Positions 1-62,414 of a stretch of 62,414 nt of DNA are shown in pieces; the stretch's first letter is position 1; each line of letters begins with the position of its first letter. This DNA comes from an uncultured Eisenbergiella sp. GTDB lineage: Bacteria > Bacillota > Clostridia > Lachnospirales > Lachnospiraceae. The notes under the pieces are model-generated. The model had not been told where the DNA came from. It saw only the letters and a program-made list of their open reading frames with translations, and searched no databases. The stretch lies in contig CANQVD010000020.1 of NCBI GenBank assembly GCA_947627215.1, forward strand, positions 1 to 62,414, written 5' to 3'. The translations under genes were made by a program, and so were the position numbers.

Positions 1-150
1 GCGAAAATTGTGGGAGTGGTCATCAATGCCCATGAGAAATATGAATCTCACGTCCTGGAGGACGCCTTTATCGCCTCAGCGCTCAATGCTCTCAGCGCGG
101 AGACGGCCCGGCGCGGATTGCAGATGATGGTGAGGACCGTGATTTTGTAG
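1..150 (+). pseudogene. Left-edge fragment of a LacI-type regulator, probably truncated
   Basis: Frame 1 is open from the window edge to TAG at 148-150 and encodes about 49 residues (AKIVGVVINAHEKY, then EDAFIASALNALS, ending MMVRTVIL). This resembles the first strand and helix of the ligand-binding domain of LacI-family regulators. A complete LacI protein would continue for about 250 residues after this point, but the frame stops and pepF follows 105 bp later. I infer a 3' deletion. The family call rests on similarity remembered from the segment, and the DNA-binding half lies outside the window. Confidence 0.45.
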
Positions 151-255
151 ATGAAAGAGATTATGCTAAAAAGAAATAAGTAAATTCCATTGCAGGGGAC
201 ATTATCTGAAGGACGATTGATGAAAATGGAATCCAATACGAGAAAGGAGCTTATC

Positions 256-2076
256 ATGGAACCGATCATGAGAAAAGACGTCCCCCAGGAGCTGACCTGG
301 GATCTGTCCGCCATTTATGCGACGGAAGAAGCGATGTACGCGGATACAGAAAAAATGAACGCGCTGAGCCGCGAGCTGGAGGAAAAATACCGGGGCAGGC
401 TGGATACGCCGGAACGCATCAACGCCTGTCTGGACGGCCTGCGCGCGCTCCAGGCCATCGCCGTCCTGGTTTCCCATTATACGGATCTGGCGGTATCCGT
501 GGACTATTATGACGCTCACAACCAGGAACGCAACGACCGCATCAATCTGATGCTGTCCGAGATCTCCGCCCGCCTGAGCTTTATCGACAGCGAGATTCCG
601 GAGCAGGACGCCGCCGTTCTGCAGGCCGCCGCAAGGCAGTCCGCTCCCAACAGGCTGTATCTGGAAAATCTGCTCCGGCAGAAGCCCCATATGCTTTCCC
701 CCGAAACGGAACGGGCGCTGGCCGCGCTGTCCAATGCCTTCAACACGCCCTATCAGGTTTACAACATGGCGAAGCTGGCCGATATGCGGTTCCCGTCCTT
801 TTGGGCGGACGGCCGGGAATATCCGCTGGGCTACTCCCTGTTTGAGGACGACTATGAATACGACGCGCGCACAGCGGTCCGCCGCGGAGCGTTTGAGGCC
901 TTTTCCGCCAAAATAAGGGAATATGCCAACGTCACCGCCGCGGCCTACCAGTCCCAGGTGCAGACGGAAAAGACCCTGGCCGCGCTCCGGGGCTTCTCCT
1001 CCGTTTTCGACAGCCTGCTCTTCGACCAGAAGGTGGACCGCGCGCTCTATGACCGCCAGATCGACCTCATCATGGAAAGGCTCGCGCCCCATATGCGCAG
1101 ATACGCCCGCCTCCTGCAAAAGGTGCACGGGCTGGAACGGATGACCTTCGCCGATCTGAAGCTTCCGGTGGATCCCGCCTACGATCCGAAGGTGACCATC
1201 GCGGAATCCAGACATTACATCGAAGAAGGGCTGTCCGTGCTGGGCGCGGACTATCAGGAAATGGTGCGCGAGGCCTACCGGGACCGGTGGGTGGATTTTG
1301 CGAAAAATCAGGGAAAGTCCACGGGCGGCTTCTGCGCCAGCCCCTACGGCAGTCATTCCTTTATCCTGCTCAACTGGAACGAAAGGATGTCCGACGTCTT
1401 TACGCTGGCCCATGAACTGGGTCATGCCGGACATTTCCGGGCCTGCAACAGCGCCCAGTCCATTTTCGATACCAACGTTTCCACCTATTTTGTGGAAGCG
1501 CCCTCCACGATGAACGAGCTGATCATGGCCCACTACCTGCTCAAGACCAATCCCGACAAACGGTTCCGCCGCTGGGTGCTTTCCTCCATGGTGGGGCATA
1601 CCTACTATCATAATTTCGTGACTCATCTTCTGGAAGCGGCCTATCAGCGTGAGGTATACAGGATCATCGACGCCGGAGGCAGCGTCCAGGCCGAAACCCT
1701 GAACCGGATCATGAAGGATACGCTGGAACGGTTCTGGGGCGATGCCGTGGAGATCATTCCCGGCGCGGAGCTGACCTGGATGCGCCAGCCGCACTATTAC
1801 ATGGGCCTGTACTCCTATACCTACAGCGCCGGGCTGACCGTCGCCACCCAGGCCTGCGCCCGGATCGAGGCTCTGGGCCAGCCCGCCGTAGACGACTGGA
1901 AGCGCATGCTGGCGGCCGGCGGGACCAAAACGCCCGTCGAACTGGCGAAAATGGCGGGTGTGGACATTACCACCGACGGTGCGCTGCTGGATACCATCTC
2001 CCGGATCGGCGCAATGATCGACGAAATCTGTGCGCTGACGGACGCGCTCGATGCGCCAAAGGACGAGATCGGCTGA
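256..2076 (+). CDS. pepF: Oligoendopeptidase F (M3B metallopeptidase)
   Basis: Cytoplasmic zinc endopeptidase that cleaves short peptides. The protein has 606 residues, the usual length for PepF. The zinc site HELGH is visible in TLAHELGHAGHF, with the downstream acidic helix (VEAPSTMNE) expected to supply the third ligand. The N-terminal DVPQELTWDLSAIY segment is typical of the family. The frame is open further upstream, but I chose ATG 256 because AAAGGAG sits 6-7 nt before it and MEPIMRKDVPQ matches the usual start. It stands alone on the plus strand and converges on cwlD, with 26 bp between the stops. Confidence 0.95.
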   Translation: MEPIMRKDVPQELTWDLSAIYATEEAMYADTEKMNALSRELEEKYRGRLDTPERINACLDGLRALQAIAVLVSHYTDLAVSVDYYDAHNQERNDRINLMLSEISARLSFIDSEIPEQDAAVLQAAARQSAPNRLYLENLLRQKPHMLSPETERALAALSNAFNTPYQVYNMAKLADMRFPSFWADGREYPLGYSLFEDDYEYDARTAVRRGAFEAFSAKIREYANVTAAAYQSQVQTEKTLAALRGFSSVFDSLLFDQKVDRALYDRQIDLIMERLAPHMRRYARLLQKVHGLERMTFADLKLPVDPAYDPKVTIAESRHYIEEGLSVLGADYQEMVREAYRDRWVDFAKNQGKSTGGFCASPYGSHSFILLNWNERMSDVFTLAHELGHAGHFRACNSAQSIFDTNVSTYFVEAPSTMNELIMAHYLLKTNPDKRFRRWVLSSMVGHTYYHNFVTHLLEAAYQREVYRIIDAGGSVQAETLNRIMKDTLERFWGDAVEIIPGAELTWMRQPHYYMGLYSYTYSAGLTVATQACARIEALGQPAVDDWKRMLAAGGTKTPVELAKMAGVDITTDGALLDTISRIGAMIDEICALTDALDAPKDEIG

Positions 2077-2102
2077 ACGCCCGCAGGTGACGGGCGGCCG
2101 CT

Positions 2103-2855
2103 TCAGCGCTGCTCCTTTTCCATACCGTTCAGATAGCGCAATATCCCCAGATGGAGCTGCCACGCCACCTTTTCCTGATAGGAAGGGTCGCACAGCAGCT
2201 CTTCCTCCCGGGGATTGCTCAGAAAACCGCATTCCGCGATGACAATGGTCCTGCCGGTCTTGCGCAGCAGGTAATAGCTGTCGTTGGCCCTGGCCTCCCT
2301 CCTGTTTTCCGGGTCCAGACCCGATATGAACTGGGCCTGGAGAATATCTGCCAGCTTTTTCCCTTCCTCACTTCCCGTATAATAAAACACCTGCGCGCCG
2401 CTGACCGAAGCCCCGTCATAGCTGTTCTGGTGGATGCTGACCACGATATCCGGCTCCGTCTTCTCCATCAGCTCGATGCGGCGCTTCATATCCTGTACCT
2501 TTTTCCGGTCGGCATCCGCATCATAAAGCCCGCTGTCCTGTGTCCGGGTCATCACGGCCTTCACGTCCGCCTGCTCCAGCAGAACGGCCAGCCGCTTCGC
2601 GATGGCCAGATTGATGTCCTTTTCCAGCGCTCCGTTCACACCCACCTTCCCGGGGTCGTTTCCTCCGTGGCCCGCATCCACCACCACGCAGAATTTCTGC
2701 ATTTTGGAACGGTCGTCCTTTTCCTCCTCCGTCTCCGCGCGCAGCGCGGCGCTGTCCGTCATCACCGCGGCCTGTCTCCCCGCAAAAAAGACGGCAGTCA
2801 GAAAAACCGCCGTCCCCAATAATTTCACCAACTCGCGCTGCCATCTCTGTCCCAT
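2103..2855 (-). CDS. cwlD: N-acetylmuramoyl-L-alanine amidase, CwlD-type
   Basis: Amidase_3 family zinc amidase that removes stem peptides from muramic acid. CwlD acts in making the spore-cortex muramic lactam. The protein is 250 residues from ATG 2855, close to Bacillus CwlD. One N-terminal membrane or signal segment (about residues 10-28) exports it. Zinc and catalytic motifs are VVDAGHGGNDPG, an acidic ALEKDIN helix, SIHQNS and AECGFLSN. The frame extends 25 codons upstream, and an ATG at residue 16 of that extension is possible. The presence of this gene argues for a spore-forming lineage. The GH18 gene lies upstream on the same strand, separated by a giant hairpin. Confidence 0.88.
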   Translation of the reverse strand: MGQRWQRELVKLLGTAVFLTAVFFAGRQAAVMTDSAALRAETEEEKDDRSKMQKFCVVVDAGHGGNDPGKVGVNGALEKDINLAIAKRLAVLLEQADVKAVMTRTQDSGLYDADADRKKVQDMKRRIELMEKTEPDIVVSIHQNSYDGASVSGAQVFYYTGSEEGKKLADILQAQFISGLDPENRREARANDSYYLLRKTGRTIVIAECGFLSNPREEELLCDPSYQEKVAWQLHLGILRYLNGMEKEQR

Positions 2856-2930
2856 GTCCGAAACCCCACGGCCTTTTACCACCATATATATGGCCCCGGC
2901 CCGGGGATTATGCGCCGACACGACACACAT

Positions 2931-3105
2931 CAGCGGCAGCCCCGCCGGCGTTCCGTCCCGCCTGTGTTTATCCGTTCAGACCGTAGAAAAGCGCCGGTCC
3001 TTAGCGAGGTAGTTCACGAGCTTAGGACCGCTGCGCTTTTCTTCGAGCGAGAGCGTGTCTGACGGAAAACACAGGCGGGACGGAACGCCGGCGGGACTGC
3101 AGCTG
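2931..3105. repeat. Giant hairpin element, copy 1
   Basis: Near-perfect inverted repeat. The left arm (2931-2982) and right arm (3054-3105) pair over about 45 bp. The core (2983-3059) begins GAAAAGCGCCGGTCCTTAG and ends CTTCGAGCGAGAGCGTGTC, and also folds on itself. The core recurs at 19621-19705 and, inverted, at 29291-29378, but the arms are unrelated to those of the other copies. It lies between GH18 and cwlD, both leftward, and could terminate the GH18 transcript. Confidence 0.85.
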
Positions 3106-3120
3106 ATGCGCAGGGCTTCC

Positions 3121-4830
3121 TCAATCCGCCAGGAAGCCCGCGATCACACTCCAGATATTTTCCCTGCCGTCGTCGAAGGTCAGCTTCCAGGAAGCGATAC
3201 CGCCCAGATCGTATTTTTTCATCACGCCGATCTTGCCGCTGATGGACTGTTCATCCTCCAGCCATACCTGCACAAAGCCCCCTTCGGCATCGAACCGGGC
3301 ATAGTTCTGTCCCGTCTGCTCGTCCCACTGATAGGCGACGCCCTGCTGGAGCAGATAATCCGACGCGGCCTGAATGCCCACCGCGCGGCTGCTCACGGTT
3401 CCGTCCGCAAAGGTGGTCCAGATCCGCGTGTAAAGCGGGATCGCGTTGATGACCTTTCGGGAGGGCACCATACCCGTCATCGTCTGGATCCCCTCCTCCA
3501 CATAACCGATGGAGGCTACGGAGCCCGGCTCCTGGCTGCCTCCCCAGTGTTCGTCATAGCCCATGATGATGACGTAATCCGCCATCACACCCTGTTCCTT
3601 CCACCTGTAATGCGCGTTGAAATTGCGGGGCACATAATTGTCCACCGAAAGCACCAGACCGCGGGCGCGGCAGGCCACGGAAAGCTCCCGGATGAACTGG
3701 ATAAAATCCTCTCCCGCCTCTTCCTTTATTTTTTCAAAATCGACATTGATGCCGTCGAGACCGCAGCGTTCCGCCTCTGCCATCAGCGTTTCGATGATGG
3801 CCGCGCGCTTCTCCGTCCAGGGAAGGATCTGATTCGGGTTCACCCCATCCGCTTCATGGGTGAAATCGTCCACCAGAGCCCAGACCTCCAGACCTTTTCC
3901 GTGAGCCTCCTGCACATACTCCGGACTGGCGATGCTCTCCACGCCGCCCTCGTTATCCGACAGGAAAAACCAGGTGGGCGAGATCACGTTGAGCCCCGTC
4001 ACGCCCTCCACCACGCCGGGAAAGGTGCTGTTGGCCTTCTCCTCCGTCACCTGATGCCAGGCCATGTTGATCTTGTGCGGCCGGGTATTGCCGCTGTAAT
4101 CCGGCTCCACAAAGCCCGTGTTTTTCACAGGCGTTTCCGTCTGCACCTCCTCCAGGCGCTTTTTCTCCAGATAGCCGATATAACCGTCCTGCGACTGTAC
4201 GCAGTCCCAGTCCTCAAACTCCTTCAGGACGGTCAGGGGCGCTCCCGCCTCCACCTGCGTCAGGATCTCGCTCTTCACGCCGCCCCGCAGACGGATCGCC
4301 GTTTTCTTCTTCACCCGGGCGGTCTGAATCTCCTCCCATTCCGTTTCCAGGAGGACCCGGTTGGGGGCTGTATACAGGGTGAAATTGAAATCCGAATATT
4401 TTTTCACAAAATCCAGCGCCAGCCAGAACTTCCCATCCTGCTCAAAGGCGGCGATATAACCCTCCGGCGACGTTTCCCCCAGGCCGGCCCGCACCACCTG
4501 ATCCGGCAGCGTATACAGAACCGCGCCTCCGTTGCGGTCCGCGTAAAAACGGTCGTTGAGACAGTCGTGCACAGTATCCATATCCAGGTAACAGTGCCCG
4601 TCCCGCAAAAGCCCCTTTTGCTCCAGAAACGCGTGGTTCAGCAAAATCGCCGTATCTTCCTCCCCGCTCAGTCCGAAATACGCCTGCAGGTCGGCTTCTT
4701 CCCTGGAATAGGAATATCTATCGTAAAGCCAGACGCCGGCCGCGCTCCCCGTGATGATCAGGATCAGGAGAATCGCGATCAGCGCCGGTATCCATTTCCT
4801 TCTTTTCTTTTTCTTCTTTTTCCCGCCCAT
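3121..4830 (-). CDS. Membrane-anchored GH18 glycosidase with SH3-like domain
   Basis: Probably acts on N-acetylglucosamine-containing wall or cortex polymer outside the cell. The 569-residue protein begins with a very basic stretch (KKKKKKRRK), then a transmembrane segment (about residues 14-35), a 200-residue region with a bacterial SH3-like stretch (VLKEFEDWDCVQSQDGYIGYL), then the GH18 barrel. The catalytic signature DGINVDFE places the acid at about E366, followed by typical GH18 strands (YVIIMGYDEHW). The architecture resembles spore or cell-wall GH18 proteins of Clostridia. The pairing with cwlD suggests a peptidoglycan role. The substrate is inferred. Confidence 0.88.
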   Translation of the reverse strand: MGGKKKKKKRRKWIPALIAILLILIITGSAAGVWLYDRYSYSREEADLQAYFGLSGEEDTAILLNHAFLEQKGLLRDGHCYLDMDTVHDCLNDRFYADRNGGAVLYTLPDQVVRAGLGETSPEGYIAAFEQDGKFWLALDFVKKYSDFNFTLYTAPNRVLLETEWEEIQTARVKKKTAIRLRGGVKSEILTQVEAGAPLTVLKEFEDWDCVQSQDGYIGYLEKKRLEEVQTETPVKNTGFVEPDYSGNTRPHKINMAWHQVTEEKANSTFPGVVEGVTGLNVISPTWFFLSDNEGGVESIASPEYVQEAHGKGLEVWALVDDFTHEADGVNPNQILPWTEKRAAIIETLMAEAERCGLDGINVDFEKIKEEAGEDFIQFIRELSVACRARGLVLSVDNYVPRNFNAHYRWKEQGVMADYVIIMGYDEHWGGSQEPGSVASIGYVEEGIQTMTGMVPSRKVINAIPLYTRIWTTFADGTVSSRAVGIQAASDYLLQQGVAYQWDEQTGQNYARFDAEGGFVQVWLEDEQSISGKIGVMKKYDLGGIASWKLTFDDGRENIWSVIAGFLAD

Positions 4831-4979
4831 ATGATACCCCCGCCTTTATCCGTCATTTTGCGCATCCGCACAACGATATCATTGTAGCATATTCCCGTCC
4901 CCATTTCTACATTTTTTGCGCAAAAAGCGATGCCTGCGCGATCGAAGGCCGGGGCCCGCAGGCGTTTTCCGCGCAAAAA

Positions 4980-5032
4980 CGTCCGGCCCACTCCGATGTA
5001 TGGGGTTCCTACACTGGGTTTCGGGCCGGACG
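4980..5032 (-). terminator. Terminator after the 5074 gene
   Basis: Reading leftward, a 10-bp stem (CGTCCGGCCC / GGGCCGGACG) closes a structured loop and is followed by TTTTTG. It sits 40 bp past the small Cys-protein gene and before the GH18 promoter region. Confidence 0.65.
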
Positions 5033-5073
5033 CCCTCAGACAAGAATGGCCTGTATACCGTTCCGGAAAGCGT

Positions 5074-5286
5074 TTACCACTTTTTCACCTCATCATAGCG
5101 GACTTCCTGAAGCTTTCCCTCCTCGTCCGTGATGAAGTCGGGCATGTATACGGTTTTTTCACAAACGCAGCAGACCTCCACGATCTCTCTGGCCGGGGTT
5201 CTTTTCCCGTTCAGATAGAACCGGACGCCCTCATGCTCCATCTGGGCAAGCAGATTTTCCCATGCCCCGGGCTGTAATCCTCCCAT
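5074..5286 (-). CDS. Small protein with a CCxxC motif, unknown function
   Basis: A 70-residue protein that I do not recognise. It contains VCCVCEKTVYMPDF in the middle and a charged C-terminus (RYDEVKKW). The three clustered cysteines suggest a metal or redox site but fall short of a complete four-Cys zinc finger. The start was set at ATG 5286 because AAAGGAG lies 7 nt upstream; an in-frame ATG 6 nt earlier is too close to that site. It is a single-gene unit with its own terminator. No membrane segment or signal is visible. Confidence 0.65.
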   Translation of the reverse strand: MGGLQPGAWENLLAQMEHEGVRFYLNGKRTPAREIVEVCCVCEKTVYMPDFITDEEGKLQEVRYDEVKKW

Positions 5287-5754
5287 AGGCATTCTCCTTT
5301 CCCGATCCGCCTTCCATCCCAAAAGAGATCCCGTGCGTGATATATATTCCGATGTCAGATCAGGTGGAAAAACGGAAAATTTGAGAGATGAATGAACAGT
5401 GCCAAAACAGATTCATACTAATAAAATATACTGATGATTGAATTATCGTTTCGTCTGGAAAATTTTGATTCGATGATTTTCCGATGGGGTACATATCCCC
5501 CGCAGACATTCTCATACTATATACATTGTGAGAATCAGACGGAACGGACACCTTCCGTTCCTTTCGTGTCAAAAGCGGCAGCAGTCGCGAATCCGCTGCC
5601 TTCGGTGTGATACGGGATATCACAAAACCGGCTGTTCCGACAATCCTCCTTCCCGGCACGGATTGTTCAGAATCATCTCTCTGATCATTATATCCAATAC
5701 AGGGAATAAATTCAAGCATTTCTTAAAAAAATATGAAACAGTCCTCCCTAACGC
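5287..5754. other. Non-coding gap with palindromes upstream of mecA
   Basis: No convincing gene. The reading frames here have no ribosome site and atypical composition. Visible structure: a GGCAGC-N12-GCTGCC hairpin around 5580-5600 and a perfect palindrome TGTGATA-CGGGA-TATCACA at 5606-5624. The 3' part becomes AT-rich as it enters the mecA promoter. Function is unknown. The palindrome could be an operator or an RNA hairpin. Confidence 0.5.
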
Positions 5755-5782
5755 TTGACTTTGTTTCCTTTTATGATATGAT
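5755..5782 (+). promoter_or_regulatory. Sigma-A promoter for mecA
   Basis: TTGACT (5755-5760), 16-bp spacer, TATGAT (5777-5782), in AT-rich sequence 77 bp before the mecA start. Confidence 0.7.
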
Positions 5783-5858
5783 AACTTTCACAGGAAGTCA
5801 TAAATTCTGTCACAATCGAAGCTTTGGGAAGTATCTTAAAAAGTAAGGACGTGATAGC

Positions 5859-6626
5859 ATGAAGATTGAAAAAGTAAACGATCATCAGATCAGATGCACG
5901 CTCACCAAAGCCGATCTCGCCGACCGGGAGCTGAAGATCAGCGAACTGGCCTACGGCACGGAAAAAGCGAAGAATCTGTTTCGCGACATGATGCAGCAGG
6001 CATCCCAGAAATTCGGTTTTGAAGCGGACGACATCCCGCTTATGATAGAGGCGATCCCCTTAAACGCAGATTGTATCGTATTGATCATCACCAAGGTGGA
6101 AGACCCGGAGGAGCTGGACACCCGGTTTTCCAAATTTGCACCTTCCGCGGAGGAGGACGATGACGGTGTAGACCCCGACGATTTTTCCTCCAGAACCACC
6201 GAAAGCACGGACAGCATTTTCGATCTGTTCCGTCAGATCCAGGAAAGCCGCAGGGCGGAGCTTTCCGGACAGAAACGGGCCGCGGACGATGCATCCCGAA
6301 ATAAAACGGCCGGTTCCGAAGCCATTTCCATCGGAAGCGCCAGGATCTTCGCTTTCTCCTCCATGCACGATCTGATCCGCCTCGCTCATGTCACACAGGC
6401 GTTTTATGACGGAAAGAATTCTCTCTACCGGAATCATCTGAACGGAAAGTATTCGCTGGTGATCAGCGAGGAGAACATTTCCGCGGAGGCGTTCAACCGC
6501 ATCTGCAACGTGGTTTCCGAATACGGCCGGCTCGAACGTTCCACCCCCGGAAGCGAGGCATTCTTCAAGGAGCATTACGACCCGATCGTGGAAAACGCGG
6601 CGCTGCAGAAGCTGGCGCAGATTTAA
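5859..6626 (+). CDS. mecA: MecA-type adaptor protein for ClpC
   Basis: Adaptor that delivers substrates to the ClpCP protease; in Bacillus it restrains competence. The 255-residue protein has the MecA order: an N-terminal substrate-binding domain (MKIEKVNDHQIRCTLTKADL, residues 1-90), an acidic linker (residues about 95-140) and a C-terminal domain (residues about 150-245) that binds ClpC. GTGATAG-ATG provides a usable start 76 bp after a clear promoter. It is monocistronic and ends in a strong terminator. What it targets here cannot be read from the sequence. Confidence 0.9.
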   Translation: MKIEKVNDHQIRCTLTKADLADRELKISELAYGTEKAKNLFRDMMQQASQKFGFEADDIPLMIEAIPLNADCIVLIITKVEDPEELDTRFSKFAPSAEEDDDGVDPDDFSSRTTESTDSIFDLFRQIQESRRAELSGQKRAADDASRNKTAGSEAISIGSARIFAFSSMHDLIRLAHVTQAFYDGKNSLYRNHLNGKYSLVISEENISAEAFNRICNVVSEYGRLERSTPGSEAFFKEHYDPIVENAALQKLAQI

Positions 6627-6643
6627 GAAGCAAAAAGAGATGG

Positions 6644-6677
6644 CCCCGGCCGGAAAGAGTTTCCGGCCGGGGTTTTT
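6644..6677 (+). terminator. Terminator after mecA
   Basis: Perfect 12-bp stem CCCCGGCCGGAA / TTCCGGCCGGGG with a 5-nt loop, followed by TTTTT, 18 bp past the mecA stop. Confidence 0.9.
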
Positions 6678-6707
6678 AGGTTTTGGCTGCGGACGGCAGC
6701 GCATCTC

Positions 6708-6781
6708 GTGAACGCGCCTGCTGGCGCAGGCTCGGCCGCTGGTGCGGCCGGTTCACTCGATGATGGGGCATACGCCCCATC
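6708..6781. other. Three-way-junction-like fold plus hairpin between two terminators
   Basis: GTGAAC (6708-6713) pairs with GTTCAC (6751-6756). Enclosed are two perfect hairpins, GCCTGC-TGGC-GCAGGC (6716-6731) and CGGCCG-CTGGTG-CGGCCG (6733-6750). A third, GATGGGGC-ATAC-GCCCCATC, follows at 6762-6781. There is no coding frame and no promoter I can name. It lies between the convergent terminators of mecA and the pfl operon. Confidence 0.55.
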
Positions 6782-6792
6782 AAAATCAGAAT

Positions 6793-6834
6793 AAAAAGGC
6801 CCGGCCGGAAGCAAGCTTCCGCCGGGCCTTTTTA
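6793..6834 (-). terminator. Terminator of the pfl operon, probably bidirectional
   Basis: Stem GGCCCGGCCGGAAGC (6798-6812) with GCTTCCGCCGGGCC (6815-6828), flanked by AAAAA on the left and TTTTT on the right, so it can stop transcription from either side. It lies 28 bp beyond the glycyl-radical subunit gene. Confidence 0.85.
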
Positions 6835-6862
6835 TTCCGCTTTTGCGCTGCCTATTGGTAGG

Positions 6863-7105
6863 TCAGATGCTCTCATGGAAGGTTCTGGAGATGACGTCGG
6901 CCTGCTGTTCGGGGGTCAGCTTGATGAAGTTCACGGCGTACCCGGAAACACGGATGGTCAACTGAGGATAGTTCTCGGGATGCTTCTGGGCATCGAGAAG
7001 GGTCTCTCTGTTCAGAACGTTCACATTGAGATGATGGCCGCCCTTGGTCGCATAGCCATCCAGTAACGATACCAGGTTGTCTACCTGTGCATGATTCTCT
7101 GCCAT
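6863..7105 (-). CDS. grcA: Glycyl-radical subunit of split pyruvate formate-lyase (GrcA-like)
   Basis: An 80-residue protein equal to the C-terminal end of E. coli PFL. It carries [24 protein letters not shown] and the radical loop IRVSGYAV, with G55 as the expected glycyl radical site, and ends [10 protein letters not shown]. It should dock on the 680-residue body encoded upstream in the operon and be activated by PflA. E. coli GrcA (YfiD) is a repair part of about 127 residues. Here the separate subunit is apparently the only source of the radical domain, because the body gene lacks it. Ribosome site GGAGG lies 9 nt before ATG 7105. Confidence 0.92.
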
Positions 7106-7178
7106 GATAATTTTCCTCCTATTTTGATATTATGATATTCGCGGGAAGCGGGCTGTTTGCCGCCTCCCGCACATTTAC

Positions 7179-7379
7179 TTACTGGTAGTCATCCAGTCCC
7201 TGCTCCAGCGTAGGTACGCTGCATGCGAGAGGGGTCCTGGAGCAGTCCGTGCAGCCCATGGTCTGCACTTCTTTGGAAGCCCTGGCGTCATCGTAATCCA
7301 CGTTCACGTGGCCCGTGCCCTTCGCCATTCCGGCGTCCAGCATCTTTACAAGATCGTCGATCATTTCTTTTTCGTTCAT
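7179..7379 (-). CDS. 66-aa Cys-tailed relative of the glycyl-radical subunit N-terminus
   Basis: Small protein encoded between the PFL body and its radical subunit. Residues 8-30 (DDLVKMLDAGMAKGTGHVNV) align with [20 protein letters not shown] of GrcA. The rest diverges: instead of the radical loop it has MGCTDCSRTPLAC, with Cys at 43, 46 and 53, then TLEQGLDDY. It cannot carry the glycyl radical. A scaffold, metal-binding, quenching or competitor role on PFL is inference. AGGGG lies 5 nt before ATG 7379. The 47- and 73-bp gaps around it indicate one operon. Confidence 0.75.
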   Translation of the reverse strand: MNEKEMIDDLVKMLDAGMAKGTGHVNVDYDDARASKEVQTMGCTDCSRTPLACSVPTLEQGLDDYQ

Positions 7380-7426
7380 CGTTTCCCCTCGTTTCCTGAA
7401 AAGATCGTCTCACGCGGAGCGGTGCA

Positions 7427-9469
7427 TTATTTCAGGTCCAGATCGATCTCGATGTCGCCTGCGAAGATCTTGTCTTCCTTGCCCAGCGCAGCGGGGATGA
7501 TGGTGAAGGTATTGGAGATACCGTCCTGTGCATCCTTGAAAGGCAGCTTGGAGACAGAAGACAGGGAAGCGATCGCACCGTGGGTGTCGCGGCCGTGCAT
7601 CGGGTTGGCACCAGGAGCGAAAGGCTGGCCTTTTCTGCGTCCGTCAGGGGTATTGCCGGTAGCCTTGCCATAGGTAACGTTGGAGGTGATCGTCAGGATG
7701 GAGGTGGTAGGAATGCCCTGTCTGTAGGTGTGATGCCTTCTGACAGCGGTCATGAACCTGTGCACAACGTCCTGCGCGATCTCGTCCACGCGGTCATCGT
7801 CGTTGCCATACTTCGGGAAGTCGCCGGTGGTCTTGAAGTCGACGATCACGCCGTCCTCGTCGCGGATCACTTCCACCTTCGCGTACTTGATCGCGGAAAG
7901 GGAATCGGCAACGATGGAAAGTCCGGCAACACCGGTTGCGAAGTATCTCTTGACATCCCTGTCATGCAGAGCCATCTCAGCTCTCTCATAGCAGTACTTG
8001 TCATGCATATAGTGGATGATGTTCAGGGTATTGACGTAAACGTCAGCCTGCCATTCCATCATATCGATGAATTTGCTGAACACATCGTCATAATCCAGCA
8101 CATCGCCGGTCACAGGGCGATACTTCGGGCCAACCTGCTTCTTGGTCACTTCGTCCACGCCGCCGTTCAGCGCGTACAGCAGGCACTTCGCCAGGTTCGC
8201 ACGGGCGCCGAAGAACTGCATCTCCTTACCGATAACCATGGAGGATACGCAGCAGGCAATGCCGTAGTCGTCGCCGTGAACCGGTCTCATCAGATCGTCG
8301 TTCTCATACTGGATGGAAGAGGTCTGGATGGACATCTTCGCGCAGTATTTCTTCCAGTTCTCAGGAAGTCTGGTGGACCAGAGAACCGTCAGGTTGGGCT
8401 CGGGAGAAGGCCCCAGGTTGGTCAGCGTATGCAGATAACGGAAACTCATCTTCGTTACCATCGGCCGACCATCTACGCCCATGCCGCCCAGAGACTCGGT
8501 CACCCACACGGGATCGCCGGCGAAGATCTGGTTGTACTCAGGAGTACGGGCGAACTTGATGCAGCGCAGCTTCATGATGAAGTGGTCTACGAACTCCTGG
8601 ATCTGCTCCTCGGTAAAGGTGCCGTTGGCCAGGTCTCTCTGCGCATAGATGTCAAGGAAGGTAGAGGTACGGCCCAGAGACATGGCAGCACCGTTCTGCT
8701 CCTTCACCGCGCACAGATATCCGAAATAGGTCCACTGAATGGCTTCCTGCACGTTGGCGGCGGGCTTGGAAATATCGCAGCCATAGGAGGCGGCCATGAC
8801 CTTCATCTCTTTCAGAGCCTTGATCTGCTCGGAAATCTCCTCACGAAGACGGATCACATCATCGGTCATCACGCGGCCGGTGGAAGCCTTCTGATCCTCT
8901 TTGTCCTCGATCAGTCTGTCAATACCGTACAGAGCGATACGTCTGTAGTCGCCGATGATACGGCCGCGGCCGTAAGCATCCGGCAGACCGGTGATGATGT
9001 GGGAAGAACGGCATGCTCTCATCTCCGGATTGTAAGCATCGAAGCAGCCGGCATTGTGCGTCTTCCGATGGGTGTTGAAGAACTCGGAGATCTCGGGATC
9101 TACCGTGTAGCCGTTGTCCGCGCAGGCCTTCTCCGCCATACGGATACCGCCGTAGGGCTGCAGGGAACGCTTAAAGGGCGCATCGGTCTGGAAGCCGACG
9201 ATGGTCTCCTTGCTCTTATCCAGATAGCCGGGGCCGTGGGACGTGATCGTGGAGATCACCCTGGTGTCCATATCGAGAACACCGCCGGCCTCACGCTCTT
9301 TCTTCTGCAGATCCAGCACCTGGCTCCACAGGTCCTTCGTGTTCTGTGTAGGCTTGGCGAGGAAAGCATCATCGCCTTCGTAGGGCTCGTAGTTCTTCTG
9401 GATGAAGTCGCGGACATTGACTTCTTTGTCCCACTTGTTGCCTACAAAACCTGTCCATTCTGGTCTCAT
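7427..9469 (-). CDS. pflB: Pyruvate formate-lyase body, lacking the glycyl-radical domain
   Basis: Converts pyruvate plus CoA to acetyl-CoA plus formate under anaerobiosis. At 680 residues it is about 80 shorter than E. coli PFL. The catalytic cysteine pair is present (GIACCVS, C406-C407), as are the substrate-binding segments. The chain stops just after [11 protein letters not shown], exactly where the radical domain would begin, and that domain is supplied by the gene at 6863-7105. AAGGAGG lies 8 nt before ATG 9469. The operon order is pflB, 66-aa gene, grcA, from one strong promoter. The activase gene is unusually distant (18776) on the other strand. Confidence 0.95.
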
Positions 9470-9505
9470 TTTGAAACGCCTCCTTGAAAAATATAGTTGA
9501 TAGTG

Positions 9506-9536
9506 ATACGGCGGAATCTAATGGGGGCCGCCGTAT
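9506..9536 (-). promoter_or_regulatory. Leader hairpin in the pflB 5' UTR
   Basis: A perfect 9-bp inverted repeat, ATACGGCGG / CCGCCGTAT with a 13-nt loop, between the promoter and the ribosome site. It could be an mRNA stabiliser or protein-binding site. There is no T-run directly after it, so it is not a simple attenuator. Confidence 0.5.
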
Positions 9537-9570
9537 TGGATGCTGAAAACCTATACAACTCTGTACGATT

Positions 9571-9599
9571 ATTATAGAATAACGGCTCTTTCAGGTCAA
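9571..9599 (-). promoter_or_regulatory. Sigma-A promoter of the pfl operon
   Basis: Leftward TTGACC (9594-9599), 17-bp spacer, perfect TATAAT (9571-9576). It predicts a leader of about 95 nt before pflB. Confidence 0.85.
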
Positions 9600-9685
9600 G
9601 TGTATGCAATGTACTTTTTTCCATACATCTTCGGGTCCGAAAAGAATCCTTTGTCTATTCTGTCGGCACATTTTGCCGGACCGAA

Positions 9686-9717
9686 GAAAAACTGGCGTAA
9701 TAAAACGATTACGCCAG
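9686..9717 (-). terminator. Terminator after the DUF1858 gene
   Basis: Leftward stem CTGGCGTAAT / ATTACGCCAG with a 6-nt loop, followed by TTTTTC, 40 bp beyond the stop codon. Confidence 0.9.
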
Positions 9718-9756
9718 CAAAAATTCCCCATATTGGATTTTTCCTGCGCGGGAACA

Positions 9757-9951
9757 TCATCCGAGCGCATTGAGCTTCTCCATCAGCTCCTCCACAGGGA
9801 TGCCGTGCACCATCGCGGCCTCCTCCAGGGACTCTCCCTGCGCGGAAGGGCAGCCCAGGCAGTGCATGCCGATCTCCATCAACACAGGCGCGGCATTGAT
9901 ATCCACCTGCAGCGCTTCTCCGATGGTCATTTCCTTCGTGAACTTCGCCAT
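9757..9951 (-). CDS. DUF1858 small redox-disulfide protein
   Basis: A 64-residue protein of the DUF1858 family, often found near or fused to hybrid-cluster and other redox proteins. Diagnostic features are TIGEALQ near the start, [19 protein letters not shown] with a CxxC at C31/C34, and a helical tail. Its biochemical role is not established, but the CxxC is conserved in the family. AGGAGG lies 7-8 nt before the ATG. It has its own promoter and terminator. Its position next to the oxygen-sensitive PFL operon fits a redox function but is not proof. Confidence 0.85.
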
Positions 9952-10021
9952 TTCGCAAACCTCCTATGCTTTTCTATGATCCGGCGGCGCGCGGCCGCCA
10001 CACATTCCGGATACAGTGCAT

Positions 10022-10050
10022 AGTATAATACATTTTCCGCATTCTGACAA
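10022..10050 (-). promoter_or_regulatory. Sigma-A promoter of the DUF1858 gene
   Basis: TTGTCA (10045-10050), 17-bp spacer, TATACT (10022-10027), read leftward. The short leader contains a GC hairpin (GGCGGC / GCCGCC at 9982-9998). Confidence 0.75.
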
Positions 10051-10085
10051 CCTGTGGGAAAAAATTTACTCCGCTAATGCGGTAT

Positions 10086-12944
10086 TTACCGGCAGACCGG
10101 GCGCACCAGCATGTCCCATATTTCAGGGCCGATCTCCTGCTCCGGGCAGAACCGCTCCGAATCCATATAGCGGTATATGGCCGCAAGCAGCGCCCGGGCT
10201 TCAGGATACTGCTGCAGATCCTGCAGGCCGAAGGAGGAGAACAGCAGTCTGCCGTTTCCGCACCGGCATTCCAGGAGCTGAGCCATGGGCCGCAGAAACG
10301 CATAGCTGTCCATCTCCGTGACGATGGCCTCATACCGTTCCGGCAGGATCACGGCCCGCTGCACCGCCATGGGCCACCACTGCCAGTTCGTGTGGAATTC
10401 CGTGGGGAAAGCCGCAAAAAGCGGGTGTTTTTCATCGATCAACTGTCCCATGCCGCCCTCCTGAGAGGGGAACGTCCCGACGGACCAGAAATCTGTGGTG
10501 AACTGGGCCTGGATGGACTGCGGCAGGGCTTCCTTCACGGAAGGCGGCGCGAGATAGACTTTGCCGCCCTTTTGCAGCACCTCCTTCGCCGTTTCATCCA
10601 GATACGCCGTCTCATAGACATCCGCGGGACATGACGGCTCCGCGGCCAGGTACACCCAGAGCGGATAGCAATTGACGCATTCGCCGAGCCGCACCGTCAG
10701 CTCCAGGCGGACCGGAACCGCCGCTGATCCCGGCGCAAGTTCATCCAGCGCGGTCTCCAGCGTCCCGGCGTCGGTCAGCCGTCCTGCCGGGCATTTCACG
10801 AAAGGGAGCCGTCCGGAGGCCGCGATGCGGCCCGCCTCCGTTTTCGCTCCGCCATCAGAGGGCATCCAAAGCGTCCATTCCGGCTGACCGGCGAGCTCTT
10901 CTTTCCCGAAGTTGGCGATCTTCAAACAGGCGCGCAGCGTCTCCGTATTTTCCCAGGTGTATTTGGGGAGCAGCACCAGCGGCAGCCGGTCCCGGAAAAA
11001 GCGCCGGAACCGTTCCGGGTCCGCGAAGGAATAGGGCTTCGGCTTCAGATGGGAATCCATCATGCCCACCAGCGCCGTTCCCTGTCCCGGGAAGTCCTGC
11101 AGTCCCAGCAGAGAAAGCCCTGACATCGTCCCGGTGCGCATGGCCGCCTCCGATTCCTCCCGATAGCCAATGAGGGAAAGCTCACCGGTGGCCTCCACAT
11201 ACCGTTTCCAGACCGGCTCCATGCCGCGCTCCCGCACCCGGTCCCGCACCAGCCGCAGGTTCGCCGGGTCGGATATGCCCTGAAAATCCTCCAACTGGGC
11301 GAAATCCGGCAGGATCTCGAACTGTCCCACCTCAAAGCCGAATACCGGCCTGGGGGATACTTCCCGGATCCGCGCCATGGCCCTGCCAAAATCCGTCTCC
11401 GCGTTCGGATAACTGCGGTTGATATAGCCGTTCATGCCGTCATAGGTCCCCCGCAGATCCTCCTCATAGTATCGGAAGGAGGAATAAAAATCATTCTCCG
11501 CGTCACAGCCGATGGCGCCGTAATGCCCGTTGGAGGAATCGGAATACAGCCGGGTGGGGTCTGTTTCCTTCGCCAGCCGCAGCAGTTGACGCATCCTCTC
11601 ATGTCCCTTTTCGCCCGCCTGCAGCTCATTGCCGAAGGTCAGCATCACGAAGGACGGATGGTTCGCCAGCATCCCCAGCACACAGAGAAGCTCCGTCCTG
11701 TAGCAGGCAAAGCTTTCGTCCGATTCAAAGGCGTCCCTGGGATTCCAGTGGGAAAGCTCCGGCTGCATCAGCATCCCCATCCGGTCCGCCGCCGCAAAAG
11801 CGGCCTCCGGCGGGCAGTGGGAATGGAACCGCATGCAGTTCACGCCGTAAGAGCGATACCGCCCCAGGATATCCAGCCACGCCTCCACGGCCATGGGCGG
11901 ATGGCCCGTCTCCGGGAACACGGCGCAGTTTGCCTCACCCCGCAGGAAAAAGACCCGCCCGTTGACGGCGAGCCGGCCTTCGCCGTTGTCCCCGAAATCC
12001 CGGACGCCGAAGGTCACGGTTTTTTCATCCGTCAAAAGAAACGCCGCCTCACGGGCTTCCCATTTTCCGTCCGCCTCCGTCGGACCGCTCTCCCGGCCCG
12101 CGCCTTCACCGGGCGCGTGCTCCCCCTCATACAGAGAAACCGTCAGTTCATACAGATTTCCTTCCTCCAGATCCCACCGACGCACGTCCTCCCGCAGCGC
12201 CAGTCCGGGAAACGCCAGCTCCGTCTCGCCGGGGCCGTCCGTACAGGCCGCCCCGCATACATCCTCCCGCAGCGCATCGCTGCGGATCCGCAGAATGCCG
12301 CTCCAGGGCCTGTCCGCGCAGATTCGGACCTTTACCGTCACCGTGCCGCCCATGGGCAGCACCCGGATATCCCGCAGGAAAACCGGATTTTCCGTCCGCA
12401 GGCGCAGATAACCCACCGCACCATTCCAGTTGGTCTGCGTCTCGTCGGTGGCCGCCGAAGAAAACACGATGGCATCATGGGGCAGACCGGGATAGCTGTT
12501 GTCCGAAACCAGCGTCAGTTCACTGTCCTCCCGCAGCCGCCCTGTCACCTCAAAAACGTGCGGCGTGCTCAGAGAGGCCTCCGTATCGTGCGGCACCTCC
12601 TGCCCGTCCACGAAAAGCCGCAGCACCCTGGCCCGTTCCGCCTCCAGGAAGATCCGCTTCCCCGCCGCGGCCTCTTTTTTCAGCGCCTCCCTGACGTCCG
12701 GCTCCAGCCGCTTCGTCAGCCGGGCCGGTCCCTCATACGTATGCTTTCGCGTAAAACGGGTGGCGATCACATCGGAGTGAAAGATCTCGTCCAGCTTTTC
12801 CAGATCGGTATCCGGATGCCACTGATTCGGTCTCGCGTCCCGATGCCCGATCCCGTTCTCATCCAGCGTCCCCGGCAGAACCATGGGATACCGCCTGCCG
12901 TCCCCGATATCCGCTTCCCATACGCCCTGTAAAGAAATATCCAC
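10086..12944 (-). CDS. GH2-family glycoside hydrolase
   Basis: A 952-residue exo-glycosidase of clan GH-A with the GH2 order: N-terminal sugar-binding jelly-roll (residues about 1-210), Ig-like domain (about 210-340), TIM barrel (about 340-640) and a long C-terminal extension. Likely acid/base is E440 in TFGNELQ; likely nucleophile is E538 in FGFEVGQF. There is no signal peptide, so it acts in the cytoplasm on imported oligosaccharides. Substrate is uncertain (beta-galactoside or beta-glucuronide are possible). The start is GTG 12944, chosen for AAAGGAGG 5-6 nt upstream. It is the last gene of the GH35-DUF5107-GH2 operon. Confidence 0.85.
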   Translation of the reverse strand: MDISLQGVWEADIGDGRRYPMVLPGTLDENGIGHRDARPNQWHPDTDLEKLDEIFHSDVIATRFTRKHTYEGPARLTKRLEPDVREALKKEAAAGKRIFLEAERARVLRLFVDGQEVPHDTEASLSTPHVFEVTGRLREDSELTLVSDNSYPGLPHDAIVFSSAATDETQTNWNGAVGYLRLRTENPVFLRDIRVLPMGGTVTVKVRICADRPWSGILRIRSDALREDVCGAACTDGPGETELAFPGLALREDVRRWDLEEGNLYELTVSLYEGEHAPGEGAGRESGPTEADGKWEAREAAFLLTDEKTVTFGVRDFGDNGEGRLAVNGRVFFLRGEANCAVFPETGHPPMAVEAWLDILGRYRSYGVNCMRFHSHCPPEAAFAAADRMGMLMQPELSHWNPRDAFESDESFACYRTELLCVLGMLANHPSFVMLTFGNELQAGEKGHERMRQLLRLAKETDPTRLYSDSSNGHYGAIGCDAENDFYSSFRYYEEDLRGTYDGMNGYINRSYPNAETDFGRAMARIREVSPRPVFGFEVGQFEILPDFAQLEDFQGISDPANLRLVRDRVRERGMEPVWKRYVEATGELSLIGYREESEAAMRTGTMSGLSLLGLQDFPGQGTALVGMMDSHLKPKPYSFADPERFRRFFRDRLPLVLLPKYTWENTETLRACLKIANFGKEELAGQPEWTLWMPSDGGAKTEAGRIAASGRLPFVKCPAGRLTDAGTLETALDELAPGSAAVPVRLELTVRLGECVNCYPLWVYLAAEPSCPADVYETAYLDETAKEVLQKGGKVYLAPPSVKEALPQSIQAQFTTDFWSVGTFPSQEGGMGQLIDEKHPLFAAFPTEFHTNWQWWPMAVQRAVILPERYEAIVTEMDSYAFLRPMAQLLECRCGNGRLLFSSFGLQDLQQYPEARALLAAIYRYMDSERFCPEQEIGPEIWDMLVRPVCR

Positions 12945-12994
12945 GCCTTCCTCCTTTTTCCGCGTCCATCGCGCCGCCTGTCCGCGCCGCCTCT

Positions 12995-15900
12995 CTAGCC
13001 CCGCTTCAGGGAATCCATATACACCCGGCACATCATGTGGGACGGCTCGCACTTCACCGCCTCCCGCAAAAATCCCGCCGCCTTTTCGGTGTCGCCCAGC
13101 CCGATATTGCCCAGCGCCATCAGATAATAGCAGTGGGCCCGGTTTCTGGCCGTGTAATCCTCATCGAAGATCAGAAATTCCGGCAGGGACACCGCGAAAT
13201 ATTCGATTTTTACCTGATCCTCCAGATGCCGCTCCCCGTAATCGATGAGGCGGTAAAACCGGGCGCGGGCCTGCCGCACCCTCCCCAGTTTCAGGTATGC
13301 GAGACCCTGATAGAGGATCATGTCGGCGGGCTGATCGTTGTAGTACATGGCTCCGGCGGGCTCGTCCGTGCCGACGGTGGCCGTCTCGAAGCATTCCAAC
13401 GCCTCCTGCGCGCGGCCCTGTCCCTCCAGCGCCAGGCCAAGGTGATAATACAGATGATTGTCCCTGGTGCCTTCCAGCTTGCCTTCGCCCAGATTTTCCG
13501 GATAGACCAGCGCCTGCCGCAGCAGAGCCTCCGCCTTTCTGAAATCCTTTTCCCGCAGGGCCTGCTTCGCCAGCTCCAGCAGGGCCAGCGTGTACTGCGC
13601 GGTGATCTTTCCTTCTCCGCCCTCCCACGGGTGGAATTTCCTTCCCATGATGCAGTCATAGGCTTTCTGATGATCCCCGCAGAGGTTCACCAGCGTGATG
13701 TACTCGATATAGAGGTCATCCCGGCTGCCGACGAGTTCCGGATGGGCCTCATGATCCGCCAGCCGTTCTTCAAAGCTCCAGCCCAGCTTTTTGTGAAGCT
13801 GATCCCGTTCCAGGAAAATGCGGGCGTCCGAAGGGTCCAGTTCGAAAGCCCTCTCCATGGCCGCCGCCGCCTTTTCGGGGGCCCCGCATTTGTTATAGTA
13901 GATCAGAGAGAGATTGCGCCAGACGGTAGGGAAAGCGGCATCCACCTCCGCGGAGGCCTCCCAGAGCGCCAGCGATTCCTCCCACTGCTGTCTGTCATAA
14001 AACAGATTGCCCAGATAGTAGCCCGCCTTCGCGGCGCATCCCCGCCTAACGGCAAAGCGCAGCACGGCGATATCCTCCAGCTTGTTGGGAAAGCAGTAAT
14101 CGGACGGCGCTTCCTCCGCCCGGCGCAGCAGCCCGGAGACGTCCTCTCCCAGCCTGCCCCGGTAATACGCCTCATAATAGAGGAGCATCGGATGAACCTT
14201 CGTGCAGGAACGCAGCATGCCCACGGCCTCCGGATACGCGCCGAACTCCGCATAGTCCCTGGCTGTCATCAGATAATTGTCCGCAAAGTCCCTCATTTTC
14301 CGGTTCAGGGCGGCGCGCAGGGACGCTGCCCCTCCCGCGCCGGTGGCGGACGTTTCCGCCCCGCCCTGCGCCAGCAGCACTTCCTCATTGTCGGACACGA
14401 AATCGAAGGGATCCAGCTTCAGGTTATCCGCGATGCAGGCAAGCGCCTCATCCGTGCGGCCCATTTTGCGCAGCAGATACGCCTTCAGCCCCCTGGCCCT
14501 GACGTTGTGTGCGTTTTTCACCAGCGCTCTTTCCGCAAAATCATATGCCTGCGCATACCTGCCGGACCGGCAGGCCAGCGCCGCCAGATAATAAAAGCTC
14601 ATCTCCTGCTGCTCGCTGCTCCAGACCGCCTTATAAAACGCGTCGAAAGCCTCCTGTTCCCGCCCCTGATAAAACAGGTCCAGCCCCAGCAGATAATAGC
14701 TCTCGCTGTTATAGGGATTGGGATTTTTCCAGGTCAGGCGTTCCAGCGCCTTCCGGAAATAGGGCTCCGCTTTCGCGAACTGTCCCCGCCGCAGAAGCAG
14801 CTCCCCATAGGCATTGTTGATGCGGATATCGCCGGGATCCCGCTTCAGCCCCTCCAGATAATAAGGATCCGGCTGATAGGTGGCGTGCCGGTACTGTTCG
14901 ATATGTTGACCGGTGAGATACAGCTCCTCATTGGTCATGATCCGTTCCGGCTCCTCGGCCGCCTGCGCGGGACGGGGCATTCGGGGGATCTCAGGCGGAT
15001 CGGGGCGGTATTCCACCAGGCATTCGCCCTCCGACCACACCGACAGACAAAGCTCCTCCTCCGCCGCAGCTCCCGCCGGGACCTTCGCGTCATAAATATC
15101 CACGGGAGAAAGCTTCGCCCGCTCCTGCAGAAGCGTTTTCTCCCCGGCGGTCAGCAGAATCCGCGCATTTTCATAAAGGGAGGTGGCATATACGATCACG
15201 CGGGCCACCCCGTCCTCCAGGGAAAGATGCACCGCCGCCTGCGCGGTGGCATTTTTCACCTGCCCCAGCGCCTTATAGGGCATGAAATACTGAGTAAAGG
15301 TTTTTTCCTCAAAGGGCTTCAGCCAGGAGAAATCCGGCTGATTGTCCGTAAACATGCCCGTCATCAGCTCGATATAGGGGCCGTCCTCGTCCGTCAGGTT
15401 CCGGTCCCAGGCCTTCCCGAAATCCCCGCAGCCCCAGGTCCACTGCTTTTTGCCTGGCGAAATATGATGGTCCGCCACATGGAGCACGCCCGCGCCCACG
15501 CCGTAATCGTAGCCGCCCACGAAATCATATTCGGATTTTTCCGCCATATAGGAGGTGGGCACCGGAATGTTTTTATACCGGGAAATGTCCACGCCCTCGC
15601 TGTAATCCTTTTTATAATATACCCCGGTGGCGATGGGGAACCGGGACACGTCCCGTTTTCCGTGATCCATCACCGCATGTACGTCGGGCGGAAAAACGGA
15701 CTGGGTATTGTCGTTGACCGCCACCGCCGGATTGGCCCACCAGAGAAATGTCTGGGGCAGGCTGGTGCGGTTGTAGAGCTGTCCCGTGATCTCGATATAG
15801 GCCTTTCCCGGATACAGCGCGATTTTCATCAGCCCCTTGGTGCCGTACATCTGGTCCACGTCATGCAGCAGCACGCAGCAGCTCCCGTCCGGATTTTCCG

Positions 15901-16315
15901 ACAGCAGCCAGTCCACCGGCAAAAACGTGGTGGGCCGGTGATGCTGGGGCCAGTTGAACTCGATGCCGCCGGAGATCCAGGGACCGGTAAGCCCCACCAG
16001 CGCCGGCTTGATCACCCGGTTGTAATAGACGAAATCGTAACCGTTCGTCTTGTCATACGCCCGCTGGATCCTGCCGCCCAGTTGGGGCAGCACCATGACG
16101 CGGAGGTACTCGTTCTCCAGAAAAACGGCCTCATACTCCTTATCCGTTTTCACATCGCTGATTTTTTCCACCGTAGGATAGGGATACACCTTGCCGCTGC
16201 TTCCCTGATAGACCCGCTTATCCAGAAAAATGGGATTCTTTTCCGCCTCCCCGATCTCATAGGTGGGGATTATGACCTTTTCCGCCCAGACCTTTGCCCG
16301 CTCCATTCCGCTCAT
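12995..16315 (-). CDS. DUF5107 protein with C-terminal TPR repeats
   Basis: A 1106-residue cytoplasmic protein. Residues 1-440 form the DUF5107 region, with a beta-rich fold like aldose-1-epimerase or GH supersandwich domains (VMVLPQLGGRIQRAYDKTNGY, GGIEFNWPQHH). Residues about 470-1100 are a long run of tetratricopeptide-like helices (YLLGLDLFYQGREQEAFDAF and similar). DUF5107 proteins occur in carbohydrate loci and may bind or process sugars, but no reaction is established. Translation is coupled to the GH35 gene through an ATGA overlap. GH2 begins 50 bp after its stop. Confidence 0.85.
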   Translation of the reverse strand: MSGMERAKVWAEKVIIPTYEIGEAEKNPIFLDKRVYQGSSGKVYPYPTVEKISDVKTDKEYEAVFLENEYLRVMVLPQLGGRIQRAYDKTNGYDFVYYNRVIKPALVGLTGPWISGGIEFNWPQHHRPTTFLPVDWLLSENPDGSCCVLLHDVDQMYGTKGLMKIALYPGKAYIEITGQLYNRTSLPQTFLWWANPAVAVNDNTQSVFPPDVHAVMDHGKRDVSRFPIATGVYYKKDYSEGVDISRYKNIPVPTSYMAEKSEYDFVGGYDYGVGAGVLHVADHHISPGKKQWTWGCGDFGKAWDRNLTDEDGPYIELMTGMFTDNQPDFSWLKPFEEKTFTQYFMPYKALGQVKNATAQAAVHLSLEDGVARVIVYATSLYENARILLTAGEKTLLQERAKLSPVDIYDAKVPAGAAAEEELCLSVWSEGECLVEYRPDPPEIPRMPRPAQAAEEPERIMTNEELYLTGQHIEQYRHATYQPDPYYLEGLKRDPGDIRINNAYGELLLRRGQFAKAEPYFRKALERLTWKNPNPYNSESYYLLGLDLFYQGREQEAFDAFYKAVWSSEQQEMSFYYLAALACRSGRYAQAYDFAERALVKNAHNVRARGLKAYLLRKMGRTDEALACIADNLKLDPFDFVSDNEEVLLAQGGAETSATGAGGAASLRAALNRKMRDFADNYLMTARDYAEFGAYPEAVGMLRSCTKVHPMLLYYEAYYRGRLGEDVSGLLRRAEEAPSDYCFPNKLEDIAVLRFAVRRGCAAKAGYYLGNLFYDRQQWEESLALWEASAEVDAAFPTVWRNLSLIYYNKCGAPEKAAAAMERAFELDPSDARIFLERDQLHKKLGWSFEERLADHEAHPELVGSRDDLYIEYITLVNLCGDHQKAYDCIMGRKFHPWEGGEGKITAQYTLALLELAKQALREKDFRKAEALLRQALVYPENLGEGKLEGTRDNHLYYHLGLALEGQGRAQEALECFETATVGTDEPAGAMYYNDQPADMILYQGLAYLKLGRVRQARARFYRLIDYGERHLEDQVKIEYFAVSLPEFLIFDEDYTARNRAHCYYLMALGNIGLGDTEKAAGFLREAVKCEPSHMMCRVYMDSLKRG

Positions 16316-18591
16316 CCTTTCCTGTTCTCCAGCCGGATTTCATAGACCGGCTGCACATTGATCCATTCCAGCTCTCCGACAGAAGCATCCGCCTGCTCGC
16401 TGCGCGCCGCCATGGCGGACTCCACGTTCACGTTGACGCCCTTCCGCAGGGGCGCGATATAAACGGTCATCTCCTTTTTCTCCAGTTCCTTCGCGAAATC
16501 CGAAAGGCCGATCTCCCAGGGGGCCCCGTTGCAGAAATTGTCGTGGATCATCCTCCCATCGAGGAACGCGCTGCCGATATCGCCCCGATAGCCGATCTGC
16601 AAAAACGCGTCCTTGCAGCCCTTCAGAAAATGTGCCGGGAAAGAGAGCACGTAGCGGTTCGCAGCCGCCTTTCTGCATGCCGCCCGGATCTCCACAGGCG
16701 CGGTCTCCACGCGGAAAACGTCGAACAGGCCGTCCTCCTCCTTTTCTCCTTCCAGAGCGGACATGCCTTTGGGATAGACCCGCACCCGGTTGACGGCCTG
16801 CGCCGTCTCCAGTCGCAGCCCCGTTTCATCCTCCAGCAGATTTGCCTCCGTGAAAACAAGCCTGCCGTCCCGCAGCAGGAGCATATCGTCCGCCAGCTTC
16901 CGGCTGAGCACCAGCACCCTGACGCGAGCGCCCGCCTTTTCGGCCGCGAAAAGCGCGGCGTCTTTTTCGTTCGGGACCGTGACGGCCGGGGCGGCGTCCG
17001 CAACCCCGGTGATCCGGGTCCCCGGCTCAAACACGAACCTTGCCTCCATCCCTTCCGGCCTCATGAAAACATATGTCACTTCCCCGCCCGGCGCGATGCG
17101 GGCGACGGGCTGTGCCGAAGCCTGCACCAGATCGATGCCGTCCAGATCAAAATGAAACGGCAGAATTGCGTTTTCCTCCGACGCGATGCCGAACCTCCAG
17201 GTAAGCGCCTCCCCCTCCAGCTCCAGGACGACCTCCTCCGCTTCCCGGTCCGGCATATGCCTGTGATCCTGGAAGTTGTTCACGAATAGGAAGCCGCGTT
17301 TTCCATCCGTGCGCGCCGCAAACCGCAGCGTCTTAATGTCCGTGGGTTCGATATGCGAAGCCCCTTCCGGAAGCACGGTCTGCAGCCCGCAGAGGCGCTC
17401 CCCGAAGCTCGCCAGAAAATAGTGGACGGTCTTCAGTCGCCGGTAGGATTCCCGCTCCTGCCCGAACTCGCCCAGCGCGGCCTGATAATCGTAGGAAATC
17501 TTCGGCACCTGGCCCTCGTTCAGGAAAACGCCGCGCTTCCCGACCGGATTGCTGCCGCCCTGGAACATGTAATAGCCAAGGAAATTGCAGCCGCTGCCCA
17601 GCTTGATGTTCGCCATGGCGTCCACGCTCTTATAGGGAAGCTGGAAGCGGTAATAATAGCTGCACATCATGCCGCCGCCCATCTCACAACAGGCGTAAGG
17701 CCTGCTTTCCGGCGCATAGGGCGGTTTGAAGTCGTTCGTGCATACTGCGCCGTCCTTATGAAAATCCTGATAGATATACTCCTCCGTGGCCGGATGCTCG
17801 CCCCGGTAAGAATAGAACAGCCAGGGCCGGTACGCGTAGCCGCCCCAGAGCGGCACCAGATCCTCGGGCACCGGCGCGCCGCCCCAGCCCGTACAGGTAT
17901 AAAAGGCCGGGCGCAGGCCGCATTCCGCCGCCAGCTTTTTCAGCGCATGCAGATAGGCCTCACCCTCGTTCCCGCCGAACACCCACTCGCCGGAGATCCC
18001 CGTGGTCATCTCCCAGGGCGCGGAGGAATGCATATATTCGTTATCCAACTGCACGCCGATGATCGGACCGTCCTCCTGAAAATAGAGCCCGGCGGTCTCC
18101 TGTCCGATCCGCGCATACAGCCGCCTCACCCGTTCCAGGAAACCGGGGTCCGTGGTCCGTACCTCGAAGGGCATTCCGTAAAGCCAGTCCGGGAGCCCGC
18201 CGTTTCGCACCTCCCCGTGGGCAAAGGGGCCGACCCGCAGGATCACGTACAGCCCGTGCTTTTTACAGAGCGAAACGAACCTCCGGAGATCCCGCCGCCC
18301 CGAGAAATCGAACACGCCCTCCTCTTCCTCGTGATGGTTCCACAGAACATAGGTCGACACGATGTTCAGCCCGCACAGCTTCATCTTGATCAGCTCGTCC
18401 TCCCAGCGCGCGTCCGACATGCGGCTGAAATGGAATTCCCCGCTGACGCCGAAGAAAGGACGGCCGTTTCGGGTCATGTAATAGTTGGTAAAAGCCAGTT
18501 CCTCCCCGGAGGCGCTTCGCCCCCGGAAATTTTCATCCAGCGGATAGATCTTTTTTTCCGGCAGGCCGGCGACGGATAAACGATAGGACAT
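16312..18591 (-). CDS. GH35-family beta-galactosidase-like hydrolase
   Basis: A 759-residue intracellular glycosidase. The barrel (residues about 30-380) shows GEFHFSRM, WNHHEEEEGVFDF, the acid/base E185 in QLDNEY and a likely nucleophile E303 in CCEMGGG. Beta-sandwich domains follow. GH35 enzymes remove terminal beta-galactose. No signal peptide is present. GGAGGG lies 9-10 nt before ATG 18591. It is first in a three-gene operon with DUF5107 and GH2, and divergent from pflA. No transporter is encoded nearby, so the sugar must arrive by a system outside the window. Confidence 0.87.
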   Translation of the reverse strand: MSYRLSVAGLPEKKIYPLDENFRGRSASGEELAFTNYYMTRNGRPFFGVSGEFHFSRMSDARWEDELIKMKLCGLNIVSTYVLWNHHEEEEGVFDFSGRRDLRRFVSLCKKHGLYVILRVGPFAHGEVRNGGLPDWLYGMPFEVRTTDPGFLERVRRLYARIGQETAGLYFQEDGPIIGVQLDNEYMHSSAPWEMTTGISGEWVFGGNEGEAYLHALKKLAAECGLRPAFYTCTGWGGAPVPEDLVPLWGGYAYRPWLFYSYRGEHPATEEYIYQDFHKDGAVCTNDFKPPYAPESRPYACCEMGGGMMCSYYYRFQLPYKSVDAMANIKLGSGCNFLGYYMFQGGSNPVGKRGVFLNEGQVPKISYDYQAALGEFGQERESYRRLKTVHYFLASFGERLCGLQTVLPEGASHIEPTDIKTLRFAARTDGKRGFLFVNNFQDHRHMPDREAEEVVLELEGEALTWRFGIASEENAILPFHFDLDGIDLVQASAQPVARIAPGGEVTYVFMRPEGMEARFVFEPGTRITGVADAAPAVTVPNEKDAALFAAEKAGARVRVLVLSRKLADDMLLLRDGRLVFTEANLLEDETGLRLETAQAVNRVRVYPKGMSALEGEKEEDGLFDVFRVETAPVEIRAACRKAAANRYVLSFPAHFLKGCKDAFLQIGYRGDIGSAFLDGRMIHDNFCNGAPWEIGLSDFAKELEKKEMTVYIAPLRKGVNVNVESAMAARSEQADASVGELEWINVQPVYEIRLENRKG

Positions 18592-18680
18592 TTTGACAAC
18601 CCTCCTCGCGCGGATGCGCTGACCGCGGCGCGGTTTGAGGCCGTTTTCGGACCTCCCGCCGCACCGCCGTTTCTATTTCC

Positions 18681-18714
18681 ACTATAACAGATTTCCGGGA
18701 AGATACAATTCCCG
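18681..18714 (-). promoter_or_regulatory. Promoter and possible operator of the GH35 operon
   Basis: Leftward TTGTAT (18703-18708), 16-bp spacer, TATAGT (18681-18686). A perfect inverted repeat CGGGAA-N7-TTCCCG (18696-18714) straddles the -35 element, the right place for a repressor operator. Which regulator binds is unknown. Confidence 0.5.
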
Positions 18715-18775
18715 AGATTGCTTTTTTCGGACAATCATAGTACACTGAAATCAAAAAACAAGACAGGAGATCATT

Positions 18776-19540
18776 ATGAAAGGCAGAATTCATTCTCTGG
18801 AAAGCTTCGGCACGGTGGACGGCCCCGGCGTCCGCTTCGTGGTATTCGTACAGGGCTGTCCAATGCGCTGCGCCTATTGCCACAACCCGGACACCTGGCC
18901 CATGACCGGCGGCACCATGATGGAGGCGTCCGAAATCTTTGAACAGTATAAAAGGAACGAGAGCTTCTATAAAGGCGGCGGCATCACCGTCACCGGCGGC
19001 GAACCGCTGATGCAGGTGGATTTTCTGATTGACCTGTTCACCCTGGCGAAAAAGAACAACGTGCACACCTGCATCGATTCCTCCGGCATCGCCTACCATC
19101 CGGACGGCAATCCGGAATGGCTGAAAAAGCTGGATCACCTGATGACCCTGACCGATCTGGTCATGCTGGACATCAAGCACATCGATCCCGAAAAGCATAA
19201 GGAGCTGACAGGGCAGCCCAACGCCGGCATTCTGGCGTTCTGCCGGTATCTGGACGAACACCATGTGGACATGTGGATCCGGCACGTGGTCGTGCCCACC
19301 CTTACGGACGATCCCGTCTATCTTTACCGGCTGGGCTATTTCATCGGTCAGTTCTCCAACCTGAAGGCGCTGGACATCCTGCCCTATCACACCATGGGCA
19401 AGGTGAAATACGAAAAGCTCGGCATGGATTACAAGCTGAAAAACCTGCCCGCCATGAACGCGGACCGGGCCATCGAGCTGAAAAAGCACGTCCTGGAGGG
19501 CCTGCGCGACCGCCGCAAGGGAGAGGCCGCGCAATATTAA
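18776..19540 (+). CDS. pflA: Pyruvate formate-lyase-activating enzyme (radical SAM)
   Basis: Uses S-adenosylmethionine and a [4Fe-4S] cluster to install the glycyl radical on PFL, here presumably on the separate GrcA-like subunit. The 254-residue length is normal. The cluster motif CxxxCxxC is GCPMRCAYC (C28, C32, C35). TVTGGEPLMQ is the SAM-binding GGE stretch, and the N-terminal SLESFGTVDGPG is typical of PflA. AGGAG lies 6-7 nt before the ATG. It is 9 kb from pflB and divergent from the GH35 operon. It ends just before a giant hairpin element. Confidence 0.96.
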   Translation: MKGRIHSLESFGTVDGPGVRFVVFVQGCPMRCAYCHNPDTWPMTGGTMMEASEIFEQYKRNESFYKGGGITVTGGEPLMQVDFLIDLFTLAKKNNVHTCIDSSGIAYHPDGNPEWLKKLDHLMTLTDLVMLDIKHIDPEKHKELTGQPNAGILAFCRYLDEHHVDMWIRHVVVPTLTDDPVYLYRLGYFIGQFSNLKALDILPYHTMGKVKYEKLGMDYKLKNLPAMNADRAIELKKHVLEGLRDRRKGEAAQY

Positions 19541-19550
19541 GCGGCCTGCC

Positions 19551-19764
19551 CCTGCCGCGACCGCCCTGCCGCCCCGACGAAAAGCGCCGCCCGCGTGCAT
19601 TCCATTTTCCCGGACCGTTAGAAAAACGCCGGTGCTTAACGAAGCGAGCCTTTTGGCGAAGCTGAGTTTAGCACCGCTGCGTTTTTCTCGAGCGCGAGCG
19701 TGTCCGGAAAAGGAATGCACGCAGGCGGCGCTTTTCGCCGGGGCGGCAGGGCGGTCGGGACGGG
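19551..19764. repeat. Giant hairpin element, copy 2
   Basis: Arms 19551-19615 and 19702-19764 pair over about 60 bp. The core 19621-19705 starts GAAAAACGCCGGTGCTTAAC and ends CTCGAGCGCGAGCGTGTC, matching the cores at 2983-3059 and 29291-29378. The arm sequence is private to this copy. It lies between pflA and the ferredoxin gene, both rightward, and could end the pflA transcript. It fills most of the 322-bp gap; the remainder is the ferredoxin promoter region. Confidence 0.87.
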
Positions 19765-19862
19765 GTTCGCTCAATATTGCGCATTTTGGTCTTGTGCATT
19801 GTCCGGTTTTATATTAAAATAAGAGCTAACCTACATTTTCAAATTCTAAGGAGGATTTTGTC

Positions 19863-20033
19863 ATGGCATATGTAATCGGCGATTCCTGCGTTGCCTGCGG
19901 TTCCTGCGAAGGCCAGTGCCCTGTCGGCGCAATCAGCTTCGGTGACGGCAAGTTCGAGATCGATCCCAGCGTGTGCATCGACTGCGGTTCCTGTGCAGGG
20001 GCCTGCCCTGTCGGCGCGATTTCCGAGGGCTGA
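19863..20033 (+). CDS. 2[4Fe-4S] ferredoxin
   Basis: A 56-residue clostridial ferredoxin carrying low-potential electrons in the cytoplasm. There are two complete cluster motifs, CVACGSCEGQCP (residues 9-20) and CIDCGSCAGACP (residues 38-49), arranged as an internal duplication with PVGAIS after each. AAGGAGG lies 8 nt before ATG 19863. A plausible promoter (TTGGTC, 18 bp, TATATT) lies just upstream. It is monocistronic with a strong terminator 50 bp downstream. It is a reasonable electron donor for the radical-SAM PflA next door, but that is inference. Confidence 0.96.
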   Translation: MAYVIGDSCVACGSCEGQCPVGAISFGDGKFEIDPSVCIDCGSCAGACPVGAISEG

Positions 20034-20081
20034 CACATAGCCCGCTTTGAGCGCGGGGATTTCAGGAAAGCTTACACAGAC

Positions 20082-20126
20082 AAAAAGAACTGCGCCCGGC
20101 TGTTTCCGGCCTGCGCAGTTCTTTTT
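20082..20126. terminator. Bidirectional terminator between ferredoxin and merR-like genes
   Basis: Perfect 14-bp stem AAAAAGAACTGCGC / GCGCAGTTCTTTTT with an inner GC loop. T-runs follow on both strands, so it serves the ferredoxin gene and the convergent MerR gene. Confidence 0.9.
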
Positions 20127-20185
20127 TGTCTGTGATTTTTCGTACTTTTCCTTAAAGACTCCGGAAAAACGGGACCCGTTTCCGC

Positions 20186-20941
20186 CTAGAGCTTTCTCTT
20201 TTTCCGCCGTCCGCCGCTGCGCCGTCCCCTCTGGCAGAGCAGGGCGTCCAGCTTTCGGAAATGCTCCTCCTCCCGTTCCCGGCGCTGCTGTTCCCTGGTC
20301 TGCGCGTTTTCCTCCAGCTTCTGAAACTGCCCGTCCAGCGCCTTCAGGATCTCCGCGCTGTTCTCCTGCACCGCGCGGGAGACCAGATTCTCCAGCAGTA
20401 GCTGCAGTCGGGCCGCCTTGCTGCCGCGTCCGTCCAGAAGAACGGTTCCCATGGGCAGGAGCGTCCGCCCCTCCGCCGGTTCCGGCGCTGCGGCTGCCGC
20501 AGGCATTTCTCCCGGAACGCCCGTTACCGCAGCTTTTTCCGCTGCCGCAACCTTTTCCGCCGCTGCGGCTGCCGTGTCCGGTGTCCGTTCCTCTGATGCG
20601 GCCGGTGTGCCTGCCGTCTCCTGTTCTCCGCATTCTCCGACCGCCGCATCCGTTTTCCTTCCCATCATAGCCTGTGCCTCCCGCACCACCTCGTCCGGGA
20701 CGGCGAGTCTCCCATCCTCCGAAAGCATGAGCCGGATCGCTTTCAACTGCATCCCCTGCGCCCTCCACAGCCGGATCTTTTCCATCAGCTCCACGTCCTC
20801 TTTCGTATAGCAGCGGTGCCCCTGACTGTTTCTCCCGATGGAAATACCCAGCTCCTCCTCCCAATAGCGAAGGACGTGGGCCTCCACATTCACCTGTCTG
20901 GCCGCTTCTCTGATCGTATAGGTGGTTTCCTGCGTCGTCAT
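20186..20941 (-). CDS. MerR-family transcriptional regulator with long disordered tail
   Basis: A 251-residue protein. Residues 5-75 are a MerR winged helix (YTIREAARQVNVEAHVLRYWE, HRCYTKEDVELMEKI). Residues about 90-180 are Ala/Glu-rich and probably disordered. The C-terminal 60 residues are very charged (REQQRREREEEHF, then RRSGGRRKKRK). No ligand-binding Cys set is visible, so it is not an obvious metal sensor. The start was set at ATG 20941, with CAGGAGGG 6-7 nt upstream. It lies just downstream of dnaB on the same strand and may be cotranscribed. Target genes are unknown. Confidence 0.85.
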   Translation of the reverse strand: MTTQETTYTIREAARQVNVEAHVLRYWEEELGISIGRNSQGHRCYTKEDVELMEKIRLWRAQGMQLKAIRLMLSEDGRLAVPDEVVREAQAMMGRKTDAAVGECGEQETAGTPAASEERTPDTAAAAAEKVAAAEKAAVTGVPGEMPAAAAAPEPAEGRTLLPMGTVLLDGRGSKAARLQLLLENLVSRAVQENSAEILKALDGQFQKLEENAQTREQQRREREEEHFRKLDALLCQRGRRSGGRRKKRKL

Positions 20942-21167
20942 GGCTTTCCCTCCTGTCCTTTCCGTTTTCAGGGTGAAGCAAAGCGCCTGCCGCCCCTTTT
21001 CCATGAAAAAAAGACCGCGCCCCTTTCCGGGCTGTCCGGTCTTCTTTCGTCCCTCGTTCTGATCTTCCCCGGCACCGTATGTCCGCTTCGGGCCTTTTCC
21101 GTTTCCGGCCCGCCGCCGTTTTCCCCCTCGTCCGCTGCCGTTTCCGGTCCTCTGATGTTTTCCTTCT

Positions 21168-22508
21168 TTATTTCTGCAGGTTTGCGAATCTTCCGTAATC
21201 GGCCATCCATGCCAGCTCGATCGTGCCGATAGGGCCGTTCCTCTGCTTGGCGAGAATCACCTCCGCGATCCCCTTTTTCTCCGTGTCGGGATTGTAGTAT
21301 TCATCCCGGTATAAGAACATGACCACATCCGCGTCCTGTTCAATGGCCCCGGACTCGCGCAGGTCCGACAGCATGGGCCTGTGCTCGGGCCGCTGCTCCA
21401 CCCCGCGGGAGAGCTGAGAGCAGGCGATCACCGGGATCTGCAGCTCTCTGGCCAGCGCCTTCAGGGAACGGGAAATATCCGAAATGATCTGCTGCTGGGA
21501 ATCGCTGGGTCTGACATTGCTGCCGCTCATGAGCTGCAGATAGTCGATGATCACCAGCTTCAGATCCATTTCCAGCTTGAACTTCCTGCACTTGGAACGC
21601 AGCTCCGGAATCGTAATGCCGGGCGTGTCGTCGATGATCAGATTGGACCGTCCGATCACCCCTGCGCCCTCGATCAGGCTCTCCCATTCCGCGTCAGACA
21701 GGTTGCCGGTGCGCAGATGCTGGGAATCCACCCGGGATTCCAGGGAAAACAGACGGTTTACATACTGCTCTCTGCTCATCTCCAGGCTGAACATCGCCAC
21801 CGTCATATTCTGGCCGAAAGCGATATGCTGCGCCATATTCAGCACGAACGCCGTCTTCCCCATGGAAGGGCGGGCGGCAACGATCACCAGATCGGAGGGC
21901 TGCAGCCCGGCGGTCTTGTAATCCAGATCCGCAAAGCCCGTGGCGATCCCGGTGACATTGCCCTTGGTTTTGGAGGCCTTTTCGATCCGGTCCATGGCGT
22001 CCAGTACCACCTGGCGAATCGGAACAAAATCGCCGGTAGTGCGTCGCTGTACCAGATCGAATACCTTTTTCTCCGTAGTGTCCAGAATGGTTTCCAGCGG
22101 CTCATTTCCGGCGTAACAGGCGTTGGCGATTTCCTCATTGAGCCGGATGAGCCTGCGCAGAAGCGCCTTTTCCGAAACGATGTTCGCATAACGGCGGATG
22201 TTCGCGGAGGTGAAAGGTGCCGCCATCAGATCACGGATGAATTCCAGGCTGGCGGTCTCCGGCGGAACGTCCTTCTCCTTCAGCCTGTCCTGCAGCGTCA
22301 CAACGTCCACCGGATACCCGGCATCGTTGAGCTCTACCATCGCCGAAAAGACCACGCCGTACTGCCGGCTGTAAAAATCCTCCTCCGTAAGGATCTCCGC
22401 GGCGGTAACGATCGCGTCCCGGTCCACGAGCATGGAACCCACCACCGACTGCTCGGCTTCTATACTATGAGGGAGTACCCTTTTTAAAACAGCCTCGTCT
22501 GCAGCCAT
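21168..22508 (-). CDS. dnaB: Replicative DNA helicase DnaB (DnaC in Bacillus)
   Basis: Hexameric helicase that unwinds DNA at the fork. The 446-residue protein has the N-terminal helical domain (PHSIEAEQSVVGSML), then the RecA-like domain with Walker A (ARPSMGKTAF), Walker B (LKLVIIDYLQLM) and the DnaB Q-loop region (ACSQLSRGVE), and ends with the usual ILAKQRNGPIGTIEL. ATG 22508 is preferred over an upstream in-frame TTG because GGGGAGAG lies 6 nt before it. It follows rplI by 18 bp, the conserved gdpP-rplI-dnaB order of Firmicutes. Confidence 0.96.
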   Translation of the reverse strand: MAADEAVLKRVLPHSIEAEQSVVGSMLVDRDAIVTAAEILTEEDFYSRQYGVVFSAMVELNDAGYPVDVVTLQDRLKEKDVPPETASLEFIRDLMAAPFTSANIRRYANIVSEKALLRRLIRLNEEIANACYAGNEPLETILDTTEKKVFDLVQRRTTGDFVPIRQVVLDAMDRIEKASKTKGNVTGIATGFADLDYKTAGLQPSDLVIVAARPSMGKTAFVLNMAQHIAFGQNMTVAMFSLEMSREQYVNRLFSLESRVDSQHLRTGNLSDAEWESLIEGAGVIGRSNLIIDDTPGITIPELRSKCRKFKLEMDLKLVIIDYLQLMSGSNVRPSDSQQQIISDISRSLKALARELQIPVIACSQLSRGVEQRPEHRPMLSDLRESGAIEQDADVVMFLYRDEYYNPDTEKKGIAEVILAKQRNGPIGTIELAWMADYGRFANLQK

Positions 22509-22526
22509 CTCCAACTCTCCCCGATC

Positions 22527-22973
22527 TTACGCTTCCTGTACCTTCACCTTCAGTTGTCCGGTCACCTGCGGGTGCAGCCTGACCGGGACCTCGTAAACGC
22601 CGAACGCCTTGAGGGGCTCCTGGAGCTGGATCTTTTTCTTGTCGATTTCCACGCCGCACTGCTCCTGGTAGGCGGCAGCGATCTCCTTGCTGGAAACGGA
22701 GCCGAACGCCTTGCCGTTTTCCCCTATGCGGATCTTCACCGTGACGGACCTGCCCGACAGCTCCGCGGCGAGCTGCTGCGCCGCTTCCAGCTTCTCCCGC
22801 GCGGCACGCTCTTCCCTAGCCTTCTGCAGCTTCAGATCGTTCAGGTTACTGTTGGTGGCTTCCACGCCCAGCTTCTTTTTCAGGAGAAAATTCCTGGCGT
22901 AGCCGTCGCTGACATCCACGAGCTGCCCTTTCTTTCCAAGCGCCTTCACATCCTCCAGTAAAATTACTTTCAT
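22527..22973 (-). CDS. rplI: 50S ribosomal protein L9
   Basis: A 148-residue ribosomal protein that binds 23S rRNA. The N-terminal domain [17 protein letters not shown] and signature [12 protein letters not shown] are diagnostic. The central helix and C-terminal domain follow at normal length. Its ATG overlaps the gdpP stop by 4 nt (ATGA), so translation is coupled. dnaB follows 18 bp later. Confidence 0.97.
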
Positions 22974-25018
22974 GAGATTTCACCTTCCTCTATCATTTTA
23001 TCCAATGTCTGTTTCAGAGCGGCGATGCCTTCCTCTATCGTGGCGTTCTCCATCTGGGCCCCCGCCATGTTCAGATGGCCGCCGCCGCCCATCCGCTCCA
23101 TGATGACCTGCACATTGACCTCATCGATGGAACGGGCGGAGAAATATATCTTTTCCCGGTACAGCGTGAGCACGAAGCTGGCCTTCACACCCCGGATATT
23201 CAGAAGCTCGTTGGCTGCCTGCGCGCCCAGCACGGTGGGACTCTGCACACCCTCACCGGAGCAGCGGGAGATGGCGTAGCAGCCCCTGTAGATCTCGGCG
23301 CGGCTCACCGCGTCGGCCCTGGCCTTATACTCGATGGCATCCTCCCGGAAAAGCTTGCGCACCCGCGTCACATCCGCCCCGCTGCGCCGCAGGAACGCCG
23401 CCGCCTCGAAGGTGCGCACGCCGGTCTTGGAGACAAAATTGTTGGTATCGATGACCATGCCGGCATACATGCTGTCCGCTTCCTCGCTCCTGATCCGGAC
23501 CGTATCGCCTATGTACTGCAGGATCTCCGACACCATCTCGCAGGCGGAGGAGGCGTAGGTCTCCACATAGGAGAGCGTGGCATTCTCCACCGTCTCGCTG
23601 CCTGCCCTGTGGTGATCCAGCACCACGATGGACTTGCAGATCCTGAGCAGCTCCGGACATTCCGTGATGGACGGCTTGTTCACATCCACCACTACCAGCA
23701 CCGTATTGGGCCCGGCGCTCTCGACGGCCTGCACGCTGTTCAAAAACATATCGCTCTCGTAGTCCGGATTGTTTTTGAACAGATCCACCAGCGGCTGGAG
23801 CGACGTGGACACGTCGTTCAGGACGATCTGCGCCTTTCTCTCCAGCGTCCGCGCGATGCGGTAAATGCCGACGGACGCGCCGAAGCTATCCACATCCCCG
23901 TTGGCATGGCCCATGATCAGAATATGATCCTTGCTGGTGATGATCTCACGCAGCGCATGAGCCTTGACGCGGGCCTTGACCCGGGTATTTTTCTCCACCT
24001 GCTGACTCTTGCCGCCGTAATAATTGATCCGGTCCGGCAGCTTCACCACAGCCTGGTCGCCGCCGCGCCCCAGGGCCAGATCGATGGCCGTGCGCGCGAA
24101 CTCGTGATTCTGCGCATAGACAAGGCCGTCCAGCCCGATGCCGATGCTGATGGTCACCGCCATTTCATTGCCGATGTTGACCGTCTTCACATCCTCCAGC
24201 AGTTCAAAACGCTGCTCCTGCATCTGCAGCACGGATTTTTTCTTTAAAATAACGAGGTACTTGTCCTTCTCGATCTTCTGACAGATCCCGTCGAAGGCCG
24301 CCACATATTTGTTGACCTTCCGGTCGATGAGCGCGGTCAGAAGGGAACGGCGCACCTCCTCCACGCTGGCGAGAGCCTCCTCATAATTGTCCAGATAAAT
24401 CAGCCCCACCGCAAGCGATTGCGCGTCATTCTCCCGCAGGGCGATCTTCAGCGCCGTCTCGTCATACAGATAAACCGCGTACAGGCAGCCGTCATAATCG
24501 TCCTCCAGAATATCGCTGTCCTCCGTCATGCCCTGCAGCGAGACGCGGATGATATGCGCCGTATATTCGCTGCCCTCGAAGGCGATCTCGTAGGTCACTT
24601 CCTCCTCCTGCCGGGGCAGCCTGTCCTTCGTGATGCTCGGGAACAGATACGTGATGGACTTCGTGAAGCCCTTCTCGCTGTGGATGGCATGCCGGAACGC
24701 GGTGTTGCTCCAGATCACCCTGCCGTCCTCATCCAGCAGCGCATAGGGGACCACCATGTCCCGCAGAAGCGCTTTCTGGACCTGCCCGTACTGCGTGGCG
24801 AAGCTCACCAGCTCGTTGATGATGATCGGCCGGTTATACAGCATCAGCAGAATAATCATCCCGAAATACAGCAGCAGAAAACAGGACAGCAGGAAACCGG
24901 CCCGCGCGTCGAGGAAATAGATCCCCGCGTTTACAAACAGCAGAAGGATGCCCAGATAGAGGGAAGTCTGCATATAGATCCGCAGCCTGCCCTTTAATTT
25001 GATCCTCTTTTTCTTCAT
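22970..25018 (-). CDS. gdpP: GdpP-type cyclic-di-AMP phosphodiesterase
   Basis: Membrane-bound enzyme that degrades c-di-AMP and so affects wall and osmotic homeostasis. The 682-residue protein has two N-terminal membrane segments (about residues 17-60), a PAS-like region (about 75-190), a degenerate GGDEF domain (about 200-320) and DHH/DHHA1 catalytic domains. The metal motifs are [11 protein letters not shown] and VVLDHH; the C-terminal substrate loop is [10 protein letters not shown]. It heads the gdpP-rplI-dnaB operon, with an extended -10 promoter about 55 bp upstream. Confidence 0.95.
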
Positions 25019-25071
25019 ATTTCATTCTCCTGCATTTCACAGTTATCGCCTGTAAAAGCCCATTATTTGTA

Positions 25072-25080
25072 AGTATAACA
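25072..25080 (-). promoter_or_regulatory. Probable extended -10 promoter of gdpP
   Basis: Leftward TGTTATACT: the extended -10 TG plus TATACT. The -35 (TGGAAT at 17 bp) is poor, as is common for extended -10 promoters. Confidence 0.5.
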
Positions 25081-25264
25081 TTTTCTGACGCAAAATTCCA
25101 TACCCCAATGTGAAAGGCTTCTCTGTTTTCCGGCATTTCTTTCTGTTTTTTTACAGGAGAGCTTTGTAGGCGGCACAGAGCCGGTCTGTGTAAAAAAGAA
25201 TGTTCTGTCAGTACATCCCGGCTTTACTCCCACCCTTAAGACGCTTAAAAAGAAGAACGGCGAA

Positions 25265-26287
25265 TCACAGACTGTATTCCTGATACAGCCGGGATCTTTC
25301 GCCCGCGTCCCGCGCCGCAGATGCGGCCTCTCTTATCCTGCCATCTGAAAGCAGGCGGGTTATCAGGCTGCCTAGGCGTTCTTCGCCGCGTTTTCTGCCG
25401 CGTTCTTCGCCGTCAAGCTCCCCTTCTTTTCTTCCTTCCACTTTTCCTTCCTCCCGGCTCCTCTGTATTAAGATCTCAAACGCCCTGCACATATCCCTTT
25501 TCTCCTCCTTCTCTTTCCTCTTTTCACTTCGGCCTCCGCCTCCCGGGCTGTCCGGAACCTCCAGCCCTTTCAGATCCAGCATCACGCAGAGCATATCGTA
25601 GGTATCCTCATCCATCTCCCGGAACCGCGCCTCGTTGTCCCGAAGGTATGCCCGCATCGCTTCCGGATCGTCCTTCCTTTTCAGCATCCCCACCAGCTCC
25701 CGCAGGCCCGTCTGAAACCGCTCCTCCTCCTGCTCCGCCAGATTCACCACGTGGATCCGGTAGTTCTCCAGATACGCCCGCAGCTCTCTGTCCATCCCGT
25801 CCAGGCTGAACATCTCCCGCATGCTCTCCGCCGCTCTCCATTTCCCGTCTCCGTGATAGACCACCAGCGTGATCACCGGGATCAGGCGGTCCTCCGCACG
25901 GAATCCGGACAGGTATTCCGCGCCGGGCTTCAGGTCCCGGGCCTGCATATGGCGCTTCCTGATACGCCGCATCTGTTTCTGGAACTCCTCCACGTCATAC
26001 TCCGCGCACCGCAGCGGCATGCCATGATTCATTTCGTCCTGATTCTCCACCGCCAGAAGCACGGGACAGCCCTCCCGGCAGAGAAGTTTCGCCGCGTCCC
26101 GCTCTCGCTGAACCCTCCGCTTTTTCCCGTAACGGCTGGTCAGCGGCTCATGGTAGGTCCGCTGCACATCCGCCAGATTTTCGGGGCATATGGCCTGCCT
26201 GCCGCCGTACACGACCGCGTTGTAAAGATCTGCCAGCACCTCCTCTTTCCCAACGTAATAGGAAAACGTATCATTTTTCTCTCCCAC
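25265..26287 (-). CDS. Rpn-family recombination-promoting nuclease / transposase-like protein
   Basis: A 340-residue member of the Rpn (PD-(D/E)XK) family common in Lachnospiraceae. Characteristic parts are the N-terminal KNDTFSYYVGKEEVLADLYNA, AVENQDEMNHGMPLRC (the acidic catalytic segment), PVITLVVYHGDGKW, and a C-terminal helical, Lys/Glu/Arg-rich tail (SEKRKEKEEKRD). Family members nick DNA and stimulate recombination. The start is GTG 26287 with AAGGAGG 6 nt upstream. It interrupts the otherwise conserved rpsR to gdpP neighbourhood, which suggests acquisition. Mobility is not demonstrated. Confidence 0.82.
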   Translation of the reverse strand: MGEKNDTFSYYVGKEEVLADLYNAVVYGGRQAICPENLADVQRTYHEPLTSRYGKKRRVQRERDAAKLLCREGCPVLLAVENQDEMNHGMPLRCAEYDVEEFQKQMRRIRKRHMQARDLKPGAEYLSGFRAEDRLIPVITLVVYHGDGKWRAAESMREMFSLDGMDRELRAYLENYRIHVVNLAEQEEERFQTGLRELVGMLKRKDDPEAMRAYLRDNEARFREMDEDTYDMLCVMLDLKGLEVPDSPGGGGRSEKRKEKEEKRDMCRAFEILIQRSREEGKVEGRKEGELDGEERGRKRGEERLGSLITRLLSDGRIREAASAARDAGERSRLYQEYSL

Positions 26288-26652
26288 AGGATCCTCCTTT
26301 TTTCATCAATGAGAGAAAAACTGTCCAGGCTTTTTACGCGCCGCGCACAGAAACGGATCCTTTATTTTAAAAAGTGTGATAATCGCCCGAACACGGGCAC
26401 GACCACAGAAAGCGGCCTCGGACCTGCCGCCAAAAGAACCGGTCAGCCATTTGCTTCCGGTAAAAAGTCTGGTAACAGCTTCTCTAATGTCTGTTATCCA
26501 CTGAGATGAATCAAGTGTAGCACAAAAAAGCGGAAAAAGCAAGCTCCGAGCCCGGTCCATTCTGAGGAACGAGCCCGGTCCATTCTGAGGAAAAGACAGC
26601 GCTGGACATGCAAAAATTTTACCCGGCACTCCGCCCGACCTGAAAACCCTTG
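26288..26652. other. Gap between Rpn gene and rpsR terminator
   Basis: No gene seen. It contains the 23-bp tandem duplication at 26547-26592 and otherwise unremarkable sequence. I could not identify a good promoter for the Rpn gene. Confidence 0.4.
26547..26592. repeat. Two tandem 23-bp direct repeats
   Basis: CGAGCCCGGTCCATTCTGAGG plus AA occurs twice with no spacer (26547-26569 and 26570-26592), identical in both copies. This suggests a recent duplication by slippage. Confidence 0.8.
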
Positions 26653-26689
26653 AAAAAAGAACGGCACAGCCCGAAAGCCATACCGTTCT
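26653..26689 (-). terminator. Terminator of the rpsF-ssb-rpsR operon
   Basis: Leftward stem AGAACGG / CCGTTCT with an inner GGC/GCY pairing, then TTTTTT, 31 bp past the rpsR stop. Confidence 0.8.
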
Positions 26690-26719
26690 CTCTCTGCTTC
26701 ATTCAGATGACAGCCGTCC

Positions 26720-26983
26720 TCATTCCGCCACATAAGGCATGAGGGACAGATGACGCGCGCGCTTGATGGCAACGGTCAGCGCCCTCTGGTGCTTCGCGCA
26801 GTTGCCGGTGATCCTTCTGGGAAGGATCTTGCCTCTCTCGGAGACATATCTTTTCAGCTTGTTCACGTCCTTATAGTCAATTACATTGTCCTTGCCGCAG
26901 AACACGCAGACTTTCTTTCTCCTGCGCACGCCGCCTCTCCGCTTTGCGGGAGCATCCGGTCTGTCGGATTTATTGAATGCCAT
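26720..26983 (-). CDS. rpsR: 30S ribosomal protein S18
   Basis: An 87-residue protein that pairs with S6 on the 30S subunit. The core shows [19 protein letters not shown], then [13 protein letters not shown] and [13 protein letters not shown], all diagnostic. The CxxC and a later Cys suggest the zinc-binding form. AGGAGG lies 5-6 nt before the ATG. It is the last gene of rpsF-ssb-rpsR, but a 212-bp spacer full of hairpins separates it from ssb. Confidence 0.97.
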
Positions 26984-27008
26984 GATGGTTTACCTCCTTG
27001 TCTGAACT

Positions 27009-27194
27009 TTGCGCGACAGTTCGCGCGTTACGGGAAACTTCTACATTCGCTGTGCGAATTGAAAAGCAGCTTCTTTCGGGAAACTTCTCAATTCTCTTCG
27101 CGAATTGAGAAGTGGCGCAATCTCGCGATGTTCGGGAAACTTCTCAATTCGCTCCGCGAATCGAGAAGTAGCGCGACATTGCGAAGCAATGTCG
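27009..27194 (-). repeat. Tandem hairpin units between ssb and rpsR
   Basis: Three units begin CGGGAAACTTCT on the plus strand at 27031, 27077 and 27133, each followed by a hairpin of the form CAATTCGC-loop-GCGAATTG. Additional hairpins lie at both edges: GCGCGACAGTTCGCGCG (27011-27027) and CGACATTGC-gaa-GCAATGTCG (27173-27193). Spacing is 46 and 56 bp. They lie inside a ribosomal-protein operon and may act in mRNA processing. Confidence 0.75.
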
Positions 27195-27195
27195 C

Positions 27196-27693
27196 TTAGT
27201 TGAAGGGCAGTTCTTCGTCGATGCCGTCGGGAATGTTCATGAAACCATCCGCCGCAGCCGAGGGCTGCTGGTTCGCAGTTCCGCCGGCATAACCGCCATT
27301 GTTGTATCCGCCGTTGTTATAACCCCCATTGTTATAACCGGTATTGCCCTGGTTCCCGCCATTGTTCGCGTTCTTGCTCTCCGCGAACTCCTGATCCTCC
27401 ACGACGACATCTGTCGTGTATACCTTAACGCCGTCCCGATTGGTGTAGCTGCCGGTCTGGATCCGGCCGGTCAAAGCGATCTTGGTTCCCTTGTGGAGAT
27501 ACCGTTCCGCGAACTCGGCCTGTCTGCCAAAAGCGACGCAGCCGATGAAATCGGCGGTGTTCTCATCACCGTTCCGATTGAACCTGCGGTCCACCGCCAG
27601 CGTATATCTGGCGATCGCCATCGGATTCTCTCCCTGGGAATAACGCACTTCGGGATCACGGGTCAGGCGGCCCATAAGAATTACTTTGTTCAT
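27196..27693 (-). CDS. ssb: Single-stranded DNA-binding protein
   Basis: A 165-residue SSB that coats ssDNA during replication and repair. Residues 1-108 are the OB fold (MNKVILMGRLTRDPEVRYSQG, FIGCVAFGRQAEFAERYLHKG). Residues about 115-150 are a Gly/Asn-rich linker with GYNNGGYNNGGYNNGGY repeats. The last residues IDEELPFN form the acidic tip that recruits partner proteins. It follows rpsF, as in most Firmicutes. Confidence 0.97.
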   Translation of the reverse strand: MNKVILMGRLTRDPEVRYSQGENPMAIARYTLAVDRRFNRNGDENTADFIGCVAFGRQAEFAERYLHKGTKIALTGRIQTGSYTNRDGVKVYTTDVVVEDQEFAESKNANNGGNQGNTGYNNGGYNNGGYNNGGYAGGTANQQPSAAADGFMNIPDGIDEELPFN

Positions 27694-27746
27694 ACTCTCT
27701 CACTTTCCGGGGATGTCCCACCGACATGGGCCGGAACATCCGCCTC

Positions 27747-28037
27747 TTACTTCTCGTCAGCTCTGACGACTAAGTATCTGAGTACGTTGTCCATGATGCG
27801 AACACGGCTTTCGATCTCTGCAGGCGCAGTAGGCTCCGCGTCGAACTGGATGAAATAGTAGAAGCCTTCTCTCATCTTCTGGATTTCGTAAGCGAGACGC
27901 TTCTTGCCCCAGTCGTCCACATTGGTGATCGCGCCGCCGAATCTTTCGATCAGGGCTTTGCACCGGTCTACGACTGCCGCTCTCTCTTCATCCTCGATTT
28001 TCGCACTGACAACGACGGCTAATTCGTACTTGTTCAT
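27747..28037 (-). CDS. rpsF: 30S ribosomal protein S6
   Basis: A 96-residue S6 that pairs with S18. It has MNKYELAVVVSAKIEDEER, WGKKRLAYEIQKMREGFYYFIQF and a C-terminal NVLRYLVVRADE, all typical. The open frame extends 27 codons upstream, but AAAGGAGG lies 8-9 nt before ATG 28037. It is first in rpsF-ssb-rpsR, with a good promoter about 70 bp upstream inside the 3' end of the DUF951 gene. Confidence 0.97.
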   Translation of the reverse strand: MNKYELAVVVSAKIEDEERAAVVDRCKALIERFGGAITNVDDWGKKRLAYEIQKMREGFYYFIQFDAEPTAPAEIESRVRIMDNVLRYLVVRADEK

Positions 28038-28108
28038 GCAAATTACCTCCTTTTGGTCTCTGGCCCCTTCTCGCTGAAAGGAGCAAGGAATATATATCAC
28101 GGGAAAAT

Positions 28109-28137
28109 ATGATACCATAAGAATCCCGGATTTTCAA
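28109..28137 (-). promoter_or_regulatory. Sigma-A promoter of rpsF-ssb-rpsR
   Basis: TTGAAA (28132-28137), 17-bp spacer, TATCAT (28109-28114), leftward. It overlaps the last codon of the DUF951 gene. The roughly 65-nt leader contains a CCTT...AAGG hairpin that might serve autoregulation by S6:S18, which I cannot confirm. Confidence 0.75.
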
Positions 28138-28316
28138 GCATTTCTTTTGATGCCGCGCACATTTTTTTCCACGGCGCGGCGGGCGATCATGATCTGATGG
28201 CCGCAGCCCGCGCACCTGAGCCGGAAGTCCGCACCGATGCGCAGCACCTCCCATTCCCTGCTGCCGCAGGGGTGCTGTTTTTTCAATGTGATCACGTCTC
28301 CGACCTGTATATCCAT
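28134..28316 (-). CDS. DUF951 family protein (YyzM-like)
   Basis: A 60-residue protein of the DUF951 family: MDIQVGDVITLKKQHPCGS, a WEVLRIGADFRLRCAGCGH stretch and IMIARRAVEK. Conserved Cys residues (PCGS, CAGC) suggest a zinc-stabilised SH3-like fold that may bind nucleic acid. Its function is not established. The start was set at ATG 28316, with AGGAGGGGAGG 6-8 nt upstream. It sits between rsmI (20 bp upstream) and rpsF, a normal position in this group. Confidence 0.9.
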   Translation of the reverse strand: MDIQVGDVITLKKQHPCGSREWEVLRIGADFRLRCAGCGHQIMIARRAVEKNVRGIKRNA

Positions 28317-28335
28317 GCAGATCCTCCCCTCCTGT

Positions 28336-29217
28336 TTATTCTCCATGACGCGGGCTGTCCGTTCCGTTCCCTTCCTCCGCGGGAAGCAGCGCCTGATACA
28401 CGTCCCTTTTGCTCAGTCCCCGGTCCTTTGCTGCCTGCTTCATGGCCGTTTTTCGGTCCATCCCCTGTTCCTCATACAGTCGGACGTGCGCCTCCAGCGG
28501 CAGCTCCTCCCATGCGGCCCGGTCTTCTCTCGCTTTTTCCGCCCTGCTTTTCCCCTCCACCACCAGAACGTACTCCCCTCTCGGCTCGTTCGTCTCATAA
28601 AAAAGAAGGGCCTCTTCCAGCGTGGTGGGCATGACGCTCTCAAACTTTTTCGTCAGTTCCCGGCAAACCGTCACCCGCCGGTCCCCCAGAGCGTCCCGCA
28701 GCTCGCCCAGCGTGCGCTTCAAATGATGCGGAGCCTCGTAAAAGATCATGGTCCGAGTTTCCCGCGCGCATTCCTCCAGCACCTCCGCCTTTTCCTTTTT
28801 CTCCGCCGGCAAAAACCCCTCAAAGCAGAACCGGCGGGTGGAAAGCCCGGAGAGCGTCAGCGCGGTGATGCAGGCCGCCGGTCCCGGCAGGCTGGTGACC
28901 GTGATGCCAGCCTCCTGGCAGAAACGCACCAACACCTCCCCCGGATCGGAAATCGCCGGAGTCCCCGCGTCGGTGATCAGCGCCACGCTTTTCCCGCTCC
29001 TCATCTGCTCCACCAGCGCATGGGCCTTTTCCACCTTATTGTATTCATGATAGCTGGTCATCGGCGTATGAATGTCAAAATGATTCAGCAGCCGGATGCT
29101 GTTCCGGGTGTCCTCTGCGGCGATCAGGTCCGCGCTTCGCAGCGTTTCGATCACCCGGGGCGTCATATCCCCCAGGTTGCCGATGGGTGTGGCACACAGA
29201 TACAAGGTTCCTGCCAT
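28336..29217 (-). CDS. rsmI: 16S rRNA (cytidine-1402-2'-O)-methyltransferase RsmI
   Basis: SAM-dependent tetrapyrrole-methylase-fold enzyme that methylates the ribose of C1402 in the decoding centre. The 293-residue chain shows GTLYLCATPIGNLGDMTPR, AAEDTRNS, ITDAGTPAISDPG (SAM loop) and GPAACITALTLSGL. The C-terminal part ends with the usual DRGLSKRDVYQAL helix-turn-helix-like segment. ATG 29217 is chosen because CAGGAGAG precedes it by 6 nt; the longer frame has a non-family N-terminus. A giant hairpin lies upstream. Confidence 0.96.
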   Translation of the reverse strand: MAGTLYLCATPIGNLGDMTPRVIETLRSADLIAAEDTRNSIRLLNHFDIHTPMTSYHEYNKVEKAHALVEQMRSGKSVALITDAGTPAISDPGEVLVRFCQEAGITVTSLPGPAACITALTLSGLSTRRFCFEGFLPAEKKEKAEVLEECARETRTMIFYEAPHHLKRTLGELRDALGDRRVTVCRELTKKFESVMPTTLEEALLFYETNEPRGEYVLVVEGKSRAEKAREDRAAWEELPLEAHVRLYEEQGMDRKTAMKQAAKDRGLSKRDVYQALLPAEEGNGTDSPRHGE

Positions 29218-29238
29218 TCCGATCTCTCCTGTCACAAA

Positions 29239-29437
29239 CGCCGGATATCCGGTCCGGTCGGGGAGGTCGGGACAGGAACAGCGCATGACAGACACGCTCC
29301 CGCTTCATGAAAAACGCAGCGGATTCTAAGCTCAGTTTCGCCTTGACAGGCTCATTTCGCGAAGAACCGGCGTTTTTCAAGAGTTTGTCATATCGCTGTC
29401 CCTGCCCCGGCCTTCCCGACCGAACCGGATATTCCAG
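29239..29437. repeat. Giant hairpin element, copy 3 (inverted)
   Basis: Arms about 29239-29290 and 29383-29437 pair over about 45 bp with small bulges. The core at 29291-29378, read on the minus strand, starts GAAAAACGCCGGTTCTT and ends near GAAGCGGGAGCGTGTC, matching copies 1 and 2. It lies between the GHL gene stop (29441) and rsmI, both leftward, and is the likely terminator of the GHL gene. Confidence 0.85.
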
Positions 29438-29440
29438 CCT

Positions 29441-31300
29441 TTACTCCTGCGTCTCCGGGAGCAGCCCGCCCTCCGTGTAGCGGTTCGACGCATTCCAGAG
29501 AATCCACTCCTCATAGCCGGCGTCGTACACCGCCTGGATCTGGGCCCGTATCTGCTCCGGTCCGTACTGGATGTGCCCCTTTACCCAGGTCGCCGTGAAG
29601 TCCTGCAGCCAGGGGCGCACGCTGGCCCGCACGGTGTCCATCGGGGGCAGGGCGGCGATCTGTGCCGCGCTCTGAACGGCCGGGACCGCGGGCACGCTGT
29701 TGCCGGAGACCGTTCCCGTCCCTGAAGTTTCTCCGCCTTCAGAAACCGTTTCCCCGGCTGAACCCGTTCCGCCTCCGGGAACAGCCCCTCCGGCCGAATC
29801 CGCTCCGCCTCCCGCAGCGTCATTTCCGCCCTTCTGCTTCGGATCGATCCCCGCCATCACCATTCGGGACGCCTGCATGGCCGCCAGCACCGTATCATAG
29901 GGCTGTGCGTCCGGAATCGGGATATTATAATTATAGGGCCCGTAATGGGACGGATACACCATGGGGCTCAGATAATCCAGGTGCGCCGCCAGGTTCACGT
30001 AATTCTGTCCCACGATCTGCTGATCGGTCCGGCTGTCGATCACGACGCCGTACACATCGGCGGAAACCGCGGCTCCCATTTGATGCAGCGCATCCGACGC
30101 ATAAGCGACAAACGCTTCGATGGCCTCCTCCCTGGAACGCAGCGCCGCTTTCGGGCCGAAATCCACCTGCTTCATGCCGCTGTCCGTGGAAAAACGGACG
30201 TAATCGAACTGGATTTCATCGAAGCCCAGCGCCACCGCGCCCTGCGCCACCTGCAGCAGATACGCCCATACCTGCTCCTCATACGGATTCACCCAGGCCA
30301 GTCCGGATTTATCCCGGAAAACGGTCCCGTCCGCATTATGCAGACTCCATTCGGGTTTCGCCTCCGCCAGAACCGGATCCTTGAACGTGACGATCCGGGC
30401 GATCAGATAAATCCCCTTTTCCTTACACTTCCGGATCAGCTCCGGCATATCCTTCACATAGCGGCGCACGGAGCCGATCTCGGACACCAGCGGCGCATCC
30501 ATATCGCACACCACATAGCCCTCATCGTTTTTCACGTCGATGACCAGCGCATTCAGCTCCGTGCGGTCCACCAGGTCGATCAGTTTATCCATATTGGCGG
30601 TTCCGGCCATGGCTCCCGTGACGTAAATGCCCTTCACCTTTGGCCGTCCCGCGCGAAACGCCTGTCCCTGCGCCAGCAGGCTGTCCTGTGCGCCTGATGC
30701 CTGCAAAGCCCCGGATGTCCCATCCGCCATCCCTGCCGTCGCTCCGTTTCCGGACAAACCGCTGTTCAGCGCACCGGTCTCCCCTTCTGCGGGATCCGCG
30801 CCCTGCGCCTTTCCACCGTTCTCTCCGTCCGGAACTCCGGCCGTTTCCGTTCCGCCTGACGCCGTCCGACCGCTCAAAGCTCCTTCCGCACCCGTTTCCC
30901 CTGACGCCGTCCGGCCGCCCAAAGCTCCTTCCGCACCCGTTTCCCCTGACGCCGTCTGACCGCCCAAAGCTCCTTCCGCATCCGCTTCCCCGGACGCCGT
31001 CTGACCGCCCGCGACTCCCTTCGCATCCGCTTCCCCGGACGCCGTCTGACCGCCTGCGGCTCCTTTCCCGTCCGACGCCCCGGACAGCTCTGTTCCACCG
31101 TCCTCCGGTTCGTGATCCGCGCCTGGGCCGCCGTCCGACTCCGCCCATACGGCAAATGCGGCGCCTTTCTCATTCACGGCCAGCCAGAAACCGCCCGCGG
31201 CGACCATCAGTGCGGCCACGATCAGGCAGACCAGCGCGGTGACCCGGTATCCGTCCCGGCGTTTTCTTCTTTTTTTCCACTCCCTGCGTCTGTTCCTCAT
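29441..31300 (-). CDS. Putative glycoside hydrolase, DUF4015/GHL family, with repeat linker
   Basis: A 619-residue surface protein. There is a basic N-terminus, one membrane anchor (about residues 19-42), an extracytoplasmic linker (about 50-225) containing five 15-residue repeats, then a DUF4015 barrel (KVKGIYVTGAMAG, ALVIDVKNDEGYV, GFDEIQFDYVRF). These proteins are annotated as glycoside-hydrolase-like, but a substrate is not known. A Gly/Ser-rich insertion lies at about residues 490-545. GGAGG lies 6-7 nt before ATG 31300. It follows the trmN6-like gene by 93 bp. Confidence 0.85.
   Translation of the reverse strand: MRNRRREWKKRRKRRDGYRVTALVCLIVAALMVAAGGFWLAVNEKGAAFAVWAESDGGPGADHEPEDGGTELSGASDGKGAAGGQTASGEADAKGVAGGQTASGEADAEGALGGQTASGETGAEGALGGRTASGETGAEGALSGRTASGGTETAGVPDGENGGKAQGADPAEGETGALNSGLSGNGATAGMADGTSGALQASGAQDSLLAQGQAFRAGRPKVKGIYVTGAMAGTANMDKLIDLVDRTELNALVIDVKNDEGYVVCDMDAPLVSEIGSVRRYVKDMPELIRKCKEKGIYLIARIVTFKDPVLAEAKPEWSLHNADGTVFRDKSGLAWVNPYEEQVWAYLLQVAQGAVALGFDEIQFDYVRFSTDSGMKQVDFGPKAALRSREEAIEAFVAYASDALHQMGAAVSADVYGVVIDSRTDQQIVGQNYVNLAAHLDYLSPMVYPSHYGPYNYNIPIPDAQPYDTVLAAMQASRMVMAGIDPKQKGGNDAAGGGADSAGGAVPGGGTGSAGETVSEGGETSGTGTVSGNSVPAVPAVQSAAQIAALPPMDTVRASVRPWLQDFTATWVKGHIQYGPEQIRAQIQAVYDAGYEEWILWNASNRYTEGGLLPETQE
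30830..31054 (-). repeat. Five-copy 45-bp minisatellite inside the GHL gene
   Basis: Encodes residues about 83-157 as five 15-residue units of the form GGQTASGEADAEGAL. It keeps the frame, so copy number can vary without breaking the protein. It forms the stalk between membrane and catalytic domain. Confidence 0.85.
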
Positions 31301-31393
31301 GCTCTTCCTCCGCCGCCAGGACGCGTCCGCCTGCGCGCCGCTCTCCCGACAGCCGTATTTTCATCCCGCGCGTTCTGCCCGCGCAGCAATCGG

Positions 31394-32212
31394 TCAAAAA
31401 CCGTACTTTTCCCGAATCTCCTGTGTATACACGCCCGGCCTCTCCTGCACGATCAGGGGCCTTTCCACCGAAAGCCGGGGCCTGCCGCCCCGCACCGCCT
31501 TCAGCAGCACCAGATTGGGCTCCCGGTCCGCGTAAGGATAGACGAGCCGCATGCGTTTCGGCTCCAGTTTATGTTTTGCCAGCGTCACCAGGATCTCCGC
31601 CAGCCGGAACGGCCGGTGCACCAGATAAAGAGCGCCGCCCGGGCGCAGCAGCTTCGCCGTCTGTCCGGCCACATCCGCGAAGGTACACAGGATCTCATGC
31701 CGGGCGACGGCCTTCGGTTCTTCCGGATTGCGGATCCCATGCTTTCCGATCATATAGGGGGGATTGCATGTCACAACGTCAAAAGAAGCAGCCGGAAAAA
31801 GCCCCCCTGCTTCTCTGATATCTCCGCACACGATAGAAATTTTATCCTCCAGCCCGTTGAGCGCCACGCTCCGCCTCGCCATATCCGCGCATTCCGGCAG
31901 GATCTCCAGACCGGTCAGATCCTTCGCCCGCGTCCTGGCCTCCAGCAGGATCGGTATGACGCCGCTCCCCGTCCCGAGATCCAGGATTTTCTCATCCGGC
32001 CTGATTTCATCCGCCGCGAATCCGGACAGCAGCACCGCATCCATGCCGAAGCAGAAACCGGCCGGATCCTGAATGATCCGGTATCCGCCCCGCTCCAGGT
32101 CGTCCAGGCGCTCGCCGGGACGCAGAAAAGAGGATACCCCGCGGTCCTCCGACAGCGGAGAGGACGAATCCCCGCCCGGACACAGGAAAGAAAGCTCCTC
32201 CCCTTCAGTCAT
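31394..32212 (-). CDS. tRNA1(Val) (adenine-37-N6)-methyltransferase-like protein
   Basis: A 272-residue class I SAM methyltransferase of the TrmN6/YfiC (YabB) type. It shows an N-terminal RLDDLERGGYRIIQDPAGFCF, motif I KILDLGTGSGVIPILL and the N6-adenine catalytic motif NPPYM. Together with ricT and rsmI this matches the conserved Firmicute neighbourhood around yabB. Its ATG lies within the ricT stop (8-nt overlap, ATGACTGA), so translation is coupled. The exact tRNA target here is inferred from family. Confidence 0.88.
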   Translation of the reverse strand: MTEGEELSFLCPGGDSSSPLSEDRGVSSFLRPGERLDDLERGGYRIIQDPAGFCFGMDAVLLSGFAADEIRPDEKILDLGTGSGVIPILLEARTRAKDLTGLEILPECADMARRSVALNGLEDKISIVCGDIREAGGLFPAASFDVVTCNPPYMIGKHGIRNPEEPKAVARHEILCTFADVAGQTAKLLRPGGALYLVHRPFRLAEILVTLAKHKLEPKRMRLVYPYADREPNLVLLKAVRGGRPRLSVERPLIVQERPGVYTQEIREKYGF

Positions 32213-33125
32213 TCAGCTTCGACTTTCCTCCCTTTTTCTCTTCCCGTTCCAGCTTCTCCAGCTCCTTCAGCTCCTTTTCGTCCGCGGCGTCGTTCCTGCG
32301 GCCGCGACCGTGTCTCTTTTTGAATTTCAGGCGCTCCACGGGGTATTCGTGGATCTCCTTTTCATCGTTCACATCCACGACCACCTTCACCAACTGGCGC
32401 AGCACATTGACGCTGGACACCTCGCCCTTCAGCCCGTCGTCCGTGGTCACAAAATCGCCCGGATTGGGCAGGCGACGGTTCAGCTCCTCATAGGTCTCCT
32501 GCTCGTGCTTCAGGCAGCACATCAGCCTGCCGCAGACGCCGGAGATCTTGGTGGGATTCAGGGAAAGGTTCTGCTCCTTCGCCATCTTGATGGAAACCGG
32601 AATGAACTCGGACAGGTGACTGTGACAGCAGAGCACCCTGCCGCAGATGCCCACACCGCCCAGAATCTTCGTCTCGTCCCGCACGCCGATCTGGCGCAGC
32701 TCGATCCTGGTCTTGAACACGCCCGCCAGATCCTTCACCAGCTCCCGGAAATCGATACGGCCGTCCGCCGTGAAATAAAACAGCACTTTATTGTTGTCAA
32801 ACGTGTATTCCGCGTCGATGAGCTTCATGTCCAGCCCGTGTTTTTCGATCTTCTCCAGACAGATGCGGAACGCCTCTTTTTCCTTTATCTTATTGCCCGC
32901 CTCCTGCTCGTCGTCCCGCTGCGTCGCGAGCCGGAGCACCGGCTTCAAGGGCTGTACCACCTTGCTTTCGTCCACGTCCCTGGGTTCTCCCACCACGGTG
33001 CCGTATTCCACGCCGCGGGCCGTCTCCACGATGACATGGTCGTTTCTCTTTACCTGAAAATTCAGCGGATCAAAATAGTAGACCTTGCCTGCCGTCCTGA
33101 ACCGCACTCCAATTATTCTTACCAT
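32205..33125 (-). CDS. ricT: RicT (YaaT/PSP1) RNA-maturation and sporulation factor
   Basis: A 306-residue PSP1-domain protein. In Bacillus RicT joins RicA/RicF to aid RNase Y mRNA cleavage and affects sporulation and competence; the complex carries [4Fe-4S] clusters. Seen here: MVRIIGVRF, ARGVEYGTV, and the cysteine clusters CGRVLCCHSHL and CGRLMCCLKHE. The C-terminus is Lys/Glu-rich. It follows holB by 13 bp and overlaps the trmN6-like gene, the conserved arrangement. Confidence 0.94.
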   Translation of the reverse strand: MVRIIGVRFRTAGKVYYFDPLNFQVKRNDHVIVETARGVEYGTVVGEPRDVDESKVVQPLKPVLRLATQRDDEQEAGNKIKEKEAFRICLEKIEKHGLDMKLIDAEYTFDNNKVLFYFTADGRIDFRELVKDLAGVFKTRIELRQIGVRDETKILGGVGICGRVLCCHSHLSEFIPVSIKMAKEQNLSLNPTKISGVCGRLMCCLKHEQETYEELNRRLPNPGDFVTTDDGLKGEVSSVNVLRQLVKVVVDVNDEKEIHEYPVERLKFKKRHGRGRRNDAADEKELKELEKLEREEKKGGKSKLND

Positions 33126-33138
33126 CTATAAACCTCCG

Positions 33139-34128
33139 TCAGTTTTCCTGGACCGTCAGGAGAAGAAGCTGCATCGTCAGATCAAAGCTGACATTCGCGG
33201 CCAGCCTCGACTTCGCCTTCTCCAGCGCCTCCAGGATGGTTTCGATCCCCTCATAAGAGCTTCTGTCGGCCACCTTCTTAATATACTGTATTTCCCCTCT
33301 GAAAATCAAGTGGTTTGCATCATTCGTGGCTTTGAACATCAGCACATCCCGATACCAGATGGAAAGGATATCCAGATAGTCCGACACATCAAACTGATAT
33401 TCCGTAATCTTTTTGATGGCGGCTATGATCTCCGAAAGCTCCATCTCGTGAATATATTTCAGAAGCGTCACCGCTTCTTCCTTCACCTTGTCAAATTCCT
33501 CGCTGGAGGCCAGCAGCTTGGCGCGCCCCACATTGCCCCGGGCAAAGGCCGTGCACACTTCGGCCTTGTAATCCGGGACATGCAGCGTTTCCATCAGATA
33601 TTTTTTCACCAGCGCATCCGGGACCGGCTTCATGTCCAGCCGCACGCAGCGGCTTAAAACGGTGGGCAGGAGGGAATCCGCGCTGTCGGTCAAAATCAGG
33701 ATCACCGCGTATTCCGGCGGCTCCTCCAGCGTCTTTAAAAGGGCATTCTGCGCCTGCACCGTCATCTTTTCTCCCTCAGCGATGATGTAAATCTTATAAG
33801 GTCCCTGATACGGGCGGATGGCGATATCGTTGTTGATCTTCAGGCGGATGTCCTCCACGCTGATCGTATTGGGCTTCTCGTGCACCAGCCGGATGATGTC
33901 GGGATGGTTCATGGAAAGCGCCTGCCTGCAGGAGTGACATTCCTGACAGGGCTCCTCCCCTCCCTTTTCGCACTGCAGCGCCATGGCAAAGATTTTGGCG
34001 ATGAACTCCTTTCCGGAATTGCGCTCTCCGCTGATGAGATATGCGTGGGAAATCTTGCGCTGCCGCAGGGCCGTCTGCAGATGCTCCCGTATCTGTTCCT
34101 GTCCGATGATGTCCGTAAACTTCGCCAT
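33139..34128 (-). CDS. holB: DNA polymerase III delta-prime subunit
   Basis: Clamp-loader subunit. The 329-residue protein begins FTDIIGQEQIREHL and has a modified P-loop (GERNSGKEF), the zinc module CEKGGEEPCQECHSC and an SRC-like motif (VLSRCVRLDM). The rest is the helical collar domain. GGGAGAG precedes the ATG. It lies between the gmk-like gene and ricT, as in other clostridia. Confidence 0.93.
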   Translation of the reverse strand: MAKFTDIIGQEQIREHLQTALRQRKISHAYLISGERNSGKEFIAKIFAMALQCEKGGEEPCQECHSCRQALSMNHPDIIRLVHEKPNTISVEDIRLKINNDIAIRPYQGPYKIYIIAEGEKMTVQAQNALLKTLEEPPEYAVILILTDSADSLLPTVLSRCVRLDMKPVPDALVKKYLMETLHVPDYKAEVCTAFARGNVGRAKLLASSEEFDKVKEEAVTLLKYIHEMELSEIIAAIKKITEYQFDVSDYLDILSIWYRDVLMFKATNDANHLIFRGEIQYIKKVADRSSYEGIETILEALEKAKSRLAANVSFDLTMQLLLLTVQEN

Positions 34129-34156
34129 AGCTTTTCTCTCCCTCAGAAAAAACTTC

Positions 34157-34744
34157 TCATAAGTATTCCCGGATATACTGCCTGATCCGGTTCAGACAGG
34201 CATCCAGATCGTCATTGACAAACCGCGTGCCGATTCCGGCGGCCTGTATGTTTTCCTCCGAAAAATCCTTTGCGTCCGCCAGGAAACGGCGGCACATTTC
34301 CTCATAGCGGGGCTTTTCCATCGCCATTTCCCGTTCCAGGGCCCGCTTCAGTCTCGCGCCGTCCTCCAGTTCCACCAGAACAGGCACCAGCGCCTCCGCG
34401 CCGAAATAGCGCTGCATCGCCCGATAGGACTCCAGCGTGCCCACCATCAGATACGAAGCATGCGCCAGATCCAGTTGACCGTCGTCCACCGTAAAATAAT
34501 TCCAGATCCCGTGCACGGTGTGATAGGAACGCAGCTCGATCAGCCTCCCCGATTTCCGAACAGCCTCCAGGCCCGCTTCGTCCGTGAAAAAATAATCCGC
34601 GCCGTTTTTTTCATTGCTGCGCATGGGCCGCGTCGTATAAGGCACCAGCGTCCGAAGACCCAGCGTTTCGTCCTCCGCCAGTCTTTTGTAGACCGTGTCC
34701 TTGCCGGAGGCGCTTTTCCCCATAATATAGAAAATTTTCCCCAT
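34157..34744 (-). CDS. Guanylate kinase-like P-loop kinase
   Basis: A 195-residue member of the guanylate-kinase family: P-loop MGKSASGKDT, TTRPMRSNEKNGADYFF (GMP-binding region) and the ELRSYHTVHGIWNYFTVDDG segment. The P-loop ends KDT rather than KST, and the family signature is looser than in a housekeeping Gmk, so it may be a paralogue acting on another nucleotide. It lies 3 bp after glpK and 28 bp before holB, where other Firmicutes carry tmk. This position is common in Lachnospiraceae. Confidence 0.82.
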   Translation of the reverse strand: MGKIFYIMGKSASGKDTVYKRLAEDETLGLRTLVPYTTRPMRSNEKNGADYFFTDEAGLEAVRKSGRLIELRSYHTVHGIWNYFTVDDGQLDLAHASYLMVGTLESYRAMQRYFGAEALVPVLVELEDGARLKRALEREMAMEKPRYEEMCRRFLADAKDFSEENIQAAGIGTRFVNDDLDACLNRIRQYIREYL

Positions 34745-34747
34745 GCG

Positions 34748-36244
34748 TCAGTCCTGCTCTCCCAGCATAAGCGCGGCCTTCACGGCTCTTTTCCAGCCCC
34801 TGCGCCCCGCGTCCCGCACGGACTCGTCCATCCGGGGTTCAAAGGCATGCCCCAGTGCCCAGCTTTTCCGGATATCGTCCTTATCCCGGTAAAATCCCGT
34901 GGCGAGCCCCGCCAGATAGGCGGCGCCCAGCGCCGTCGTCTCGATGCATTCCGGCCGCTGCACCCGCTTCGCCAGGATATCCGCCTGGAACTGCATGAGG
35001 AAATCGTTGGCGGAAGCGCCGCCGTCCACCTTCAGATCCACTAACGGCATGCCGGCGTCCTTCTCCATGGCGTCCAGCACGTCCGCGGTCTGATAGGCCA
35101 GAGACTCCAGCGCCGCCCGCACCAGATGCGCTCTGGACGCTCCTCTGGTCAGCCCCGTGATGATGCCCCTGGCATAGGGATTCCAGTAGGGCGCTCCCAG
35201 CCCGGTAAAGGCCGGCACCACATACACGCCCGCCGTATCCTCCACCGATCTGGCGTACTTTTCGGAATCCGCCGCGCTTCCTATCATGCCCAGCTCGTCC
35301 CGGAGCCACTGGATCGCCGCGCCGGCCACGAAAACGCTGCCCTCCAGCGCATAGCGGACCTCGCCCCGGGGACTGGCCGCGATGGTGGTCAGCAACCCGT
35401 TTCGGGAAACAATGGGCTCCGCGCCCATATTCATCAGCAGAAAACAGCCCGTTCCGTAAGTGTTTTTCGCCTCTCCCGCCTCAAAACAGCACTGTCCGAA
35501 CAACGCCGCCTGCTGATCCCCCGCCGCTCCGGCGATGGGGATCTCCCTGCCGATGACGGCCCTGTCTGTCATGCCGTAGATACAACTGGACGGCTTCACC
35601 TCCGGAAGCATACTCTTCGGAATATGGAAATAAGACAGGATCTCTTCATCCCATTCTCTTTTGCGGATATCGAACAGCATCGTCCGGGACGCGTTGGTAT
35701 AGTCCGTGACGAAGACCTTTCCCTTGGTCAGGTTCCAGATCAGCCAGGTATCCACGGTGCCGAAAAGCAGCTCGCCGCGCTCCGCCATGGCCCGGGCCCC
35801 TTCCACGTTGTCCAGGATCCAGCCGATCTTAGTGGCGGAAAAGTAGGCGTCGGGGATCAGCCCCGTATGGGCCCGGATCACCTTGTCGAAGCCGTCCTCC
35901 TCCAGGCGGGCGATTCGGTCCGCGGTGCGCCTGCACTGCCAGACGATGGCCGGATAAACGGGCTTCCCGGTCTTCCCGGAAAAGCAGATCGTGGTCTCCC
36001 GCTGGTTGGTGATGCCGATGGCCTCTATCTCTTCGGCGGATACGCCGATCTTCCCCATCGCCTCCACGGCCACCGAAAGCTGCGAGGACCAGATCTCCAT
36101 GGGATCGTGCTCCACCCAGCCGGGCTGCGGATAATATTGGGTAAACTCCTTCTGCGCCATGGAACACACATGTCCCTGCTTATCGAACAAAATACATCTG
36201 GAACTCGTCGTTCCCTGATCCAGTGCCATCACATATTTTTTCAT
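34748..36244 (-). CDS. glpK: Glycerol kinase
   Basis: ATP-dependent FGGY-family kinase making sn-glycerol-3-phosphate. At 498 residues it has the family length. Motifs: [38 protein letters not shown], and the FGGY signature region near [13 protein letters not shown]. It lies 18 bp after pyk and 3 bp before the gmk-like gene, so it sits inside a housekeeping run. No glycerol facilitator is present in the window. Confidence 0.96.
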
Positions 36245-36262
36245 CTCTCTGCCCCCATCCCG

Positions 36263-37681
36263 TTATCGGATCTCCACCACGCGGAGCATATTGGTGTTGC
36301 CGGACACGCCCAGCGGAATGCCGGCAGTCAGGACCACGCAGTCTCCTTTTTTCACATATCCCGCATCCACCGCCGCGGCCACAGCCTCCCGAAACAGATC
36401 CTCCGCGATGCTCTCCTCCGCAATCAGCAGCGGCAGCACGCCCCACTGCAGATTCATCTGACGCCATACCAGACGACTGGTGGCACAACTGATGATCGGG
36501 CATGCAGGCTTGTACCTGGCGATCATGGCGGAGGTAAAGCCCGACATGGTGACGGTGATGATGGCCGCCGCGTTCAGCTCCGCGGCCACATGGCAGGTGG
36601 CGTGACAGATCGAGGAGGTGATGTCCCTGGCGATCATCTTTTTGCCGGACTTGCGGACGCGCACCGTATAATCGATATCGCGCTCCGTCCGTTCGGCGAT
36701 CCTGGCCATGGTCTGCACGGCCTCCACCGGATAACTGCCGCTGGCCGTCTCCCCGGACAGCATGATGGCCGTGGTGCCGTCGTAGATCGCGTTGGCGACG
36801 TCGGTGATCTCCGCCCTGGTGGGTCTGGGATTTTTCATCATGGAATCCAGCATCTGCGTTGCCGTGATCACATGCTTTCCGGCCTTGACCGCCAGCTTGA
36901 TCATCCGCTTCTGGACGATGGGAACCTCCTCCATCGGGATCTCCACGCCCATATCGCCCCTGGCGACCATGATGCCGTCCGCCTCCTCCACGATCTCCTC
37001 CATGTTCTGAATACCCTGATGGTTTTCGATCTTGGCGATGATGCGGATCCTGGAATGCTGCTCCTCCAGGATCTTTCTGATTTCCAGAATATCTTCCCGG
37101 CAGCGCACGAAGGACGCCGCGATGAAATCAAAACCCATCTTACAGCCGAACAGGATATCCGACCTGTCCCGCTCGTCGATAAAAGGCATGGTCAACTCCG
37201 TCCCCGGCACGTTGATGCCCTTGCGGTTGGAAACCTGGCCGCCGTTCTGCACGGTACAGACGATATCGGTCTCCGTCACTTCGTCCACCGTCAGACCGAT
37301 CAGCCCGTCGTCGATCAGGATGACGGCCCCCGGCTTCACATCGTTGACCAGATTTTTGTATGTGATGGAAACGCGCTCCGCACTGCCCATGACTTCCTCG
37401 GTGGTCAGCGTGAATTTCTGTCCCGCAGAAAGCCGAACACAGCCCTCCTCGAAATCCCGGATCCGCACCTCCGGCCCCCTGGTGTCCAAAAGCACCGCTA
37501 TGGGCTGATTCATTTCCCGGCTGATCCGGCGGATCTTCTCCAGCTTCTCCGCATGGCTCTTATGGTCTCCATGGGAAAAATTGAGCCGGGCCACATTCAT
37601 TCCCGCGCTGATCAGCCCCCGGAGAACCTCTTCCTTCTCGGACGCCGGCCCGATCGTGCACACGATTTTCGTCCTTCTCAT
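36263..37681 (-). CDS. pyk: Pyruvate kinase
   Basis: Last step of glycolysis: phosphoenolpyruvate plus ADP to pyruvate plus ATP. The 472-residue protein has MRRTKIVCTIGPAS, MNVARLNFSHGDH, the active-site helix IIAKIENHQG, MVARGDMGVEI, and ATQMLDSM. It lacks the C-terminal PEP-utiliser extension found in many Bacilli. ATG 37681 has GAGGAGGAAG just upstream; the longer frame is an artefact. It lies 65 bp after the decarboxylase-like gene and supplies the PFL substrate. Confidence 0.97.
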   Translation of the reverse strand: MRRTKIVCTIGPASEKEEVLRGLISAGMNVARLNFSHGDHKSHAEKLEKIRRISREMNQPIAVLLDTRGPEVRIRDFEEGCVRLSAGQKFTLTTEEVMGSAERVSITYKNLVNDVKPGAVILIDDGLIGLTVDEVTETDIVCTVQNGGQVSNRKGINVPGTELTMPFIDERDRSDILFGCKMGFDFIAASFVRCREDILEIRKILEEQHSRIRIIAKIENHQGIQNMEEIVEEADGIMVARGDMGVEIPMEEVPIVQKRMIKLAVKAGKHVITATQMLDSMMKNPRPTRAEITDVANAIYDGTTAIMLSGETASGSYPVEAVQTMARIAERTERDIDYTVRVRKSGKKMIARDITSSICHATCHVAAELNAAAIITVTMSGFTSAMIARYKPACPIISCATSRLVWRQMNLQWGVLPLLIAEESIAEDLFREAVAAAVDAGYVKKGDCVVLTAGIPLGVSGNTNMLRVVEIR

Positions 37682-37746
37682 CCCTGCGCTTCCTCCTCGT
37701 TCCAGAATCTTCTCTCCCTGTTCCCGCGGCCGCTTCCGCGCCGCGG

Positions 37747-39339
37747 TCAGGCCAGCACCTTCACGCGCCCGCCCTGTATCCCGACGACGGCCAGGCCCCG
37801 CGACAGCAGCGCTTCCAGCCGCTCCAGCACCGCGGCGTCCAGCCGCTCTCCCGGCACCGCGATGGGGATCCCCGGCGGATACAGGTTCAGAAACGCGGCG
37901 CTGATCCGCCCTTCTGCCTCCTCCAGCGAAACCGCTTCCCACGGCGCGTCCAGCGCCCGGGTGATGCTGCAGACGGCTTCCGGCAGCAAACAGGCGGCGG
38001 AGCTGTCCGCGGCCTCCGGACGGCTCTCTTTTCTCCGTCTGTCCGCGGCCTTCCCCGCATGCGCATCTTCCGCCGTGCGGGCCCCCGGCGCATGCGCACC
38101 GTCCGGCACATGCGCATCACCCGGCGCATGCGCATCTTCCGCCGCGCACGCCTCATCCACCGCGAGCAGCGCCTCCGCCAGCCACTCCCAGCCCTCCCGG
38201 CGGTCGCAGCAGGTCATGATGGCGGTCACATAATCTCCCGCCGCCATTTCCATCTGTAAATGCCATCTGTCCCGCAGGATATCGTAAAGCCGCTTCCCCG
38301 TAAGAGGCCTGCCGTCCAGCAGGGCCCCGACCGTTCCGATCAGGAGCTTGCCCGGATCCATGACGCGGTATATTTCTTTCGCCGGACTCCCGCCAGCCTC
38401 AAAGGGCAGCCCCGCCGTATAAACGCGCAGCCGTTTCAGCCGCCCCATCCTGTACAGAAACTCCCTCCGATCTCTGAAAAACGCATCCCACAGCGCCGCT
38501 CCGCATTCCTGCACCAGCGCCACACATTCGTCCATGGCCGCCATCAGCAGATAGGAGGGGGAGCTGGTCTGATAGATCCCTTCAAACAGCCGCAGCCGCT
38601 CCGGATCCACCCGATCCCCCCGCACATGCAGAAGCGCCGTCTGGGTCAGACAGGGCATCGTCTTATGTAAACTCACTGCGGTCAGGTCCGCTCCGGCGCG
38701 CACCGCGCTCTCCGGCAACTGCGGATGAAACCCGAAATGTGCGCCGTGGGCGCTGTCCACGATGAGCGCTTTCCCGTACCGGTGCGCCGTCCGCGCGATC
38801 GCTTCCACATCGGAGACCAGCCCGTCATAGGTGGGAGAGGTGATGAGCACCGCGGCCGCCTCCGGATGCTCCCGCAACGCCGCCTCCACCTGCTCCGGCG
38901 TGACCGCGTCCGCAATGCCGATGGCTCCCAGCTCCTCTGGCACCAGATATACCGGCGTCAGACGCCGCAGATAGACGGCATGATACACGGACCGGTGACA
39001 GTTCCGCGCCATGATCAGCGTCCCGCCCTCCGGCGCCGCCGCCGAAACGGCGGTGAGAATCCCTGCCGTACTGCCGTTCACGCTGAAAAAGGTATGATCC
39101 GCGCCGTACAGCTTCGCTGCCCGCTCCATGGCCTCCCGCAGAAATCCCTCCGGCTCATGCAGATTGTCGAAGCCGTCGATTTCTGTGATGTCGATATCCG
39201 CCGCCGCGGCAAGAACATCCCCCGGCCGCGCGGGAGACGTATGCAGATTCCTTTTGTGCCCCGGCATATGATACGGATAAAAATCGCCGCCCGCATAGGT
39301 CTTCAGCTCCTGCAGGAGCCGTTTCCGTTCTTCTCCCAT
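37747..39339 (-). CDS. Orn/Lys/Arg decarboxylase-like PLP enzyme
   Basis: A 530-residue fold-type I PLP enzyme (SpeA/YaaO-like). It shows FYPYHMPGHKRN, DITEIDGFDNLH, TFFSVNGSTAGI, VDSAHGAHFGFHP, and the PLP lysine in VSLHKTMPCLTQ. The amino-acid substrate cannot be set from sequence. Between about residues 395 and 425 is a low-complexity insertion of DAHAPGDAHVPDGAHAPG type, absent from most homologues. GGAGATAGG precedes the ATG. It heads the pyk-glpK-gmk-holB run and follows the HD gene. Confidence 0.88.
   Translation of the reverse strand: MGEERKRLLQELKTYAGGDFYPYHMPGHKRNLHTSPARPGDVLAAAADIDITEIDGFDNLHEPEGFLREAMERAAKLYGADHTFFSVNGSTAGILTAVSAAAPEGGTLIMARNCHRSVYHAVYLRRLTPVYLVPEELGAIGIADAVTPEQVEAALREHPEAAAVLITSPTYDGLVSDVEAIARTAHRYGKALIVDSAHGAHFGFHPQLPESAVRAGADLTAVSLHKTMPCLTQTALLHVRGDRVDPERLRLFEGIYQTSSPSYLLMAAMDECVALVQECGAALWDAFFRDRREFLYRMGRLKRLRVYTAGLPFEAGGSPAKEIYRVMDPGKLLIGTVGALLDGRPLTGKRLYDILRDRWHLQMEMAAGDYVTAIMTCCDRREGWEWLAEALLAVDEACAAEDAHAPGDAHVPDGAHAPGARTAEDAHAGKAADRRRKESRPEAADSSAACLLPEAVCSITRALDAPWEAVSLEEAEGRISAAFLNLYPPGIPIAVPGERLDAAVLERLEALLSRGLAVVGIQGGRVKVLA
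38058..38147 (-). repeat. GATGCGCAT-rich repeat inside the decarboxylase-like gene
   Basis: Several close copies of the word GCGCATGCGCATC encode an Asp/Ala/His/Pro-rich loop. They are in frame, so the protein is not broken. Confidence 0.75.
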
Positions 39340-39367
39340 CGCAATCCTATCTCCGTCCGGGTCCCGC

Positions 39368-39898
39368 TCATTCTCCCTGCGCCCCGCCGCGGCACAGCAC
39401 GATTTCCCGCAGAGAGCAGTATTTGTCCGCCGCCGTCACGATCCAGGCCTCCCGGCAGAGCGGCGGCTTTACCGTCAACGGCCACATGTGCTTCGCGATG
39501 ATGTCGCGCTCCCGCTCCGAAAGCGCATATTCCCGGCAGGCGTTGCGCAGCGCGACGCCCGGATGATAAAAGCCGTGCAGACGGCGGTGATCCCCGCCGG
39601 GGCTGCCGTGCCAGTCATACAGAAAATAATCGTGGAGCAGCGCGCCCCGCACCAGATCCCGCTCCGCACAGCGGACGCCCAGCCTGTTCAGCCGCTTTTC
39701 GATCAGCAGGCTGCACTCCGCCACGCGCAGGCAGTGACTTCTGACGGAGACCGCGCCGTGCTGGATAAAGGAATCGGACCGTCTGAAATTGCGGGATTCC
39801 AAAATATCCTTCGCATGACGCTCGATCTCGGCCCGCAGCATCTCCCTGCGCGCCCGGCGCCGTTCCAGTTTTTGTCTGATCCGCTCCTGTCTGCTCAC
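39368..39898 (-). CDS. HD-domain phosphohydrolase
   Basis: A 176-residue protein with an HD domain: HCLRVAE, the HD pair in LLHDYFLYDWHG, and later YHPGVALRNA and TAADKYCSL, with metal-binding residues in order. HD proteins hydrolyse phosphomonoesters or nucleotides; the substrate is unknown. The start is GTG 39898 with AAGGGGG upstream. It ends 28 bp before the decarboxylase-like gene begins and is probably in the same transcript. Confidence 0.82.
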   Translation of the reverse strand: MSRQERIRQKLERRRARREMLRAEIERHAKDILESRNFRRSDSFIQHGAVSVRSHCLRVAECSLLIEKRLNRLGVRCAERDLVRGALLHDYFLYDWHGSPGGDHRRLHGFYHPGVALRNACREYALSERERDIIAKHMWPLTVKPPLCREAWIVTAADKYCSLREIVLCRGGAQGE

Positions 39899-40061
39899 CC
39901 GTATCCCCCTTCAGCCTTTTCCGCGCACGCCGCAGACCCGTTCCCGCCCGCGCCGCCGTGCGCTTTGCCGCACTTCCCCATTTTTTCTAATCATAGCACA
40001 TTTTTTCCCCGAATACCATTCTATTCCTTAAAAATGAAGGGCGGATTTTCATGCTTCATAA

Positions 40062-40102
40062 AAAAGGCAAGAAGCGCTTGATTTCCTGCTTTCTTGCCTT
40101 TT
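40062..40102. terminator. Bidirectional terminator left of the toxin locus
   Basis: Stem AAAAGGCAAGAA / TTCTTGCCTTTT with a 17-nt loop; T-runs on both strands. It insulates the HD gene promoter region from the toxin locus. Confidence 0.75.
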
Positions 40103-40123
40103 AACCTGTTATAAAAATTTTTG

Positions 40124-40152
40124 TTGAATGTATGTGGAAAGTGTGGTATAGT
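40124..40152 (+). promoter_or_regulatory. Promoter of the antisense RNA
   Basis: TTGAAT (40124-40129), 17-bp spacer, TATAGT (40147-40152), rightward; predicted RNA start near 40159. Confidence 0.75.
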
Positions 40153-40158
40153 ATTATC

Positions 40159-40262
40159 AGAAAAGGAAAGCACCCACTCCAAAGTGGATGCTCCCGGGTA
40201 AATGTATGTCTTTACGGACACCGCCTATCCTGTGGGTCAGACAGGATAGGCATTTTTATTTT
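40159..40262 (+). ncRNA. Predicted antisense RNA antitoxin, about 104 nt
   Basis: Starts from the promoter at 40124-40152, contains a hairpin (GCACCCACT / AGTGGATGC, 40170-40191) and ends at an intrinsic terminator (GCCTATCCTGT / ACAGGATAGGC, 40223-40251, then ATTTTTATTTT). No protein is encoded. Its whole length is complementary to the 3' untranslated region and last codons of the toxin mRNA on the other strand. That is the convergent layout of par, txpA/RatA and similar type I systems. RNA ends are predicted, not measured. Confidence 0.65.
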
Positions 40263-40375
40263 CGCTTTTTCTTTCTCTTTTGGAGAAAGGCAAGCAACGC
40301 TACAATCAGGCTGCCAAAGGCACATAACAAAGTTAATATGCCGATGAAAATCGAAACGATTTCAAAAGCTGTCAT
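40256..40375 (-). CDS. Holin-like type I toxin peptide, 39 aa
   Basis: Encodes a 39-residue peptide: a short polar N-terminus (MTAFE), one hydrophobic segment (residues 6-31) and a very basic tail (QKRKKKRK). This matches the putative holin-like toxin (Hol_Tox) pattern, which damages the membrane when overproduced. AGGAGGGGAGG lies 9-10 nt before ATG 40375. The message has a 98-nt leader in which CCTCCC (40427-40432) can pair with the ribosome site, as in type I toxins that must be processed before translation. The 3' region is covered by a convergent antisense RNA. Toxicity is inferred. Confidence 0.75.
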   Translation of the reverse strand: MTAFEIVSIFIGILTLLCAFGSLIVALLAFLQKRKKKRK

Positions 40376-40479
40376 ATAACGCCACCTCCCCTCCTATGTA
40401 TTCCGGCATGCCGGTCATTAAGCGCTGGGAGGCTGCCGCCCTGTCATGGGCACTTTCCTATGGCTTTTGCCACGTTATT

Positions 40480-40508
40480 AATATACCATTTCCGACATCA
40501 CGTTTCAA
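40480..40508 (-). promoter_or_regulatory. Promoter of the toxin mRNA
   Basis: TTGAAA (40503-40508), 17-bp spacer, TATATT (40480-40485), leftward; RNA start near 40473. A CCGGCATGCCGG palindrome (40403-40414) lies in the leader between the anti-ribosome-site and the ribosome site. Confidence 0.8.
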
Positions 40509-40741
40509 CCGTTTTCTACAATTCGTATGATGGGACAGATTTTCAGCAAATACTTCGACGTTTGGCATTGACCCGTAAAAAGCCGCCGGCCGCACCTTGT
40601 ACAGCGACAGATTTTCATGATCCGTTCCGTGTATTTTAACATTTCTCAAACAAAACGCAAAAATCCCGCAAACATTCATGGGCTACCATACAGCCATCAG
40701 GTGAAGGATCGCTTGAAATCCAAATTCGGAGGTTATCTGCT

Positions 40742-41110
40742 ATGAAAAAGAAAAACTTTGTGACTCTTATCATGAGCGTGGTCGGAGGCATCCTCTTTGC
40801 CCTCGGTATGTGCATGGCTCTGCTCCCGGAATGGGACGCTATGACGCAGGGCATCGTGATCGGCGCAGTCGGTGCGGTGATCCTGCTGGCCATGGTGCCG
40901 GTCCGCAGGAAGATGGACGGCAAGCCCATGATCGTCCTGACCAGCAAGACCATCGGCGCAGCGCTTCTGGGCATTCTCGGCGCGATCGTTCTGGGCATCG
41001 GGATGTGCATGGTCATGATATGGGATATGCTGGTCCCCGGCATTATCGTGGGCATCGTCGGGATCGTCCTGCTGCTCTGCCTGATCCCTGTGATCAAAGG
41101 GCTGAAATAA
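40742..41110 (+). CDS. Small membrane protein with duplicated GMCM unit
   Basis: A 122-residue protein with four predicted membrane helices, arranged as an internal duplication. LGMCMALLPEWDAMTQGIVI (about residues 21-40) is echoed by GIGMCMVMIWDMLVPGIIVG (about 85-104). The same unit occurs in the 127-residue protein at 44116. Function unknown. GGAGG lies 8-9 nt before the ATG. It precedes the two-component genes by about 200 bp, and the family resemblance to 44116 suggests these flank a common module. Confidence 0.75.
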   Translation: MKKKNFVTLIMSVVGGILFALGMCMALLPEWDAMTQGIVIGAVGAVILLAMVPVRRKMDGKPMIVLTSKTIGAALLGILGAIVLGIGMCMVMIWDMLVPGIIVGIVGIVLLLCLIPVIKGLK

Positions 41111-41317
41111 TTAAAAAGTGATCACGCGCCGCACGGACAGAATCTGTACGGCGCAGATTTTTCGAAAATATTTTTTAAAAAATCGAAACGCAAACAAAAC
41201 TTTAACATTTGAGTGTTACAATTCGATTTATAAGAAGCTCACTTGCCTGCGGAGGCGAATTTCACAGGCCGGCGACAGGATCGAAGATTCCGGCGCGGAT
41301 TCACGGAGGTACACCTT

Positions 41318-41989
41318 ATGTTTCAAATACTCGTTGTAGAAGATGACAAAGACCTAAACCGTTCCGTCTGCTCCTTCCTGAACGGAAACGGCTACAAGGC
41401 GGTGGGATGTCCCGGCGCAAAGGAAGCCTACGACGCCATGTACGAAATCACCTTCGACCTGATCGTCTCCGACATCATGATGCCCGGCATCGACGGCTAT
41501 GAGTTTGCGAAAACGGTGCGCTCTCTTGATGCGGAGATTCCGATCCTCTTCATGACGGCGCGGGACGATTTCGCGTCCAAGCAGAAGGGCTATCGGATCG
41601 GGATCGACGACTACATGGTCAAGCCCATCGACTTGGACGAGCTTTTCCTGCGGATCGGGGCGCTCCTGCGGCGGGCGAAGATCGCCGCCTCCCACAGGCT
41701 GGAGATCGGGAAGCTGCGGCTCGACATGGACGAGCGCACGGCGGTCTATGACGGGGAGGAGATCCCCATGACGGCGCGGGAGTTCAATATCCTCTATAAG
41801 CTCCTGTCCTATCCCGGCAAGACCTTTACCCGCACCCAGCTCATGGACGAGTTCTGGGACGCGGAAACGAATACTTCGCCGAGGGCCGTGGATGTCTACA
41901 TGACCAAGCTGCGCGGAAAATTTGAAAAATGTACAGAATGTGAGCTGAAGACCGTCCACGGTCTGGGCTATAAGGCGGTGATCCTGTGA
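41318..41989 (+). CDS. OmpR/VanR-family response regulator
   Basis: A 223-residue regulator. The receiver domain (1-120) has the acidic pair VVEDDKD, phospho-acceptor D52 in LIVSDIMMPGIDG, and the Lys in DDYMVKPIDLDEL. A winged-helix output domain (130-223) follows, with MTAREFNILYKLLS and RAVDVYMTKLRGK. ATG 41318 is chosen over the longer frame because GGAGGT lies 7 nt upstream. The stop overlaps the kinase start (GTGA). The likely targets are the adjacent membrane-protein genes, by inference. Confidence 0.94.
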   Translation: MFQILVVEDDKDLNRSVCSFLNGNGYKAVGCPGAKEAYDAMYEITFDLIVSDIMMPGIDGYEFAKTVRSLDAEIPILFMTARDDFASKQKGYRIGIDDYMVKPIDLDELFLRIGALLRRAKIAASHRLEIGKLRLDMDERTAVYDGEEIPMTAREFNILYKLLSYPGKTFTRTQLMDEFWDAETNTSPRAVDVYMTKLRGKFEKCTECELKTVHGLGYKAVIL

Positions 41990-43086
41990 AAGCGGATTCG
42001 AGGTTTAAACGGTTCCTGTTCTCTCTGAGAAGCTATACCGCTTTTTTTCTGCTGATGTCGTTCGTGATCACCTGCTGTATGCTGCTGTTCCTGAACATGC
42101 TGGCGGGTTCCATGGAGATCACCTATACCGAGCGCGGGGTCCGTCTGGCCGCTGTCTCGACGTTTATCAACGTGATCTTTTTAAGCCTGCTGTGTACCGT
42201 GATCGACGGCGTGCGGCGGAAATTCATGGTGGAGCGCCCGGTGCGGCGGATCGTGAGAGGCGCGGAAAAGCTCATGCAGGGCGATTTTTCCGCACGGATC
42301 GAGCCCTATCACGGGATAGACGACCGGGCGGGCTTTGATACGATCATCGATTATTTCAACCGCATGGCGGAGGAGCTTTCGGGCGTGGAGACCCTGCGGA
42401 CGGATTTCATCGCCAATGTGTCCCATGAACTGAAAACGCCGCTGGCCGTCATGCAGAACTACGGAACCATGCTCCAGAGTCCCGACCTGCCGGATGCACA
42501 GCGGATGGAATACGCAAAGGCCATCACCGAACAGTCCCGCCGCCTCGCCGATCTCATTACGAACATTCTGAAGCTGAACCGGCTGGAAAACCAGCAGATC
42601 TATCCCGCCGCAAAACGGTACGATCTCGGAGAACAGCTTGCCGAGTGCCTGCTGAGCTTTGAAAGCACCTGGGAGAAAAAGAACATCGACATTGAAACGG
42701 ATCTTGAGGAAGAAGTATTTGTGGAGTCGGACGCCGAGCTTTTGGCCCTCGTCTGGAACAACCTCTTTTCCAACGCCCTGAAATTTACGGAAAGCGGCGG
42801 TACGGTGTCCGTGACGCTGAGAACCGAGGGAGCTTTTGCGACAGTCGAAGTGACGGACACCGGCTGCGGCATCTCAAAGGAAACCGGCAGGCATATTTTT
42901 GAAAAGTTCTATCAGGGCGACACCTCCCACGCCGCACAGGGCAACGGCCTTGGGCTGGCGCTGGTGAAACGGGTGGTTGACATCGTAGGCGGCGATATTT
43001 CTGTAGAAAGCGAAGTGGGAAAAGGAAGCACCTTTACCGTAAGGATCAGGAGGGCGGCGGATGGCGCAATTCAAAAGAATCCTTAA
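41986..43086 (+). CDS. Membrane sensor histidine kinase
   Basis: A 366-residue kinase with two N-terminal membrane helices (about 18-40 and 53-73), a HAMP-like linker (74-130), a HisKA domain with phospho-acceptor H147 (FIANVSHELKTPL) and a HATPase_c domain (WNNLFSNALKFTESGG, DTGCGISKE, GNGLGLALVKRVV). The short extracytoplasmic loop suggests sensing within the membrane. It starts at GTG 41986, overlapping the regulator stop, and overlaps the next membrane gene by 26 bp. Confidence 0.94.
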   Translation: MKADSRFKRFLFSLRSYTAFFLLMSFVITCCMLLFLNMLAGSMEITYTERGVRLAAVSTFINVIFLSLLCTVIDGVRRKFMVERPVRRIVRGAEKLMQGDFSARIEPYHGIDDRAGFDTIIDYFNRMAEELSGVETLRTDFIANVSHELKTPLAVMQNYGTMLQSPDLPDAQRMEYAKAITEQSRRLADLITNILKLNRLENQQIYPAAKRYDLGEQLAECLLSFESTWEKKNIDIETDLEEEVFVESDAELLALVWNNLFSNALKFTESGGTVSVTLRTEGAFATVEVTDTGCGISKETGRHIFEKFYQGDTSHAAQGNGLGLALVKRVVDIVGGDISVESEVGKGSTFTVRIRRAADGAIQKNP

Positions 43087-43975
43087 AAAGCTGTTCTGCC
43101 TGCCCCCGCTCCCGACGGTTTTTGCAGCGCTTTTCGGCTATGGGTTTGTGATCGCCGTGTTTGCGTTCGATATACAAAACCCAATCCTGCAATATTCCTC
43201 CTATCCGGCTTCCGCCTACGCGCTGATCGTCACCTGTACAGGGTTTCCCTATATCAATACAGCCATAGCCCGCGTCAGAAGGTTCATTTCCGAACATCCC
43301 CTGATGAAAAAATTCCGCTCCACCAGGGTGGGTGAAAAATACATGACCGACGTGCGTTTCCGCGCGGGAGTCTCGCTGTATCAGGGCTTTTTCGTAAATC
43401 TTTTGTACATCATCATGAAGCTGGTGTCGGGCATCGTCTACCGTTCCGCATGGTTCACCGCGCTGGCGGTCTACTACATCCTGCTGGCCGTGATGCGCTT
43501 TCTGCTGGCACGGCGGCTGAATGTGCAGGATGAAACGGCAGAGCTTAAGCGTTACCGGCTGTGCGGGGTCATGCTTTTGTTCATGAATCAGGCGCTTACC
43601 GGGATCGTTGTCTTTATGGTGCATCAGAACCGGGGCTTCGACTATCCCGGGCTGCTGATCTACGGAATGGCCGCCTATTCCTTTTACGCCGTCACCGTCG
43701 CCATCGTCAATATCGTAAAGACCCGGCGGCAGAAAAGCGCGATCCTGTCGGCGGCCAGGGCCATTAACCTTGTGGCGGCAATGGTGTCCATCCTCTCGCT
43801 GGAGACCGCCATGCTGGCGCGGTTCGGCGGGGACGATGATCCGATGTTCCGCAGGACCATGACCGGCGCGACAGGAGGCGGCGTCTGCACCATCGTGATC
43901 GGCATGGCGGTCTATATGATCCGGCGGGCAAATAAAAATCTGAAAACGCTCCGGGGCCGCAATCCGCAGGCATGA
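43061..43975 (+). CDS. Polytopic membrane protein of the two-component operon
   Basis: A 304-residue integral membrane protein with about seven or eight hydrophobic helices and a central basic loop (PLMKKFRSTRVGEKYM). I do not recognise a named family. Proteins like this sit beside VanRS-like kinases in clostridia. The start at 43061 lies inside the kinase gene (26-bp overlap), so its translation is probably coupled. The last residues (NPQA) and the sequence after the stop belong to four 25-bp tandem repeats. Confidence 0.75.
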   Translation: MAQFKRILKKLFCLPPLPTVFAALFGYGFVIAVFAFDIQNPILQYSSYPASAYALIVTCTGFPYINTAIARVRRFISEHPLMKKFRSTRVGEKYMTDVRFRAGVSLYQGFFVNLLYIIMKLVSGIVYRSAWFTALAVYYILLAVMRFLLARRLNVQDETAELKRYRLCGVMLLFMNQALTGIVVFMVHQNRGFDYPGLLIYGMAAYSFYAVTVAIVNIVKTRRQKSAILSAARAINLVAAMVSILSLETAMLARFGGDDDPMFRRTMTGATGGGVCTIVIGMAVYMIRRANKNLKTLRGRNPQA

Positions 43976-44055
43976 CCTAAGCTGCGATCCTCAGGTATGA
44001 TCTGAGCCGCTATCCACAGGTATGATCTGAGCCGCGATCCGCAAGCTTGATCGGA
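43956..44055 (+). repeat. Four imperfect 25-bp tandem repeats
   Basis: Units start at 43956, 43981, 44006 and 44031, with consensus GCCGCGATCCGCAGGTATGA plus TCTGA. The first unit covers the end of the membrane-protein gene, including its stop. The other three are non-coding. Confidence 0.85.
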
Positions 44056-44115
44056 ACGTTTCGCAGACAGCCGCCTGCCGCAATATCCGCAAGATCCTGA
44101 AAGGAGTCATAAATC

Positions 44116-44499
44116 ATGGGAGAAAAGAGGGAAACCTTCACTTATACCTATTCCGCAAAAGAACAGGAAGAAATCAGGAAGATCCGCAACAAATATGCGC
44201 CTCCGGCGAAGGAAGAAACCCCGATGGAACAGCTTCGCCACCTGGACGAAAGCGCCGCAAAGGGAGCGACCGCCGTCTCGCTGATCGTCGGGATCATCAG
44301 CTCACTGCTGCTGGGCGTGGGAATGTGCTGCACGATGCTTCCCGGCTGGGAGCCGTATTTCATCCCGGGCATTGTGATCGGGACCGTTGGCATTCTCGGC
44401 GTGATCGCGGCATATCCGATCTATACGCGCATGGTCAAACGCAAAAGAGCGAAGCTGGCGCCGGAGATCCTGCGGCTGGCGGATGAGCTGATGAAATAA
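44116..44499 (+). CDS. Small membrane protein related to the 40742 product
   Basis: A 127-residue protein. The N-terminal 55 residues are charged and soluble (TYTYSAKEQEEIRKIRNKY). Two membrane helices follow with LGVGMCCTMLPGWEPYF and PGIVIGTVGILGV, the same GMC(M/C)...PGIVIG unit seen twice in the 40742 protein. A basic C-terminal tail follows. Function unknown. GGAG lies close before the ATG. It closes the regulator-kinase-membrane module. Confidence 0.75.
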   Translation: MGEKRETFTYTYSAKEQEEIRKIRNKYAPPAKEETPMEQLRHLDESAAKGATAVSLIVGIISSLLLGVGMCCTMLPGWEPYFIPGIVIGTVGILGVIAAYPIYTRMVKRKRAKLAPEILRLADELMK

Positions 44500-44657
44500 G
44501 GAACAACGGGCCGGAAGCCGGGGCGAGTAAACATACCGGCGGCAAAAAGGGCCGGAATATTTTTTCCTTTGCCGCGGATCCCTGATCCTCTGATGCACAT
44601 CTCACATAAGGACAAGTAAAACCGACAAAAAGCGATTTTCTTTTTTCACGGGCGCAC
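44500..44657 (+). other. Gap upstream of the alpha-galactosidase promoter
   Basis: No gene. It includes GCGGCAAA (44541-44548) that can pair with TTTGCCGC around 44570, a weak terminator-like hairpin for the preceding gene. Confidence 0.4.
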
Positions 44658-44663
44658 TATAAT
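44658..44663 (+). promoter_or_regulatory. TATAAT box upstream of the alpha-galactosidase gene
   Basis: Perfect TATAAT at 44658-44663, 78 bp before the start. No good -35 is present, which suggests activator dependence. Confidence 0.55.
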
Positions 44664-44741
44664 GAAGGTAAAAATACACTGGATTTTTAGGCGCATCGCC
44701 GCCGCTGACCGGGCGGCGCGGTCTTTTTTCGGAGGGACATC

Positions 44742-46937
44742 ATGGGGATCAGGATTTATGAAAAGGAACAGATTTTTCAGATCGACACGCCCAATACCAC
44801 TTATCTGATGGGCGTCACCCGGGGGAAATACCTGGGCCACATGTATTACGGGCCCCGGATCGGGGATGCGAACGGGAGCTATCTGCTGCGCACGGCCGCC
44901 GGGCCCGCAGCGGATCACGCCTTTCAAAAGGACAAGCTGGGCTTCATGGAGGGCTTCGCCTTCGAATACCCGGCCTGGGGCGTGGGGGACTATCGGGACC
45001 CGGCGCTGCGGGTGCGGGATGCGGGCGGGCATCAGGTCTGCGAACCGGTCTATGAGGGATATACGCTGTTAAACGGCAAACCGGTCCTTCCGGATATGCC
45101 TGCCACCTTCGCGGGCAACACGCCGGAGGGAGCCGCCCAGACCCTGGTGATCACCCTGCGGGATCCGCTGCTGGGCCTGAAGCTGCTGCTGCGCTACAGC
45201 GTCTTTGGAGATTCCGACGCCGTCATCCGCAGCGTGACGGCCGTCAATGAGGGCAGTGAGCCGCTGTATCTGGAGAAGATTCTGAGCGCCAGCATCGACA
45301 TGGACAACGATCACTTCCAGCTCATTTCCCTGCACGGCTGCTGGGGCCGGGAGCGCCGTATCGAATCCCGCCCCGTGTCCCACGGCAAGCACATCGTTTC
45401 CTCTCTGCGCGGCGAAACCAGTCACCAGATGCAGCCCTTTATGGCGCTCGCCTCCAACGGCACCAGCCAGAAGGACGGCGACGTCTATGCCATGCATTTC
45501 GTCTATTCCGGCAATTTCATCGCGGAAGCGGAAATGGATTTCCAGGACAGCGTACGCTTAAGTCTGGGGATCCATCCCGACAGCTTTGAATGGGTGCTGG
45601 CCCCCGGCGAACAGTTTGAGACGCCGGAGACGGTCCTGGTCTACTCCGCCCACGGGCTCGGAGAAATGACGCGCACCTTCCATTCCCTGTACAGGAACCA
45701 TCTGATGCGCGGAAAATACGTCCACCGCAAGCGCCCGATCCTCGTCAACAACTGGGAGGCCACCTATTTCGATTTCGACGACGATAAGCTGATGGCCATC
45801 GCCAGAGAAGCCAGACGGCTGGGCATCGAGATGCTGGTCATGGACGACGGCTGGTTCGGGAAACGCAATAACGACGAATGCGCGCTGGGCGACTGGCAGG
45901 TCAACGAAGAAAAGCTTCGGGGCGGGCTGAAATCCCTGGTGGACCGGGTCAATGCGGAAGGGCTGAAGTTCGGCATCTGGTTCGAACCGGAAATGGTCTC
46001 TCCCGATTCCGACCTTTACCGTGCCCATCCCGACTGGGCCGTTCAGGTGCCCGGCCGGCCGATCAGCATGGCGCGCTTTCAGTATGTGCTGGATCTGACC
46101 CGGAGGGAAGTGGAGGAATACGTCTATGAACAGGTGGCGTCCGTTCTGCGCAGCGCCAACATCGAATATGTGAAATGGGATATGAACCGCCCGCTGGCGG
46201 ATCTTGGCAGCTTCGGGCTGGATGCCGGGCATATGGGAGAGTTCTCGCACCGCTACGTGCTGGCGCTCTACCGGCTGCAGGAGCGTCTGATCCGGGAATT
46301 CCCCGATCTCCTGCTGGAAAACTGTTCCGGCGGCGGCGGACGCTTCGATCCCGGCATGCTCTACTACAGTCCCCATATCTGGACCTCCGACGACATGGAT
46401 CCGGTGGAACGGCTTCTCATTCAGGAGGGTACGGCCCTGCTCTATCCGCTTTCCGCCATGGGCTCTCATGTGTGCGTCGTGCCGAACCATACTGTCGGCC
46501 GCGTCACACCCTTTGACACCAGGGCCCGCGTGGCCCTCACCGGCGCGTTCGGCTACCAACTGGACATCACCCGGCTCTCCGATGAAGACAAACAAAAAGT
46601 CATTTTTTACAATCAGGAATATCACAGATACAACGACCTGCTCCGGGAGGGCACCTATTACCGCATCGCCTCTTACCGGGAAAACAATATGTACGACTGC
46701 TGGCAGGTGGTGAGCGAAGATAAGAGCGAATGCCTTGTGACCTATGTACAGGTCCGGTATCAGCCCTTCTGGAATCCCCGCCGCCTGAAGCTGGAGGGGC
46801 TGGATCCGGATGCCCGTTACCGCCTGGAGGGCACGGATCAGATCTATTCCGGCGGGCTGCTGATGCACGCCGGGTATCTGCAGAACATGATCTTCGGCGA
46901 TTACGGCAGCGCGATGCTGCATTTTGTGAAGGAATGA
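44742..46937 (+). CDS. GH36 alpha-galactosidase
   Basis: Hydrolyses terminal alpha-galactose from melibiose/raffinose-type sugars in the cytoplasm. The 731-residue protein has the GH36 order: N-terminal beta-supersandwich (1-330), catalytic barrel (about 340-640), C-terminal beta domain. Key motifs are NNWEATYFDFDD, MDDGWFG, nucleophile D480 in YVKWDMNR, CSGGGGRFD, and acid/base D550 in SDDMD. No signal peptide. GGAGGG precedes the ATG. Single-gene unit with a promoter and strong terminator. No sugar transporter is nearby. Confidence 0.95.
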   Translation: MGIRIYEKEQIFQIDTPNTTYLMGVTRGKYLGHMYYGPRIGDANGSYLLRTAAGPAADHAFQKDKLGFMEGFAFEYPAWGVGDYRDPALRVRDAGGHQVCEPVYEGYTLLNGKPVLPDMPATFAGNTPEGAAQTLVITLRDPLLGLKLLLRYSVFGDSDAVIRSVTAVNEGSEPLYLEKILSASIDMDNDHFQLISLHGCWGRERRIESRPVSHGKHIVSSLRGETSHQMQPFMALASNGTSQKDGDVYAMHFVYSGNFIAEAEMDFQDSVRLSLGIHPDSFEWVLAPGEQFETPETVLVYSAHGLGEMTRTFHSLYRNHLMRGKYVHRKRPILVNNWEATYFDFDDDKLMAIAREARRLGIEMLVMDDGWFGKRNNDECALGDWQVNEEKLRGGLKSLVDRVNAEGLKFGIWFEPEMVSPDSDLYRAHPDWAVQVPGRPISMARFQYVLDLTRREVEEYVYEQVASVLRSANIEYVKWDMNRPLADLGSFGLDAGHMGEFSHRYVLALYRLQERLIREFPDLLLENCSGGGGRFDPGMLYYSPHIWTSDDMDPVERLLIQEGTALLYPLSAMGSHVCVVPNHTVGRVTPFDTRARVALTGAFGYQLDITRLSDEDKQKVIFYNQEYHRYNDLLREGTYYRIASYRENNMYDCWQVVSEDKSECLVTYVQVRYQPFWNPRRLKLEGLDPDARYRLEGTDQIYSGGLLMHAGYLQNMIFGDYGSAMLHFVKE

Positions 46938-46948
46938 CAGAACGGCCG

Positions 46949-47007
46949 GAGGGGCCGGGGTGCGTCAGCGTCATGTGCGCTGTGCCTCCCCGGCCCCTCT
47001 TTTTTTG
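46949..47007 (+). terminator. Terminator after the alpha-galactosidase gene
   Basis: Perfect 12-bp stem GAGGGGCCGGGG / CCCCGGCCCCTC followed by TTTTTTT. Confidence 0.92.
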
Positions 47008-47048
47008 TATGAGCTCTTCATCTGGGCCTGAGCACCCCTCCGCCGCAG

Positions 47049-48170
47049 TCACAATCCGAATTCGACATAAAGCGTTTCTTCCGCGGATTCCCCGTCCTGC
47101 TCCACGGTGCAGGGCCGCACCAGCCGGTAAAAGCCGGGTTCGAGGCTGCCGTACAGCCACCGGAATTCCACCGTTTCCTCCTTCTTCCCTCCGGGCTTTA
47201 CCGCATAAAGCGCCTCATGCCATACCGCAGAACCGTCCTTCGGCTCCAGTGTTTCCCAGCGGTCTCCGTTTCTGACCTCCAGCGTATATTGCTCTCCGAA
47301 GGAAAGCACCGCCGTTTCCTCCTCATTGCGGACCGTAAAGGTGACATGATCCGAAGCGGCGTCATTCGTTTCGGCATAGATGTTCCAGTCTCCCAGATAT
47401 ATCCCGCGCGGCGCCATCGGCTTCTCGGCGCTTTGGGCCTTCTGCTGCGTTTCCGCGCTCTCTCCGGCAGCCGATCCGCTCCCCGCAGCCTCTTTCTCCT
47501 CGTTTCGGGCCTCGCTCTCTTTCCCCGTATCCCGGATCGATTCCTGCATCCCGGGACAGCCGATGGTCTGAGACTCGCCGCCAGCCGACTCCGCACCCTT
47601 CAAATCGCCGGACGCCGCGCCATCCGGCGCAGCCCCTTCACTGTCCTCAGCAGCCGCTTCGGCATCCTCACCGGCCGCTGCCGCATCTTCCCTGCCAGGC
47701 AGTCCGGCATCGGCGGACGATCCGTCCTTTTGCTGTATCTTCTCCGCGGACTGTCCGCCCGCGCTCCCGGTTCCGCCATTTTCCGCCGCGGACTTCTCCG
47801 GCGCCGCGCTGTCGGCCGCAGCCCCTTCCGGGGCGGCCTCTTCCATCTCGGCCTCCGCCCCGGCCGCTTTCTCCGCAGAAACCGCATCCTGTGCCGCTTC
47901 CATGGAGTCCCCCGACTTCGGGGCCAGCAAAAGGCCCTTATTCTGCAGCAGGAGAAACACGCCCGTACAGACTGCCAACACGGCGCAGGCGGCCAAAGCG
48001 CTCTGCCAGCGGAAAGAGGCGGACCGGCGGCCGGCCTTTTTCCTTTTGCCCGCGGTCTTTTTTCCCGAACCGGACGCTTCCGCATGCTTTCCGCCCGCCG
48101 CGGCGGCTTCCTCTATGAGTTTATCGTCGATCTGCCCGATGGCATCCAACAGCCTTTCACTTCCCGTCAC
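47049..48170 (-). CDS. Membrane anti-sigma factor with C-terminal Ig-like domain
   Basis: A 373-residue protein encoded directly after an ECF sigma factor. Residues 1-50 are a cytoplasmic basic region, 54-74 a membrane helix, 85-255 a Glu/Ala/Gly-rich disordered stretch, and about 255-373 a beta-sandwich of the bacterial Ig-like kind (IYAETNDAASDHVTFTV, YTLEVRNGDRWETL, PGFYRLVR). No classical anti-sigma zinc motif is visible, so the anti-sigma role is inferred from context. It starts at GTG 48170, overlapping the sigma stop (GTGA). Confidence 0.75.
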   Translation of the reverse strand: MTGSERLLDAIGQIDDKLIEEAAAAGGKHAEASGSGKKTAGKRKKAGRRSASFRWQSALAACAVLAVCTGVFLLLQNKGLLLAPKSGDSMEAAQDAVSAEKAAGAEAEMEEAAPEGAAADSAAPEKSAAENGGTGSAGGQSAEKIQQKDGSSADAGLPGREDAAAAGEDAEAAAEDSEGAAPDGAASGDLKGAESAGGESQTIGCPGMQESIRDTGKESEARNEEKEAAGSGSAAGESAETQQKAQSAEKPMAPRGIYLGDWNIYAETNDAASDHVTFTVRNEEETAVLSFGEQYTLEVRNGDRWETLEPKDGSAVWHEALYAVKPGGKKEETVEFRWLYGSLEPGFYRLVRPCTVEQDGESAEETLYVEFGL

Positions 48171-48727
48171 AGCGCGACACCCTCCCTTTCCAAATGCTCC
48201 CGCAGCTTATTTCTGGCGCGGAAAAGCCGGGACTTCACCTTGCTCTCGCTGACGCCGAACCGCTCCGCGATCTCCTTCACCGGGTCCACATAAAAATACC
48301 GGCGCACGAACATATCCCGGCTTTCTTCATCGATTCCGTACAGAAACCGGTCGATGGACCTGGCGATCTCCTTCCCCTCGATCTCTTCCTCCACATTCTG
48401 TCCGGATGGCAGGCACTCCTCCAGTTCCATCAGCAAAAGATCCATTTCGCCGCTTCCCCGCTTCCTGGCGTGATTGAGACGGTAACGGCTGATCGACAGA
48501 TTTCTCGTAATTTTTCCGAGAAAAGCGGCAAGAAAATCCGGACGCTTCGGCGGCATGGTGTCCCAGGCCCGCAGCCAGGTGTCGTTAACGCACTCCTCGC
48601 AGTCCTCCTGATTTTTCAGAATATGAAGGGAAATGCTGCGGCAGTAATTCCCGTATTTTTTGTCCGTCTCCAAGATCGCCGCCTCCTGACGCGCCCAATA
48701 GAGATCTATGATCTTTTCATCTTCCAT
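48167..48727 (-). CDS. ECF-type RNA polymerase sigma factor
   Basis: A 186-residue sigma-70-family factor of the extracytoplasmic-function group. Region 2 includes NQEDCEECVNDTWLRAWD; region 4 includes DPVKEIAERFGVSESKVKSRLFRARNKLRE. A linker of about 40 residues separates them. ATG 48727 is chosen because AAAGGGAGG lies 6-7 nt upstream. It is followed by its presumed anti-sigma partner with overlapping codons. The inducing signal is unknown. Confidence 0.92.
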   Translation of the reverse strand: MEDEKIIDLYWARQEAAILETDKKYGNYCRSISLHILKNQEDCEECVNDTWLRAWDTMPPKRPDFLAAFLGKITRNLSISRYRLNHARKRGSGEMDLLLMELEECLPSGQNVEEEIEGKEIARSIDRFLYGIDEESRDMFVRRYFYVDPVKEIAERFGVSESKVKSRLFRARNKLREHLEREGVAL

Positions 48728-48858
48728 AGGATTTCCTCCCTTTATAAGGAAATAACGCAGTCCGAAACAGCGCCGTTGCACATTTCATAAACTTTTGCAG
48801 ATCAGAATAAACTGTCAGAAAGCCCGAAACGGCAAAACGATCCGCCCGGAGCCCTCAA

Positions 48859-49380
48859 ATGCAAACCTTCACTTCTTTTTCCGCACCCGATCCCTGGCCG
48901 CCTGTCAGGGTGGAACGCCCCAATCCGCGTTATGCGGCGGAAATGCTTTCCAACATCGGCGCCTGCGATTCCGAAATGACAGCCGCCGCCCTCTATTTTT
49001 ACAACAGCACAGTGCTTTCCGACGCCGAGCCGGAATTTTCCGGGATCTTTCACCACATCAGCATCGTGGAAATGCGTCATCTGGAGATCTTCGCCCGGCT
49101 CGCCCATCTGCTGGGCGCCGACCCGCGCCTGTGGAGCTTTCATAACGACCGTCTCTGCTACTGGTCGCCGGCCTGCAGCCGCTATCCCACACAGATGACC
49201 GCGCTTTTGCAAAACGCTCTGGTCCTGGAACAGGAAACGATTTTAAGATATCGCCAACAGGCCGCCCGGATCTGCGATGCCTGCCTCGCCGACCTTCTCA
49301 ACCGGGTCATCCTGGACGAACAGCTCCACCTGGAGATTTTCCGGCAGATGCTGGCGGAGGTCTGTCCGAAAGGACCGTAA
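48859..49380 (+). CDS. Ferritin-like di-iron protein
   Basis: A 173-residue four-helix protein with di-iron-type ligands in order: E39 (DSEMTAAALYF), E71xxH74 (VEMRHLEIFARL), E124 (LVLEQETILRY) and E154xxH157 (LDEQLHLEIF). That is the pattern of rubrerythrin/Mn-catalase-like ferritin folds. It could act in peroxide reduction or iron handling; no rubredoxin domain is fused. Two Cys near the middle (LCYWSPAC) may matter. GGAG lies 7 nt before the ATG. It is divergent from the ECF operon. Confidence 0.8.
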   Translation: MQTFTSFSAPDPWPPVRVERPNPRYAAEMLSNIGACDSEMTAAALYFYNSTVLSDAEPEFSGIFHHISIVEMRHLEIFARLAHLLGADPRLWSFHNDRLCYWSPACSRYPTQMTALLQNALVLEQETILRYRQQAARICDACLADLLNRVILDEQLHLEIFRQMLAEVCPKGP

Positions 49381-49431
49381 GGTGCGCGTCCCCAGGCCGC
49401 CGGTTTCTCAGACCGCATTTTCCGGGTCAGA

Positions 49432-49470
49432 AAAAGGGTATAACAGCCTCAGGCGGCCGCGATACCCTTT
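49432..49470. terminator. Terminator between convergent genes
   Basis: AAAGGGTAT / ATACCCTTT stem with a 20-nt loop, between the ferritin-like gene and the leftward membrane-protein gene. Confidence 0.6.
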
Positions 49471-49497
49471 CCGGAATCTGCACTACCAAAAATCCTC

Positions 49498-50346
49498 TCA
49501 GTTCGGTATCGGTCCGATGCCGAACGCATGGGAAAAATATAAAAACAGCAGCCAGGCCGTACACAGAAGCATGCCCAGGATCGACACGAAAAACACGATG
49601 CCGCTTCTCTTCTTCCGCACCTTCCGCACGATCCCCAGAAGAAATACGCCCACGGATGCGGCCAGCACCGCGATGAACAGCCAGACGAACAAAAAACCGT
49701 ACAGGCCGGCCTGATCGATCGCCAGGATCAGAAATACCAGCAGCATCATGAATTCCGCCGTGCGGATAATGCTTTTCACTTCCTGCACGCGTTCCTGACG
49801 CGCCGCGGTTTTTCTCGCCTTTTTGTCGGATTTCTGCTGCTGCCGTTCTTCCTTTGCCTGCCGCTTTGACCGTTCTTTTTCTTCCTGCGCCTCCCGCTTC
49901 GCCCGGGCCTTCGCTTCCTCCGCTTCCTGTTTTGCCCGCGCTCTGGCTTCTTTCTCTTCCTGCTTCGCCCGCTCCCGGGCCTCTTTCGCCTCCCGTCTCG
50001 CCTGTCCTCTGTCGGTCTTCTGAGCCTGCTCGCCGGACAGTTCCTCTGCCTGTCCCGAATCCGCCGCCGGTCCCGCGGCGGCCAACTGAACACCCCCGCC
50101 TGCCGCTCCATCATCCGGCGAGACAGCTTCCGCGCCTTCCCTGTTTTCTTCTTTCTTTTCCATCAGGCGCTCCCGGGCCATGGCGCCCGCATCCCGCTCC
50201 TGACGGTCCCGAGCCGCTTCGGGGGCGGCGTCTTCCGCTCCCATCTGCGCTTCCTCCGTCTGCGTCTGCATGTCCGCCACCTGCCCCTCCGGTTCTGCCA
50301 TCGGTAATTCCGTCATCTGCGCCTGTTCTTTTTCCTGCTCACTCAT
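49498..50346 (-). CDS. Coiled-coil protein with C-terminal membrane helices
   Basis: A 282-residue protein. Residues 1-105 are acidic and Gln-rich. Residues 110-195 form a long highly charged helix with a repeated REAKEARERAKQEEKEARAR pattern, likely coiled coil. Residues 200-280 hold three membrane helices (MMLLVFLILAI, FLFVWLFIAVLAASVGVFLL, IVFFVSILGMLLCTAW). No named family is recognised. Its ATG overlaps the YfbR-like stop by 8 nt (ATGAGTGA), so it is translated in coupling. Confidence 0.7.
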   Translation of the reverse strand: MSEQEKEQAQMTELPMAEPEGQVADMQTQTEEAQMGAEDAAPEAARDRQERDAGAMARERLMEKKEENREGAEAVSPDDGAAGGGVQLAAAGPAADSGQAEELSGEQAQKTDRGQARREAKEARERAKQEEKEARARAKQEAEEAKARAKREAQEEKERSKRQAKEERQQQKSDKKARKTAARQERVQEVKSIIRTAEFMMLLVFLILAIDQAGLYGFLFVWLFIAVLAASVGVFLLGIVRKVRKKRSGIVFFVSILGMLLCTAWLLFLYFSHAFGIGPIPN

Positions 50347-50935
50347 TTTCTTTCGCCCCCGCTTCCTTCTCCGCGATCTTCTCCAACGTGCGCTTCACCG
50401 CCTGCTCCTGCAGCCCTTCCAGGAACGGGAATCCCTCGACGTTCTTCGCCGCATAGGTCTGCTGCAGCTCATATTCCAGCGGCAGCCAGGTGCTGATATC
50501 GCTCTCATTGTGGGAAATGACCGCTTCCAGCTTATCCAGCGCCTTGTATACCTTCGCCTCTTTCGTCTCCAGCGCCTCCATCTCGGCAAACAGGGCCGTC
50601 ACTTCCTCATACAGCGGCCCGGGCAGCCCGGAAAGCAGATCGTCCACCGCCTTTTTCTCCGCCCGTTCATGGCTTTCCTTTTTCAGAAAAGTGGGGATAT
50701 CTCCGGTCACCGCCTCCCCGATATCGTGCAGCAGGCACATCCGGATCACCTTGTCGATGTCGATCTCTCCCAGCTCATCCTTCATGAGAAAGGCCATCAG
50801 CGCGGCCCGCCAGCTATGAGCCGCCACGCTCTCCGGCACGCCCTCCGGCGTGACGCAGTGCCGCGGCACGGATTTCAATTTTTCCACCCGGCCCAAAAAG
50901 GCAATGAACTGCCCGGCCATAAATTTTTCCATCAT
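50339..50935 (-). CDS. YfbR-like HD-domain nucleotidase
   Basis: A 198-residue HD hydrolase similar to YfbR/5'-deoxynucleotidase proteins: SVAAHSWRAALMAFLM, MCLLHDIGEAVTGDIP (the HD pair), and ALDKLEAVISHNESD. It probably dephosphorylates nucleoside monophosphates. Two adjacent ATGs exist; 50935 has AGGAGG 5 nt upstream. The longer frame is not supported. Upstream lie three perfect hairpins. Confidence 0.87.
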   Translation of the reverse strand: MMEKFMAGQFIAFLGRVEKLKSVPRHCVTPEGVPESVAAHSWRAALMAFLMKDELGEIDIDKVIRMCLLHDIGEAVTGDIPTFLKKESHERAEKKAVDDLLSGLPGPLYEEVTALFAEMEALETKEAKVYKALDKLEAVISHNESDISTWLPLEYELQQTYAAKNVEGFPFLEGLQEQAVKRTLEKIAEKEAGAKENE

Positions 50936-50971
50936 GATGCCTCCTGTGCAATGTGCGCGACTCCGCATGGC

Positions 50972-51078
50972 CAAGCTCAAAAACCTTCGGTTTTTGAGCT
51001 TGCGGGCATTTGCTTCCACCTGACATGGTAACGAACGAATCTTTGATTCGTGAGTAAATAGCCGCCTTGCGGCTATTT
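50972..51078 (-). other. Three consecutive perfect hairpins upstream of the YfbR-like gene
   Basis: CAAGCTCAAAAAC-cttcg-GTTTTTGAGCTTG (50972-51002), ACGAATC-ttt-GATTCGT (51035-51051), and AAATAGCCGC-ctt-GCGGCTATTT (51056-51078). No T-run follows in a usable place. The 256-bp gap from 50936 to 51191 holds nothing else I can name. Confidence 0.65.
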
Positions 51079-51191
51079 TACCACATCCCGCACCATTCAA
51101 CAACCGGAAATCACGGCCCGACCTCATTCTCCGCGAAGAAAGCTCCTTTTCACAGGAACGGGCAACGTCCGTCCTCCGGCCGCGTCGGCTC

Positions 51192-51563
51192 CTATGAAAA
51201 ATGCCGGAACCCTGCGAATCCCGCAGCCCACACGCCGACCCGGAACAGGAGAAATCCCAGACAGACGGCCGCCGGAAGGAAGAGCGCCCACGCCAGCCGG
51301 GACCGCCTGCTGCCCTTCTTTTCGATCTGCCGCCAGGCCAGAAAACTGACGGCGAGCAAAGGGAAAAAGCCCGCGGCCATCCACCCGGAGACCAGCTCCG
51401 CCAGCGTCATGGGAAGCATGGCGTCGGGAAACGGCACATACGCCCCGCCAAACAGAGCCGCCGCCAGCAGAACGGCCAGGGCCGCACAGCCCAGACCGTA
51501 AACCGTCCATATCACAGCTTTCCACGCTTTTTTGCCCATGTCATCCGTGACTCCCAAGCTCAT
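51192..51563 (-). CDS. Small integral membrane protein
   Basis: A 123-residue protein with three membrane helices (AVIWTVYGLGCAALAVLL, GWMAAGFFPLLAVSFLA and LAWALFLPAAVCLGFLLF). No family recognised. ATG 51563 has GGAGG 9 nt upstream and lies inside the end of the DUF4173 gene. ATG 51539, just past that gene's stop, is an alternative giving 115 residues. Last gene of the HTH-DUF4173 operon. Confidence 0.65.
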   Translation of the reverse strand: MSLGVTDDMGKKAWKAVIWTVYGLGCAALAVLLAAALFGGAYVPFPDAMLPMTLAELVSGWMAAGFFPLLAVSFLAWRQIEKKGSRRSRLAWALFLPAAVCLGFLLFRVGVWAAGFAGFRHFS

Positions 51564-53205
51564 AGCCGGACGCCTCCATGCTTCTGCGCGCCCGCCAGCG
51601 CGAAAAATTGAAGCTGCGCACGCCCATTTTTTCCGTTTTCCTCTTTACCTTGTCATAATAGATCGTCATGGCGGGCCGCTCGCCCCATTTTTCCATCGCT
51701 TCCTCCGAAAACAGGACCGGCGCCGCATCCGCGGACAGCCCCGCCAGATAATAATAATCCTCGAAGGTGTATCGGGCCGTACCGTCCTCATAGGTTTCCG
51801 CCGGCTGCCCGTCCGCCGTCTGTTCCGCCGTCCGCGCGTGCGCCATATCGTATTTCGCGATCCAGTAGTCCGGCCTCGCGAACGCCAGCCCGATATAAAA
51901 GACCGTCACGACCGCCGTGCAGTACCCGAACAGCGGGAAGCGCTTTTGATAAATAGAAACGATGACGCCCGCAAAGAGCAACGCGAGCACCGCCAGCGCC
52001 CACAGCACCAGTACCCGCAGAAAGGTCAGGTGGTAAAAATAAATGTAAAGGATCATGCGGCACGCGCTGGAGGCGATCATGCAGTACGTCATCAGCGAAA
52101 TGGCCGTCAGAATGCCCTTCAGGATCCGGTTTTCTTTAAAATACGCCAGACACCCCAGCACCAGCACGAGGTTGATCAGGCAGACAAACAGCAGTTGGAA
52201 AAATCCCTGACGCGCGTACTGCGACCAGACCATTCCCTCCGGAAGCCGCCGCAAAAGCAGCGCGTTCACCTGAATGACGCAGAAGACCAGGTACAAAAGC
52301 GCGAACAGCGAGGTGAACGCGACGGCCGCCACCGGCTCCCCTTTCTTTTCCCTCTTTTTCCCGCCGGACGGCTGATATGTGGTCAGCCCCCGCAGGAAGC
52401 TGTAAAAAAGCGTATACACTGCGGCGATCATCAGACAGACGAGGACCGGCGTCACCAGGTCCCAATCCGTGACCGTATCCCGTACCAGCTTACGGAACAC
52501 CGCGTCCGCGCTCACCAGAAGCGCCGCCACCAGACACAGCACCGGCAGGGACGCGGCCAGTCCCACCAGGACGAGCCGCAGGTTCCTGTTTCTGATCAGG
52601 CCGCCCTTTTCCCGGAAATGCTCCCACGCATCCGAAAAAGGCGTATCCAGACAGCTCAGCGTTTCCAGCAGGCTCCGGCAGATCCCTGCCAGATATTCCC
52701 CAAAGCTCCACCCCGCCGTCCGCCAAAAGCAGTGCAGCGCCAGCGTGACCGTCAGCAAAAACAGGCCCGTCTTCGTCAGTCCCCGCAGCTTCCAGTCATC
52801 CGTGAGAAACACGGAGATCCCCAGCAGCAGAATGCTCGCCGCGTAAAATGCGGTCTCTGTTTTTTCCTGCCGCGTATACCCTTCCGCCGCCTGCCCGTCC
52901 CCGCTCCCGGATGGAACCCTGCACTTTTTCATACAGTAGAATAAACAGAACAAGGTTCCTGCGGCGAAAAAAGGGTAGGTGATCCCCGACGCGTTCCGAT
53001 ACAGACAGAACGTGTAAAACAGCGCGTACAGGGCGCTGACCGCTCCGTAGATCCCGAAGGAAACCGGCGGTTTCGAACGCGCCCGGGCCTTCACCCCGCC
53101 TTCCGCACCCCGCTCCGGCGTTGGCTTTTCCGCAGGCACAGGCTCCGATGCCGTCCCCGATACCGGTTCCTGTATTTCAGCTTCTCTATTTCCGAGTTCA
53201 CTCAT
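51541..53205 (-). CDS. DUF4173 multi-pass membrane protein
   Basis: A 554-residue protein with about ten to twelve membrane helices, recognised as DUF4173 by the arrangement around DAVFRKLV, LRGLTTYQPSGG and the LLRRLPEGMVWSQYARQGFFQLL stretch. The first 65 residues are charged and cytoplasmic, and a soluble C-terminal region follows the last helix. No function is known for the family. Its ATG overlaps the HTH regulator stop by 8 nt (ATGAGTGA). Confidence 0.82.
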   Translation of the reverse strand: MSELGNREAEIQEPVSGTASEPVPAEKPTPERGAEGGVKARARSKPPVSFGIYGAVSALYALFYTFCLYRNASGITYPFFAAGTLFCLFYCMKKCRVPSGSGDGQAAEGYTRQEKTETAFYAASILLLGISVFLTDDWKLRGLTKTGLFLLTVTLALHCFWRTAGWSFGEYLAGICRSLLETLSCLDTPFSDAWEHFREKGGLIRNRNLRLVLVGLAASLPVLCLVAALLVSADAVFRKLVRDTVTDWDLVTPVLVCLMIAAVYTLFYSFLRGLTTYQPSGGKKREKKGEPVAAVAFTSLFALLYLVFCVIQVNALLLRRLPEGMVWSQYARQGFFQLLFVCLINLVLVLGCLAYFKENRILKGILTAISLMTYCMIASSACRMILYIYFYHLTFLRVLVLWALAVLALLFAGVIVSIYQKRFPLFGYCTAVVTVFYIGLAFARPDYWIAKYDMAHARTAEQTADGQPAETYEDGTARYTFEDYYYLAGLSADAAPVLFSEEAMEKWGERPAMTIYYDKVKRKTEKMGVRSFNFSRWRARRSMEASGYELGSHG

Positions 53206-53425
53206 CCTTCTGCTCCTTCCCATCCTCCACATACTGCAGGATATCCCCGGGCTGGCAGTCCAGCGCCCTGCAGATCGCGTCCAGCGTGGACAGGCGTATC
53301 GCCTTCGCCCGGTTATTTTTCAGAATGGACAGATTCGCCAGCGTGATATCCACTTCTCCGGCCAACTGGCCCAACCCCTTTTTGCGCTTCGCCATCATGA
53401 CGTCCAGATTGATAATGATCGACAT
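53198..53425 (-). CDS. Small Cro/C1-type HTH regulator (YozG-like)
   Basis: A 75-residue regulator: LDVMMAKRKKGLGQLAGEVDITLANLSILKNNRAKAIRLSTLDAIC is the helix-turn-helix core, and the tail is acidic. Such small regulators commonly accompany DUF2975 membrane proteins in Firmicutes, as here (10 bp after DUF2975). It probably controls its own operon; the promoter lies upstream of DUF2975. Confidence 0.9.
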   Translation of the reverse strand: MSIIINLDVMMAKRKKGLGQLAGEVDITLANLSILKNNRAKAIRLSTLDAICRALDCQPGDILQYVEDGKEQKDE

Positions 53426-53435
53426 GGCAGCCCTC

Positions 53436-53882
53436 CTATATGGTCAGATCGTTTTCCAGCTTGTAGCTGACCGCCATGTCGAACACCCGGGCCAGCACCT
53501 TGGAAAACAGTCCGGCGATCACGAACACCAGGATCACGATGGCCTCCGTGGGCGTCGGATACAGGATCATCCGTCCCGCCGTGAGCGCGGCGATGCAGAA
53601 GCTGTAGCTGCCCATCCGCCGCAGACTGACCACATTTGCCCGGACGAAGCAGTCCTCCGCCAGCACGGAGTCAAACATCCGCCGCAGCTCCCGGACGATC
53701 AGCAGCGCCAGCACGCCGGAAAAGCCGAACAGCACGATCATCGCGGCCGTGTGCTGGGAGAAATAGACATTGTACTGTCCGTAAAACGGGATCGTCACCG
53801 GAAGCGTCGCCGTCACGAGGATCCCTGCGTAAAACATGAAATCCAACAGGCGTTTCGTAAAAACTGTCCATCTATCCTTCAT
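53436..53882 (-). CDS. DUF2975 membrane protein
   Basis: A 148-residue protein with four membrane helices, typical of DUF2975 (SFCIAALTAGRMIL, then a C-terminal FSKVLARVFDMAVSYKLEND). ATG 53882 is preferred over an ATG 6 nt earlier because GGAGG sits 7 nt from the former. First gene of the DUF2975-HTH-DUF4173 operon. Function unknown. Confidence 0.87.
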   Translation of the reverse strand: MKDRWTVFTKRLLDFMFYAGILVTATLPVTIPFYGQYNVYFSQHTAAMIVLFGFSGVLALLIVRELRRMFDSVLAEDCFVRANVVSLRRMGSYSFCIAALTAGRMILYPTPTEAIVILVFVIAGLFSKVLARVFDMAVSYKLENDLTI

Positions 53883-54017
53883 CTTCATTCCTCCAGTGTT
53901 CTCATGAGAATCAAAAGGTGTACACCGCACCGTCCTTCTCATACGGCAGAGGGAACACGCCTTCCGCCATATAAAAAGGTCACGGCGGCGCAGGGCCCTG
54001 CGCTTTGCCGTAACCTT

Positions 54018-54046
54018 AAAATACTACAGGAAGAATTGAATGTCAA
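54018..54046 (-). promoter_or_regulatory. Sigma-A promoter of the DUF2975 operon
   Basis: Perfect TTGACA (54041-54046), 17-bp spacer, TATTTT (54018-54023), leftward, in an AT-rich block. Confidence 0.8.
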
Positions 54047-54142
54047 TATATTTTTATTGATTTTCGATAAATATTTATTGAATTGGATTCTGTCGGGCGG
54101 ACCTGACGCCTTGAGGAAGGATATCGCTCATGCCTGCGGCAG

Positions 54143-57100
54143 TTAAAGCGTTCCGTTCTTCGTATGGTTCTCAAAATACACGTATTCCTTCTGCTTTTCC
54201 TTTTTCTTCTCGTTCCATTGCTTCCGCGCGGCCGTATAAACGCCTGCCGTCAACAGGACCGCAGTGCCGGTGGCCGTCGCGCCCGCGTCGAACCCGTCCT
54301 CCGCCCTCTCCTTCTCATTCGCTCCCTCCGCATTTCCCTGCGGGCCGTTGAGCGTGACCTGCGGGAACGGGATTCCTATATGATTCCGCTTGAAGATCAG
54401 CAGGATCTCCCGGTTCAGTTCACGGCACAGCACGGTCCGGTGCTGCTCCTTGCACAGAGCCGAGATCTGGATCACCACGCCGCTGTCTGCCAGGGCCGAC
54501 ACGCCCCGATAGAACGGCCCGTCCATGATGGTCGGCAGCCTGTGCCGCACTTCGGGCAGCTCTTTTGCCAGAACCGCCTCCACCCGTTCCAGAGACTCTT
54601 CGTATCTGATCCTCACGTTGATGCCCGCAAAAGACGCCTCTTTCGTCATATTGATGATGCCTGAAAGATTCGAATTGTTAAATACCTTGATATTTCCGGA
54701 CCCATCCTGGATCTTGGTGGTCCGCAGCCCGATATCCAGAACATGTCCCCGGAAATCCCCGACGGTCACGATATCGCCCACGCGGAATTCTCCCTCAAAG
54801 ACGATAAACACACCGGCCAGGATATCCTGAATCATGCTCTGCGCACCAAGGCCCAGGATCAGCGAAAGGATTCCCGCGGAGGCCAGGAGACTGGCGGGAT
54901 CCAGCCCGCATAAATACAGGAAATAAAATACCGCGAACAATGCCGTTCCGTAGCTGAGCACCGAAGCGACCAGATGACCCAGCGTTTCCGCCCCGCTGCC
55001 GATATTGCCTGTCAACTGGTTGATCACGATCTCCAGCACATTGGCCACAACAAAGACCATGATCAGCGTGATCGCGCAGTTGGTCATTGCGAAAATATTG
55101 AATCCCTTCGTCCATACGCCCTCATACACATAATTGATGGCGTCAATCTCAAAGATTCCCTTGCGGGACACCATGATGCAGACGAACAGGAAAAACGCGA
55201 ACAAATGGAAGATCACGCTCGCCACCGCCAAAAATTTCTGCCCCGGCGTCTTCTCCTCCCACGGAATATATTCCGCATCCCACCGGGCGGTGGCCGGGCG
55301 AACCCTGCGGATCCTTCCGGAAGGCATGGTCACCGTGATGAGATCCTGCGCGTTGCGGGCCCGCCGCTCCGCTTCATCGGCATTTTCAATATACAGCTTC
55401 TCCTCGCACGTTCCGAAAAGGCAGGCATAAACGCAGAGGAGCAGAAGACCGATGAGCGCCGCGAAAAATGCGGCCAGCGCAATGCGGTCCCTCGTGGCGT
55501 ACACCATATCCAGCGGCACCGCCGTCCCGATATACAGATCGTCCACCAGCTTGAACGTCAGGAAATAGCCCTTTCCGTTCACGGTCTCGATACTGTTGTA
55601 CATCTCTCCCGACGAATTGAACGCGTTCTCGCTGCAGCCCATGTCCAGGGCGGAGCGCCCGATATCCGCGGATTTCGGGGAGTAAATACAGGTATGCGCC
55701 TCATCCGTATCGCAGACCACCGTAAAACCGGTGCCGTGGATCGTCGTATGATCCGCCACGTAGGCCAGAGTAGCGGTCTCCATCACCGTCTGCAGCCGCT
55801 CCGGCGCGATGCTGATCTGCAGAAGTCCCCGATGCTTTTGGATCGGGCTCCCGTCCCAATCCCCGTCCAACTGCTTTTCATAAGAGCTCCCCGGCACATA
55901 GCCGGTGCTCCCATCCTCGTTCCGCACCGTATAATAGTAAAACGCGCTGCCGATATACTGAGAATAATTCCCGTCGTCATCCAGCTCCAGATCCTGCGCG
56001 TAGGAATCCCTGTGCTCCTCCAGGATCTCCCAGAAGGGATAGGACTGGTTCTCCTCCCCGCCGGTCAGGACGTAATACCACTGGTCGTCATTGGAGGCCA
56101 TCGTCCGTCCGTTCTCATCGATGATCTGAAAGCGCTCAACCGCATTGATCTGGGCCAGCTTCTGCAGAAACGGGTGATTATCGGCCGAATAAACCGGATT
56201 TCCGTAGCTGTCCGTACCGCCGACGGTCCGGCCTGAGGCATCCTTCTCTATCGGATGCTTATGTACATTTTCACTTTCCGCATCATAATCAAAAATATAC
56301 TGCGGATTCTCTTCCAGCAGAGATGCCAGCATCTCACATTTGTCCAGGTACAGCGCCTTGTATTCCGCATTCAGCGTTTCGGCGGAGCGGGTATTTCTTG
56401 CCTGCCAGCTTCTGAACTCATCGATGGCGGCATTCGACTCGTAGGCCATCGCGGACAGCGCGTTCACCGACTGAAGATAATAAGTCATGCCGGCCGTGGC
56501 CGCGATCCCCAGGACCGCGATGGGAAACAGCTTCTTCGCCACCGTGATATTGAAGAAAAGCCGGCCTTTCAGCAATGCGGCATAACGGGGCATCCTGCCG
56601 GTACGGATGTTGTCCCGGTTGATGATGGTGGCGTATGTGCTGATCAGGATCACAAAAATGATAAATATGATAGAAACGAAAACGATCAGTACCAGATCGT
56701 TGGCGAAATCAACGTCCATCCTCGTCAGCACGAATACAGCGGCGTCGTTCCACCGCCTGCCGACGGCGCACCATTCCTCTCCGCCGAAGGTAAGCACGCC
56801 TTCATAGCTCTCCCCCAGCGCCTCAACGGGCACGCCGTTCTGAAGCGCGTCCTTTCCGGTCAGATTATCGATCGGATTGTAGAGAAAAGAATAATCCTGC
56901 AGGGAAACGGCGACGGAAACCGTATCCAGGCCGACCATGCTGCGCAGGACCGCTTCCCAAGAGGTCATGGCATCGAGACTCTTTTCCGCCTCCGCCCAGT
57001 TCACGGCAAAGACCAGGATATGCCCGGAACGCATCTGAATCCCGTAAAAACGCCTCGTGCCGTCCGCGTAAAAAATGCTGAATGGCTCCGACGTGCCGTC

Positions 57101-57607
57101 CTCCCGAAGCTGTTCCCGCAGCATCCGGAAACGCTTCCTGGTGAAATCATAATCACAGCCCCAGGCCGCACATGTATTCCCCTCGCTGTCGATGACCGCC
57201 GCCGCTTCCACGCCGGCGTACTCCGCAGCATCCCGGATGAAGCTTTCATTAAAGGCGTCCTTCGCATTCCGGACGGATCCGCCGTTCAAAGCCCCGCCCA
57301 GGAGACTGTCACAGTAGTACCATGTGTTTTTCAGCTTTGCGATATAAAACTGATCGTACTCATCGACCAGCTCGTCATTCTCCAGTCCGCCGGATTCCAG
57401 TCCCTGCAGCACCGTGCCGATCCTGGTGCGATTGACTTTAAAGAGCTGATCCCGCGACAGCGCCAGCCGCGCTGCGGCGATCACGGACACCGCGCAGACG
57501 ATCACCGCCAGGGACAGGACGGCGGCTATGATCATACGCGAAGCCATATAACGGTTCCCGGAGAAATCCTTCTGAAAAGCCTCTGCCTTTTCCCTCGCTT
57601 TTCCCAT
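54143..57607 (-). CDS. Very large MscS-type channel with two extracytoplasmic sensor-like regions
   Basis: A 1154-residue membrane protein. Membrane helices lie at about 24-49, 304-328, 357-377, 708-732, 792-814, 836-861, 878-900 and the pore helix 905-938. Two large extracytoplasmic regions (about 50-300 and 378-705) look like Cache-type ligand sensors (AAAVIDSEGNTCAAWG; ERFQIIDENGRTMASNDDQW). The C-terminal third is an MscS module (GLGAQSMIQDILAGVFIVFE, FRVGDIVTVGDFRG, then the beta and C-terminal domains). MscS of E. coli has 286 residues. Ligand-gated flow is inferred. GGAGG lies 8-9 nt before ATG 57607, 2 bp after the binding-protein stop. Confidence 0.87.
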   Translation of the reverse strand: MGKAREKAEAFQKDFSGNRYMASRMIIAAVLSLAVIVCAVSVIAAARLALSRDQLFKVNRTRIGTVLQGLESGGLENDELVDEYDQFYIAKLKNTWYYCDSLLGGALNGGSVRNAKDAFNESFIRDAAEYAGVEAAAVIDSEGNTCAAWGCDYDFTRKRFRMLREQLREDGTSEPFSIFYADGTRRFYGIQMRSGHILVFAVNWAEAEKSLDAMTSWEAVLRSMVGLDTVSVAVSLQDYSFLYNPIDNLTGKDALQNGVPVEALGESYEGVLTFGGEEWCAVGRRWNDAAVFVLTRMDVDFANDLVLIVFVSIIFIIFVILISTYATIINRDNIRTGRMPRYAALLKGRLFFNITVAKKLFPIAVLGIAATAGMTYYLQSVNALSAMAYESNAAIDEFRSWQARNTRSAETLNAEYKALYLDKCEMLASLLEENPQYIFDYDAESENVHKHPIEKDASGRTVGGTDSYGNPVYSADNHPFLQKLAQINAVERFQIIDENGRTMASNDDQWYYVLTGGEENQSYPFWEILEEHRDSYAQDLELDDDGNYSQYIGSAFYYYTVRNEDGSTGYVPGSSYEKQLDGDWDGSPIQKHRGLLQISIAPERLQTVMETATLAYVADHTTIHGTGFTVVCDTDEAHTCIYSPKSADIGRSALDMGCSENAFNSSGEMYNSIETVNGKGYFLTFKLVDDLYIGTAVPLDMVYATRDRIALAAFFAALIGLLLLCVYACLFGTCEEKLYIENADEAERRARNAQDLITVTMPSGRIRRVRPATARWDAEYIPWEEKTPGQKFLAVASVIFHLFAFFLFVCIMVSRKGIFEIDAINYVYEGVWTKGFNIFAMTNCAITLIMVFVVANVLEIVINQLTGNIGSGAETLGHLVASVLSYGTALFAVFYFLYLCGLDPASLLASAGILSLILGLGAQSMIQDILAGVFIVFEGEFRVGDIVTVGDFRGHVLDIGLRTTKIQDGSGNIKVFNNSNLSGIINMTKEASFAGINVRIRYEESLERVEAVLAKELPEVRHRLPTIMDGPFYRGVSALADSGVVIQISALCKEQHRTVLCRELNREILLIFKRNHIGIPFPQVTLNGPQGNAEGANEKERAEDGFDAGATATGTAVLLTAGVYTAARKQWNEKKKEKQKEYVYFENHTKNGTL

Positions 57608-57609
57608 GA

Positions 57610-58434
57610 TCAATTCCTCCATTTCATCTGCAGACTGTCAATGGTTCCGTCTGCCAGCCGGTTTTTTACCGCCTCGTCGATCCGATCGGCGAGCGGAGAA
57701 TCTTTCCTCGTAAAAACGCCGTATTCCTGTGCGGAAAAGGTCTCCTCCAGGATCGTCCGTCCCATTCCGCGGAAACCGCTTAAGATCGACCAGTCGGCGA
57801 TAAACGCGTCTATCTCTCCATATTCCAGAGCGTCGGAGATTTCCTGATAGGCATCATATTCCGCAAATGTCACTCCTCCGTCAAAGGACGAGGGCTCAAA
57901 GCTGTCTTCATCAAAGGGCGGAATGATCCCCTGTTCTGCCAAATGCTCCGCAAACAGCCTGGCATGGACGGTCCCTTTCATGACGCCTACCCGGCAGTCC
58001 CTGAAACCGGCCATATCCGTGATCAGACTGGAATCCTCCACCATGACGGCCACGCGATCCGTATAATAGACCGGCGAGATATGATACTCTTCCCGCCTCT
58101 CGTCGGTAATCGTGAAGGTGGCGATGACCATATCCACCTTTCCCGTATCCAGCATTTCCTCGCGGTCTGTGCTGGTAACGGTCACAAACTGCGCCCCGCT
58201 GTAGCCCAGATCCTCGCAGATCTGCTGCGCCAGATCGATCTCCATGCCGGAATACCGTCCCGATTCCTCATCATAAAGTCCGAAATTCGCCACATCCGCC
58301 TTCACGCCGACCCTGAGCGTCCCGGTGCGCTGTTCGCCGCAGGACGACAGGCTAAAAGCCAGCAGAACCGTCAGCGCGGACAGCATCCATTTTTTCACAG
58401 GTCTCATATCCTTTGTCCTTCCGCTTTCCTTCAT
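57610..58434 (-). CDS. Lipoprotein solute-binding protein, amino-acid type
   Basis: A 274-residue extracytoplasmic binding protein (SBP_bac_3 family). The lipobox SLSSC puts the lipid-modified cysteine at C32. The mature part shows LRVGVKADVANFGLYDEESGRYSGMEIDLAQQI, DMVIATFTITDERRE and IADWSILSG. Such proteins usually deliver polar amino acids to ABC transporters, but none is present. Instead the MscS-type channel follows 2 bp later. ATG 58434 has AGGAG close upstream; ATG 58407 (265 residues) is the alternative. Confidence 0.87.
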   Translation of the reverse strand: MKESGRTKDMRPVKKWMLSALTVLLAFSLSSCGEQRTGTLRVGVKADVANFGLYDEESGRYSGMEIDLAQQICEDLGYSGAQFVTVTSTDREEMLDTGKVDMVIATFTITDERREEYHISPVYYTDRVAVMVEDSSLITDMAGFRDCRVGVMKGTVHARLFAEHLAEQGIIPPFDEDSFEPSSFDGGVTFAEYDAYQEISDALEYGEIDAFIADWSILSGFRGMGRTILEETFSAQEYGVFTRKDSPLADRIDEAVKNRLADGTIDSLQMKWRN

Positions 58435-58751
58435 CGATCTCCTGTTTCCATTCCGGCCGGGCAGCATTCTCTGTCCGTTCTCCCCTTTGAAATGCTTTCT
58501 TCCAGAGAAAATATGCTGCATCCAAGGGGCCCCGCCGCGCTCCGCCTTGCCTCCGACAAAATTATACAGCCCTTTACAGGGCTCCTTTGTCCGTTTGCAG
58601 AACAGCAGCCTGTTTTGCCATCTTATTGGGTATCGCGTTCGGCGTCAACAAGAGCACCCCTATTATATCTCTTATTCTTTTTCCTGTAAAGAAACAAACA
58701 TCTTCCCGTCAAAGATGCAGCCGGACTCCTGTCCAGCGCCGATAAGGGCGG
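58435..58751. other. Gap between the binding protein and the 58752 peptide gene
   Basis: No gene. It holds the presumed 5' region of the binding-protein operon. On the plus strand a weak TTCGGC, 17 bp, TATTAT element ends at 58663. That element is placed where an antisense RNA against the 58752 peptide could start. Confidence 0.35.
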
Positions 58752-58850
58752 CTATTTTTGCGTTTTATGAGTATCTTTGCCCATGCTATATCCTAAGGCA
58801 AAGCATGTCAGGCCGAAGCTCAACACTGCGATCAGTCCTAAAATATCCAT
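58752..58850 (-). CDS. Tiny hydrophobic peptide with structured leader, possible type I toxin
   Basis: A 32-residue peptide from ATG 58850, or 34 residues from the in-frame ATG 58856. MDILGLIAVLSFG begins a single hydrophobic helix ending ALGYSMG, followed by a charged KDTHKTQK tail. AAAGGAGGG lies 4-10 nt upstream depending on the start. The message has its own promoter and a leader of about 100 nt with a perfect 10-bp hairpin carrying GGAGGG/CCCTCC. Size, topology and leader resemble type I toxins. No family is confirmed. Confidence 0.65.
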   Translation of the reverse strand: MDILGLIAVLSFGLTCFALGYSMGKDTHKTQK

Positions 58851-58897
58851 AAGCATCAGCCCTCCTTTCCCAGATTCCTTTTCAGGTTTCTATGTAT

Positions 58898-58920
58898 TAG
58901 GAGGGTCGCAGACCCTCCTA
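58898..58920 (-). promoter_or_regulatory. Leader hairpin with ribosome-site-like stem
   Basis: Perfect stem TAGGAGGGTC / GACCCTCCTA with a 3-nt loop. Its CCCTCC arm could alternatively pair with the real ribosome site GGAGGG at 58859-58865. Confidence 0.65.
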
Positions 58921-58959
58921 AGAGGGCCAACCGCCTGCCATTCTGGCAGTCCCAGGAAG

Positions 58960-58987
58960 ATATTATCATATATCGTAAAAAACACAA
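58960..58987 (-). promoter_or_regulatory. Promoter of the 58752 peptide gene
   Basis: TTGTGT (58982-58987), 16-bp spacer, TAATAT (58960-58965), leftward. Confidence 0.65.
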
Positions 58988-59038
58988 CTCGCGTATGCTT
59001 TTCTCATTATGCGGCGGAAGAGCCCCGATGCCTGGACA

Positions 59039-59084
59039 AAATAAAAAGGCGCATGGAGTATCGTTCAATGCCCCCTGCGCCTTT
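59039..59084 (-). terminator. Terminator of the tannase unit
   Basis: Leftward stem AAAGGCGCA / TGCGCCTTT with a loop of about 22 nt, followed by TTATTTTG. Confidence 0.75.
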
Positions 59085-59157
59085 CCGCTGCTTTTCTTTT
59101 TTAGCCTTCCGTTCACCGACTGCGTTATCTCTGTATGATCTCCGCTTCCGGCTGCTT

Positions 59158-59259
59158 TCATTTGTCCATTGACAGCATCAATATATAGAAGTTCCCCTTT
59201 TCCGTTACAACTCCTGCATCGGATGTCTCTTTTTTAAGAAGTCTATCGGGAAGTCCCAT
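59158..59259 (-). CDS. 33-aa ORF directly after the tannase gene
   Basis: ATG 59259 abuts the tannase stop (TGA then ATG). AAGGAG inside the tannase end lies 9-10 nt upstream. It encodes MGLPDRLLKKETSDAGVVTE, then KGNFYILMLSMDK. The opening faintly resembles the start of PTS IIA-type proteins, so it may be the remnant of a longer gene. It may equally be chance. Confidence 0.35.
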   Translation of the reverse strand: MGLPDRLLKKETSDAGVVTEKGNFYILMLSMDK

Positions 59260-60627
59260 TCATTGTTTCTCCTTACAGATTTTGTCGATCCAGGCAAATA
59301 GCTCCTCAAGGTCGTAATCCCCTGCATGGGGGACGTGCCACGGGGAATGGTAATCCACGTCTATGCCCTGTTCCTGCAATTTCAGCGCCAGGATGGCAGA
59401 TACTGCCAGGGATGTGTCTCTGTCAGTCTCTCCATGACGGATGCGATAGTAAAGGGCACTGTCGGCGTGCGGGTCAGCAATATAGTACATCGGGTTCATG
59501 ACCTTTACAAGCCCGGCCGGGGCAGTCTCCCCGCCGACCAGGCTGTTTGCGGCGCCGAAGGCAGTAAAATGGCGGCAGGGCGTACGCGGCGTACCGAATA
59601 AGTTGTTTTCAGGGCTTTTCATGGTCATGTCGTCGAAAGCGGGGGCCGTTTTCATGCGCGTGATTGTCCTGACATAAGCGGCAAAGTCCATAGACACCGC
59701 TTTCCCCGCATCCACCGTCAGCCAGGTGTCACTGCTCACATCATCGCCCCGGTCAATGGCCCGCTGTGCGCTTTTCAGGACAACCTTCTCGATATATTTT
59801 TTGAAGCTCCCATTCCCGTCCGGATCCAGGGTCAAAGCTGTGCCAGCGCTGTCCTTCAGGCCCAGACTGTTCACATACTCCGGGAAGGCGGCGGCAAGCC
59901 TGCGGGATGCCGCTTTCTGCAGCTCGGTCATTTCCCCGTCCGCCGCCGGGAAGGAGGGCCACCCGCCCCGGTGGTAATCAAAGACTTCCTTGAACTCCCA
60001 CTCGTAGGCCATGTCGGCATGGTCCAGATTCGTTATGGGGCAGTAACAGCTCGCGGCAAACACGGCATCGCTCTCCTCCGCTGCGCCGATCTCTTTGAGA
60101 TACGGGCTATAATCCGGGTGGTTGCCCGTGGCGCCCATAAGGGCGGAGAGCGCCCCGCCGGCGCTGGTGCCGTTGGTGATGATCTTCTCCTGATCGCCCG
60201 GCAGGTCCTCAGCGAAATGCCGCAGCCAGCGGACAGCCGCCTTGTAGTCTGCTATGCACGCCGGAGCCTGACCGCCAGTCTGGCTTCTGCCGCGGATAGC
60301 CGGGGCGGCCACCACATAGCCATGCTGCAGCGCGCGAAAGACCGTGTTGGGATGCCCTGGATGGTTTGGGACCTCGCCTGGCTCGTCAGCAGGGCCGGGC
60401 ATATAGCCGCCCACGGTGTTTGGCATAAACACAGGGGCGTTCTCTATCGTGTAACCGCTTATGTCCCTTCCCTCGAAATAGTCTTCCGGGGCGTAGAGAT
60501 TGAGCTTCTGGTACTCCGGCACCACCGGGCGCTCCGCATATGGGAGATCCCGCCAGGCCCGGTAGCGCACGGTCTCGCTTCCAACGGTGATCTCCTCTAC
60601 CGTGTAGGAATTCTTATCAAAATACAT
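59260..60627 (-). CDS. Subtype-B tannase (tannin acyl hydrolase)
   Basis: Alpha/beta-hydrolase that cleaves galloyl esters such as gallotannins. The 455-residue protein has the tannase layout: nucleophile S155 in NGTSAGGALSALMG, a large lid region (about 200-340), and late acidic and His residues (GETDRDTS and WHVPHAGDYD) completing the triad. EYQKLNLYAPEDYF is typical of bacterial tannases. There is no signal peptide, so intracellular. ATG 60627 has AGGAG 9-10 nt upstream; the longer frame is rejected. Good promoter. Confidence 0.85.
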   Translation of the reverse strand: MYFDKNSYTVEEITVGSETVRYRAWRDLPYAERPVVPEYQKLNLYAPEDYFEGRDISGYTIENAPVFMPNTVGGYMPGPADEPGEVPNHPGHPNTVFRALQHGYVVAAPAIRGRSQTGGQAPACIADYKAAVRWLRHFAEDLPGDQEKIITNGTSAGGALSALMGATGNHPDYSPYLKEIGAAEESDAVFAASCYCPITNLDHADMAYEWEFKEVFDYHRGGWPSFPAADGEMTELQKAASRRLAAAFPEYVNSLGLKDSAGTALTLDPDGNGSFKKYIEKVVLKSAQRAIDRGDDVSSDTWLTVDAGKAVSMDFAAYVRTITRMKTAPAFDDMTMKSPENNLFGTPRTPCRHFTAFGAANSLVGGETAPAGLVKVMNPMYYIADPHADSALYYRIRHGETDRDTSLAVSAILALKLQEQGIDVDYHSPWHVPHAGDYDLEELFAWIDKICKEKQ

Positions 60628-60682
60628 AAGCGTTACTCCTGTATCCTTCTTAGCGTGGAGCAATACCATTTTGTCCGAAAAA

Positions 60683-60711
60683 ATTGTAGCAAATTCCGAG
60701 TCATTTTACAA
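60683..60711 (-). promoter_or_regulatory. Promoter of the tannase gene
   Basis: TTGTAA (60706-60711), 17-bp spacer, TACAAT (60683-60688), leftward. Confidence 0.75.
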
Positions 60712-60764
60712 TATAATTTCAAATTTTAATTTCACAACATTTTATATGTGTGTTTTAAAAATTG

Positions 60765-60793
60765 TTGATGCGGGGCACTTTTAATGATATAAT
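60765..60793 (+). promoter_or_regulatory. Promoter of the abiE locus
   Basis: TTGATG (60765-60770), 17-bp spacer, perfect TATAAT (60788-60793), rightward, 38 bp before abiEi. No clear inverted repeats were confirmed, although AbiEi proteins usually bind such sites. Confidence 0.75.
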
Positions 60794-60830
60794 ATTTTTC
60801 AGCAACCTGTATTTGAAAGTTGGTGAATAA

Positions 60831-61436
60831 ATGGATAAAATGAAAGCCGTAAAAAACATTATCGAGAACAATGGCGGTATTGCAAAAACTGCTAATTTTG
60901 TCGCCGAAGGGCTTACCAACTATGAGGTCGCCCATCTATGCAAAAAGGGTTATCTCGAGCGTGTCAAACACGGCTATTACCAGCTTGCCGGGCAGGAAAA
61001 TATAAAAGAAGAACAGGTGCTTGCCTCTCTCCTTCCAGAAAGCATAGTATGCGTTGAATCGGCACTCTTTTATTATGGATACAGCGACTTTGCGCCCCGG
61101 CAATGGTCGATTGCCGTCCCTCGCACATTCTCACGGACAAGACTGCATATCGACTCTCTTGCGACAAAAGTATATTTTGTGCAGCCTGCCCTGTTTGAAA
61201 TCGGAAAAACAAACAGAGATTTTAACGGAGTGCGGCTTGCTGTTTATGATCGGGAGCGTACCATTTGCGACTGTTTCAAATACCGCACAAAGCTGGACAA
61301 TGAAATGTTTAACAAGGCGCTCAATGCCTATGCTGCCGATAAAAGGAAAAATCTGAGTAATCTTTCTAGCTATGCAAAGAAAATGCGGGTTTATAAAAAA
61401 CTGATGGATGTAATGGAAGTGCTGCTCAATGGCTGA
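60831..61436 (+). CDS. AbiEi-family antitoxin / transcriptional repressor
   Basis: A 201-residue antitoxin of the type IV AbiE toxin-antitoxin family. The N-terminal winged helix (IIENNGGIAKTANFVAEGLTNYEVAHLCKKG, residues about 7-45) binds promoter DNA. The C-terminal domain (IVCVESALFYYGYSDFAP, then YDRERTICDCFKYRTKL) is typical. It is much more AT-rich than the rest of the window, consistent with horizontal transfer. A partner abiEii starts by overlapping its stop but is truncated, so the antitoxin is an orphan. Confidence 0.9.
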   Translation: MDKMKAVKNIIENNGGIAKTANFVAEGLTNYEVAHLCKKGYLERVKHGYYQLAGQENIKEEQVLASLLPESIVCVESALFYYGYSDFAPRQWSIAVPRTFSRTRLHIDSLATKVYFVQPALFEIGKTNRDFNGVRLAVYDRERTICDCFKYRTKLDNEMFNKALNAYAADKRKNLSNLSSYAKKMRVYKKLMDVMEVLLNG

Positions 61437-61562
61437 TATCGCTGCTTCCGTACTTGCACGACTGAAGAATAAGGCTGCTGAAAGCAGTAGGAACTATCAG
61501 CTCTGCTTCCCTCGCAAATGTTAAGCAGCGCAATAGATAAGGCATTCAAAGAAATTAAATAA
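61429..61562 (+). pseudogene. AbiEii toxin remnant with internal deletion
   Basis: ATG 61429 overlaps the abiEi stop, the normal arrangement. It encodes MADIAASVLARLKNKAAESS and RNYQLC, which matches the AbiEii N-terminus. It then leaves the family sequence (FPRKC) and stops at 61524. A second frame, 61518-61562 (LSSAIDKAFKEIK), may be the former C-terminus. The nucleotidyltransferase domain of about 250 residues is missing. The second-frame assignment is tentative. Confidence 0.65.
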
Positions 61563-61576
61563 CGAGGAGTAATATT

Positions 61577-61885
61577 ATGATTTCGAAAGAGCAAATTGCC
61601 CATGAATTAGCAATGGTTTACATTAACAACAAATATGGTATAAATGTCCGCGGTGAATTTTATCTTAATGACGGAAATGGAACTGGAACTGTTGAAACCG
61701 ACCATTTTCCTGATATGTCTAAAATGTCATATTCTAAAGTGAAAACTGGCGAAAAAGGTTTTTTAGGCACTGAAAAGAAAAAGAAGATTCCCTCTGGCCA
61801 CCAAGTAGACCCACTATTTTCAGAAATGGTAGAAAACTACTACGGTGCATATAACAAATTTCTTGATTTATTATCATCAAAATAA
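61577..61885 (+). CDS. Hypothetical protein, AT-rich
   Basis: A 102-residue protein, not recognised. It begins MISKEQIAHELAMVYINN, has a central GTVETDHFPDM, a basic patch (TEKKKKIPSG) and a helical C-terminus (ENYYGAYNKFLDLL). GAGGAG lies 7 nt before the ATG. Composition matches abiEi, not the GC-rich chromosome, so it is probably part of the same acquired segment. No membrane helices. Confidence 0.6.
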   Translation: MISKEQIAHELAMVYINNKYGINVRGEFYLNDGNGTGTVETDHFPDMSKMSYSKVKTGEKGFLGTEKKKKIPSGHQVDPLFSEMVENYYGAYNKFLDLLSSK

Positions 61886-61886
61886 C

Positions 61887-61961
61887 CTCCCTGTAATGTC
61901 AAGCTGTTTATCTCTATATTTTAAGGATTTTTTGATAAGTACCTCAGATGAATGAGTCAAG
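61887..61961. repeat. Insertion-sequence-end-like repeat, copy A
   Basis: Begins CCTCCCTGTAATGTCAAG and ends near CTCAGATGAATGAGTCA. It resembles 62340-62414 in the same orientation, with divergence in the middle. The likely identity is the end of a mobile element. Confidence 0.55.
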
Positions 61962-62054
61962 ATAATGGACGGTTTTAGGAGTTTTCTGGAAATCTTATAG
62001 GAAAAAGATAAAATTTCCCGTTTCAATTGATAGGTATTTGATGTAGAATAAAGC

Positions 62055-62137
62055 ATAAGGAGTCCTCCTGATTTTGTTTCGTAAATTTTTGGATTAGGCA
62101 CCTTAATTTTACTACAAAATCAGTCAGGATTCCTTAT
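62055..62137. repeat. 23/24-bp inverted repeat (stem-loop)
   Basis: ATAAGGAGTCCTCCTGATTT (plus TGT) at 62055-62077 pairs with the reverse complement at 62114-62137, with one mismatch and a one-base gap. The loop is 36 nt. It overlaps the end of the presumed transposase remnant and may have been its terminator. Confidence 0.65.
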
Positions 62138-62329
62138 ATTTTGCGCATAATTTTTAAGGGATTTATAACAGATACTGCCAGATATGAGTTCTGCTGATAG
62201 AACTGCCAACCATTCAAACTGATTTTCGGCTTTTAACTGTTCCGTTTGCTCATTACTTACTGCATATCCATTCCTGTAAGTCACTCTTTGATATGGATTC
62301 CGATAATAAGTAAATTTGTAGTGTTGGTT
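62120..62329 (-). pseudogene. Probable transposase C-terminal remnant
   Basis: The leftward frame has no start and is open for 70 codons up to TGA at 62120. It encodes NQHYKFTYYRNPYQRVTYRN, EQTEQLKAENQFEWLAVL and SAELISG before the stop. Codon use and composition look coding. It resembles the end of an insertion-sequence transposase by memory only. A stop and then copy B of the IS-end-like repeat replace its upstream part. Confidence 0.4.
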
Positions 62330-62339
62330 TTATTGCCCA

Positions 62340-62414
62340 CCTCCCTATATTGTCAAGTGATTTTCCTTAAAAAAACAAGGAATTTTAAGTTTCATATCTC
62401 AGATGAACGAGCCA
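62340..62414. repeat. Insertion-sequence-end-like repeat, copy B (runs off window)
   Basis: CCTCCCTATATTGTCAAG then an AT-rich stretch and CTCAGATGAACGAGCCA at the window edge, in the same orientation as 61887-61961. Confidence 0.5.

Follow-up and report, generated by a model that had tools for sequence, protein, structure and literature searches.

A dispersed, probably mobile palindromic element of Lachnospiraceae with a shared core and arms private to each locus

Three long hairpins behind genes

The window, the whole 62,414-nt stretch of Eisenbergiella DNA analysed here, carries three elements in which a conserved core is enclosed by long complementary arms (Table 1). They are its three longest inverted repeats among those with arms of at least 20 nt lying no more than 400 nt apart. 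An earlier note, made from the letters of this DNA alone, had described a shared core at these three loci, each just past a stop codon, and both observations held. The core profile matches at all three, with the third core on the minus strand, and open reading frames (ORFs) end beside them at 3121 (−), 19540 (+) and 29441 (−). The second of these is the pyruvate formate-lyase-activating gene at 18776–19540, and the left arm of copy 2 starts 9 nt past its stop codon. In copy 1, the match to covariance model R1 spans 2964–3078. Folding of single copies, which covered window copies 1 and 2, gave z = −15.4 for copy 1 as RNA and z = −13.5 for copy 2 as DNA, both relative to dinucleotide shuffles. 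No Rfam family was found in the window at gathering scores, and one match near copy 2, at E 0.7, is at chance level. Further, shorter inverted repeats lie at 6645–6845 and 27037–27176, outside the core-model matches.

Table 1. Parts of the three elements, in window coordinates
Feature	Position	Strand	Basis and remarks
Copy 1, left arm	2928..2969	+	Inverted repeat I2, 42 nt, 95% complementary
Copy 1, conserved core	2984..3059	+	Profile match, alignment A1; own hairpin and one-sided GAGCGnGAGCGTGTC
Copy 1, right arm	3067..3108	+	Inverted repeat I2; 12 nt from stop of ORF ending 3121 (−)
Copy 2, left arm	19550..19607	+	Inverted repeat I1, 58 nt, 90% complementary
Copy 2, conserved core	19619..19705	+	Profile match
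Copy 2, right arm	19708..19765	+	Inverted repeat I1
Copy 3, arm 3′ of core on minus strand	29245..29283	−	Inverted repeat I3, 39 nt, 87% complementary
Copy 3, conserved core	29291..29379	−	Profile match and covariance model
Copy 3, arm 5′ of core	29394..29432	−	Inverted repeat I3; 8 nt from stop of ORF ending 29441 (−)

A dispersed family with a conserved core

The core is not confined to the three window loci: in the 4.03-Mb genome (G000, 108 contigs), the covariance model gave 70 matches, 68 strong and 2 marginal. BLAST with copy 1 gave 42 matches in the genome, two of which are copy 1 itself. The element measures roughly 180–300 bp and reads inward from a private arm through an inner arm with a common ATTCCATTTTCCCGGACCG to a core hairpin, GAAAAACGCCGGTnCTTAG ... 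CTTAGnACCGCTGCGTTTTTC, with GAGCGnGAGCGTGTC present on one side of the core hairpin only. A bulge motif, sought with at most one mismatch, occurs at 58 sites, of which 56 lie at strong copies and 2 at marginal model matches (C14:49463 and C28:198). An autonomous version, in which a gene would separate the core halves, was considered and rejected: beyond the strong copies only those two sites turned up, and the ORF between C14:49463 and a full copy encodes a predicted lipoprotein-like product and no transposase. At L028:263–315, some 1.2 kb away from a full copy, the 3′ half of the element occurs alone, and the stretch separating the two holds a predicted lipoprotein-like ORF. Another type of giant hairpin, built on a different core (TGTCAGAAAATACGGG...CCCGTATTTTCTGACAGCTTTGGGC), lies at L099:1455–1668; a hairpin resembling it (L203) takes the place, in the congener G003, of one G000 copy of the present element (L008, at 1695; judged by eye).

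The arms of each copy match one another far better than they match the arms of other copies. Over the first 42 full copies, with 2 partial matches left out, the arm score has a median of 47 and a minimum of 22 for the two arms of one copy, versus a median of 8.5 and a maximum of 29 for arms of different copies and a median of 7 for shuffled arms. Arms are about 95% complementary inside a copy and near background similarity between copies, on either side of a core of about 90 nt. In the copies extracted from G000 (67 of the 68 strong ones, one C38 region being left out) and from the congeners G003 (60 of 67) and G002 (25 of 27), the paired arms have median lengths of 69, 65 and 68 nt and median identities of 95, 95 and 93%, respectively. 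Mismatches within arms become more frequent outward, from about 1% next to the core to about 12% at a distance of 80 nt. In the core stem, base pairs differ on both sides and one-sided intermediates are almost absent.

Two parts of the original description, a core of about 80 nt within private arms and arms that pair only with their partner in the same copy, stand in modified form. The core recurs, but conservation also covers the innermost ~20 nt of each arm (ATTCCATTTTCCCGGACCG) and decays outward from there (52 of the 67 G000 copies anchored for the column profile). Own-arm scores are indeed far higher, but some copies have a common degenerate motif, which part of the G000 copies carry roughly in register, and likeness between the arms of different G000 copies is enriched in register and increases toward the core. 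The motif CCCCGnCnGAAAGCGCCGCC occurs 29 times in G000, with 20 of these occurrences forming 10 facing pairs, and 1–3 times in each of four zero-copy congeners searched.

Twelve congeners searched with the covariance model carry 67, 27, 23, 3, 3 and 1 copies and, in six cases, 0; 4 of 12 genomes from other genera of the family matched, as did 0 of 16 from other families of the order. A search across Lachnospiraceae, which the earlier note had suggested, used a core model broadened by drawing on several genera and matched 88 of 200 family genomes, one genome per genus, with copy counts that are lower bounds because at most 21 candidates were scored per genome. A core pattern scan of named genomes matched 13 contigs: two metagenome assemblies of uncultured Eisenbergiella account for 12, and the last belongs to a Lachnospiraceae bacterium. 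Titles and abstract openings in one open-access library yielded no published description of this repeat family, which is now described from those 88 sampled genera. Near-identical cores are present within G065, G134 and G138, so the family moved or was duplicated recently in these genomes. G138 holds tandem arrays of the element (L263:842–1425 and L264:934–1399, with spacings of 164 bp and 187 bp). Copy 1 found no match among phages; two plasmid records, NC_012780.1 and NZ_CP085937.1 (the ~627-kb plasmid of Eubacterium/Lachnospira eligens), show a 45-nt core match.

The helper candidates examined were Y1 transposases. PF01797 was found in G000, G011, G019 and G020 and was not found in G002 (68% complete), G003, G014 or G023, all of which carry the element; this distribution does not follow the element, and we rejected a Y1 transposase as its helper.

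Changes in arms and cores at orthologous loci

Matching of flanks paired G000 copies with orthologues in G003 or G002 in 50 cases, 44 of them matched on both flanks and 6 on one; these pairs cover 42 of the 67 G000 copies. For the count of mirrored changes, five G003–G002 pairs brought the comparisons to 55, of which 45 were countable, the ten dropped having fewer than 25 columns left or at most 60% unchanged. Among the 2376 arm pairs in these 45 comparisons, 1963 were unchanged pairs and 29 unchanged mismatches, 179 were altered on both arms yet paired, 194 were altered on one arm, and 11 fell elsewhere. At a per-arm divergence of 0.116, independence would lead us to expect about 11 mirrored doubles rather than 179. 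The mirrored changes are also clustered, with 47 adjacent to one another versus a shuffled mean of 26.5 and maximum of 40 (2000 shuffles). Gap columns behave similarly: 43 are mirrored in both arms of one species, 36 occur in other combinations and 8 are common to species. For example, L147 and L016 differ by a 7-nt indel in both arms, and L114/L184 show a block of changes identical in both arms. Later arm evolution appears templated, one arm being rewritten from its partner, and copying of one arm from the other would fit these changes better than separate selected mutations.

The core is inverted in 18 of the 50 orthologous pairs and in 15 of the 44 matched on both flanks, as read from G002 and G003, draft metagenome assemblies in which misassembly can produce inversions or swaps around repeats. 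In 15 of the 18 flipped pairs the arms align well enough to be counted; the other 3, whose arms are too different to count, may be separate insertions. Core identity is 0.96–0.99 in 5 flipped pairs. Among the window copies, the first has its core reversed in G003 (identity 0.96) and the second in G002, where the core at that locus is also of another subtype (identity 0.78); the third keeps its orientation in both genomes. In 34 of the 50 pairs the G000 core resembles a paralogue more closely than its own orthologue, compared with 9 of 50 for the arms, so that arms tend to stay with the locus and cores with the genome; in 9 of the 50 pairs the arms are kept and the core is different. In 7 of the 18 flipped pairs a perfect arm run longer than 55 nt is present in one copy or both, and these flips may be assembly errors; simple graph ambiguity at that word length would not explain the other 11. 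Exact 56-mers across the core region are shared by some copies (11 of 67 in G000, 20 of 60 in G003 and 6 of 25 in G002), so some core swaps could be assembly errors.

Building on dispersal, position, mirrored arm changes and draft-genome core inversion or replacement, all established by sequence comparison, we consider it likely that the window holds old copies of a dispersed, probably non-autonomous mobile palindrome, widespread in Lachnospiraceae and sitting just behind genes, in which template switching maintains the arms and conversion or selection keeps the cores alike. The mobility would presumably be due to an enzyme. After insertion, arm sequences would be free to drift, and replication through the hairpin would switch template between the arms, copying a change in one arm into the other. 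Switching of this kind, which we infer to be the cause of the mirrored arms, would leave them complementary even as each locus acquires arms of its own. Such switching, or recombination between the arms, would also turn the core around in place, and ectopic conversion, selection, or both would keep cores alike across loci. The initial suggestion of a mobile hairpin or a fold-back replication product is supported.

Template switching has been reported to homogenise arms and invert spacers in yeast (PMC8604942) and at rRNA hairpins (PMC8794818). Scale speaks against it here, as a core of about 90 nt would be inverted and the reported spacer inversions are far shorter: 2–5 bp in yeast, where switching favours short spacers (PMC8604942), and 4–8 nt for rRNA loops (PMC8794818).

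Origin of the private arms and comparison with known systems

The 9 copies in G065 have arms that are 93% alike from one copy to another and 68% alike between the two arms of one copy, versus 53–54% between copies and 89–92% within a copy in the three Eisenbergiella genomes, the 60-nt stretches compared being placed slightly differently. Near-identical copies with common arms stand at different loci in G065, and arms are common in G138 as well; G134 copies have the core and outer ends in common, and their types differ in the middle of both arms (by eye). The earlier note had supposed that one flank was copied in inverted form at insertion and had named arms common to many copies as the observation that would count against this. 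Such arms are what G065 and G138 have and, in core and outer ends, G134 in part, and copying of a flank at insertion is not the best reading of them.

Of the 25 G000 copies that lack an orthologue, 12 were examined for empty sites in close relatives; 10 loci could be compared, where 16 comparisons with an element-free close relative mostly leave insertion and deletion indistinguishable. At window copies 2 and 3, element-free relatives have 4–125 bp between the flanks and no arms by eye (12 comparisons). The L023 site is empty and armless in two relatives, and its flank alignments overlap by 6 nt against both, a weak target duplication at one locus. At L037, G003 has just 55 nt of a single arm, of which the second arm looks like an inverted copy; the site rejoins in G003 at a 6-bp repeat, GGCGGC, bears the family arm motif, and looks more like a deletion remnant than a native single arm. 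At L038, about 24 nt of one arm are present in G003 and, more diverged, in G002. The L037 and L038 half-arms contain CCCCGnCnGAAAGCGCCGCC with changes. The core-B hairpin, half-arm and arm-without-core cases at empty sites were judged by eye. Comparison of strains with and without the element had been proposed at the outset as a way of seeing whether one arm matches the empty site; of the half-arm sites, L037 is the clearest and L038 is less clear. The G065 arm pattern, the common motif in G000 and the armless element-free sites point to arms that move together with the element and become different later.

Unrelated arms around related cores in other genomes could also point to local arm formation as the origin. 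All 5 copies in G219 (one contig) have mostly unrelated arms (score 19 for own arms, 8.25 for others), as do 12 copies read of 36 in G206 (two contigs; arms unrelated, 19.75 and 7.5); in G148, 13 of 18 copies were read and the arms are poor or shared (11 and 9). It is conceivable, if unlikely, that the core provokes fold-back synthesis, with copies writing, extending and repairing their own arms from the sequence at hand locally, and that they can also take up a new core, the arms acting as a locus-specific socket for an exchangeable, invertible core cassette. Both readings of arm origin need core homogenisation or conservation to explain the contrast between arms and core.

Also unlikely, in our judgement, is that copies are born with private arms, fold-back synthesis from the core at insertion writing an inverted copy of one flank. 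The half-arms at L037 and L038 and the copies of G219 and G206 would suit such local templating. Against it stand the common arms of the young G065 copies, the poor or shared arms of G148, the rejoining of L037 as a deletion would leave it, the armless L023 site, the 29 occurrences of the arm motif in G000 as against 1–3 in the zero-copy congeners searched, and the in-register likeness of arms toward the core. We set it aside after the common motif, the in-register likeness and the shared G065 and G138 arms.

We rank lower again, and regard as improbable, selection alone, acting through compensatory mutations on a functional hairpin of RNA or cruciform DNA, such as a two-way terminator or a 3′-end stabiliser. 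Of 152 copies from G000, G003 and G002, 138 have a predicted gene on either side (85 tandem, 34 convergent and 19 divergent intervals) and 14 lack one on one side; the predictions come from a simple codon score that is error-prone, scoring window copy 2 as convergent and placing 8 cores inside a predicted ORF. The outer arm lies a median of 9 nt from the nearest gene 3′ end (IQR 2–24, n = 153) and 93 nt from gene 5′ ends (n = 123). This position, the run of at least four consecutive A–T pairs beside the G+C part of the core stem in 40 of 42 copies and the conservation of the core across genera are as expected under selection, and a terminator or 3′-end role for the element is possible. The T tract, however, is missing from several copies of other genera, and in tandem intervals the core lies on the transcribed strand 38 times and on the opposite strand 47 times, a mixed orientation such as was first remarked in the window. 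A terminator scan listed neither of the two cores that it covered, a weak test given its loop limit of 8 nt. Mismatches in the arms, read on the core strand, comprise 154 of G–U type versus 172 of A–C type (p = 0.35; 9979 arm positions), similar numbers that indicate no RNA-strand bias, and the lack of a preference for G–U intermediates is as expected of a DNA-level process. The mirrored indels and clustered mirrored changes would also be hard to reach via single compensatory steps, although selection for a DNA hairpin could cause mirrored changes. Mirrored base changes, usually taken as proof of selected RNA structure, can arise without G–U preference.

It is very improbable that cores inserted into the loops of pre-existing palindromes, with arms belonging to the target: at the L119 locus G003 (L201) does have both arms around an unrelated loop of ~44 nt in place of the core (by eye), but among 150 long inverted repeats in a 470-kb sample of sequence, biased to element loci, 149 hold the family core and one holds another core, and the element-free relatives at copies 2 and 3 lack arms.

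Read as an old, dispersed, probably mobile palindrome whose arms are maintained by template switching, the family can be set beside several known systems. It resembles template-switch (quasipalindrome) loci in its homogenised arms, clustered mirrored changes and inversion between arms (PMC8604942, PMC8794818), and its arm changes are both mirrored and clustered, as in a quasipalindrome. Unlike the loci in the available portions of those sources, which have short arms and spacers, it is a dispersed bacterial family with median arms of 65–69 nt and a ~90-nt core at many loci. Similar to REPINs, or REP doublets with RAYT transposases, it consists of dispersed intergenic hairpins with compensatory stem changes and a possible single-stranded DNA form (PMC3116915, PMC6006769). 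However, REPINs as presented in PMC3116915 have conserved ends and a variable spacer, whereas the present family has a conserved centre and variable outer arms, and the RAYT (Y1) transposase is missing from several genomes carrying the present element. With MITEs, as defined in PMC3116915, the family shares size, inverted repeats, dispersal and patchy copy number, being short and present in several to many copies (68 strong ones, and near-identical copies in G065); it differs in that its ends, although common to copies in G065 and G138 and in part in G134, are not common to Eisenbergiella copies, in that no partner emerged among the Y1 transposases examined, and in that a target duplication appears weakly at one locus. 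The coding palindromes of Nematomorpha mitochondria likewise place many long, near-perfect inverted repeats in one genome, but lie inside genes, with arms that code for protein and a shared core that goes unmentioned in the abstract (PMC6649704). A single genome can offer dozens of such hairpins as natural replicates, in which copying between arms and the inversion or replacement of cores can be followed by comparison with close relatives. Template switching itself is already known; what this family adds is a dispersed palindrome with outer arms that change together.
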